Shown: in pieces, positions 1 to 38,012 of the stretch
Layout: each line of letters starts with the position of its first letter
Numbering within the stretch: position 1 is the stretch's first letter
Assembly: GCA_937969415.1 (NCBI GenBank)
Contig: CALBWK010000242.1
Location: forward strand, 1 to 38,012
Length of the DNA: 38,012 nt
Reading direction: 5' to 3'
Source of the DNA: an uncultured Saprospiraceae bacterium
Lineage (GTDB): Bacteria > Bacteroidota > Bacteroidia > Chitinophagales > Saprospiraceae
Translations under genes and position numbers: made by a program
The notes under the pieces: generated by a model
The model's database searches: none
Seen by the model: only the letters and a program-made list of their open reading frames with translations
What the model was told of the DNA's origin: nothing

Positions 1-2337
1 TTTTCTCTTGGTCTCATTCCAGATCTGATAAGCAAAACCTACATCAACCCTCTGATACTGCTTGAAGCGGAAGGTATTTCTAAATATCTCATTATCACCT
101 TTTAACCCGAAAGGCAAACCAGTCCCAAAAGTCAGGTTGAGATTCATCTTAAAGTTCTCATTCTGTGGCAGGTAATCTTGAAAGAAGATGGCAATATTGA
201 AAAACTGATCTGTAGGTCTTGGCACATAATCACGTTTCATTGGCTCTACATTTCCAGAGTCGAAGCCTAAATGCTGAACACCGTTGAGCCTCTCCTTGGC
301 ACTTAGAAAAGAGAGATTGACCCATGACTCGGCACCTGGCACAAATTCGCCATTGATTCTTAAGTCTAGACCAGTTACAAAACCCGTGGCATCGTTATCT
401 CCAGAATAACGGATTCTGACATTATCGATCTCGTAAGAAATCAGGTTATCCAGTTTCTTGTAGAAAAACTCAGTGATCAATCTGAATTTCTTTCTACTGA
501 CTTTTTTCCAATCAAAGTCATAACTCATTCCCGCCACAAAGTGAGTCGAGCGCTGGGCCAAAATATCAGTATTGACTAGACCTACAGGATTCCTAAGCTC
601 TCTATAGAAAGCAGGCTGCGCATAGATACCGGAGGACAATTTGAAGGTGATCTCTCTCTCCCATCCCAGAGGTTGATACAAGAATTGTATACGCGGGCTG
701 ACAACGGTTTCTCCATTCAGACTCCAATGCGAAGCTCTCACCCCTCCAGTAACTTTGAGGTCATAGCGGTTTTGCTTGGTGACACTAAAGCTGTTCTGTA
801 AATATGCTTCGAGTCTAAACGAGTTAAAGTTATTCTCAGACTTGATGACTTCGCTCAGCAGCACTTCATCTTGACTAAAGGGTAATGAATACCCAGCAGA
901 GTCTAAGCGTTCCCATTCATTAAGGCGATCATTAATATCTTCTTGCTGGTACTTAAGTCCCCATTGGATAAAATTATTTTTGCTGTCATCGTCACTCTGC
1001 AACTCTAGACCACCTTTGAGATGCACGTTGGCGATGGTATTCTCCAACCTGTTCCTAGCATTAAGATGTTGTGTGCCAGTACCCAAGATGGCCACCTCCT
1101 CAGTAGAGCCCTCTCCTGACAGATCAAATTCTACTTGGCTCAATCTATAGAAGCCAAGGATATCAAAATTCTCTGTTTCGAAGTTATCATAATACGATGC
1201 CAGCAACTTTATAAAAAGTGGATTCTTATCTCTCTCCGGCAAATAAGTAAAAGAGACCCCTCCCATCATATTCTGAAAGCCGTCCACTTCCTGCCCCTCA
1301 AAAGCACTCGACAATTGTAGTACCTGAGTAAACAATCCTGTCGCTGTAACTCTAGATTGAGGCACAAAATTATACTGACTTCTATTGAAGTTACCCAAGA
1401 AGCCAACTTGAAAATCTTTAGTCACATCGTAGGAAATAAATGTCTGTATATCGGCAAAGTTAGGCGTATACTCCCCTGCTACATCTAGCGATCCCAACAG
1501 ATACTGAGTTGTCTTGTATCTAGCACCTAGCAGATAACGCAACTTATTAAAGGCATTGGCCCCTAACTTCTTAGAACCCTCTATATGCGCAGAAGCACCA
1601 AGTAAACTGGCAGACGCAGAAGCTTTAAATTCTTCCGGCCGCTTGTATCTGATATCTAGAACAGAAGACATCTTGTCTCCATATCTAGCTTCAAATCCAC
1701 CTGAACTAAAGGACACATCTCTTATCAAATCAATATTGGGAAATGACAATCCTTCTTGCTGGGAAGACCGAATAAGCTGAGGCCTAAATATCTCAAAATC
1801 GTTGACATAGACAAGGTTCTCATCATAGTTACCACCTCTCACATTGTACTGTGAGCTCAGCTCTCCCCCTGTACCTCCTGATGCTCCTAAGGCAATATGA
1901 GGCAAGATACTCTCAAAGTTTCCACTTGCGGTTGGAAGTTTTTTGAACTCAGTAACCTCCTCTCGGACCATACCAACATCTTCCAATTTACTCTCTCGTA
2001 TAACGATCTCCAAATCGGACACTGAAGGAACCAGCTTAATATTGAGATTACGATTCGTGCCATTCGCTAGTCGTGCAATCTTATGCTCTGCATCCTCATA
2101 ACCTACTCTCGTAAATCCTAGGGTAATAATCTTATCACTTTCCACTTCCAAACTGTACTCTCCATAGCTGCTCGTCTCGGTGGTGACATTGGTGCCTTTG
2201 ACATACACGGTTACGAATTCGATAGGCTCATTTGTATCGATGTCCTTGACAACTCCAAAGAGTGTAGTCTGAGCTGAAGCCAAACCAGCTAAACAAAGAA
2301 ATCCAACCAGTACAATAAGAAACTTAGCTTGTCTCAT
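1..2337 (-). CDS. TonB-dependent outer membrane receptor, C-terminus outside the window
   Basis: Open frame of 779 codons with no stop, leaving the window at its left edge, so the C-terminal end of the barrel is missing. The N-terminus is a signal peptide (MRQAKFLIVLVGFLCLAG, then LASAQ). It is followed by a CarboxypepD_reg-like beta-sandwich (about residues 25-110, with GVVKDIDTNEPIEFVTVYV and a GEYSLEVE strand). A plug domain follows, with the typical VRGGNYDENLVYVND and a GGFEARYGDKMSSVLDI stretch. The remainder reads as beta-barrel. The protein sits in the outer membrane and would import a substrate using TonB energy; the substrate cannot be told, and no SusD partner is visible. Its ATG shares one base with the stop of rpe (TAATG at 2337), so the two are probably translationally coupled. 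Confidence 0.9.
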   Translation of the reverse strand, partial: MRQAKFLIVLVGFLCLAGLASAQTTLFGVVKDIDTNEPIEFVTVYVKGTNVTTETSSYGEYSLEVESDKIITLGFTRVGYEDAEHKIARLANGTNRNLNIKLVPSVSDLEIVIRESKLEDVGMVREEVTEFKKLPTASGNFESILPHIALGASGGTGGELSSQYNVRGGNYDENLVYVNDFEIFRPQLIRSSQQEGLSFPNIDLIRDVSFSSGGFEARYGDKMSSVLDIRYKRPEEFKASASASLLGASAHIEGSKKLGANAFNKLRYLLGARYKTTQYLLGSLDVAGEYTPNFADIQTFISYDVTKDFQVGFLGNFNRSQYNFVPQSRVTATGLFTQVLQLSSAFEGQEVDGFQNMMGGVSFTYLPERDKNPLFIKLLASYYDNFETENFDILGFYRLSQVEFDLSGEGSTEEVAILGTGTQHLNARNRLENTIANVHLKGGLELQSDDDSKNNFIQWGLKYQQEDINDRLNEWERLDSAGYSLPFSQDEVLLSEVIKSENNFNSFRLEAYLQNSFSVTKQNRYDLKVTGGVRASHWSLNGETVVSPRIQFLYQPLGWEREITFKLSSGIYAQPAFYRELRNPVGLVNTDILAQRSTHFVAGMSYDFDWKKVSRKKFRLITEFFYKKLDNLISYEIDNVRIRYSGDNDATGFVTGLDLRINGEFVPGAESWVNLSFLSAKERLNGVQHLGFDSGNVEPMKRDYVPRPTDQFFNIAIFFQDYLPQNENFKMNLNLTFGTGLPFGLKGDNEIFRNTFRFKQYQRVDVGFAYQIWNETKRK

Positions 2338-3008
2338 TATATGTCAAAGTTATTGATTTGAATAGAAGACAATCTTTCTATAGTCTTTGTAGGATCCTCA
2401 GATTTGAATACACTGCTACCTGCAACCAAGACATCGGCTCCTGCCTTGAGAATAGCCTCTGCATTTTGCAAACCTACACCACCATCTATTTCTATTAGTG
2501 TGTCTAAATTGCGTTCCGTAATTTTTTGCTTAAGAGTGCGGATTTTATGTAGCGTTCTATAGATAAACTTCTGGCCGCCGAAGCCTGGATTGACAGACAT
2601 CAAGCATACAAGATCAAGCCCTTCAAGGATATCATCTAAGGTATCTACATTGGTCTGTGGGTTGAGTGCTACGCCTGCCTTAGCCCCTTGAGATTGTATG
2701 TGGGTGATCAGCCTGTGCGCATGGGCAGTAGCTTCAAGGTGAAAGGTTACTACCTCTGCACCACACTCTATAAACGAGTCGACATACTTCTCAGGCTCGA
2801 CGATCATCAGATGTACATCGAGAGGCTTTTCGGAAACAGCCTTCATCTGCTTGACCAACATCTGCCCAAAAGAGATATTAGGGACAAAGACGCCATCCAT
2901 CACATCTACGTGTACCCAATCGGCCTTGCTCTGGTTGAGCATTTCGAAATCAGCATTAAGATGCCCATAATTGGCGGCAAGTATAGACGGGGCGATAAGA
3001 TGTGACAT
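2337..3008 (-). CDS. rpe: Ribulose-phosphate 3-epimerase
   Basis: A 223-residue TIM-barrel protein of the normal family length. It interconverts ribulose 5-phosphate and xylulose 5-phosphate in the cytoplasmic pentose phosphate pathway. Family motifs are intact: IAPSILAANYGHL at the N-terminus, HVDVMDGVFVPNISFG (metal His/Asp), DVHLMI, the phosphate-side MSVNPGFGGQKF, and EIDGGV near the C-terminus (catalytic Asp). An exact TACTTTTG -7 box lies about 28 bp upstream. The stop overlaps the start of the TonB receptor by one base. Confidence 0.97.
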   Translation of the reverse strand: MSHLIAPSILAANYGHLNADFEMLNQSKADWVHVDVMDGVFVPNISFGQMLVKQMKAVSEKPLDVHLMIVEPEKYVDSFIECGAEVVTFHLEATAHAHRLITHIQSQGAKAGVALNPQTNVDTLDDILEGLDLVCLMSVNPGFGGQKFIYRTLHKIRTLKQKITERNLDTLIEIDGGVGLQNAEAILKAGADVLVAGSSVFKSEDPTKTIERLSSIQINNFDI

Positions 3009-3036
3009 ATAAGCTTTACTTGTGATGTATAAAGTC

Positions 3037-3044
3037 CAAAAGTA
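3037..3044 (-). promoter_or_regulatory. -7 promoter box of rpe
   Basis: On the minus strand the sequence is TACTTTTG, an exact match to the Bacteroidota TAnnTTTG -7 consensus. It predicts a transcript start near 3033 and a leader of roughly 25 nt before the rpe ATG. No clear -33 TTG was identified at the expected spacing. Confidence 0.55.
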
Positions 3045-3144
3045 TCAATAATCTAGGGTTAAAAGGATAATAAGCGGAGGTTAGAATCCTGAATTGTCTT
3101 GTCTAGGTTAATGATGGAGTCGCAGAGGCTTAAGCACAATCAGC

Positions 3145-4104
3145 TTACTTAATAACCCCCAAGTGTAATATTCTCCCACCTGCTTGGTTGACAGGACTCA
3201 CACTCTTGCCGATGACAACACCGCGCTCTGGTGCAAAATATTCCTTGATGACATCGCCGAAGACATTTCTAAGAGTCGCAATCTTATCGCCTTTCTCTAC
3301 GATTTCAGTCACATTAGGATGTACTGCCAATAGGCCTCCTGAATCACAGTAAATCCAATAGGACCTCTTACATAAAACTGTCTCATCAGAGATTTCTTCG
3401 ACTTCAGAATCGGTGACGCCTATATGTCCTAGTAAATTATGAATGCCCGTCAGACCATCACGAATCATACCCTTCTGAAATAAATTGGGATTACCCACTT
3501 CAAGTGTAATGGCAGGAATATCTAGTTCGTCTGCAGTACCTCTCAGAGTACCATCACTTGGAGGATTATGTACGATAATCTGAGCATTCTGAAGCAAGGC
3601 CATTTTCCGCACAGTCTCATCACTCATATCGGCTCTTATGTAGTACGAATTGACACGGCCATTACTTGCTGTATGCAGATCTAACAGATAATCAAAATGT
3701 TTCACCAACCGATTTACAACCCTCCATGCATAGACCTGACTTACTGTTCCTGTTTCCTTGCCAGGCATTATATGATTGAGATCTACCCCATCAAGAAAGC
3801 GTCGCTTCTTTCGGAGGTACGAGGGGACATTAACTATGGGAGCTCCTATTATGACACCCTTGAGTTTCTTGACATCTATCTCCTTAAACAAACGTTGGAT
3901 AACAGGGATACCATTGAGTTCGTTGCCATGGACAGCTGCGGTTAATCCTATAACGGGGCCATCAGTGTATCCTTTAGCCACAATCAATGGCAACTTAATA
4001 GGTGCGCCCATCCCATCCTCGACCAGGTTGAGGAAGTATCTAGATATAATACCTGAGGGTATAGACTCAAGGTCTAGCTTGTTGATCGTTTGCGGTTCCG
4101 TCAT
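3145..4104 (-). CDS. Succinylglutamate desuccinylase/aspartoacylase-family zinc hydrolase
   Basis: A 319-residue M14-type metallohydrolase of the AstE/ASPA group, which cleaves amide bonds of N-acyl amino acids or peptides. Zinc ligands are visible: His59 and Glu62 in AAVHGNELNG, and His144 in LLDLHTASNGR. The catalytic-type Glu202 lies in AITLEVGNP. The family DLNR motif that holds the substrate carboxylate reads DLNH (109-111) here, so the substrate may differ from N-acetylaspartate or succinylglutamate. The C-terminal part (about 240-319) is the usual beta-rich lipoyl-like domain (GGLLAVHPNVTEIVEKGDKI). It overlaps the upstream ATP-grasp gene by 4 bp (ATGA), which implies a ligase/hydrolase pair. 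AstE-like genes near RimK-like ATP-grasp genes are a known arrangement; the substrate here is unknown. Confidence 0.85.
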   Translation of the reverse strand: MTEPQTINKLDLESIPSGIISRYFLNLVEDGMGAPIKLPLIVAKGYTDGPVIGLTAAVHGNELNGIPVIQRLFKEIDVKKLKGVIIGAPIVNVPSYLRKKRRFLDGVDLNHIMPGKETGTVSQVYAWRVVNRLVKHFDYLLDLHTASNGRVNSYYIRADMSDETVRKMALLQNAQIIVHNPPSDGTLRGTADELDIPAITLEVGNPNLFQKGMIRDGLTGIHNLLGHIGVTDSEVEEISDETVLCKRSYWIYCDSGGLLAVHPNVTEIVEKGDKIATLRNVFGDVIKEYFAPERGVVIGKSVSPVNQAGGRILHLGVIK

Positions 4105-5090
4105 AAGCTGCGAGTTAATACATTTTGGACAATTAGGTCTACACCTCTTTCGACTAAGGGCAGTCCCTTTAATTGAGCAATCTGAGGCAAACCACCTATG
4201 CTCGTGGTGTTAATTTCTGAAAGCACACGTTTCCCATCATCACTGACCAAGGTATCGACACCGTACATAACAATGCCTTTGGAGTCCAAGATCGGATGAA
4301 TGGTCTCAACGATATGTACCTCCTCCGGTGATACTTCCGAAAAGTGTGAGCTGCCGCCCATAGCCACATTGCAAAACCAAGAATCTTCTGTAGGCAATCT
4401 TAGCGAAGCACCCATAATATGACCATCTATAACGATAATGCGCTTGTCACCCAGCTTGACATTCTTAAGAAACTTAACTGCAAGATACGGTGTCGGTTGC
4501 TCTTGGTAGTGAGTAAGGAATGCATCCAAAGTCATCTTATCGGTTCCATTAGAGACAGCATTGTTTTCGATTTTCCAAATGCCTTTACCTCCATATTCGT
4601 TCAGGGGCTTTAGAACAATCGGAAACTGCTCACTGAATCGCTGGATATCATCCACTGTATGGCACAGTTGTAAGGATGGGCACACTTCTTGAAAATTGAG
4701 AAGAAAAGCCTTGCTACCAGTCTCAAAAATCGAGGTGGGGTTATTGATAACTATCTTGCCGATAAAGACAGCAGCTAAATATTGTAAAAAAATTTCGTTT
4801 AAAGGAGGCGGCATGCGCAACCATACAAAATCATAACTCTGAGGATCAGCGACTACATGTGGCCCATCTAAGGGATGAATAATTGTAGAAAATTTAAAAT
4901 CATCAGTAATAGTTGTCACCCAAAGTTCTGAGTTAGATACAGAATTAAAGAAATCGTGATTAGCTTTCGTTTTTCTACTGGCGACATCAACTTGCTCAGC
5001 TTCCTTGTGCTGCACTAATTCTGCTGCTAGACTATAAAGAGAATTTTCTGAAGAATGCCTTGAATGATCAGTCAGTATCAGGATCCTCAT
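4101..5090 (-). CDS. ATP-grasp ligase resembling glutathione synthetase (GshB/RimK superfamily)
   Basis: A 329-residue protein with GshB-like architecture. The N-terminal part carries FVWLRMPPPLNEIFLQYL and VINNPTSIFETGSKAFLL. The ATP-binding lysine and glycine loop are in VLKPLNEYGGKGIW (160-172). Next come LGDKRIIVIDGHIMGASLR (213-231) and the Mg-binding Glu292/Asn294 in LSEINTTS. Such enzymes join a carboxylate, through an acyl-phosphate, to an amine. No GshA homologue is seen beside it, so true glutathione synthesis is unproven. The gene starts 23 bp inside the 106-residue acidic protein gene and overlaps the hydrolase downstream by 4 bp, so it is tightly cotranslated. A RimK-like peptide ligase or polyamine conjugating enzyme are alternatives. 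Confidence 0.82.
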   Translation of the reverse strand: MRILILTDHSRHSSENSLYSLAAELVQHKEAEQVDVASRKTKANHDFFNSVSNSELWVTTITDDFKFSTIIHPLDGPHVVADPQSYDFVWLRMPPPLNEIFLQYLAAVFIGKIVINNPTSIFETGSKAFLLNFQEVCPSLQLCHTVDDIQRFSEQFPIVLKPLNEYGGKGIWKIENNAVSNGTDKMTLDAFLTHYQEQPTPYLAVKFLKNVKLGDKRIIVIDGHIMGASLRLPTEDSWFCNVAMGGSSHFSEVSPEEVHIVETIHPILDSKGIVMYGVDTLVSDDGKRVLSEINTTSIGGLPQIAQLKGLPLVERGVDLIVQNVLTRSL

Positions 5091-5388
5091 CAGGTATATT
5101 TTCGGCTTCGTTCATTTCTTGCAACTTATCCTGAGCATCATCAGTCAGATTGCCCTCTTCATCATAGTCATCATCCTCTTCGATAATTTCTTTAGCTTCT
5201 TCTCTTGTCATCCTAATGAGATAATAAAAAGCATCAGCTTCATATGGTAAGGCCATAACCAACTTTCCATCTCTATTTTTAAACTGAATCAGATGCTTTT
5301 CGAAGCCAAACGGAAACTTTAGCTTAATTTCTGTTAAAATATTTTCGGGAAGCTTGTCGTAGTCTTTTATAACTTTTGGTTTGCTCAT
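5068..5388 (-). CDS. Conserved small acidic hypothetical protein (106 aa)
   Basis: The first 70 residues look folded (VIKDYDKLPENILTEIKLKF, then GKLVMALPYEADAFYYLIRM). The last 40 are very acidic and probably disordered (EEDDDYDEEGNLTDD ... DEDPDTD). I recall similar short proteins with the same layout in other Bacteroidota, sometimes mislabelled DNA primase, but no function is established. No signal peptide or membrane segment. Its 3' end overlaps the GshB-like ligase gene by 23 bp. The Glu/Asp tail invites the idea that the neighbouring ATP-grasp enzyme acts on it, but that is speculation. Confidence 0.75.
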   Translation of the reverse strand: MSKPKVIKDYDKLPENILTEIKLKFPFGFEKHLIQFKNRDGKLVMALPYEADAFYYLIRMTREEAKEIIEEDDDYDEEGNLTDDAQDKLQEMNEAENIPDEDPDTD

Positions 5389-5464
5389 CGTTTACATTTT
5401 AGATATATAACTCAGGATTATGAGACAACTAATATTCCAGAGGAAATATTCATTTTGATTCTAC

Positions 5465-5602
5465 TCATTCTTCTTCCTCAAGGAGGTACTTGAAATTTTT
5501 ACTTTGCTTCTTATAGGGTTTCAACTTCTTTTTTTTCTGGCTTACCTTTTTAGGCATTTCAGATTTAGATTCTTCTTTAGGAAACTTTCTGACTTTTTTC
5601 AT
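5465..5602 (-). CDS. Small Lys-rich protein (45 aa) between speY and the acidic protein gene
   Basis: A short frame beginning MKKVRKFPKEESK and ending NFKYLLEEEE, with a highly basic middle (KKVSQKKKKLKPYKKQSK) and an acidic last four residues. It starts 35 bp after the speY stop and ends 76 bp before the next gene, on the same strand, filling what would otherwise be a 250-bp gap. The AT-rich spacer before the ATG (TAATTATTAAC) suits Bacteroidota translation starts. It resembles no family I recognise; composition alone suggests binding to nucleic acid or the ribosome. It could be a chance frame, though the length, position and strong composition favour a gene. Confidence 0.5.
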   Translation of the reverse strand: MKKVRKFPKEESKSEMPKKVSQKKKKLKPYKKQSKNFKYLLEEEE

Positions 5603-5637
5603 TTTTGCTTAACGGAGTTAATAATTAAACAATCGGG

Positions 5638-6609
5638 TTACCATCCCAGCACATAGGCAAATATGAGTGGGGCGACTATAGTTGCATCTGATTCTATGAC
5701 ATACCTAGGGGTTTCAGGAAGTAATTTTCCCCAAGTAATTTTTTCATTGGGCACCGCTCCAGAGTATGACCCATAACTGGTTGTGCTATCACTGATCTGA
5801 CAGAAATAAGACCACATCGGCACCTCTCTTTCTAGGTCTTGGTGGAGCATAGGCACGACACAGATAGGGAAATCTCCTGCAATACCACCGCCTATCTGAA
5901 AGAATCCGACGCCTCTATCCTTTGTGTTTTCCTCATACCATTTCGCGAGATACATCATGTATTGAATGCCGGATTTCATTGTAGCAGGAACTATATCCTT
6001 TTCTATACAGTAGGAGGCAAAGAAATTACCACAAGTAGAATCCTCCCACCCAGGTACGATGATAGGCAGATTCTTCTCAGCCGCTGCAAGTAGCCAGCTG
6101 TCTTTAGGGTCTATCTGATATTGACCTTTCAGCTCACCACTTAATAATATTTTATAAAAGTATTGATGCGGAAAGTAACTCTCCCCTTTTTCATCTGCAT
6201 CCTTCCATACTTTGTATAAGTGATCCTCTATAGCCCGCATAGCCTCTGCTTCAGGTATGCACGTATCTGTGACACGGTTGTAGTGATTATCAAGTAAGTC
6301 TTTCTCTTCAGCTGGTGAGAGATCTCTGTAATTAGGTATCCGCTTATAATGCTTATGGGCCACGAGATTAAACACATCTTCCTCTAGATTAGCCCCAGTG
6401 CAGGTGATGACATGTACCTTATCTTGCCGTATCATTTCTGCCAAAGACTTGCCCAACTCTGCAGTACTCATAGCCCCTGCAAGGGTTACCATCATTTTAT
6501 TGCCGGTGTCAAGTTGCACCTCATATTCTTTGGCAGCATCTACCAGCGAAGCCGCATTAAAGTGCTTGTAATGTTCTAGTATAAACTGAGATACTTTTCC
6601 TTTAGTCAT
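5638..6609 (-). CDS. speY: Deoxyhypusine synthase homologue, probable homospermidine synthase
   Basis: A 323-residue protein of the deoxyhypusine synthase (DHS) family. It keeps the NAD-binding CTGANLEED (about 70-78), GGG at 240-242, SGAVPNEKITWGK at 283-295 with the Trp293/Lys295 pair that matches the catalytic Trp327/Lys329 of human DHS, and Glu289 (human Glu323). By eye, Asp246 replaces human His288, and Tyr279 and Tyr282 replace Asp313 and Asp316. Bacteria lack eIF5A, and the DHS homologue SpeY of the cyanobacterium Anabaena is needed for homospermidine formation. Position directly after speA and speB fits transfer of a butylamine group between putrescine molecules. The start shares one base with the speB stop (TAATG). 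The exact product is inferred. Confidence 0.85.
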   Translation of the reverse strand: MTKGKVSQFILEHYKHFNAASLVDAAKEYEVQLDTGNKMMVTLAGAMSTAELGKSLAEMIRQDKVHVITCTGANLEEDVFNLVAHKHYKRIPNYRDLSPAEEKDLLDNHYNRVTDTCIPEAEAMRAIEDHLYKVWKDADEKGESYFPHQYFYKILLSGELKGQYQIDPKDSWLLAAAEKNLPIIVPGWEDSTCGNFFASYCIEKDIVPATMKSGIQYMMYLAKWYEENTKDRGVGFFQIGGGIAGDFPICVVPMLHQDLEREVPMWSYFCQISDSTTSYGSYSGAVPNEKITWGKLLPETPRYVIESDATIVAPLIFAYVLGW

Positions 6610-7454
6610 TATTTCGAAAATTTGTATGAAAGCATTTTGTAATAGAGCTTGGCTGCTAAGAACTGAGGTCCAGTGAGTCCAGCAATAGGTGCCAGCTCCA
6701 CTATATCAAAACCGACAACATTTTTTGCATCAAAGACAGATTGTAGATAATTAATCAGACGGTACCACGTCAGACCCCCCGGCTCTGGAGTCCCAGTGGC
6801 TGGCATAATCGACGGATCAAGTACATCTAAGTCCAGAGTGATATACACATCATCCGTCATCTGATTGATAGAACTTTCTATCCAGTCCCTATTGTAGTGC
6901 ATCTCATCAGCGAAGTAGGTTTTGCTATAATCCATATGCTCTTTCTCGCTGACATCCATACTCCGTATACCGACTTGTATGAGATTACAGTTCTGACTGG
7001 CATCGTATAAGGCGCAAGCGTGATTATACGCAGTACCCTCATAACTAGGTCTCAGATCTGCGTGGGCATCTAATTGGAGGATGGTCAGATTTTCATAGTG
7101 CTCGTAGTGGGCCTTTATGAGGCCAATACTTACTGAATGCTCCCCACCGAAAAACGTCAAAAACTTATCTAAGCCTAAAAGATTTTTGCACCGCTTGAAC
7201 ACCTCTGTGTACATATGCTCAGGGCTCTTAAAATCTTGCCAAGGCTCAGGCATATAGATGCCTTGCTTATAGACTTCTGAATTAGTCTCTATGTCATAGA
7301 GTTCCATATTTTCTGCCGCATCGAGAAAGGCCTCGAATCCTTTGTCAGCGCCTTTTCCCCAAGTGCTAGTACCGTCATAAGGAATAGACTGCAATAATAT
7401 CTTAGAATATTCTTTACTAGCGAACTGTGGGCTTATACCTGCAAAAGTTTTCAT
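6609..7454 (-). CDS. speB: Agmatinase (arginase-family ureohydrolase)
   Basis: A 281-residue ureohydrolase. The binuclear manganese ligands are present: His106 in FGGEHSVS, Asp129/His131/Asp133 in LDAHADLR, and Asp208/Asp210 in TLDLDVLDPS. The substrate-side GTPEPGGL follows at about 221-228. In this family the reaction is removal of urea from a guanidino group. Next to an arginine decarboxylase the substrate is most likely agmatine, giving putrescine. Formiminoglutamase or arginase activity cannot be excluded from sequence alone. It begins 6 bp after speA and ends in a one-base overlap with speY. Confidence 0.88.
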   Translation of the reverse strand: MKTFAGISPQFASKEYSKILLQSIPYDGTSTWGKGADKGFEAFLDAAENMELYDIETNSEVYKQGIYMPEPWQDFKSPEHMYTEVFKRCKNLLGLDKFLTFFGGEHSVSIGLIKAHYEHYENLTILQLDAHADLRPSYEGTAYNHACALYDASQNCNLIQVGIRSMDVSEKEHMDYSKTYFADEMHYNRDWIESSINQMTDDVYITLDLDVLDPSIMPATGTPEPGGLTWYRLINYLQSVFDAKNVVGFDIVELAPIAGLTGPQFLAAKLYYKMLSYKFSK

Positions 7455-7460
7455 ACTGTA

Positions 7461-8873
7461 TTAAGTATTATATCCTAGAATAGTGAGCATTTCCTCCACC
7501 GTCTGTTCGTTACGATAGACATAGTCTACAACATTTCCTGTCTCGTCTCTGTCTATAATAATCAGCTTAGGTGCAGGGATCAGACAATGCTTAATCCCGC
7601 CATAGCCGCTTATAGAATCCTGATAAGCACCTGTATGAAAAAAGCCTACATATAGTGGCTCATTGTCCTCATCATCAAACTTGGGCAAGAACAGTTGCTG
7701 ATTAAAATCTTCAGAATTGTAGTAATCAGAATGATCACAACTGATACCGCCAATATTGACTTTGGTATATTCGTTATTCCACTTATTAATAGGTAACAAG
7801 ATGAATTTCTCCAAGATTGACCACGCATCAGGAATCGTATTCATCAAACTGTTATTGACCATATACCAGACCTCTCTATCATTCTGATGTTTTTGTTCTA
7901 GTACTTCAAAGATGATGGCCCCACTTTCTCCAACTGTATACTTCCCGAACTCAGTAAATATATCTGGCTCATCTATCTCAGCTTCTTGACAAGCATTCTT
8001 GATATTGGAGACTATTTCATTGATCATATATTCATAATCATATTCAAATCCTAAGTTGTTGCGGATAGGAAATCCACCCCCTAGGTTGAGTGCTCTTAAT
8101 CCCGGGCAAGCTTTCTTTAGTTCTACAAAGAGTTTCAGTGCTTTCTGGAATTCTCCCCAGTAGTAGACTGTATCCTTGATACCGGAATCTATAAAGAAGT
8201 GTACCATTTTTAGCTCTAGATTCTTATCGCTTGCAATGGCTTCTTGATAAAAGTCGAGAAGGTCACCAGGCCTAATGCCCAGTCTCGAGGTATAGTAGGC
8301 AGATTGTGGTTCCTCGTCTATGGCGATGCGGACACCTATCTTGAGTTTGCCGTCATAATCCTCCGCAAATTGTCTAACCCGTTTGACCTCAGACTTGGAG
8401 TCAAGGACGAGGATAGAGTTTTTAAAACCCGCCTTATTGAGTCGTAATATCTTTTTGAGGTATTCGTCTGTCTTGTAACCATTGTGGACGACGATAGTAT
8501 CTTTTGTCAGCTCTCCTTCTTCTAACAACTTGAAAATCAAATCGATATCAAATGAAGAAGAGGTTTCGAGGTGGACTTTTTCTTTTAAAGCGGCCTTCAG
8601 GACGTGTGAGAAGTGACAGCATTTGGTACAGTAACAATAATAATATTGCCCGCCATAATGCTGTTTTCTTATGGCTCTATTGAATAGATTTCTAGCTTTT
8701 TTGATTTGCTCACCAATGCGGGGAAGATAGACGAGCTTAAATGGCGTACCATATTTCTCTATGAGGTACTTAAGAGAAATGCCATGGAAGGTAAGGAAGT
8801 CGTTTTTGAGATCGAATCCTTCTTGGGGAAAATAATAACTCTGATCAATGAGATCGAAATAGGTATTCTTCAT
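7461..8873 (-). CDS. speA: Arginine decarboxylase, short fold-III PLP type
   Basis: A 470-residue PLP-dependent decarboxylase of the alanine-racemase-fold group. It has the PLP lysine Lys84 in YYCYCTKCCHFSHV, ETSSSFD (103-109), NGYKTDEYL, LNLGGGFPIRNN (263-273, phosphate-binding), and the C-terminal GISCDHSDY (Cys379) plus FFHTGAY (411-417). It is shorter than E. coli SpeA (about 650 residues), as seen in some Bacteroidota. It would convert arginine to agmatine and CO2 in the cytoplasm. Pairing with speB supports arginine rather than ornithine as substrate. An AAGGAG sequence lies about 13 nt before the ATG, unusual for this phylum. A 78-bp gap separates it from the upstream ATP-grasp gene. 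Confidence 0.85.
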   Translation of the reverse strand: MKNTYFDLIDQSYYFPQEGFDLKNDFLTFHGISLKYLIEKYGTPFKLVYLPRIGEQIKKARNLFNRAIRKQHYGGQYYYCYCTKCCHFSHVLKAALKEKVHLETSSSFDIDLIFKLLEEGELTKDTIVVHNGYKTDEYLKKILRLNKAGFKNSILVLDSKSEVKRVRQFAEDYDGKLKIGVRIAIDEEPQSAYYTSRLGIRPGDLLDFYQEAIASDKNLELKMVHFFIDSGIKDTVYYWGEFQKALKLFVELKKACPGLRALNLGGGFPIRNNLGFEYDYEYMINEIVSNIKNACQEAEIDEPDIFTEFGKYTVGESGAIIFEVLEQKHQNDREVWYMVNNSLMNTIPDAWSILEKFILLPINKWNNEYTKVNIGGISCDHSDYYNSEDFNQQLFLPKFDDEDNEPLYVGFFHTGAYQDSISGYGGIKHCLIPAPKLIIIDRDETGNVVDYVYRNEQTVEEMLTILGYNT

Positions 8874-8951
8874 CAGTAATAATTCTCCTTTTTACTTTTA
8901 ACCAATCTTATGTCGTGTAGACTTATCATATTATTCATATTAGTAATGAAA

Positions 8952-10388
8952 TTAGTCAATCATTATCTCATCTAAAAGACTTTTATCATCATTCAGACTC
9001 TTAAATAATTTCATCCTGAACTTACCTTGCTTATTCACAAGAGTTTTGGCCATTTTATCTATAGCCACCATCGATAAGACGGTCTGGATATAGCATTCGA
9101 TAAGATCATCTAAGCCTATCCCTAGCCGATTGAAATCTCTTCTGTCCATCAGTACCAATCTATTGGTATCGCTTCCCCAAGTCCCATCTGCATTCTTAAT
9201 GGAAAGATTGGTTCCGAGCATAGACCAACTATCTATGCTGGAGGTGATGTTATCTACCAAGGGCTTTGCTGCTCTCCTTGCATAGGTGCATAGAGGCTTA
9301 ATCCCATTCTCGGTAGAACTAACCATCATCCTTATGTCTGCAACGAAAGCCTTATTCTTATTATCAGGTATAGTGCCTACATGATATAACTTGCCAGCAG
9401 CGGTCGTACTGCTCCAATTAGAGTTGCCAATAAGACTCTGAACTATGAATAGATCATAATCAAATTCCATTTCCATAAAAGCATCCAATTCCTCTGGGGT
9501 AACAATGGTGTAAACACCCTGCCCTGCATTGCTATAAGGTTCTTTGATAACAGCGTGTCCGCCCAGCTTCCTGACCCACAAAGGAATCTCGTTCTTACTG
9601 ACATCCCAGATGGTTTCTGGCATATTGATCTTCAGGCCATAAGGTGCAATCTCCGCATTAAAGATATCATAAGCTTTGGCGGCAACCATTTTATTCCTAC
9701 CCCCCGCTAAGCAGGCAATAGTCGGATTAAGGATTTTAGTTTTGGAGTTGACAGGAATCCTATTCCATGGCTTCTGGGTGACATATCTAAAGGCTGCACG
9801 GATGGGCTTCCACTCATCTGCGTCTCTGATATGGAGGACGCCATCAACAAATTTGGCTGAGGGATCCTCCTCATCTTTATAAAAGGAAACATAGTACACA
9901 GGCTCCTGCATCACATCAGCAATGACCTCTGCATAACCTGAAACCTCCATTGGGTTCTTGTCATAAATAACAGCCAGGCCACCCTTTATCTTGTTCCTCA
10001 GGTTTTTGAGATTGGGCTTAAACGTCCGCTCTACCATCAGACGGTAACTACCTTGCTCTTGATTGTCATCTACAAGTGGCATAGATTTCTGTCCCGAGGG
10101 GCAGGAGTTGTTTTCTATGACGACCATCTGCCGCTTCCCACTTGCCGAGGTGACATTGAGCAAGTCGGCACCAGCCCACAGAAAATATCTGGCCTTATGA
10201 TTAAGGACTTCCCTCAACTTTTCCTTGTTGACAGTAGGATGCAGATGACAATATCTCGTTATAATTCGCTCTTGCTCAAGGCTAAGGAAGAAGCTGATCA
10301 TAGGATGGATAGTGGCATTCAGTGCCTTAGGATACCAATGGTTATGGGGCTCAAACTCATTGGGTAACACAGTCCTTAGTTTGCTCAT
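8952..10388 (-). CDS. Unfamiliar ATP-grasp-like protein at the head of the polyamine block (478 aa)
   Basis: I do not recognise a named family. The central and C-terminal parts look like ATP-grasp: HAVIKEPYSNAGQGVYTI (278-295) resembles the ATP-binding Lys plus glycine loop, VADIRMMVS (349-357) resembles the strand that follows the substrate loop, and NRLVLMDRRDF (409-419) is a late acidic segment. The N-terminal 130 residues include FLWAGADLLNVTSASGKRQ and a striking VVIENNSCPSGQKSMPL (89-105). No signal peptide or membrane segment. The family chemistry would be ATP-dependent carboxylate-amine ligation. Same strand and 78 bp upstream of speA, so likely cotranscribed or co-regulated. A polyamine or agmatine conjugating role is inference only. 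Confidence 0.7.
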   Translation of the reverse strand: MSKLRTVLPNEFEPHNHWYPKALNATIHPMISFFLSLEQERIITRYCHLHPTVNKEKLREVLNHKARYFLWAGADLLNVTSASGKRQMVVIENNSCPSGQKSMPLVDDNQEQGSYRLMVERTFKPNLKNLRNKIKGGLAVIYDKNPMEVSGYAEVIADVMQEPVYYVSFYKDEEDPSAKFVDGVLHIRDADEWKPIRAAFRYVTQKPWNRIPVNSKTKILNPTIACLAGGRNKMVAAKAYDIFNAEIAPYGLKINMPETIWDVSKNEIPLWVRKLGGHAVIKEPYSNAGQGVYTIVTPEELDAFMEMEFDYDLFIVQSLIGNSNWSSTTAAGKLYHVGTIPDNKNKAFVADIRMMVSSTENGIKPLCTYARRAAKPLVDNITSSIDSWSMLGTNLSIKNADGTWGSDTNRLVLMDRRDFNRLGIGLDDLIECYIQTVLSMVAIDKMAKTLVNKQGKFRMKLFKSLNDDKSLLDEIMID

Positions 10389-10691
10389 TATTGCGGTTTG
10401 ATTCTAAGCTTCCATAAGACGCATAAATATGGAGAAAGGTAACCGAATTGGACTAATATTTTACGAAACTTTTTAGCGGTAAAATGAAGCTGGTTACATC
10501 AATCAACAACAGTCAATATTTAAGATACAAGTGTCACATAACTTCTCGTTAAACGGCGAGATCGGCACTCTTAACAGTATGAAGTGAGGCTACCAGCCAA
10601 CAATATCACAATCTCTAGACCTCAATAAGAATGGGCAAAATTGTCTTATACCTTCACCATATAAATCTAATAGGACTTAACTTTGAAGCCT
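10389..10691. other. Divergent intergenic region without a gene
   Basis: About 300 bp between the ATP-grasp-like gene (leftward) and a lipoprotein gene (rightward). No convincing frame was found. It holds a short hairpin TCTCG...CGAGA (10544-10561) and, at its right end, the -7 box of the lipoprotein gene. I found no TAnnTTTG match for the leftward gene. Confidence 0.6.
10678..10685 (+). promoter_or_regulatory. -7 promoter box of the lipoprotein gene, almost abutting its ATG
   Basis: TAACTTTG, an exact TAnnTTTG match, with only six bases (AAGCCT) before the ATG at 10692. If used, the mRNA would have essentially no leader. A TTG lies at 10651, about 24 bp upstream, a little far for the usual -33 spacing. 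Confidence 0.5.
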
Positions 10692-11450
10692 ATGAAAGTC
10701 CTAAGAAGTGCCTTACTTTTCTTTTCATTTTTCATAATTCTAGGCTCTTGCTCAGAAGATGAAGGGGTTGCTATTAACCTAGCTGAATATATAGAGCAGA
10801 ATGAAGACCTCATACTCGACGAGCTGATCGCTTGCGCAGGAGGGAGGGCCGAAGGTCTGTTTGATGGAGATAGTGAACCAACCTCAGTGATCTATCTCCC
10901 CGTCGAAGGCGCTACTGAGATCAGATATTATGAGTCAACTACCTTACTGGACTCTTTAGACTTTACAGCTTACTCCGCCATAGATGTTGATAGTGAGCCT
11001 ATCTTGGGGGGTAAGTTATGGAAGTTCAATATCCCTCCATTTGAAGGAGAGAAGATGAGTCTCGTCTCCTATAAAACAGAAGGCAAACTACACCTCTGCA
11101 ATCCTATCCGATTAAAGACCAATCCCAAACCCACAGAAGTCAATGCAGATCTTGTAACCATACAGTCCTCTGGTGTCAATCCGAGCTTCAACTGGGACAT
11201 CGGGACCATAGATGAGAATGCCATTTACTTTCAAGTTATTTCTGATGAGCAGGATAATTTTATTTCTGGCACCTACACCTTTGATCAAAACTTCACCTTC
11301 TACGAGCTGGACAATGTTGTACTCAATATTACCGACCCTACTGCCAATCCCACACTCCAGCCCAATACGACTTATAAGTTTACACTGATGGGTGTAAGCC
11401 TTGACAACTGGGTGAATCTTTACGCTGAGAAGAGATTTATTACGGAGTAG
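10692..11450 (+). CDS. Hypothetical lipoprotein (252 aa)
   Basis: The N-terminus is a clear lipoprotein signal: basic MKVLR, hydrophobic core, and lipobox ILGSC with the acylated Cys20 followed by SEDE, an acidic +2 region common in surface-exposed or outer-membrane lipoproteins of this phylum. The rest is soluble and rich in beta-strand-like segments. The last 100 residues (FNWDIGTIDENAIYFQV ... LQPNTTYKFTLMG) read like a fibronectin-type or Ig-like sandwich. I chose the ATG at 10692 over an in-frame TTG at 10683, because the TTG lies within the promoter box. Function unknown; stands alone. Confidence 0.8.
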   Translation: MKVLRSALLFFSFFIILGSCSEDEGVAINLAEYIEQNEDLILDELIACAGGRAEGLFDGDSEPTSVIYLPVEGATEIRYYESTTLLDSLDFTAYSAIDVDSEPILGGKLWKFNIPPFEGEKMSLVSYKTEGKLHLCNPIRLKTNPKPTEVNADLVTIQSSGVNPSFNWDIGTIDENAIYFQVISDEQDNFISGTYTFDQNFTFYELDNVVLNITDPTANPTLQPNTTYKFTLMGVSLDNWVNLYAEKRFITE

Positions 11451-11571
11451 ATGTTATTATTGATTGCGATTGAGCAAAGATTCTACTCTAACTAAATAGT
11501 CTTCATTTTACTAGATCACAATAAAATGCCAGGCAAAACATTGACATCTCACTATTAAGTCAGACCGCACA

Positions 11572-12324
11572 TCATTCAAAAGTTGTCCTCGACTGGACTA
11601 TGATATCTTCATCATAAGGAATCCGCTTCAATCTTAGAAAGACCTTGGCTACGGTCATCACATCTTTTTCACAATATCTCACGATGCGTTCGATGTCCTG
11701 ATCAAGCCAGAAGGTTGCGTGCACTTGACTGCCATCGATATCGTCTTTAGGAGTGGGCACTGTGAGTACAGCGGCGAGAAGTGCTAATGAGGTATAGTTT
11801 TTATAATCTCCGAATCGCCAGAGGTGTAAGGTATCCACCAAATGATCAACCTCCCAAGGTTTCTTTCCAGAGATGTCTAGCATCTTGGGTACTTTGAGTT
11901 TATGGATAACCATCCTACGACATAGGAAAGGAATATCGAATTCTTTAATATTATGACCACAGATGGCTTGTTGTTTAGGCCTATCAAAGTGCTCCTTTAG
12001 AAGAGAGATTACATTTGTAAGGATGTCCACTTCATCACCATAAAAGGACTTACATCTGAAGCCGGTGATTTTTCCTTTCTTGACCTGAAAGTATCCTACT
12101 GACACACAGACGACCTTAGCAAATTCAGAATAGATGCCTGCCTTCTGCGCATAGAGCTCTGCACACTCCTCCGTATCGAGGTGCTTATCACGACTTATTT
12201 GCCTAGCTTTTATAAGCCACAGTTCCTTTAAAGCTTCTGGTAACTCTGCATAGTTGGCGACAATACCTGCCGTCTCTATATCTACAAAAAGTGTGTCGGT
12301 CAATTTTTTCTTTGCTGAAGCCAT
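11572..12324 (-). CDS. DEDDy-type 3'-5' exonuclease
   Basis: A 250-residue RNase H-like nuclease related to the proofreading domain of family B polymerases, but with no polymerase attached. The metal-binding residues are in place: Asp15/Glu17 in LFVDIETAG, Asp in CGHNIKEFDIPFL, and Tyr/Asp in RYCEKDVMTVA. The middle segment VDTLHLWRFGDYKNYTSLALL is the family's usual link. It probably degrades single-stranded DNA or RNA 3' ends in the cytoplasm. Its biological role in Bacteroidota is not settled. The gene stands alone between a convergent lipoprotein gene and a divergent coiled-coil gene. Confidence 0.85.
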   Translation of the reverse strand: MASAKKKLTDTLFVDIETAGIVANYAELPEALKELWLIKARQISRDKHLDTEECAELYAQKAGIYSEFAKVVCVSVGYFQVKKGKITGFRCKSFYGDEVDILTNVISLLKEHFDRPKQQAICGHNIKEFDIPFLCRRMVIHKLKVPKMLDISGKKPWEVDHLVDTLHLWRFGDYKNYTSLALLAAVLTVPTPKDDIDGSQVHATFWLDQDIERIVRYCEKDVMTVAKVFLRLKRIPYDEDIIVQSRTTFE

Positions 12325-12443
12325 ATGATGTGATGGGGTTTACCCTAGAATGTGCTGAAATAGTTAGATGGATTCTACTAATTTAAGCGTATTACTTAGT
12401 ATATCTTGGGCTAATGGTGGATATTTACGTCAAATAATACGCT

Positions 12444-13415
12444 ATGGCTAAAAATAACAGTATGTCGATCTTGGGATTATTTCTCATCATCGCCTTCTTA
12501 GGTCTCAACGCTTATCAGTGGATGACCAACTCCAAGCTAAAGACACAACTCAATAAGAAGAATACAGAGTATCTAGAACTCGATCAGGTCAATACGGAAC
12601 TGAATTTCAACTATGAAGCTAAACTAGAAGAGCTAGAAAAGCTTAGAGGTGACAACACTGAGCTCAACACAAAAATAGATGCTCAGAAAGAGGAACTCGC
12701 CAAGCAAAAAAGAAAGATCACAGGTCTCATATGGACTGAGAAAGAACTCGGTAAAGCTAGGCAAGCGATGGCCGAGCTCAATAGTCAAGCCAATGGCTAC
12801 ATTGCAGAGATTTCTAAATTGAAGCAAGAGAACCTGCAACTGCAGACTCAAAACACAGAGCTAAATGCTCAAAATGTTACCTTGACTGAAGAAGTGGCCG
12901 TCAACAAAGAAAGAATTGCTGATCTAGATTCTGCTAAAAGTGTTCTGGTGTCACAAACAGAGGAGCTGACAATGGAAAACGATGATCTATCAACACAAGT
13001 AGATATGGCTGAGGCTATCAAAATCAACTACATAGATGCTCAAGGGTATGATGTAGGAGATGATGGCAGTGTCAAGGCAAAGAGTAGAGCTAAGAAAGTT
13101 GAATTATTAAGATCTTGCTTTACTACAGAGACTAATTTAGTGACACAACCAGGAGAAAAAGAGTTCTATGTTACCTACATCGCTCCATCAGGTGAGATTC
13201 TTTATGTAGAAGACCTTGGGTCAGGAATGATAACGAACAAACTCAATGGTCAGAAAGTTAAGTACACGGCTTCGGGAGTGGTAGACTATAACAATGAAGA
13301 TCTTAAAGCCTGCCTAGATTGGAGACCTAACTTTAAATTAGCCAAGGGGACATATCAGGTAGAAATCTACAATAATGGCTTTCAAGTTGGTAAAGGAAGC
13401 TTTGCTTTGAAATAA
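12444..13415 (+). CDS. Membrane-anchored coiled-coil protein (323 aa)
   Basis: One N-terminal transmembrane helix (SILGLFLIIAFLGLNAY, about 8-24) is followed by a long heptad-rich coiled coil (about 30-195, full of Glu, Lys, Leu, Asn and Gln). A C-terminal domain of about 120 residues then follows, with strands such as EKEFYVTYIAPSGEIL and KGTYQVEIYNNGFQVG. The topology puts the coiled coil and C-terminal domain outside the cytoplasm. No family recognised; SMC-like hits would be due to the coiled coil only. Followed by a strong terminator, so it is probably monocistronic. Confidence 0.8.
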   Translation: MAKNNSMSILGLFLIIAFLGLNAYQWMTNSKLKTQLNKKNTEYLELDQVNTELNFNYEAKLEELEKLRGDNTELNTKIDAQKEELAKQKRKITGLIWTEKELGKARQAMAELNSQANGYIAEISKLKQENLQLQTQNTELNAQNVTLTEEVAVNKERIADLDSAKSVLVSQTEELTMENDDLSTQVDMAEAIKINYIDAQGYDVGDDGSVKAKSRAKKVELLRSCFTTETNLVTQPGEKEFYVTYIAPSGEILYVEDLGSGMITNKLNGQKVKYTASGVVDYNNEDLKACLDWRPNFKLAKGTYQVEIYNNGFQVGKGSFALK

Positions 13416-13441
13416 AGAGATAAGAATAACGAAAACTTTAG

Positions 13442-13478
13442 AAGGCCTTAGATGTTTATTATCTAGGGCTTTCTTTTT
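13442..13478 (+). terminator. Intrinsic terminator after the coiled-coil gene
   Basis: A 12-bp stem (AAGGCCTTAGAT / ATCTAGGGCTTT, with two G-T wobbles) with loop GTTTATT, then TTCTTTTT. It lies 27 bp after the coiled-coil gene stop and ends only about 21 bp before the ATG of the VWA gene, leaving little room for a separate promoter. Confidence 0.75.
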
Positions 13479-13499
13479 GGCCCTTAGAATCGGAGGATA

Positions 13500-14597
13500 A
13501 TGATAGGATGGAAGTTTAGTCAGTATTTCGGAAAGGATGAAAGCTCCATATTTGATAGGCTGTTAGAGCTATTTAAGGAGTTGATGATACATACTTCAGG
13601 GGATGTACCTGAGGCTTTATCTTGGTTAACTGAGATAGACAAGCAGCATCAGTTGACTACCGACGATTACGGTATTGCTGACTTCATAGACGAGCTTAAG
13701 GAGAAAGGATACATCAAAGATGGCCGTAATGGCCAAGGCGGGACTATCGATCCTACACGTAAGATGGAAATATCCTTGCGCCGACACGCCTTGGACGAAA
13801 TCTTTGATCAGCTCAAAAAATCCAAGAAGGGCAAACACAATACGAAGGTAACCGGGCAAGGAGATGAAACCACTTCAGAGTTGAAGCCCTACGAATTTGG
13901 GGATAAACTAGAGAAACTCTCCATCTCGGAATCTCTCAAAAATGCGCAGATCAATCACGGTCTAGATGATTTCAGATTGACTCAGGACGATCTAGAAGTA
14001 CACGAGACTTACTTCCAATCTCAGACCAGTACGGTATTGATGATAGATATCTCTCACTCTATGATACTCTATGGAGAAGATAGAATCACACCAGCTAAGA
14101 AAGTTGCGATGGCTCTTGCTGAGCTCATCACGACACGCTATCCCAAGGATAGTCTCGATATTATCGTCTTTGGCAATGATGCTTGGCAGATAGAAATCAA
14201 AGATCTTCCTTATCTAGAAGTAGGCCCTTACCATACCAACACAGTCGCTGGACTCGAATTGGCGATGAATATCCTTAGAAGAAGAAAGAATCCTAACAAG
14301 CAAATAATGATGATTACAGATGGGAAGCCCACCTGCATCAAAAAAGGTAAAAAGTACTATAAGAATGCCTTTGGTCTTGATAGGAAAATACTGAACAGAA
14401 CTCTCGGGCTGGCCACCAAAGCCAAAAAGCTCAATATCCCCATAACCACATTTATGATAGCCCAAGACCCTTGGCTCGTCAAGTTTGTAGATCAGTTTAC
14501 CAGAGTCAATGACGGTAAAGCCTTCTACAGCTCGCTACAAGGATTGGGAGAATTCATATTTATGGATTACAAAAACAACAAAAGAAAAAGAAGATAA
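13500..14597 (+). CDS. VWA-domain protein, partner of a MoxR-like ATPase
   Basis: A 365-residue cytoplasmic protein with an N-terminal helical region and a C-terminal von Willebrand A domain (about 175-350). The metal-ion-dependent adhesion motif is intact: Asp183, Ser185 and Ser187 in MIDISHSM, Thr in YHTNTVAGLELA, and Asp in MMITDGKPT. Pairs of VWA protein and MoxR/Mg-chelatase-like AAA+ ATPase act as remodelling machines that load metals or disassemble complexes. The target is unknown here. A GGAGG sequence 5 bp before the ATG is unusual for the phylum. The stop overlaps the ATPase start by one base (TAATG). Confidence 0.85.
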   Translation: MIGWKFSQYFGKDESSIFDRLLELFKELMIHTSGDVPEALSWLTEIDKQHQLTTDDYGIADFIDELKEKGYIKDGRNGQGGTIDPTRKMEISLRRHALDEIFDQLKKSKKGKHNTKVTGQGDETTSELKPYEFGDKLEKLSISESLKNAQINHGLDDFRLTQDDLEVHETYFQSQTSTVLMIDISHSMILYGEDRITPAKKVAMALAELITTRYPKDSLDIIVFGNDAWQIEIKDLPYLEVGPYHTNTVAGLELAMNILRRRKNPNKQIMMITDGKPTCIKKGKKYYKNAFGLDRKILNRTLGLATKAKKLNIPITTFMIAQDPWLVKFVDQFTRVNDGKAFYSSLQGLGEFIFMDYKNNKRKRR

Positions 14598-16060
14598 TGG
14601 ACATCCAAAAAATAAAGACACTCGGTCAACTCAAAGTCTCTGGCTATAAATCTAAAAGTATCAAAGACGAGGTCCGAGACAACCTCATCACCAAAATAAA
14701 ATCTGGAGACAATAGCTATGAAGGCATCTTAGGGTTTGAGGATACAGTGATACCAGACTTAGAACGAGCGCTGCTTTCGCGACATAATATCTTGTTGTTG
14801 GGACTCAGAGGGCAAGCCAAGACTAGAATTGCTAGACTGACGACAGGCTTGCTTGATGACCACATTCCTGTTATCACTGGAAGTGATCTCAATGATGATC
14901 CGTTTAATCCCATCTCCACTTCCGCTCTAGATATATTGGCGCAGCACGGTGATGACACCCCTATCTCTTGGGTATCTGCTGAGGACAGATATGTAGAAAA
15001 ATTAGCAACGCCAGATGTGAGCATCGCAGATCTTATTGGAGATGTCGATCCCATTAAGGCCGCTACACTCAAGTTGCCTTACTCAGATCCTCGTGTCATC
15101 CATCACGGGTTGATACCAAGATCGCATAGGTCCATATTTGTGCTCAATGAATTGCCCGATCTACAACCGCGTATCCAAGTGGCCCTCTTTAACATTCTGC
15201 AAGAAGGCGATATGCAGATACGTGGATTTAAACTGAGGTTGCCACTAGATGTCATCTTTATCTTTACAGCGAATCCAGAAGACTATACCAATAGAGGTAG
15301 CATCATCACACCGCTCAAGGACAGAATCGAAAGTCAGATCCTTACCCACTACCCGACCTCAATAGACATTGCCAAAAAGATTACAGCGCAAGAAGCTCTT
15401 ATCGTCCCTGAAGTCAAAGAAAAGATAGTTGTTCCTGACTTGATCAAGACCTTATTAGAAACGATAGTATTCGAAGCTCGTGAAAGTGATCTAATAGATG
15501 AGAAGAGTGGTGTCTCTGCCCGACTCAGTATCTCAGCAATGGAAAACCTGTACTCTAGTATAGAAAGACGGATGCTTCTCAATGGCGAAGAAACAGGTGT
15601 AGCGAGAATGTCAGACCTCTGGGGTATCATCCCTTCTATAACCGGTAAAGTAGAGTTGGTCTATGAAGGAGAGCAAGAAGGGCCGTATAGTGTGGCCTTG
15701 AGTCTGATGACTGCCGCTATACGGAAGATGTTCTTGGAGAGATTTGAGCATCCTGATAGATCTGTCAAGCTCGGAGAAAAAGACCCTTATGGGACTTTGA
15801 GAGCTTGGTTTGGGGCTAGTAACGAGGTCAATATCCCCAACGATATAGATCAGGCCAATTATGCTAAGATGCTAGAAGCCATACCGGGTATAGAAAAAGT
15901 ACTTAAAACTAGAGATCTAGACAAAGAGCACAAGCATCTGCATATGGAGTTTTTGCTCCACGGCTTAGCTGAGATGGAAGCGATCAGTAAGAATGTCGTC
16001 AATCAGAGTCTTAAGTTTAGCGACCCCCTAGCCGGAATGCTTAATGATTTGGATAATTAG
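14597..16060 (+). CDS. MoxR/magnesium-chelatase-like AAA+ ATPase
   Basis: A 487-residue AAA+ protein. The Walker A is GLRGQAKT (69-76), with the P-loop Lys75. The Walker B-like stretch is SIFVLNELPDLQPR, typical of the chelatase I/MoxR group, where an Asn-Glu follows the hydrophobic strand. The arginine-finger or sensor region is IIFTANPEDYTNRGS-like, followed by PLKDRIESQI. The C-terminal 200 residues form a helical lid and extra domain (IEKVLKTRDLDKEHKHLHMEF). Translationally coupled to the VWA protein. Likely forms a hexamer with the VWA partner as substrate adaptor, as with RavA/ViaA or BchI/BchD; target not known. Confidence 0.83.
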   Translation: MDIQKIKTLGQLKVSGYKSKSIKDEVRDNLITKIKSGDNSYEGILGFEDTVIPDLERALLSRHNILLLGLRGQAKTRIARLTTGLLDDHIPVITGSDLNDDPFNPISTSALDILAQHGDDTPISWVSAEDRYVEKLATPDVSIADLIGDVDPIKAATLKLPYSDPRVIHHGLIPRSHRSIFVLNELPDLQPRIQVALFNILQEGDMQIRGFKLRLPLDVIFIFTANPEDYTNRGSIITPLKDRIESQILTHYPTSIDIAKKITAQEALIVPEVKEKIVVPDLIKTLLETIVFEARESDLIDEKSGVSARLSISAMENLYSSIERRMLLNGEETGVARMSDLWGIIPSITGKVELVYEGEQEGPYSVALSLMTAAIRKMFLERFEHPDRSVKLGEKDPYGTLRAWFGASNEVNIPNDIDQANYAKMLEAIPGIEKVLKTRDLDKEHKHLHMEFLLHGLAEMEAISKNVVNQSLKFSDPLAGMLNDLDN

Positions 16061-16129
16061 CCTCCGCACAAATAGCCATCAATAGATTGGTGTTAACTTT
16101 TATTTAGTGGCATACGTCATTGGAATGTA

Positions 16130-16138
16130 TATTCTTTG
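16130..16138 (+). promoter_or_regulatory. Near-consensus -7 box of the DUF1573 gene
   Basis: TATTCTTTG resembles TAnnTTTG with one extra spacer base. Four bases (CACT) separate it from the ATG at 16143, the same tight geometry as at lepA and htrA. Confidence 0.3.
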
Positions 16139-16142
16139 CACT

Positions 16143-16583
16143 ATGAAGTATTTGATTTCCTCTTTATTATTGATAGTTGGATTGAGTGTCCAGATTTCTG
16201 CGCAGGCCATAGAGTCTCTCTCCTGGGATGAAGCTCCGCAGATAGAGCTATTCTCTAAGCCCTCTATGTTCTTTCCTGTAGATCATATAGAGTTGGGAGA
16301 GATAGAGCGCGGTGATAAGAAAGAAATGATCTTTCACTTCATCAATAATGGCAATGAAGATATCAAAATCGAAATAGTTTCAGGCTGCGAATGTACCACC
16401 CTCGATTGGCCTAGAACACCTATCAAATCAGGACAAAAAGGATTCATTACTGCTCTTTTTGACAGTACAGAAAAGGAAAATCCTGAAACAGTAGAGATTG
16501 ACATCAATCTAGAAAACACAGATCCTAAGACAGGCTATCCGATGTTTGTCAGAGTGACTTATGATTTCACTTTTCCCGAATAA
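16143..16583 (+). CDS. DUF1573 secreted protein (146 aa)
   Basis: Start placed at the ATG giving a proper signal peptide (MKYLISSLLLIVGLSVQISA, cleavage after AQA); an upstream in-frame GTG would only add residues before it. The mature part is a single Ig-like DUF1573 domain: VDHIELGEIERGDKK, then FHFINNGNEDIKI, SGCECTTLDWPRTPIKSGQKG-type segment, and a final FVRVTYDFTF strand. DUF1573 proteins are abundant in Bacteroidota and act in the periplasm or at the surface; no biochemical role is known. Converges with the gene on the right, 14 bp away. Confidence 0.85.
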   Translation: MKYLISSLLLIVGLSVQISAQAIESLSWDEAPQIELFSKPSMFFPVDHIELGEIERGDKKEMIFHFINNGNEDIKIEIVSGCECTTLDWPRTPIKSGQKGFITALFDSTEKENPETVEIDINLENTDPKTGYPMFVRVTYDFTFPE

Positions 16584-16597
16584 GTAAGGGTTCCTAT

Positions 16598-17311
16598 CTA
16601 ATTAACAGAGTTGAGGACATCTGTACCTAGGTATTTGTCGTCCTTATTGTAATACCAAGCTCTAGTCTTGGGCATCTTGATACCAGCAATCTCCACTTCA
16701 TCTGAAAGAAGGATATACTCTCCGTCATTATTGGCTTCTACCTTATAGAATTGATAGATTTCCATCGCATAAGTCTGAGGATCAAAATAGAAGTACCAAG
16801 TGTCTTTGCCTACGGTATTTTCATACGTTGCTTTTAGTACTAGGTACTCCTTTCCTTTAAAGGTTTTTCTCTGAGTTATCGGATCGATAATAGTACCCGG
16901 GTCTTTCAGCTTCATCGGGAGACCGTAGAGATAGGTGTAGTAGTTACGCCAGAGCTTGGCCCTTTTATCTGTAAGCTTATGCTTATTCTTATCAGCGTCA
17001 GAAATGGCTTCATTTCCATCTAGCTTAAAGCTGCAACTATCTTGCACGACTACATATTCTAGCTTGTCATTCTCTCCAGTTTCATAAGCTATCTGAAAAG
17101 TTTCTGCAGGCAAATCAATTTGGATATGACTTGCACGGTCTGGTCTGTTCTCTGTTTGCATTGTGATCTGCATTGCACCTTGGAAGGTAGACCACTTATT
17201 AAGCGGGTCGTGATAGGCTATTGCCTTGTCCAACAATTCTTTTCCTGTGAGTTGAGCTTGTGCTGAGGAAGCACAAATAATCACAAGTAATATTAATCCA
17301 AAATGTTTCAC
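16598..17311 (-). CDS. Secreted LolA-like protein (DUF6503-type)
   Basis: A 237-residue protein with a signal peptide (MKHFGLILLVIICASSAQAQ) and a mature domain resembling outer-membrane lipoprotein-sorting proteins (LolA/LolB-like half barrel). Typical pieces are ELLDKAIAYHDPLNKWSTF, LYGLPMKLKDPGT and WYFYFDPQTYAMEIYQFY. I associate this layout with DUF6503, common in Bacteroidota. It would act in the periplasm, perhaps binding a lipid; no partner genes lie beside it. Confidence 0.75.
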   Translation of the reverse strand: MKHFGLILLVIICASSAQAQLTGKELLDKAIAYHDPLNKWSTFQGAMQITMQTENRPDRASHIQIDLPAETFQIAYETGENDKLEYVVVQDSCSFKLDGNEAISDADKNKHKLTDKRAKLWRNYYTYLYGLPMKLKDPGTIIDPITQRKTFKGKEYLVLKATYENTVGKDTWYFYFDPQTYAMEIYQFYKVEANNDGEYILLSDEVEIAGIKMPKTRAWYYNKDDKYLGTDVLNSVN

Positions 17312-17378
17312 AGATTTCTAATTCAGTTGCGGTTCAATATTGAGCAATGCTGACCCTATCGTAGATAAATACTGTGTG

Positions 17379-17863
17379 CTAGAGAGCTAAGATTTTGACC
17401 TCAACTCGCTGATTTGATGTTCTCCCAGCAGCTGAAAACTCTGAGTATTTAGGCTCACGCTTCCCAGCTCCTTTGGCTTCAATATTATCAGGATTGGCAC
17501 CGTTCGAAATAAAATATTGTCTTACTGATTGAGCTCTATCAGATGATAATTTATCGCAGTACTCGTGACTTGGAGTAGAATTCGTATGACCTATGATCTC
17601 TATTTTTACCGAGTTGTTATCAATCATTAGTTGTGCTAATGCCTTCAAAGATTCTTCTGAACTATCACTTAGCTTAGATTCATCCATTTCAAACTCCACC
17701 TCTGTAAGCTCTACAATCTGACTACTGACAGATTCTCAAGCAGCCAAGGGTTTGTTGAGTTTTCAAAACTTGAATTTGATAACTGAACATCGCTCTCCGC
17801 ATATACATTGGAAGATAAGCATAAGAAGAAGCCAAAAACGATTGAAAGCGTCGAAATTTTCAT
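17379..17863 (-). pseudogene. Frameshifted OmpA-family gene
   Basis: Two halves of one gene lie in different frames. The 5' half (17711-17863) encodes a signal peptide, MKISTLSIVFGFFLCLSS then NVYAES, and about 25 more residues before a TAG. The 3' half (open from about 17738, first Met at 17699) encodes a peptidoglycan-binding OmpA C-terminal domain: VKIEIIGHTNSTPSHEYC, LSSDRAQSVRQYF and NIEAKGAGKREP. The frames are offset by one base; adding one base between about 17714 and 17740 would join them into a secreted protein of about 160 residues. No slippery heptamer is seen, so either a real deletion or a sequencing error. The domain itself is intact and could be made only as a leaderless cytoplasmic fragment if the shift is real. 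Confidence 0.7.
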
Positions 17864-17905
17864 AAAGATTATTTGATTGTAATAGAATGAGATACTAATA
17901 GACTA

Positions 17906-17927
17906 GAAAGATAGCAAATTATCTTTC
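17906..17927. repeat. Perfect 8-bp inverted repeat
   Basis: GAAAGATA and TATCTTTC are separated by GCAAAT. It lies between the 3' end of lepA and the start of the broken OmpA gene. It could be a weak terminator for lepA (a short TTTCTAG run follows on the minus strand) or an operator for the OmpA gene. Confidence 0.5.
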
Positions 17928-17930
17928 AGC

Positions 17931-17948
17931 GTGGTAATCAACTACCAC
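17931..17948. repeat. Perfect 6-bp inverted repeat beside the previous one
   Basis: GTGGTA and TACCAC with loop ATCAAC, three bases from the preceding inverted repeat and 43 bp from the lepA stop. Together they would form two consecutive hairpins in the lepA 3' transcript. Confidence 0.45.
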
Positions 17949-17991
17949 ATATACAATCACCAAGAAAAACTTCTGCAGACCCCTTATCGAT

Positions 17992-19785
17992 CTAGTCGTT
18001 GATCTTAAGTACTTCCAAGAACGCTTTTTGAGGCACCTGGACAGAACCGATTTGACGCATCTTCTTCTTCCCTTTCTTTTGCTTCTCTAAGAGCTTACGC
18101 TTACGGGTGATATCACCTCCATAACACTTAGCAGTTACATCCTTCCGCATTGCAGAGATGGTTTCTCTAGCAATAATTTTCTGACCGATAGCCGCTTGGA
18201 TAGCGATGACAAATTGTTGCTTAGGCAAGAGTTCTTTCAGCTTCTTACAGATACGTCTACCAAATGGATCTGACTTAGATCTGTGCACAAGAGAGGACAT
18301 CGCATCGACGTTATCACCATTCAGCTTGATGTCTAGTCTCACTAGATCTGCTGGTCGGAAATCTATAGGTGTATAATCAAAAGAGGCATACCCTCTAGAG
18401 ATGGATTTCAATTTGTCATAGAAGTCAAATACAATCTCTGCCAGTGGCAACTCGAAGGTAAGTTCTATTCGCTCTGTCGTTAAGTAGGTCTGCTTAGTTA
18501 GCGTTCCTCTCTTATCCATACAGAGATTCATTATCGCACCGATATATTCTGGCTTACTGATGATCTGAGAACGGATGTAAGGTTCCTCTACTCTATCGAT
18601 CATTGTCGGATCTGGCAAGTCATTAGGAGTATTGATTTTGATCTCGACACCTTTCTTAGTATAGCAGAAATAGGAAACGTTGGGTATCGTTGTAATCACT
18701 TCTTGATCATACTCTCTGCTCAGTCGCTCTTGGACAATCTCTAAGTGGAGCATACCCAAGAAACCAACTCTAAAGCCAAACCCTAAGGCCGCAGATGATT
18801 CCGGCTCATAGACGAGTGCCGCATCATTGAGTTGGAGCTTTTCTAGACTATCTCTGAGGTCCTCGAAGTCATCATTGTCTATCGGATAGAATCCTGCAAA
18901 GACCATCGGCTTCACTTCTTCAAATCCCTCAATTCCTTTTTCGCATGGGTAGGCGACTGTCGTGATTGTATCCCCTACTTTTATTTCTTTACTCTCCTTG
19001 ATACCCGTTATAATATAGCCTACGTGCCCTGCAGAGAGTTCCTTTCGTGGCTCCATATCCATTTTGAGTATGCCTATCTCATCAGCTAGATATTCTTTGC
19101 CTGTATTGAAAAATCTGACCTTCTCCCCTTTCTTCATCACCCCATTGACAATCTTGAAGTAAGCGATAACGCCTCTGAATGAATTGAACAAGGAATCAAA
19201 AATCAACGCTTGAAGTGGCGCTTGTAAATCCCCCTTTGGCGATGGCACTCTGTCCACTATCGCTGTCAGCACATCTTGCACCCCTAGTCCCGTCTTCCCA
19301 CTCGCGTGGATGATGTCTTCCAGTTCGCAACCGAGTAAATCTATGACTTGATCTGAGACCTCCTCTATCATCGCACTCTCCATATCTACCTTGTTAAGTA
19401 CAGGTATGATCTCTAGATCGTGCTCTAAGGCCAAATAAAGATTGGAAATCGTCTGTGCTTGGATACCTTGACTGGCATCGACGAGTAATAGGGCACCTTC
19501 GCAAGCAGCAATAGATCGAGATACCTCATAGGAGAAGTCCACGTGTCCTGGGGTATCAATCAAGTTCATCACATAGTCTACCCCATTTGTATGCTTATAG
19601 TTGAGCTGGATGGCGTGACTCTTAATCGTTATCCCTCTTTCTCTTTCCAGGTCCATATCATCTAGGGCCTGGTCTTGCATCTTCCTTTCTGATATCGTCT
19701 GAGTATATTCTAGCAGTCTATCTGACAGGGTACTCTTACCGTGATCGATATGTGCAATGACACAGAAATTCCTTATCTCCTTCAT
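17992..19785 (-). CDS. lepA: Elongation factor 4 (LepA)
   Basis: A 597-residue translational GTPase of normal length. G motifs are intact: [13 protein letters not shown] (G1), RGITIKSHA (G2), DTPGHVDF (G3), NKVD (G4). The LepA-specific C-terminal domain closes with [18 protein letters not shown] and VPQKAF. LepA acts on the ribosome, aiding initiation or 30S maturation and back-translocation. I chose the ATG at 19785, giving [12 protein letters not shown]; an in-frame TTG three codons upstream lies inside the promoter box. An exact -7 box ends six bases before this ATG. Confidence 0.97.
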
Positions 19786-19791
19786 AGCTTG

Positions 19792-19799
19792 CAAAGATA
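19792..19799 (-). promoter_or_regulatory. -7 promoter box of lepA, abutting its ATG
   Basis: On the minus strand TATCTTTG, an exact TAnnTTTG match, followed by CAAGCT and the lepA ATG. Transcription would start within a few bases of the initiation codon, giving a leaderless mRNA. No TTG was seen at the usual -33 distance. Confidence 0.5.
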
Positions 19800-19898
19800 G
19801 CCTATTTGTCTGTTTGCATTTGCAGTGTTTTCACATAATTGAGCTCTAATGCGTTAGATTATTAGTTAGTTTTATATTAAAATTTACATTTATCTATT

Positions 19899-20687
19899 AT
19901 GAAGAATCTTATCCTAACGTCAGTCTTGCTTATCGGTCTTTTTTCGTGTGGTGGAGATGAGAATTTAGCACCGGTCAACCAAGAACTAGACGTGGTACTT
20001 TCCTTATGGCAAACCCTCCCAGTTGAACCGAATAACCTACAACTTCTTGTTACCAATGCCGATGTTGCAGATTGTACCAACACTGAACTCCTGTATGACT
20101 TTACAGATGGAATGACTGCCAATCTCGACATTATGGGCTTTTCTAGACCAAGTGACTGTATAGATGGAGATGGGTTTGTAACCACAGCTATAGATTTGGT
20201 CTCGGATCAAGTAGAAAGAACTATCAACATCACAAATAAAGGTGAACTTTCAGAAGGTAGAATTAGATTATCAGAAACCGCTCTAGAGATGAGCTTTATC
20301 GAGACGAACAGTATCATCCTAGAAGAAGCGACCATCAACAGAATTCCTGAAAATTTGGTATGGGGTTATATCACGGCAACTGCAGATGAAACAACCGATA
20401 TCAATGAAGTCTTACAATTAGAGTTTCCTGATGCTTTTATAGATAGTGCCTTGTTTGATTTGGCTCCTGGTTATTATGGTCACTTTACCATCGGTATGGA
20501 TCCTACCATCGATAGATATGTCCTGACAGAAGTGGATGGCGATACAGAATTAGACCAAACTGTACTTTTTAGATTAGGCTCTGACAGATGGTCAGAATTA
20601 GCTACAATCTTAGATGAAACAGCCAATAAGTTTCCCGGATTCCGATACCATATCTACAACTCAGGCGGCTTTGTGTTGAGAGGTTAG
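19899..20687 (+). CDS. Hypothetical lipoprotein (262 aa)
   Basis: Lipoprotein signal MKNLILTSVLLIGLFSCGGDEN with the acylated Cys17 and a following GGDEN stretch, typical of exported surface lipoproteins in Bacteroidota. The mature part has no motif I know. It is acidic, with alternating strand-like and polar segments and a C-terminal FRYHIYNSGGFVLRG. TACATTTA, one base off the -7 consensus, lies six bases before the ATG. Its 3' end overlaps the convergent Nudix gene by 4 bp. Confidence 0.78.
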   Translation: MKNLILTSVLLIGLFSCGGDENLAPVNQELDVVLSLWQTLPVEPNNLQLLVTNADVADCTNTELLYDFTDGMTANLDIMGFSRPSDCIDGDGFVTTAIDLVSDQVERTINITNKGELSEGRIRLSETALEMSFIETNSIILEEATINRIPENLVWGYITATADETTDINEVLQLEFPDAFIDSALFDLAPGYYGHFTIGMDPTIDRYVLTEVDGDTELDQTVLFRLGSDRWSELATILDETANKFPGFRYHIYNSGGFVLRG

Positions 20688-21373
20688 ATTTCGAAGATGA
20701 CCCCATTTTTCTTGGCGTCTTCATATTTGACCTGGTCAAAAGAATAGAGCTTAGCTGGTCGATGAGAGACACCAGATTGCAGCTCGTGTAGGGTGTTAAG
20801 GATGTTCATGTTGAGGATCTTCTTTCTGAAATTCCTCTTATCAAGATCTTGCTGCAGCACGACTTCATAGAGTCTTTGGAGCTCCGTAAGGGTAAATTTT
20901 TCTGGAAGAAGCTCAAAACCTATAGGTCTTAACTTAAGATCTTGCTGCAATCGAGCAAGACAGGTTTCCATTATTTCCAAGTGATCAAAGGCCAGAGACT
21001 CGATGGATCTTACTTCTTTCCACTCCACCTTCTCTGCAAAGGAGGCAGGGGCTATGTCCACCTTAGCGATATTGATTAAAGAGTAATAGGCTATTGTAAT
21101 TACACGACCTCTAGGGTGCCTGTCTACTTTACCAAAAGTATGTACTTGCTCCAGATAGACATCCCGCAATCCTGTTAATTGCAAAAGTACTCTCTTCGCT
21201 GCCGTCACAAGGTCCTCCGTAGGTGTTACGATATCACCCGGCAGGGCCCATTGTCCCCCGTAAGGATCCTCCCGCCTTTTGATCAGAAGTACTTTTAGGA
21301 TATCACCGTCAAAACCAAAGATGATATTATCTACTGAGAATGCTGACTTATAGAATTCTTGTTGGAAAGGCAT
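20684..21373 (-). CDS. Nudix-domain transcriptional regulator (NrtR/AraR-like)
   Basis: A 229-residue protein with an N-terminal Nudix fold (about 10-150, starting SVDNIIFGFDGDILKVLLI) and a C-terminal winged helix (about 150-229, with LTELQRLYEVVLQQDLDKRN). In the Nudix box GDIVTPTEDLVTAAKRVLLQ the catalytic REUxEE glutamates are replaced by V, Q and L, so it is unlikely to hydrolyse and more likely senses a ligand. This is typical of NrtR-type regulators of NAD or sugar metabolism in this phylum. It is divergent from threonine aldolase across a 38-bp gap with overlapping promoters, so autoregulation and control of that gene are plausible. The ligand is unknown. Confidence 0.85.
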   Translation of the reverse strand: MPFQQEFYKSAFSVDNIIFGFDGDILKVLLIKRREDPYGGQWALPGDIVTPTEDLVTAAKRVLLQLTGLRDVYLEQVHTFGKVDRHPRGRVITIAYYSLINIAKVDIAPASFAEKVEWKEVRSIESLAFDHLEIMETCLARLQQDLKLRPIGFELLPEKFTLTELQRLYEVVLQQDLDKRNFRKKILNMNILNTLHELQSGVSHRPAKLYSFDQVKYEDAKKNGVIFEI

Positions 21374-21383
21374 CCAGAACCAT

Positions 21384-21403
21384 TAGATTTGATAACAAAT
21401 ATA
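21384..21403. promoter_or_regulatory. Two divergent -7 boxes forming a near-palindrome
   Basis: TAGATTTG (21384-21391, plus) drives threonine aldolase. TATATTTG on the minus strand (21396-21403) drives the Nudix regulator. Both match TAnnTTTG exactly. They are four bases apart, and the 20-bp whole matches its own reverse complement at 16 positions. Both genes would have leaders of about 17-19 nt. The symmetry also makes it a good candidate operator for the Nudix regulator. Confidence 0.6.
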
Positions 21404-21411
21404 GAAGTCTC

Positions 21412-22437
21412 ATGGTTATCAATCTTATAAGTGACACGATTACACAACCAAGCAACAAAATGCGGACAGCTATGTCCAAGGCTGTTGTCGGAGATGATGT
21501 CTTTGGAGAGGACCCTACGGTTAACAAACTCCAGCAACGGTTAGCGGATATGTTTTCTATGGAGGCTGGCCTTTTCTGCCCTTCAGGGACAATGACCAAT
21601 CAGCTAGCTATAAAGATGCATACTAACCCGCTAGATGAAATGATATGTGACTACACCTCTCATGTCTATCAGTACGAAACGGCAGGTTACGCATACAATT
21701 CAGGGATAAGTGTCAATCTCCTCAAGGGAGAATACGGCAAGATCACCCCTAATCAAGTATCCGCTGCGGTAAAGCCTGTCTATGATTGGCTACCGATATC
21801 CAAGCTTCTAGTGATAGAAAACAGTTGTAACAAGGGTGGTGGAGGCTACTATACACTCGACGAAATCACGGCACTAGGTTCTGTGGCAAAGGAGAAGAAT
21901 CTAAAGTTTCACCTCGATGGGGCCCGCTTATTCAATGTACTGGTAGAAACTGAAGAAAGCACAGAAGACGTAGGGAAGCAATTTGATAGCATATCTATCT
22001 GCTTGTCTAAGGGACTGGGTGCACCTGTAGGCTCGGTGCTACTCGGTAATAAGGACTTTATAAGAGAGGCTAAACGATTTAGAAAAGTGATGGGTGGTGG
22101 TATGCGTCAAGCGGGTATTATCGCAGAGGCGGGCTTGTATGCACTAGATAACAACATAGATCGACTCAAGGAAGATAACGATACGGCTAAGGAGATAGGT
22201 CAAGTGCTGGAGACATTACCCTATGTGGAAATGGTATTTCCAGTCAAAACAAACATTCTCATTTTTAAACTCAAAACAATGAGCGCTGCAGACTTTGTGA
22301 GCTTATTAAAGGAAAAGGGTGTTGTGGCGTCTGCATTTGGGCCTTACGAAGTACGATTTGTCACACATATGGACTTTACACCTGCAATGAAAGTAAGGCT
22401 TCTGGAAATTCTTAGAGAAATAAAAATTGACGCTTAA
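21412..22437 (+). CDS. ltaE: L-threonine aldolase, low-specificity type
   Basis: A 341-residue PLP enzyme of the fold-type I aldolase family. It splits L-threonine or L-allo-threonine into glycine and acetaldehyde. PLP lysine Lys200 is in ISICLSKGLGAPVGS; Asp169/Arg172 lie in FHLDGARLFN; the N-terminal LISDTITQPSNKMRTAM, GDDVFGEDPTVNKL and FCPSGTMTNQLA are family signatures. I chose the ATG at 21412, since an earlier in-frame ATG lies in the neighbouring gene and would bypass the promoter. Divergent from a Nudix regulator; convergent with the nuclease gene. Confidence 0.93.
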   Translation: MVINLISDTITQPSNKMRTAMSKAVVGDDVFGEDPTVNKLQQRLADMFSMEAGLFCPSGTMTNQLAIKMHTNPLDEMICDYTSHVYQYETAGYAYNSGISVNLLKGEYGKITPNQVSAAVKPVYDWLPISKLLVIENSCNKGGGGYYTLDEITALGSVAKEKNLKFHLDGARLFNVLVETEESTEDVGKQFDSISICLSKGLGAPVGSVLLGNKDFIREAKRFRKVMGGGMRQAGIIAEAGLYALDNNIDRLKEDNDTAKEIGQVLETLPYVEMVFPVKTNILIFKLKTMSAADFVSLLKEKGVVASAFGPYEVRFVTHMDFTPAMKVRLLEILREIKIDA

Positions 22438-22469
22438 TTAACCTAGATGATCGACTGTGGATAGAAGAA

Positions 22470-23057
22470 CTAACTTCCTTCTTCTCGCTTCTTGATTTCG
22501 TCCCTAATTTTGGCAGCTTGCTCATAGTCCTCTCTTTCTAGGACTTCCTCGAGCATCTTATTTAAGGCTTGAGGAGAAAGATTCTCCAAGGAATCCGATT
22601 TAGGCGCATCATCAGGAATAATAGAAGTGCCACCCTCATCATCAGTATCATCAAGCACAACACCAGCTTGATCCATAATGAAATCAAAAGTGTAGATAGG
22701 ACTTTTGAAGCGTACAGCCATAGCAATAGCATCTGAGGTCCTAGAATCGATAACAAACTCATTGCCATCACGAGCACAGACTAGCTGGGCATAGAATATG
22801 CCATCCAAGAGATTGTTGATAACCACTTCTTTGAGCTCAATATCAAAGGTATCTAGGGTATTCTTAAAGAGGTCATGGGTTAGGGGGCGATTGGGTATCA
22901 TCCTTTCCATAGCGACGGCTATAGCCTGTGCTTCAAATCCTCCTATAACTATGGGTAATCTTCTATTTCCAACTTTCTCACCTAATACAACAGCGTAGTT
23001 GTGAGATTGTGTTACACTATGAGAAAGTGCAACTATTTCCAGATCGATTTTCTTCAT
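22470..23057 (-). CDS. Bifunctional nuclease-family protein (DUF151) with C-terminal UVR motif
   Basis: A 195-residue protein. The DUF151 domain (1-135) includes AVVLGEKVGNRRLPIVIG, RPLTHDLF and SRTSDAIAMAVRF, the usual core. An acidic linker (DDTDDEGGTSIIPDD) leads to a UvrB/UvrC motif (about 163-193, LNKMLEEVLEREDYEQAAKI). DUF151 with UVR is a standard arrangement in Bacteroidota and the DUF151 family has reported nuclease activity; the physiological role is not settled. A TACTCTTG box, one base off consensus, lies five bases before the ATG. Confidence 0.88.
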   Translation of the reverse strand: MKKIDLEIVALSHSVTQSHNYAVVLGEKVGNRRLPIVIGGFEAQAIAVAMERMIPNRPLTHDLFKNTLDTFDIELKEVVINNLLDGIFYAQLVCARDGNEFVIDSRTSDAIAMAVRFKSPIYTFDFIMDQAGVVLDDTDDEGGTSIIPDDAPKSDSLENLSPQALNKMLEEVLEREDYEQAAKIRDEIKKREEGS

Positions 23058-23183
23058 TTAATCAAGAGTAAGGCTTCCAAACACAGTTTTGGCACTAAGT
23101 AATAACTATTGTAAGTGGGATTAAGTAGTGGAGTATTCATGAAGGAATCAGTCCTTTAATTAGTAGCATAATTCAAAATTGAA

Positions 23184-23191
23184 TCATCTTT
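23184..23191 (+). promoter_or_regulatory. Near-consensus -7 box of the TPR gene
   Basis: CATCTTTG, one base from TAnnTTTG, about 55 bp before the ATG at 23246. The leader contains GCAATC and GATTGC near its ends, which could pair. Confidence 0.3.
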
Positions 23192-23245
23192 GCAATCAGA
23201 TGTAAATATAGTTTAATTTGATGGGATGCCCCAAGATTGCTTCTT

Positions 23246-23575
23246 ATGAGTAAAGATAGACTTACGACCTTACTTGATTACCTTCAGCAAAAGCCAGAAG
23301 ATAGTTTTCTTCTCTTTGCGGTAGCTAAGGAATATGAGCAACGAGATGACTTGAGCCAAGCCCTGCTGCACTATACCAAACTTAAATCTGTAGACCCAAA
23401 TTATATCGGACTCTATTACCATCTAGCCAAGCTTTACGAAGCCATAAATGAAGATCATTTGGCTATGAGTACGTATAATGAAGGAGTGGAGTTAGCTCAA
23501 AAACTTGGTGATTTTCACGCTTTGTCTGAATTGAACAATGCTAGAACCAATCTTAATCTGCAGTTAGGCAATTGA
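23246..23575 (+). CDS. Small TPR-repeat protein (109 aa)
   Basis: Start chosen at ATG 23246 (MSKDRLTTLLDYLQQ) over a TTG three codons upstream. The protein is two to three tetratricopeptide repeats: DSFLLFAVAKEYEQRDDLSQALLHY, NYIGLYYHLAKLYEAINEDHLAMSTY and a final helix pair. No signal peptide, so likely a cytoplasmic protein-protein adaptor. The 3' end overlaps the convergent dapF gene by 12 bp. Confidence 0.82.
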   Translation: MSKDRLTTLLDYLQQKPEDSFLLFAVAKEYEQRDDLSQALLHYTKLKSVDPNYIGLYYHLAKLYEAINEDHLAMSTYNEGVELAQKLGDFHALSELNNARTNLNLQLGN

Positions 23576-24358
23576 ATCTAGCTCTATGGTGCCTTTATAA
23601 ACCCGCTGAGCAGGGCCTATCAACCAGATATTTGTCCAGCCATCGCTCTTCTTTTCAAAACGTACACTAAGATTTCCACCTTGCGCTTTAACATTTAGAT
23701 GCTTCGCCTCGGGGTCATATTTTCTGGTATAGGCGAGAGCTGCCGCCGTAACCCCAGTCCCACAAGCCAATGTCTCAGCTTCCACTCCCCTTTCGTAAGT
23801 TCTGATTTCGATTCCATCTGATTTAGGAACAATGAAATTGACATTGGTTCCCGCTTCTTTATATAAGGGGCTATACCTTATTTTATGAGCTTCGCCAACT
23901 AGGTCCATTTTTAGATTATCAACTAGGACTACATAATGCGGGGAGCCGGTATCTAGGAAGAATTCATTGCTCTCCTTATCTTCTATTGTTTCTACATCTG
24001 ACATCTCCAATTCGATAACGCCAGCTCCGACTGTAGCCTTATGCGGCCCATCAACAGCTAAGAATGAGCAAGATTCAGCGATAATGCCCTTTCTATAGGC
24101 CATATCTACAATACAGCGTCCCCCATTACCGCACATACTACTGGCTCTTCCGTCACTATTGAAGTAGACCATCTCAAAATCGTAATCAGCGTGATTCTTC
24201 AATATCATCAAGCCATCAGCACCTATGCCAAATCTCCTATCACACAATCGATTAATAGAAGTTTCTGTCAGCCCTGTGAGGTCCAACTGTCCATCATAAT
24301 CATCGATAAGGATGAAGTCGTTTCCCGCTCCGTGGTATTTTACGAAATCAATTATCAC
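23564..24358 (-). CDS. dapF: Diaminopimelate epimerase
   Basis: A 264-residue enzyme of normal length that converts LL- to meso-diaminopimelate for lysine and peptidoglycan. The two catalytic cysteines are Cys76 in NSDGRASSMCGNGGRC and Cys199 in TLACGTGVTAAA. The N-terminal KYHGAGNDFILIDD and central GTNVNFI are also family hallmarks. It converges on the TPR gene and diverges from htrA. Confidence 0.97.
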   Translation of the reverse strand: MIIDFVKYHGAGNDFILIDDYDGQLDLTGLTETSINRLCDRRFGIGADGLMILKNHADYDFEMVYFNSDGRASSMCGNGGRCIVDMAYRKGIIAESCSFLAVDGPHKATVGAGVIELEMSDVETIEDKESNEFFLDTGSPHYVVLVDNLKMDLVGEAHKIRYSPLYKEAGTNVNFIVPKSDGIEIRTYERGVEAETLACGTGVTAAALAYTRKYDPEAKHLNVKAQGGNLSVRFEKKSDGWTNIWLIGPAQRVYKGTIELDSIA

Positions 24359-24428
24359 TTTCTAACGTTTATAAGTACTAATAAGAGAATGTAAAGCTAG
24401 GGAATTAGCCTAAGTCTTATAATCTACT

Positions 24429-24436
24429 TAAGTTTG
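24429..24436 (+). promoter_or_regulatory. -7 promoter box of htrA, abutting its ATG
   Basis: TAAGTTTG, an exact TAnnTTTG match, followed by only TCAT before the ATG at 24441. The predicted transcript begins at or within a base or two of the start codon. Confidence 0.5.
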
Positions 24437-24440
24437 TCAT

Positions 24441-25856
24441 ATGACTAAAAATCTTAATACGATTGTCATTTCTATATTGTGCAGCCTATTGTGCCTCACA
24501 CTCTATCATCATATGCAACAAGAGAAGGTCGAAAGACTAGAGACCAACTACGCTAGGCTTGTTGCTTATCAAGACCAATCTACCCCTCATTATCCTACAT
24601 ACAAAGAAACGTCTATAGCGGATATAGATTTTGTTGTCCCAGCTCAAGCGGCTAAAAATGCTGTCGTCGCCATAGAAGCCATTAGCATTAAGAAAGAAGG
24701 TTTCAGAAATGAAAAGTACTCCAAATCCAATGGATCAGGCGTGATCATATCTAGCAATGGCTACATAGTTACGAACCACCATGTCGTCAAGGAGGCGCAA
24801 GAAATCAATTTGATCCTAGAGGACAGAAGGGAGTTTAGCGCGGAATTAGAAGGCTATGACCTGTCAACAGATATCGCTTTACTCAAAATAGATGCAGAAG
24901 GATTGCCCTTTTTGAAATACGGAAATTCTGACAAGCTGGATATAGGTGAGTGGGTACTGGCGATCGGTAATCCGTTTAAGTTAAGCTCAAGTGTAACAGC
25001 AGGTATCGTTAGTGCCAAAGAACGGAACATTGATATCTTCAAAAAACAAGGTATCGAATCTCTAATACAAACTGATGCAGCAGTTAATCCTGGTAATAGT
25101 GGAGGCGCCCTTATTAATAAAAAAGGACAACTGGTCGGTATTAATACTGCTATACTGACCTATAGCGGGAAGTATGAAGGTTTCTCCTTTGCTATGCCTT
25201 CCAATTTGGTGCAGAAGGTGACTGAAGATCTACAGCAGTACGGTGCGGTACAGAGAGCTTGGTTAGGAGTAAGTATTCTTAATGTCAACGCTAAACGTGC
25301 TAAGCAGCTAGGGCTACAAGAGATTAGTGGTGTATTTGTAGATCTAGTCGAAAAAGATGGTGCTGCTAATATTGCCGGCTTGGAATATGAAGATGTTATC
25401 GTTGCTATCAATGGCAAAGCAACAGCTACAAGACCTGCCTTTCTCGAAGTTATTGGCCAATATAGACCTGGAGATAAAATTGATATAGAATATATAAGAG
25501 CTGGCAAGACAAGGACAACAAAGGCTATTCTGCACAATCAGTTAAACACAACTGACTACGTGGCCGTTAGAAAGGACAAAATCTTTACAGACTTAGGTTT
25601 TGAATTACGTAATCTAGATCAAGAAGAGAAAGAGCGCAATGACAGAGAAGGTGTTATGGTCGTGAGTATACTTAAGGACAGTAAAATAGAATCAGTGAAT
25701 ATGGATCCAGGTTACATCATTACTAGTGCCAATGGTAAAAAAATAAAATCTGTCAATGATCTCAAAACAATTTTGGAGAGTGAAGATTTAGATATTTACC
25801 TCAATGGATTCTATGAAAATTATCCTAGAGAATGGCCCTATAAATTTTCAAAATAA
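24441..25856 (+). CDS. htrA: HtrA/Deg-type serine protease with PDZ domains
   Basis: A 471-residue periplasmic protease and chaperone. An N-terminal membrane anchor (TIVISILCSLLCLTLY) is followed by a trypsin-like domain with triad His114 (TNHHVV), Asp144 (STDIALLKI) and Ser220 (NPGNSGGALI). Two PDZ domains follow (about 265-365, with VFVDLVEKDGAANIAGL, and about 385-460, with SVNMDPGYIITSANG). It would degrade misfolded envelope proteins. The stop overlaps the OsmC-like gene by one base (TAATG), so redox and protein-quality functions are coexpressed. The start is supported by the adjacent -7 box. Confidence 0.94.
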   Translation: MTKNLNTIVISILCSLLCLTLYHHMQQEKVERLETNYARLVAYQDQSTPHYPTYKETSIADIDFVVPAQAAKNAVVAIEAISIKKEGFRNEKYSKSNGSGVIISSNGYIVTNHHVVKEAQEINLILEDRREFSAELEGYDLSTDIALLKIDAEGLPFLKYGNSDKLDIGEWVLAIGNPFKLSSSVTAGIVSAKERNIDIFKKQGIESLIQTDAAVNPGNSGGALINKKGQLVGINTAILTYSGKYEGFSFAMPSNLVQKVTEDLQQYGAVQRAWLGVSILNVNAKRAKQLGLQEISGVFVDLVEKDGAANIAGLEYEDVIVAINGKATATRPAFLEVIGQYRPGDKIDIEYIRAGKTRTTKAILHNQLNTTDYVAVRKDKIFTDLGFELRNLDQEEKERNDREGVMVVSILKDSKIESVNMDPGYIITSANGKKIKSVNDLKTILESEDLDIYLNGFYENYPREWPYKFSK

Positions 25857-26293
25857 TGTCAGATAATATTACAAAAATATCGATGGAGCGCATCGATGAT
25901 CATGTTAATTTCCGAGCCACGAACACAACTGGCAATTCAATTCTAATGGATGGCTCAGAGGCTATTGGAGGCAAAGGCAATGGTGTACGGCCGATGGAAA
26001 CCTTGTTGATGGGAGTTGCGGGATGCAGCAGCATAGACATTGTCTTGATCTTAAAAAAAATGAAACAAGAACTCGTCGATATAAAAGTAGATGTTTCGGC
26101 GACACGGATTAAAGTTGCGGATGCTACAGAGTTCGACACCATAAAAGTGCACTATGATCTATGGGGTCCGCTTAAGGAATCCAAAGTAGAAAAGGCTATA
26201 GAAATGTCCTTAGAAAAGTATTGCTCGGTATCCAAAATGTTAGAAGCCAAATCGGAAATTACTTCTTCGTATAAGATACACGAAACGACATAG
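25856..26293 (+). CDS. OsmC/Ohr-family protein
   Basis: A 145-residue protein of the OsmC fold. The two conserved peroxidatic/resolving cysteines are in VAGCSSIDIVLIL (Cys57) and EKYCSVSKML (about Cys122). The PMETLLMGVAGC helix start and the closing EITSSYKI strand fit the family. These proteins reduce organic hydroperoxides in the cytoplasm using thiols. Coupled to htrA by TAATG, which suggests a shared stress response. Confidence 0.9.
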   Translation: MSDNITKISMERIDDHVNFRATNTTGNSILMDGSEAIGGKGNGVRPMETLLMGVAGCSSIDIVLILKKMKQELVDIKVDVSATRIKVADATEFDTIKVHYDLWGPLKESKVEKAIEMSLEKYCSVSKMLEAKSEITSSYKIHETT

Positions 26294-26354
26294 GAGTAGC
26301 TCATTAAACCTTAGGCTAATTTCTCTTCACTATAAACTTACAAAACTGTCTACA

Positions 26355-28163
26355 CTATACTAAGACGCTAGGCGCTTGCTCCTTAATTGTTAGGGTTTCA
26401 GTATTGAACAGTGTCAATTTACAGGCAGCTATTTTAGGCAATTCGTACTTATAGAAGAACTTCATTGTATGGATTTTACTCTCATAGAACTCTTCACTAA
26501 AAGTCTTGTCACCATTGATTAGAGCAGTCTTGGCAACTGTAGCCATTTTCAACCATTGCCACCCTATTACGATGTGCGACATCATTTCCATAAAAATATT
26601 GGCATCTGCAATGTAGCGCTCGTGCTCTCCACTCATAGCAAACTGGAGCAAGTGCATTATTGTTTCTTCCAGACTTTTGGAAGCATCTTTGAGTTGTGAG
26701 GCGTATGGTTTCAGATCATCAAAATTACTTGCAGCCTTGATATCGACTATCATTTCCTTGACGAGTGCTTTCATCGCTGCACCATTTTTCATCGTCACTT
26801 TACGTCCAAGGAGGTCCAGCGATTGGATCCCTGTCGTACCCTCATAGAGAGACATTATTCTGATATCTCGATAGTATTGTTCCAAAGGAAACTCAGTACA
26901 GAAACCGTAACCACCAAATATCTGTAAGCCTGCATTGACTGCATCTCTACCCACTTCGCTAGGATAAGTCTTAGCAATTGGCGTTAGAATTTCTAACAAG
27001 TCGTGGTATCGTTCTCTTTCGTCTTCGGGCGCCAAAGTAGATAAGTCGTGATACATCGACGCTTGCAATAGCAGAGACACAGAGCCTTCTGCAATAGCCT
27101 TCTGCAATAAGAGCATACGGCGTACATCAGGATGATCTATTATTGTTGTTTGTTCTGCAGATATATTTTTCTGTCCACCTGCTAATATTCTTCTGCCTTG
27201 AGGTCTTTCTTTAGCGTATTGTAAAGAGGCGTGATAAGCAGCAGTTGCAATAGATGTTGCCATAAGTCCTACATCTATACGTGCACCGTTCATCATTTGG
27301 AACATATGCTTCAATCCCTTGTTGGGCGAGCCGACTAACCAGCCATAACAATCATCTTTTTCTCCAAATACAAGATGGGTCGTACAGTACCCTTTTTGAC
27401 CCATTTTCTGGAAATCGCCAGCCGTCAATACATCATTTGATTCTTGACCGCCATCCACTTGTCTATTTTTGGGAACAACAAAAAGAGAGATTCCTTTTGT
27501 ACCTGCAGGTGCCCCATCTATCCTAGCCAATACGAGATGCACGAAATTATCGCAGTACTCGTGATCACCTCCAGAGATAAATATCTTTTGTCCCTTTATC
27601 TTATATGACCCATCTTCTAGCGGTGTTGCAGAAGTTGTGATATCTGATAGTGAGCTACCAGCTTGAGGCTCTGTCAAGCACATTGTTCCTCCCCACTCTC
27701 CAGCTATCATCTTAGGCGTAAAGCGCTCTACTAACTCTGGCGTACCAAAAGTGACAATTAGGTTAGCTGCACCAGAAGTCAGACCAGCATATCCAGTTAA
27801 GTGATTATTGGCACACTGTGCTATATGCCCCATCGATACATAGACAGTATTAGGCAATTGCATACCACCTACCTCATAATCGAAAGTTGCTGCTATAGAA
27901 CCATTCTCCCCAGCATGTTGCATAATCTCTTTGATAATAGGTAGAACAAATATCTTCCCATCCTCATAACGTGCTGGATTGGCATCGCACTCCTTAAAGC
28001 AAGGATATAATAGCTTATCAGCAAAAGCCTTGGTAGAATCTAGCATTATATCAAAGGCTTCTTTGTCATAATCCTTATGCCTATCAAAAGCACATAATTG
28101 CTGAACATCTAACACGTTATGCAAGATGAATCTTACATTGTCCATATCTATATACTGAGCCAT
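26355..28163 (-). CDS. Acyl-CoA dehydrogenase
   Basis: A 602-residue flavoprotein with the long form of the family, including a C-terminal extension of about 150 residues after the main core. Core motifs are MCLTEPQAGSSLSDI (FAD/substrate loop), KIKGQKIFISGGDHE, GLQIFGGYGFCTEFPLEQYY and RDIRIMSLYEGTTGIQSLDL, with the Glu of LYEGTTG at the position of the catalytic base in this subgroup. It performs the first step of beta-oxidation or of branched-chain degradation; the chain length cannot be told. Stands alone. Confidence 0.95.
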   Translation of the reverse strand: MAQYIDMDNVRFILHNVLDVQQLCAFDRHKDYDKEAFDIMLDSTKAFADKLLYPCFKECDANPARYEDGKIFVLPIIKEIMQHAGENGSIAATFDYEVGGMQLPNTVYVSMGHIAQCANNHLTGYAGLTSGAANLIVTFGTPELVERFTPKMIAGEWGGTMCLTEPQAGSSLSDITTSATPLEDGSYKIKGQKIFISGGDHEYCDNFVHLVLARIDGAPAGTKGISLFVVPKNRQVDGGQESNDVLTAGDFQKMGQKGYCTTHLVFGEKDDCYGWLVGSPNKGLKHMFQMMNGARIDVGLMATSIATAAYHASLQYAKERPQGRRILAGGQKNISAEQTTIIDHPDVRRMLLLQKAIAEGSVSLLLQASMYHDLSTLAPEDERERYHDLLEILTPIAKTYPSEVGRDAVNAGLQIFGGYGFCTEFPLEQYYRDIRIMSLYEGTTGIQSLDLLGRKVTMKNGAAMKALVKEMIVDIKAASNFDDLKPYASQLKDASKSLEETIMHLLQFAMSGEHERYIADANIFMEMMSHIVIGWQWLKMATVAKTALINGDKTFSEEFYESKIHTMKFFYKYELPKIAACKLTLFNTETLTIKEQAPSVLV

Positions 28164-28405
28164 ACTGTGAAGGTTTCTTAAAAAATAAACTCTAAGTTAA
28201 ATTTTTACTGCGACATTGTCAATACTCATACCAACCAAAATAGTGAGATAAAGTTGGTTTATCTAACAAGGTGAGGTATGCAACTCACTCCTACAGAGAT
28301 ACAAAGCCAGAACATTCAGAGCCTAGCCATCAAATACTAAAGCAACACATATGACACAGAATCACACAATATCAGATGGCTAGTATGATAGGAAAGTAAT
28401 TCCCA

Positions 28406-28413
28406 TATATTTG
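28406..28413 (+). promoter_or_regulatory. -7 promoter box of tRNA-Arg
   Basis: TATATTTG, an exact TAnnTTTG match, six bases before the first base of the tRNA, so the primary transcript would need almost no 5' trimming. Confidence 0.55.
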
Positions 28414-28419
28414 CAACAC

Positions 28420-28493
28420 GGCCACGTAGCTCAATTGGATAGAGTACCTGATTACGGCTCAGGAGGTTGAGGGTTCGACTCCTTCCGTGGTCA
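28420..28493 (+). tRNA. tRNA-Arg (anticodon ACG)
   Basis: A 74-nt cloverleaf. The acceptor GGCCACG pairs with CGTGGTC (one G-T). D arm AGCTCAATTGGATAGAG. Anticodon stem CCTGA/TCAGG with loop TTACGGC, so ACG, read as ICG after deamination. T loop TTCGACT on a stem GAGGG/CCTTC. Discriminator A; CCA is not encoded. Followed at once by a strong terminator. Confidence 0.95.
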
Positions 28494-28497
28494 CTAA

Positions 28498-28539
28498 AAA
28501 CCTCTGTAAGTCATTGATTTACAGGGGTTTTGTGTTTTT
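28498..28539 (+). terminator. Intrinsic terminator of tRNA-Arg
   Basis: The stem AAACCTCTGTAA pairs with TTACAGGGGTTT (one G-T wobble) around the loop GTCATTGA, followed by TGTGTTTTT. It begins five bases after the tRNA ends. Confidence 0.85.
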
Positions 28540-28540
28540 A

Positions 28541-28672
28541 CAGACTTAGACATTTTCCTTATCCTTGGCAATCTTGGCAATACCTTCCATTCGCCCTGCA
28601 AGACCTAGATCTTCCAATGGATCATCAATGGGTTCATATGACTCACAAATAACGACAATGTAAAAACTTCAA
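28541..28672 (-). other. Orphan C-terminal-like coding remnant next to tRNA-Arg
   Basis: On the minus strand an open stretch of about 38 codons reads from about 28665 to a TAA near 28548 and ends ...LGLAGRMEGIAKIAKDKENV. It has no start codon before an upstream TGA apart from an internal ATG, so it looks like the tail of a lost gene rather than a working one. No homology is recognised. Confidence 0.3.
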
Positions 28673-28834
28673 TTACGCAGCCCTCGGCACATCTATCGAG
28701 AACCCCTGCTCGATTTCTAGCTTCAGCTCTTCCCATACCAGTTTATTGGCCAAGGTGTGTGGTAGCCCGCTTCTGTAGAAAGTTTTTCCTGCTCTGATGG
28801 CTTTGATAGCTTTAAAATAAAGTTGGCGATTCAT
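28673..28834 (-). CDS. Small hypothetical protein (53 aa) downstream of tRNA-Arg
   Basis: A short frame MNRQLYFKAIKAIRAGK ... IEQGFSIDVPRAA on the strand opposite the tRNA. It is basic at the N-terminus with helical character; no signal peptide and no family I know. It lies in a 390-bp stretch otherwise empty. It may be a real small gene or a decayed piece of an element that once used the tRNA gene; I cannot decide. Confidence 0.35.
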   Translation of the reverse strand: MNRQLYFKAIKAIRAGKTFYRSGLPHTLANKLVWEELKLEIEQGFSIDVPRAA

Positions 28835-28926
28835 ATGACGATTTTTAGTTTTGAGTGAATTACTAATTCAAATATGCCTTGCCATCGTGCAGTATATTTA
28901 CACTCTTCTGAAACTTGTCTTGAAAA

Positions 28927-29328
28927 ATGGAAATAGAAGCACCGGTCATAGTTCGTCATCCCAAAGTGGAAATAGACCCTGCCCTACTCTCTGAACTCAA
29001 ATCGCAAGTCCACGAAGCGGGACAAGTTGTTGTGCATTGTCTACAGAATTCTACCGAGCCCACCTTTATCAGAATCTGGCCGACGACCTTTTTATTTGAT
29101 CATCATTCTGATCACGTATCGACTCTAGTACATGCGGAGAACATCACTTACTTTCCTGAGTGGAAAGAAGTAGGGGGCGGTGATACTTATTTTACCTTGG
29201 TATTTTCTGGCTTACCTAAAAGTGTCAAGGTCTTTGACTTACTGGAGCAATGTCAGAATCAAGCGGGTGCTTTTAGAGTCCTAAGCATACCCCGCAATAA
29301 TACAGATGTCTACTATGTGCAAGTCTAA
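28927..29328 (+). CDS. Hypothetical protein (133 aa)
   Basis: Starts MEIEAPVIVRHPKVEID. The body is rich in predicted strands (GQVVVHCLQNSTEPTFIRIW, STLVHAENITYFPEW, DTYFTLVFSGL) and ends with FRVLSIPRNNTDVYYVQV. No signal peptide or membrane segment. I do not recognise the family. The ATG is at 28927. The gene stops with a 4-bp overlap with the convergent gene downstream. Confidence 0.72.
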   Translation: MEIEAPVIVRHPKVEIDPALLSELKSQVHEAGQVVVHCLQNSTEPTFIRIWPTTFLFDHHSDHVSTLVHAENITYFPEWKEVGGGDTYFTLVFSGLPKSVKVFDLLEQCQNQAGAFRVLSIPRNNTDVYYVQV

Positions 29329-29846
29329 GAGCCGTAAACCTTATCAAAAAGCTCCTGGAGCACTCCATCTAGTTCATCAACTCTGGCTGCTTTGGCTGCA
29401 ATGAATCGGCACCGCTTTTCGAAATCAGTATGTAAACCCGTATCTATAATTTCTAGTGCCTGGTCATAACTATCGATACATGAGTTGTAGGTGGCTGAAG
29501 TCGTATAACTCCTATTATATAGGTATTCGAGGCAAGTCTCTGTTGTCGCTAAGAGCAGGTCCGCCGTCTCGTGACTAAATACAGATAACTTTTTCATCTC
29601 TTTCAGAATGGCTTTGATCTTGGCTACGCGGGGTCGTTTACGTGGTATATTCCTTATAAAGTAGAGGTTATAGATATCCTTCTTTGCTTTATCAAATATC
29701 TTTTTGCGTTCTGCATCTCCGCCCAATTCCATCTGATAGTGTTGCTTCACTTCCTTGATAGAGCTGTACAGAGACTTTAGCTCCTGCCGAAGTTCATCTT
29801 CACTGAGCGATTTTAAAAACTTTGAAAACTCTGATCTCGCACTCAT
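29325..29846 (-). CDS. Hypothetical protein resembling DUF6155 (173 aa)
   Basis: An all-helical protein: FSKFLKSLSEDELRQELKSLY, then EVKQHYQMELGGDAERKKIF, and a later stretch of paired helices. The N-terminal pattern matches what I recall of DUF6155, a family of unknown function common in Bacteroidota. Cytoplasmic; no catalytic motif is visible. Overlaps the convergent gene by 4 bp. Confidence 0.7.
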   Translation of the reverse strand: MSARSEFSKFLKSLSEDELRQELKSLYSSIKEVKQHYQMELGGDAERKKIFDKAKKDIYNLYFIRNIPRKRPRVAKIKAILKEMKKLSVFSHETADLLLATTETCLEYLYNRSYTTSATYNSCIDSYDQALEIIDTGLHTDFEKRCRFIAAKAARVDELDGVLQELFDKVYGS

Positions 29847-29872
29847 ACCCCGAAGGTAAGACAGCTGGGCAT

Positions 29873-29905
29873 AAAAAAAAGCGACACCCTAGGGCATCGC
29901 TTTTG
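29873..29905 (-). terminator. Intrinsic terminator of the outer-membrane barrel gene
   Basis: Read on the minus strand, AAAGCGATGCC and GGTGTCGCTTT pair (with G-T wobbles) around CTAG, followed by a run of eight T. It lies about 25 bp after the stop of the barrel gene; the other strand also has a shorter T-run. Confidence 0.8.
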
Positions 29906-29929
29906 TTTCTCATAAAATTTTTAAAAGTC

Positions 29930-30628
29930 CTAAAACATTATCACGTTCTGTGGTAACGTTTCTTCTTCTATTTCTGGCAAGTTGTTCTTCCCTCCGAATA
30001 GCATACCTACAGAAAAACTTAATCTGTTAGCACTTTTATTCAGCTTAAGCTGGTCATTGCCCAGAGCGAAATCATCTACGATACTAGAAAACTTGTATAC
30101 ATATCTAACGTCCATATTAAAGATTCCTTTTTGGTATCCGAGCAGTGCTTGGAAAGAACCATTGAACTTTTGTCTTCTGTCCTCATACTCATCAAGATAA
30201 GCTAGATCAGTATTTCTGTCTACAGCGATCTCTAATATCGGTCCTACACCTAATCTAAAGTCATTGTAGTTGATACCAGCTGTTACTGGTAACTCTATGA
30301 AATATTGAGTATCGTCGAGAATTGTTACTTGCGGTGGTGTTGCGTAATCGCTCACACTAAATGATTGTGTAAATTTTGTACCCTGAGCTTCGAACTGGAT
30401 AAATACTGGACCTATGTTGTTATGGACAGTAAAACCAGCTGAATAAACCTGAGAACCTCCCAAATACGATAAGATTACCGGTAATTTATCAGAGTTAGGG
30501 ATAACACGTATGCTTTGCTCCCCTTGGAGTATTGTTCCGTAAGATACTTTTGGTCCTACAGCCCATTGGCCATATGAAAAAGAACAAAAGCATAAAACGG
30601 CTGCTAGCACACTTATGAAAGACTTCAT
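29930..30628 (-). CDS. Outer-membrane beta-barrel protein (232 aa)
   Basis: Start placed at the ATG giving a signal peptide (MKSFISVLAAVLCFCSFSYGQ); in-frame codons upstream would precede it with an unlikely extension. The mature protein begins WAVGPKVSYGTILQG and alternates amphipathic strands: GINYNDFRLGVGPILEIAV, FNMDVRYVYKFSSIV, and a final RLSFSVGMLFGG. This is the small porin-like or PorT-like outer-membrane barrel common in Bacteroidota. The ligand or role is unknown. Strong terminator downstream. Confidence 0.8.
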   Translation of the reverse strand: MKSFISVLAAVLCFCSFSYGQWAVGPKVSYGTILQGEQSIRVIPNSDKLPVILSYLGGSQVYSAGFTVHNNIGPVFIQFEAQGTKFTQSFSVSDYATPPQVTILDDTQYFIELPVTAGINYNDFRLGVGPILEIAVDRNTDLAYLDEYEDRRQKFNGSFQALLGYQKGIFNMDVRYVYKFSSIVDDFALGNDQLKLNKSANRLSFSVGMLFGGKNNLPEIEEETLPQNVIMF

Positions 30629-30785
30629 TTCCTTAAATATTAAAAGTGATTGTGAAATAATTATAAACTTTGAACACGTATCTAAGACAACCACAGAACA
30701 TTAATAACCTATATTTCGGAATAGATACTTTAAATTTTGGAAGGTACTAGACAACAATTTGCGCATATGAGGTGGTTATAGAGCC

Positions 30786-30821
30786 CTTGTAGAGTGCTTT
30801 GTAGGGCGGCTTGTAGGGTGC
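30786..30821 (+). repeat. Three tandem copies of a 12-bp repeat
   Basis: CTTGTAGAGTGC, TTTGTAGGGCGG and CTTGTAGGGTGC follow one another without a gap, sharing the core TTGTAG. They lie in the gap between the barrel gene and rpmB, about 100 bp before the rpmB promoter. Confidence 0.6.
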
Positions 30822-30923
30822 AGATGACGTCCAAATGGCAGTTTTGAGGTACCAAAAGAGAAAAAAGGCGGATTTCGGTCTCTTTAAGGTGCTAAATAGG
30901 TTTCTAATCAGGGATATTTAAAT

Positions 30924-30931
30924 TACTTTTG
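30924..30931 (+). promoter_or_regulatory. -7 promoter box of the rpmB operon
   Basis: TACTTTTG, an exact TAnnTTTG match, followed by CACCGC; predicted leader of about 22 nt before rpmB. Confidence 0.6.
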
Positions 30932-30956
30932 CACCGCTAAATAAATAGATAGCCAT

Positions 30957-31211
30957 ATGTCTAGAATATGTCAGCTTACAGGTAAGCGTCCAATTACAGG
31001 AAATAATGTCTCTCACTCGAAGAGAAGAACTAAGAGAAGATTCCTTCCGAATCTAATCAATAAGCGCATGTACATCCCTGAGGTGGACAAGTGGGTAGAT
31101 CTAAAGATCTCAACGAGTGCAATGAGAAATATCAATAAAATCGGTCTTTACGAATACCTCAAAAGACAGCAGAAAGCTGGATTTGATATAGGTGTAGAAT
31201 TGACAAAGTAA
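30957..31211 (+). CDS. rpmB: Ribosomal protein bL28
   Basis: An 84-residue protein matching bL28 from SRICQLTGKRPITGNNVSHS through RRFLPNLINKRM to the helical C-terminus. Only one N-terminal cysteine remains, so this is the zinc-free (C-minus) form. A 50S subunit component. First gene of the standard Bacteroidota set rpmB-rpmG-DUF4295-ftsY, with 14 bp to rpmG. Confidence 0.97.
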   Translation: MSRICQLTGKRPITGNNVSHSKRRTKRRFLPNLINKRMYIPEVDKWVDLKISTSAMRNINKIGLYEYLKRQQKAGFDIGVELTK

Positions 31212-31225
31212 AAAGCTAAAGCGCT

Positions 31226-31414
31226 ATGGCAAAGAAATCTAAAGGAAATAGAATACAGGTTATCTTAGAATGTACAGAGCACAAAACCTCTGGTCAACCA
31301 GGTACATCTAGATATGTCACTGAGAAAAACAGGAAAAATACACCTGATAGAATGGAGTTGAAGAAATACAACCCTATATTGAAGAAATATACTGTTCACA
31401 AAGAAATTAAATAG
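31226..31414 (+). CDS. rpmG: Ribosomal protein bL33
   Basis: A 62-residue bL33: [34 protein letters not shown], and [14 protein letters not shown]. It has a single cysteine, so the zinc ribbon is missing (C-minus form), as with bL28 beside it. Part of the 50S subunit. Confidence 0.96.
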
Positions 31415-31416
31415 TC

Positions 31417-31590
31417 ATGGCTAAAGTATCAAAGAACGCGAGAGTAGCTCAAAGAGCAGCAAATGCTGGTTCAGGTAGAGATTTTTGCAAAGTTGTTAAA
31501 AGCATCAAAGATCCAGTGACTGGAAAGTACACCTACAAAGAGGTTATGATCCACAAGGATAAGGTCAAAGAATTCTTCGCTAAGAAGTAA
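31417..31590 (+). CDS. DUF4295 small basic protein
   Basis: A 57-residue protein reading MAKVSKNARVAQRAANAGS ... KVVKSIKDPVTGKYTY then MIHKDKVKEFFAKK. This small conserved family sits next to rpmG in Bacteroidota and is suspected to work with the ribosome, but the role is unproven. It starts 2 bp after the rpmG stop, so it is cotranslated with the two ribosomal proteins. Confidence 0.88.
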   Translation: MAKVSKNARVAQRAANAGSGRDFCKVVKSIKDPVTGKYTYKEVMIHKDKVKEFFAKK

Positions 31591-31615
31591 TCTTGTGACT
31601 TCAACAAGAAATATC

Positions 31616-31650
31616 AAAAGGCAGGGTCTATAGCACTTTGCCTTTTTTTT
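31616..31650 (+). terminator. Intrinsic terminator between DUF4295 and ftsY
   Basis: Stem AAAAGGCA/TGCCTTTT extended by GGGT/ACTT (with G-T pairs) around CTATAGC, followed by eight T. It ends only 26 bp before the ftsY ATG. Confidence 0.75.
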
Positions 31651-31676
31651 ATATCCACTAACGAAAAACTTTCTAG

Positions 31677-32633
31677 ATGGGCATTTTCAAGAAATACTTC
31701 AGCAGAGAGAAAAAAGAAGACCTAGATAAAGGTCTCGAAAAGACTAAAAAGAGTCTCTTTGGTCAAATAGCGAAGGCGGTAGCCGGAAAAGCTACAGTAG
31801 ACGAGTCGTTTCTTGATGAATTGGAAGGCATTCTGATTTCTTCTGATGTAGGCTTGGACACCACTGTGAAGATTATAGAAAGACTGGAAGCCAAGGTAGC
31901 CGAAGTCAAGTATATCAATACTAACGAGCTCAATACTATTCTCAAAAATGTAGTTGTTGATATACTCAAAGAGAACAATACTGAGGACATTGAGGATTTC
32001 GTCTATCCAGATTATCATATACCTTATGTCTTACTTGTCGTAGGCGTCAATGGCGTCGGAAAGACCACAACCATAGGTAAGCTCGCACATCAGTTTAAAA
32101 AGAGAGGGAAGAAAGTCGTTCTCGGAGCGGCTGACACCTTTAGAGCAGCTGCTGTCGATCAACTGAAGATATGGGCAGACAGAAATGATGTTGAATTCTA
32201 TAGCAAAGGAATGAATACCGATCCTGCAGCCGTAGCTTATGAGACTGTCCAATATGCGCAGAATAACGACATAGACCTTTGTATCATAGACACTGCCGGA
32301 AGATTACATACCAAGAAACACCTAATGGAGGAATTGACTAAGATCAGCAACTCTATAAATAAGAAATTGCCTGGTGCACCTCACGAGGTTATGCTCGTCC
32401 TTGATGCAACCACGGGTCAGAATGCTATCGAGCAGGCCAACAAATTTACTGCAGCAACGACTGTGACTTCGCTTGCCTTGACTAAGCTAGATGGTTCTGC
32501 CAAGGGAGGTGTTGTTTTAGGCATCTCAGACCAGTTCAAAATTCCAATCAAATACATAGGTGTTGGAGAAGGCATAGATCACCTCCAAGTATTTAACAGA
32601 GCTGCATTTGTAGAGTCCTTATTTGAAGGATAG
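31677..32633 (+). CDS. ftsY: Signal recognition particle receptor FtsY
   Basis: A 318-residue SRP GTPase that receives ribosome-nascent-chain complexes at the membrane. The N domain (about 20-110) is followed by the G domain with GVNGVGKTTTIGKLA (123-137), DTFRAAAVDQLKIW, DTAGRLHTKKHLMEE and TKLDGSAKGG. It lacks the long acidic A domain of E. coli FtsY, as is usual in Bacteroidota. It stands in the conserved rpmB-rpmG-DUF4295-ftsY order, but a terminator lies directly upstream. Confidence 0.97.
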   Translation: MGIFKKYFSREKKEDLDKGLEKTKKSLFGQIAKAVAGKATVDESFLDELEGILISSDVGLDTTVKIIERLEAKVAEVKYINTNELNTILKNVVVDILKENNTEDIEDFVYPDYHIPYVLLVVGVNGVGKTTTIGKLAHQFKKRGKKVVLGAADTFRAAAVDQLKIWADRNDVEFYSKGMNTDPAAVAYETVQYAQNNDIDLCIIDTAGRLHTKKHLMEELTKISNSINKKLPGAPHEVMLVLDATTGQNAIEQANKFTAATTVTSLALTKLDGSAKGGVVLGISDQFKIPIKYIGVGEGIDHLQVFNRAAFVESLFEG

Positions 32634-32727
32634 AGAAACAACTAATTCATAAGGAATACGTTTAATATTTGTTCTTAATAGGATGTACTTTTATGGAAGC
32701 TATTCTGCCTAACAGAAACTCACGGAA

Positions 32728-33132
32728 ATGAAGAAGATTTACCTCATCGCTGCCTTAGCCCTTATTGCTGCAGTCGCTATTATAGTATCTGCCTCTAAGG
32801 ATGTCACGACTTACGGTACTTACGAAAGTGCAGCAGGCAAGAAGAGCAGAGTAAAGATCGCCGGACAAATAGATCGAGATTTTGACATCGAGTATGATCC
32901 TATCAACTCCCCGAGTGCTTTCAGCTTTAGAATGAAGGACAGCGAAGGTGTCAGTAAGAAAGTCATCCTCAAAATACCGAAGCCACAAGATTTCGAAACT
33001 TCAGAAACAGTCGTTGTCACTGGTAAGATGGAAGAGGACACCTTTGTAGCCACAGATGTGCAGATGAAATGCCCATCAAAGTATAAGGACGAAGAACTTA
33101 AAATTAGATCAGAGGCTAGCCTCTCAATGTGA
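32728..33132 (+). CDS. ccmE: Cytochrome c maturation protein CcmE, CxxxY variant
   Basis: A 134-residue heme chaperone with an N-terminal membrane anchor (IYLIAALALIAAVAIIV). Its OB-fold has RVKIAGQIDRDFDIEY and the final FVATDVQMKCPSKYKDE. The heme-binding HxxxY of the E. coli protein is replaced by CxxxY (Cys115, Tyr119), a variant known in some bacteria. It carries heme to CcmF in the periplasm. The stop overlaps the ccmF start by 4 bp (GTGA). Confidence 0.88.
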   Translation: MKKIYLIAALALIAAVAIIVSASKDVTTYGTYESAAGKKSRVKIAGQIDRDFDIEYDPINSPSAFSFRMKDSEGVSKKVILKIPKPQDFETSETVVVTGKMEEDTFVATDVQMKCPSKYKDEELKIRSEASLSM

Positions 33133-35912
33133 TACAAGAAATACAATACATAGGAGAACATCTCCTCCCCGGACACATCGGCCAATTCTGTGTCGTACTC
33201 AGTTTTGTTGCCGCACTTTTTAGTGCTTGGGCTTATCGGTGCGCTGCCAAAAACAAATCAGAATCTTGGGGTCGATTAGGCAAAGCCTCATTTTGGGTAC
33301 ACGGCCTCAGCACTTTTACGATAATCGGCACGCTTTTCTATATCATGATCAGTCAGTATTATGAATATGCTTATGTGCAAGCCCATGTGAATGAAGAGCT
33401 ACCTATGCGCTATATCTTTTCTGCATTCTGGGAAGGTCAAGAAGGTAGTTTTCTCTTATGGATGTTTTGGCATATCATTCTCGGGTTTATCCTTATAAGA
33501 AAGGCTGGAGAGTGGCATCACAGTGTAATGATCTTTGTAGCACTGATACAAGCCGTCCTCGCCTCAATGTTACTAGGCGTCCATGTCAATATCGGAGACT
33601 TCACTTACAAACTCGGTAGCAACCCTACTCTCTTGCTAAGGGATGTAATGGATATTCCACTGTTTCAAAATGCGGATTATGTCGCACAGATAAAAGGTAC
33701 AGGGCTCAATGCCCTCTTACAGAATTATTGGATGACCATCCACCCACCTACTCTATTTCTAGGTTTTGCCTCTACAACGATTCCGTTTGCTTATGCAGCG
33801 GCAGGCTTGTACACGGGTAAGGCCACCGAGTGGTTGAGACCTGCGATGAAGTGGAGTCTTTTCTCAGCAGGTATCTTAGGCGTAGGGATATTGATGGGTA
33901 GTGCTTGGGCTTATGAGGCGTTGAGCTTTGGTGGCTATTGGGCTTGGGATCCAGTGGAGAATATGTCTCTGGTTCCGTGGATCATTCTCGTTGCGGGTGT
34001 ACATACCAACTTGATTGCCAATGCAACGGGCAGAGCTATAAGAAGTACATACATCTATTACTGTCTCTGTTTTGTCGGTGTCCTCTACTCTACTTACTTA
34101 ACGAGAAGTGGGATCCTAGGAGACACCTCAGCGCACGCTTTTACAGAGATGGGATTAGAGCCTCAGCTGATATTTATGGTCGCTTTTTTCTTCTTGCTAT
34201 CTGCTTTCCTTTATATCGCCAAGAGTCGCTTGGTTCCTGTGATCAAGAAAGAAGAGTCCATCTACTCTCGAGAGTTTTGGATGTTTATAGGTGCTTTGGT
34301 TTTACTTTTTAGTGGGACCATTATCTCAGGATCGACTTCTCTGCCAGTACTGAATGCACTCATTAATTTGAAGGATCCTGATTTTATCGGTACAGTAATT
34401 TCAGACCCGATACCCCACTTCAATAAATTTCAAATCTGGATAGCGGTACTTGTTACTGCCCTTTCTGGTAGCGCCATATTTTTCAGATATAAAACTCAAG
34501 AATATTCTAAGAGCCAAAAAATGGGCTATGCGACGAAGATGCTGATACATCTTGTTATCGCTGGAGTCTTGACTCTTTTACTGAGTCTATGGATAGACTA
34601 TTTCCATTGGAAGTACTTGGTGATGGCTTTTGCAGCGTGGTTTGCCGTCACATCTAATGTGCACTACATCTTTAAAGTAGCTAAAAATAGTCCTAGGGTG
34701 GCCTCTGCAGCGATCTCACATATAGGCTTTGCAGTTATGATCATCGGGATATTGACGAGTGGTCTTAACCAAGATGTCCTGACGACCAATCCATTTGCGA
34801 TGCGGGGCATACAAGATGATGAGGACTTGGCGTCTGTCGTCACGCTAATAAAAGAAGAGCCACTCTATGTTAATAACCATTGGATCACTTACGAGAGCGA
34901 TACCATAGTGGATAAGACGAGAACCTTTAAGATAAAGTTTGAAAGAGAAGATTCACTGCGTGGCAATGTGGACCCGTACTATGTCTACCCCAATGTCCTC
35001 TTCAGCAATGATCTGAGTAAAGTAGCTGCCAATAATCCAGGTACCAAGCACTTACTGAGTAAAGATATTTTTACAACTATAGCTGCACTACCACCCTCTC
35101 AGCAAGATGTGAAATTGGCCAAGGAAGAAGAGGATTCCCTCAAGTATCGCCAATACATTATGGCTATCGGCGACACTGTCTTCACCAAGCAGCACTATGG
35201 TGTGCTAGAAGAGATAAGCTTCAGCCCAACCAATAAAGATTATCTCAAACACGAAAATGATTTGGGTATCAGTGCAAGGCTAAGGTTCAAATCACTCGAT
35301 GGCAAATACAATGAAGTTGCCGAACCTGCTATAGGGGTAAGAGAAAATCTGCTTTATCAGTATCATGATCAGCTCAATGATCTAAGAGTCAAGCTGAAGT
35401 TGAACGAGGAGAGCTTTGACAACTATTTTAACACAGAAGACCAGCTCAAGTATGAGACCTATGTGATGAAAAAAGGTGATAAGGTCGACTATGGTGGAGA
35501 AGAGTATTTGTTAATGGGTTTTGATAATCAGATCACCAATCAGCATTATGAAGCAGAGGCCAATGACATCGCTGTACAAGCCATATTGAGAGATGCTAAT
35601 GGAGAGCAGCTGCGACCAACCTATGTTATTCGTGATGGACAACCATTTAATTTAAAGGACTATGCTCAGAGACCTGGTATACACGCAAGATTGATGCACA
35701 TCAATCCACAAAGCGAAGAGTTCACCTTTGCACTAGCACAAGACGATAGATCAAAAGGTGAAATCATTGTAGAATTAGCTGAGGATGTGACAAGAAATGA
35801 TGTCATCGTACTAGAAGCACTTGTTTTTCCTGGGATCAACTTATTCTGGGCTGGCTCTATTATGATGCTCCTAGGCTTCTTTATCTCTCTACTGAGTAGA
35901 AGAAAAAAGTAA
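33129..35912 (+). CDS. ccmF: CcmF-type heme lyase/transporter
   Basis: A 927-residue membrane protein of the CcmF/CcsA group that attaches heme to apocytochrome c. Transmembrane helices span about the first 540 residues. The WWD heme-handling motif is GGYWAWDPVEN (268-278), with conserved His in WMTIHPPTLFLGF (205) and VAGVHTNL (292). FWEGQEGSFLLW (100-111) is typical. A large soluble segment (about 560-900) precedes a final hydrophobic helix near the C-terminus. The GTG start lies inside the ccmE stop, so the pair is coupled; no other ccm genes are here. The end overlaps the DUF2520 gene by one base. Confidence 0.92.
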   Translation: MIQEIQYIGEHLLPGHIGQFCVVLSFVAALFSAWAYRCAAKNKSESWGRLGKASFWVHGLSTFTIIGTLFYIMISQYYEYAYVQAHVNEELPMRYIFSAFWEGQEGSFLLWMFWHIILGFILIRKAGEWHHSVMIFVALIQAVLASMLLGVHVNIGDFTYKLGSNPTLLLRDVMDIPLFQNADYVAQIKGTGLNALLQNYWMTIHPPTLFLGFASTTIPFAYAAAGLYTGKATEWLRPAMKWSLFSAGILGVGILMGSAWAYEALSFGGYWAWDPVENMSLVPWIILVAGVHTNLIANATGRAIRSTYIYYCLCFVGVLYSTYLTRSGILGDTSAHAFTEMGLEPQLIFMVAFFFLLSAFLYIAKSRLVPVIKKEESIYSREFWMFIGALVLLFSGTIISGSTSLPVLNALINLKDPDFIGTVISDPIPHFNKFQIWIAVLVTALSGSAIFFRYKTQEYSKSQKMGYATKMLIHLVIAGVLTLLLSLWIDYFHWKYLVMAFAAWFAVTSNVHYIFKVAKNSPRVASAAISHIGFAVMIIGILTSGLNQDVLTTNPFAMRGIQDDEDLASVVTLIKEEPLYVNNHWITYESDTIVDKTRTFKIKFEREDSLRGNVDPYYVYPNVLFSNDLSKVAANNPGTKHLLSKDIFTTIAALPPSQQDVKLAKEEEDSLKYRQYIMAIGDTVFTKQHYGVLEEISFSPTNKDYLKHENDLGISARLRFKSLDGKYNEVAEPAIGVRENLLYQYHDQLNDLRVKLKLNEESFDNYFNTEDQLKYETYVMKKGDKVDYGGEEYLLMGFDNQITNQHYEAEANDIAVQAILRDANGEQLRPTYVIRDGQPFNLKDYAQRPGIHARLMHINPQSEEFTFALAQDDRSKGEIIVELAEDVTRNDVIVLEALVFPGINLFWAGSIMMLLGFFISLLSRRKK

Positions 35913-36712
35913 TGGCTAATGTAAAAGTTGTCAGCATAGGGGCTGGGAATCTCGCCCATCATTTCATACCGGCATTACATAAGGCGGGGTGCGATATTCT
36001 ACAAGTCTATAGCAGGAACATATCCAACGCAGAAAAGCTTTCTATCAAGGTTAAAGCCACAGCAACTGACAACCTTGAGCAACTGAATACTGAAGCTGAG
36101 GTCTACCTGTTGATGGTCAAGGACGATGCTATAAAGGAAGTCGTAGATCAACTTCCTCAGTTATCATCAAAGCAAGTATTAGCGCATAGTTCGGGTGCTA
36201 CCTCCATTATCTTATTGGGCAGAAGAGCAGAAAATTTTGGAAGTTTCTATGCCTTACAATCATTCAAAAAGAATAAGCCCGCGGACCTGAGTGAGATTCC
36301 CTTTTTGATATTTGGCAGTACACCTTTGGCTACTCGGGTATTGAGGATGATGGCCAGACAACTCTCTCCTACTGTACAAGAAGTCGATGACAAGAGTAGA
36401 TTAAGATACCATCTTGCTGCAGTAATGATGAATAACTTTACCAATCATCTCGCTTGTAAGACATCCCAATTTTTAGAAGCCAATGACTTAGATCCAAATA
36501 TTTTATTACCTATAGTCAAATCTTCTTTCAATAAAATTCTCAACAGTGATCCTTGCCTTATACAAACAGGACCTGCAAGAAGAAACGATATCAAAGTAGA
36601 AGCCAAGCACTTAGAACTCATCAAGGAAGATCCTTACCTTAGTGCAATCTATAAGAGTTTGACACAAAGTATAAAGAAAACTTACAACACAGAAGACGAT
36701 GCGCATAGTTGA
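35912..36712 (+). CDS. Rossmann-fold DUF2520 protein
   Basis: A 266-residue protein with an N-terminal NAD(P)-binding fold (KVVSIGAGNLAHHFIPAL, a GxGN/GxxA type loop) and a C-terminal helical DUF2520 domain (LAAVMMNNFTNHLACKTSQF, then the FNKILNSDP and TGPARRND segments). It resembles F420-dependent or ProC-like reductases. The substrate is unknown. Coupled to ccmF by TAATG and overlaps the next gene by 14 bp. Confidence 0.88.
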   Translation: MANVKVVSIGAGNLAHHFIPALHKAGCDILQVYSRNISNAEKLSIKVKATATDNLEQLNTEAEVYLLMVKDDAIKEVVDQLPQLSSKQVLAHSSGATSIILLGRRAENFGSFYALQSFKKNKPADLSEIPFLIFGSTPLATRVLRMMARQLSPTVQEVDDKSRLRYHLAAVMMNNFTNHLACKTSQFLEANDLDPNILLPIVKSSFNKILNSDPCLIQTGPARRNDIKVEAKHLELIKEDPYLSAIYKSLTQSIKKTYNTEDDAHS

Positions 36713-36968
36713 CGAATGGACCGAAGGGAATATGAGAGTAACCGTATTCAATATGAATTCAAGATTTAGTATCAAACTCGAACAAGGTCTCTTAGAACAG
36801 ACATATAAGTTTAGAGATAACCAGTTCGAAAATATTCAAGAACTAAAAGCTGCACTCACATCAGATTTCTACAGCAACTGCAACAAGCACTTTATCAGTA
36901 TGGACCTATTGAGAACTCGACTGATACCAGCAGGGACAGAACCTGATACCTTTCCAGAAATCATCTAG
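36699..36968 (+). CDS. Small conserved hypothetical protein (89 aa)
   Basis: Reads MRIVDEWTEGNMRVTVFNMNS ... LRTRLIPAGTEPDTFPEII. The N-terminal half looks like beta-strands (RVTVFNMNSRFSIKLEQ), the rest helical. No signal peptide. Starts 14 bp inside the DUF2520 gene and shares one base with the GTG of the acyltransferase (TAGTG at 36968), so translated with them. No family recognised. Confidence 0.75.
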   Translation: MRIVDEWTEGNMRVTVFNMNSRFSIKLEQGLLEQTYKFRDNQFENIQELKAALTSDFYSNCNKHFISMDLLRTRLIPAGTEPDTFPEII

Positions 36969-37855
36969 TGCACACAGTATCATATATCGGGTTTAGGTTT
37001 GTCGTCGGACTGTTCAAATTCATTCCCTTTCCACTACTCTATCGCTTATCTGATCTACTCAGATTTATACTCAAGGATATAATCGGTTATAGAAAATCTG
37101 TCATTGATCAGAATTTAGCGTACTGCTTTCCAGAAAAAACTAAAGCTGAAAGAACCCTAATTGCCAATGCCTACTACAAGAATTTTGTAGATATCATACT
37201 AGAATCCTTCAAAGGGTTAGCCATCAATCCAGGCAAGCTTATCCCAAGATATAAGGTTAGGAATCCAGAAATACTCGTGGATGCTTACAAGTCCAACGAG
37301 CACCTCATCACCTACAGCCAACATTATAACAATTGGGAATGGGGTCCTATCTGTCTAGGCTTACAGACGCGGCATCACATCGTCGGTATTGTCAAATTAA
37401 TCGCCAACCCCCTTATCAATAACTATATGATCGATGGGCGATCTGGAAATAATGTGAGTGTCGTGCCCTCCAGAGAAACAGGTAAATACCTCCAAGACCT
37501 CCATAAAAAGTCCAATCCCCAAGCGCTCGTCTTTATCGCTGATCAAAGGCCTTCGGGCAAGGAGAGGTTTCTAGAATTGCCTTTCTTAGGCGGTGTAGGC
37601 AGATTTCATCATGGAGCAGCCATCTACGCTTCCAAAGCCAATCTCGCGATATATAGTATAGATGTACATAGGATAGGACGAGGCCGATATGAGATAGAAT
37701 TTGTCCAATTAGCTGAGAAAGGTGAGGGATTAACACCTGAGCAAATAACCATACTGTACAAAGAACACCTCGAAAATCTAATACTCCAAAGCCCTGAATC
37801 GTGGCTTTGGACCCACAAAAGATTCAAGGAATACGTGGATTACAAAAAAAAATGA
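36968..37855 (+). CDS. Lysophospholipid/lipid A-type acyltransferase
   Basis: A 295-residue LpxL/HtrB-family enzyme that moves an acyl chain to a lipid A precursor or related lipid at the inner membrane. The catalytic HX4E is His119/Glu124 in YSQHYNNWEW. An N-terminal membrane segment precedes it (FRFVVGLFKFIPFPLLY), and the later DQRPSGKERF matches the family's arginine region. The acceptor and chain length cannot be told. GTG start within the preceding stop. Confidence 0.88.
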   Translation: MHTVSYIGFRFVVGLFKFIPFPLLYRLSDLLRFILKDIIGYRKSVIDQNLAYCFPEKTKAERTLIANAYYKNFVDIILESFKGLAINPGKLIPRYKVRNPEILVDAYKSNEHLITYSQHYNNWEWGPICLGLQTRHHIVGIVKLIANPLINNYMIDGRSGNNVSVVPSRETGKYLQDLHKKSNPQALVFIADQRPSGKERFLELPFLGGVGRFHHGAAIYASKANLAIYSIDVHRIGRGRYEIEFVQLAEKGEGLTPEQITILYKEHLENLILQSPESWLWTHKRFKEYVDYKKK

Positions 37856-37923
37856 ATCTACACATAGGGGTAAAGTCTTATTTAAATGTCTTGTATATGG
37901 ATAGATAATGAAAAAATGGATTT

Positions 37924-37961
37924 CGAAAAACCTTACTAAAGAGTAGGGTTTTTCGTTTTTT
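37924..37961. terminator. Intrinsic terminator, probably bidirectional
   Basis: CGAAAAACC and GGTTTTTCG form a perfect outer stem with inner ACT/AGT, followed by TTTTTT. On the other strand a run of T exists as well, so it may also end the gene entering from the right. Confidence 0.8.
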
Positions 37962-37965
37962 AGGA

Positions 37966-38012
37966 CTAGCCTAATCCACGTTCTATTTCATCTAATCTTC
38001 TAGCCTGTGCCT
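37966..38012 (-). CDS. C-terminal end of a gene entering from the right
   Basis: The last 15 codons of a minus-strand frame read AQARRLDEIERGLG then TAG, five bases from the terminator. The helical, charged tail does not identify the protein. Confidence 0.4.
   Translation of the reverse strand, partial: AQARRLDEIERGLG

Follow-up and report, generated by a model that had tools for sequence, protein, structure and literature searches.

How is transcription arranged in a gap of only 38 bp between two divergent genes, and is the near-palindrome within it an operator for the regulator encoded alongside? The question was raised by a stretch of 38,012 nucleotides from an uncultured Saprospiraceae bacterium (hereafter the window), in which positions 21374-21411 lie between a Nudix gene read leftward and a gene for threonine aldolase, ltaE, read rightward. 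The latter (21412-22437, plus strand) encodes a low-specificity L-threonine aldolase-like protein of 341 aa (PF01212, 5.1e-90), which scored above the cut-off for the GntG family PLP-dependent aldolase profile NF041359 and below that for PRK10534. An initial annotation had reported two exact TAnnTTTG boxes four bases apart in the gap, and both were indeed located: TAGATTTG at 21384-21391 on the plus strand, assigned as the -7 box of ltaE, and TATATTTG at 21396-21403 on the minus strand (reading from 21403 to 21396), assigned as the -7 box of the Nudix gene. The spacer ATAA (21392-21395) forms the centre of the apparent palindrome. The self-complementarity described for the 20-bp core holding both boxes was likewise found, at 16 of the 20 positions, and the consensus letters alone supply 12 of these 16. 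The promoters had been described as facing away from one another, which is true of the genes; the boxes instead point toward each other, the minus-strand box lying to the right of the plus-strand box although the genes diverge.

Primary-sigma promoters of Bacteroidota are described as a -7 element TAnnTTTG with a -33 element TTTG (PMC7366714 and PMC9723704, parts of the texts). The locus resembles them in having the exact -7 consensus about 20 nt before both start codons, and differs in that two copies face each other within one 20-bp core and the -33 elements are weak or absent. The start-site map of Flavobacterium psychrophilum, in the available portion of PMC9723704, places TAnnTTTG at -12 to -5. 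This placement predicts starts at approximately 21396 on the plus strand and 21391 on the minus strand, each being the last base of the partner gene's -7 box, with leaders of approximately 16 nt for ltaE and 18 nt for the Nudix gene. A weak candidate -33 element for ltaE, TTG at 21362-21364 on the plus strand, lies 19 bp before its -7 box within the Nudix coding sequence, and CTG stands at the same place in most genus orthologues. For the Nudix gene no strong or well-placed -33 element was found, which counts against the promoter reading. No E. coli-type promoter was found in 21250-21550.

The occurrence of the boxes and of the symmetry was compared with chance. Single TAnnTTTG boxes were no commoner in the window than expected by chance (30, against a mean of 30.4 in shuffles). 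Both boxes fell within one 38-bp stretch in 0.084% of Markov-generated stretches, and facing boxes with a gap of 2-4 bp in 0.0065%; as the model was trained on the very gaps tested, boxes included, these percentages are expected to be overestimates. By chance, symmetry of 16/20 or better arose anywhere in 38 bp in 3.3% of cases, and once a pair of facing boxes 4 bp apart was given, 16/20 symmetry was reached in approximately 35% of simulations, so the symmetry adds little beyond the boxes. The palindrome-like look is unavoidable, since any consensus set opposite a facing copy of itself resembles a palindrome.

Conservation was examined in 13 genus loci, namely the window and 12 orthologues; genome G004 was omitted as its contig begins inside the Nudix gene. 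The Nudix proteins of the best named loci, all from uncultured Saprospiraceae MAGs, were 97, 81 and 79% identical to that of the window. The divergent pair was found in all 13 loci with sequence there, always with a gap of 33-43 bp, and two further genomes of the same family, G030 and G022, also carried it with gaps of 55 and 115 bp. TAnnTTTG was conserved before both genes, exact in 10 of 13 loci for the plus-strand box, in nine for the minus-strand box and in eight for both. In a 12-row alignment, from which the near-duplicate L041 was omitted, the boxes were the best-kept columns of the gap, with mean column conservation of 0.89 for the plus-strand box and 0.97 for the minus-strand box; the latter includes column 21396, which the aligner gapped in most rows and whose letter is kept in 8 of 12, giving approximately 0.95. 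Outside the boxes the means were lower: 0.58 in the spacer, 0.69 and 0.48 in the two flanks, and 0.62 and 0.53 at third codon positions. The pairing of boxes thus goes beyond what chance would give and has been retained within the genus. These columns, with the short and fitting distance of both boxes from the start codons, make it very unlikely that either box, or both, arose by chance with transcription of the genes starting elsewhere, a reading favoured by the chance frequency of single boxes in the window and by the 5 of 13 loci that had no exact box on at least one side.

As a separate observation, an inverted repeat spans the Nudix start codon in the window (21358-21381, minus strand) and its 12 orthologues; it reads TTCTGAA-N6-TTCAGAA in some orthologues and is partly kept. 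An RNA hairpin there received little support: 75.3% of cells were paired, a value reached by 26 of 500 shuffles, while pairs altered on both sides were matched in 53 of 500 and the covariation score in 52 of 500.

The initial annotation had interpreted the symmetric site as one for a dimeric regulator, the Nudix protein, and had named preservation of the palindrome in orthologues as one of the checks. Under this reading the Nudix dimer would repress both genes by covering both -7 boxes. The site does sit on both boxes with a symmetry of 16/20, the neighbouring gene does encode the regulator, and members of the NrtR family such as BtAraR are dimers (PMC4666351, in the part available). A dimer operator should keep its spacing and symmetry, which two promoters need not. 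The exact boxes lay 2-4 bases apart across loci: among the eight loci with both exact, the gap was 4 bp in two, 3 bp in five and 2 bp in one. The sister locus L041, whose Nudix protein is the 97%-identical one, had a different spacer and a symmetry of only 14/20, and across 11 genus loci (L047 and L050 were omitted for ambiguous boxes) 5-8 of 9-10 pairs were complementary. Neither a constant half-site spacing nor the centre was kept among the orthologues; the boxes persisted and the palindrome as such did not.

The protein itself argued in the same direction. The Nudix gene (20684-21373, minus strand) encodes an NrtR/AraR-family Nudix-winged-helix regulator of 229 aa, with both the Nudix domain and the winged helix above profile cut-offs (PF21906, 2.4e-28; PF19368, 1.3e-14; PF00293, 5e-10), and its closest solved relative is BtAraR (5bs6, 1.9e-48). 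The annotation was correct that the catalytic glutamates are gone, since the REUXEE signature reads RVLLQL; all three of its glutamates are absent, and an earlier glutamate of the Nudix box, E53, remains. In common with AraR (BT0354 of Bacteroides thetaiotaomicron) and the NrtR family, as presented in the available part of PMC4666351, the protein combines a Nudix domain lacking catalytic glutamates with a winged helix and has the conserved recognition helix DKRNFRK; the operator class of the family is AGTGT-N7-ACAC. Residues Asp178, Lys179, Arg180, Asn181, Arg183, Lys184 and Arg205 of BtAraR are kept and Lys204 is replaced by His, the mapping using an inferred 3-residue offset of the solved chain. 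The Asp178-Arg205 set belongs to the residues to which operator contact and the definition of GTGT are ascribed (PMC4666351, same portion), and the oligonucleotide in the BtAraR crystal contains AGTGTTACTTTTACACC. The GTGT half-site is absent from the near-palindrome, though the residues that would read it are kept. In the ligand site, equivalents of AraR Arg34, Arg86 and His131 are present, Phe36 is replaced by Glu, and Gly89 is replaced by Arg, like the ADP-ribose-touching Arg98 of SoNrtR. Unlike AraR, the gene has no arabinose genes beside it and no operator of at least 10/12 letters upstream in the genus. Measured against an AraR orthologue, recognised by arabinose clustering and all six DNA-contact residues, it departs in both respects, its neighbours being ltaE and unrelated genes and His standing for Lys204. 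A literature search returned no paper treating both a Nudix regulator and threonine aldolase among the matches listed.

A site of a different kind was detected upstream of many relatives. The 260 bp upstream of 56 family genes, comprising the 13 genus loci and 43 relatives, were scanned for TAGTGT-N7-ACACTA, which matches the BtAraR operator class (L054, L081-L085, L090 and L102-L107 were omitted from the counts). Among the 43 relatives, four of which are paralogues from genus genomes (L075-L078) and which contain the non-independent pairs L094/L108 (both Pseudanabaena) and L075/L076, 12 of 12 letters were found in seven, 11 in six and 10 in seven. Of 1120 shuffled stretches, none reached 11 or 12 letters and 17 reached 10. 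The sites of at least 11/12 stood 57-213 bp upstream of the Nudix-winged-helix genes L056, L058, L059, L062, L069, L073, L086, L091, L093, L094, L095, L097 and L108. The operator-bearing relatives come from same-order Bacteroidota genomes and from cyanobacterial and Lentisphaerae records, and share the DKRNFRK helix with the Nudix protein. The genus loci had no such site of at least 10/12 upstream in any of the 13, the best being 9/12. Among scanned homologues of the same family, a site of at least 10/12 was present in none of 15 genes beside ltaE and in 6 of 11 not beside ltaE, a comparison confounded by shared ancestry (6 of 9 when L066 and L067 are omitted). Because the spacing varies, the centre is unkept and relatives carry another operator-like site, the palindrome was rejected as an operator, a role that we consider very unlikely.

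Genome-wide, TAGTGT-N7-ACACTA did not mark a regulon in the 14 genus genomes. Exact copies occurred once each in five genomes, three of them being a tRNA-Gln gene; one of the other two lies inside a predicted 76-aa ORF, and the last, TAGTGTCGTATTGACACTA at 1501-1519 of L118, stands approximately 45 bp before an ORF named SusC-like by eye and is perhaps a target of the Nudix paralogue described next. The looser AGTGT-N7-ACACT was rejected as well, with 24 sites against 35 in the control; the 17 loci retrieved were assigned to coding DNA in 12 cases and to intergenic DNA in five, the tRNA gene making up two of the latter. The own genome also holds a Nudix-regulator paralogue, L075 (contig C252, 6958-7683), with TAGTGTCATTATGACACAT upstream. 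It adjoins ORFs resembling, by eye, an alpha-glucosidase, an alpha-amylase and a sugar transporter, and is probably a sugar regulator.

A diverged operator could instead be buried in the first codons of ltaE, the promoters being as described above, so that the Nudix protein would still control the pair. The stretch AAGTGACACGATTACACAA (21429-21447, ltaE codons 6-12) retains 9 of the 12 letters of TAGTGT-N7-ACACTA, one GTGT half-site included, and the operator match near codons 5-12 was higher in 15 Nudix-linked ltaE genes, L137 and L144 among them, than in the 15 unlinked ones compared (Mann-Whitney p = 0.00065). The region codes for the conserved SDT[VI]T. Its second half-site is GTGA, and GTGT is mostly missing in orthologues. 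The linked genes score 6-9 and the unlinked L129 scores 8; the window alone holds at least 12 sites of at least 9/12, and 150 of the 1120 shuffled stretches attained that level. The linked genes also share ancestry and composition, and we hold coding constraint, composition and kinship responsible for their better match. The stretch is probably a coding coincidence, and control through it is a minority alternative to which we attach a low probability.

We consider it likely that the 38 bp form a compact bidirectional promoter and that the palindrome is a by-product of the facing boxes and not a Nudix operator. Two -7 boxes of the Bacteroidota primary-sigma type, one for each gene, would face each other 2-4 bp apart, each predicted start would coincide with the final base of the opposite box or lie close to it, and polymerase would melt only one side at once. 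The family to which the Nudix protein belongs has an operator class of its own, TAGTGT-N7-ACACTA, which is unlike the palindrome. From the letters of the locus and its relatives, we infer that the start sites lie as predicted and that the protein does not bind 21374-21411. The geometry supports the suggestion that two polymerases could hardly sit here together; two open complexes presumably could not coexist, making the polymerase sites mutually exclusive.

Similar packing was sought elsewhere. In the own genome there were 18 face-to-face pairs with gaps of 0-25, against 14 in the reversed control, and six had a gap of at most 4. Three of the six lie between divergent genes: the present locus, a pair in L158 (contig C213, 1496-1527), where the boxes are one base apart and 32 bp separate a coaE-like gene from an 86-aa ORF, and a pair in a 113-bp gap before a serC-like gene, the gene names at the latter two loci being given by eye. 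In 60 related genomes, pairs with gaps of 1-4 numbered 446 in the face-to-face form (control 258) and 302 in the back-to-back form (control 277); a single 20-mer of G053 enters the former count 11 times. The numbers in the 14 genus genomes were 84 (control 47) and 31 (control 59), respectively. Wilcoxon tests over the 60 genomes gave 2e-6 for facing pairs against control, 3e-5 for facing against back-to-back pairs and 0.44 for back-to-back pairs against control. The 20-mer of G053, TACTTTTGGCTTCAAAAGTA in either orientation, has 11 listed occurrences (contigs C4, C7, C9, C10, C13 and C14) together with one variant, and is perhaps a dispersed repeat or an element end.

When 30 face-to-face loci were sampled, 10 were divergent, 14 coding, four tandem and two unclassified; 30 back-to-back loci comprised 13 divergent, nine coding and eight tandem, a result that counts against the promoter reading. 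Facing pairs are in modest excess, and divergent gaps are not special to them, being as frequent in the back-to-back sample (13 of 30 against 10 of 30). The core TTTGnTAnCAAA itself was commoner than its reversed control, with 221 against 124 occurrences in the 14 genus genomes and nine against two in the own genome, a point in favour of an operator and against the promoter reading. Six of its eight other own-genome sites fell in coding DNA, one lay 39 bp before a gene and one near a gene end, by a crude call of longest ORFs without a gene model, one run of which labelled the gap 21374-21411 itself as coding via a longer upstream ltaE start. ORF calls of the same crude kind underlie the gene contexts given above for the paralogue L075, for the exact and looser operator copies and for the facing and back-to-back pairs. 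As the other sites are mostly coding, the core is unlike a regulon; it was rejected as a regulon mark, and the same sites speak against a Nudix operator at the palindrome.

Bacterial bidirectional promoters are described as having a near-symmetrical core from which polymerase starts both ways, one binding event excluding the other, and as being commonest between divergent chromosomal genes (PMC12825309 and PMC10268837, portions of both). In those promoters the -10 elements overlap and the starts are 7-25 bp apart, mostly 18 (same portions), whereas here the boxes are of the Bacteroidota type, non-overlapping and facing, with predicted starts approximately 5 bp apart. That distance lies below the 7-25 range in the available part of PMC10268837, and a tolerance of one or two bases would widen it to 7-9. 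The reciprocal core-element overlap by which that part of the paper defines such promoters is absent, the boxes being 4 bp apart. Judged by geometry, the locus would work like a bidirectional promoter in a different register. A narrow literature search found no paper on bidirectional promoters with divergent transcription start sites in Bacteroides, and neither of two transcriptome papers on Bacteroidota used the word 'bidirectional' in its main text.

We read the locus as a real and conserved promoter, compact and divergent, whose kind is ordinary and whose register is slightly unusual. A bolder reading is that it belongs to a recurrent, Bacteroidota-specific class of bidirectional promoters, in which two TAnnTTTG boxes point at each other over 1-4 bp with each start near the partner's last -7 base, and that it serves here as a switch turning on either a sensing regulator or threonine aldolase to the exclusion of the other, formed alongside the loss of the regulator's GTGT-N7-ACAC operator; we regard this as rather unlikely. 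The analysis removes a misleading operator call, as facing -7 boxes of Bacteroidota look palindromic, and offers TAGTGT-N7-ACACTA as a candidate operator for a broad branch of Nudix regulators represented in Bacteroidota, cyanobacterial and Lentisphaerae records. Face-to-face promoter pairs are worth seeking in the existing start-site maps of Bacteroidota.
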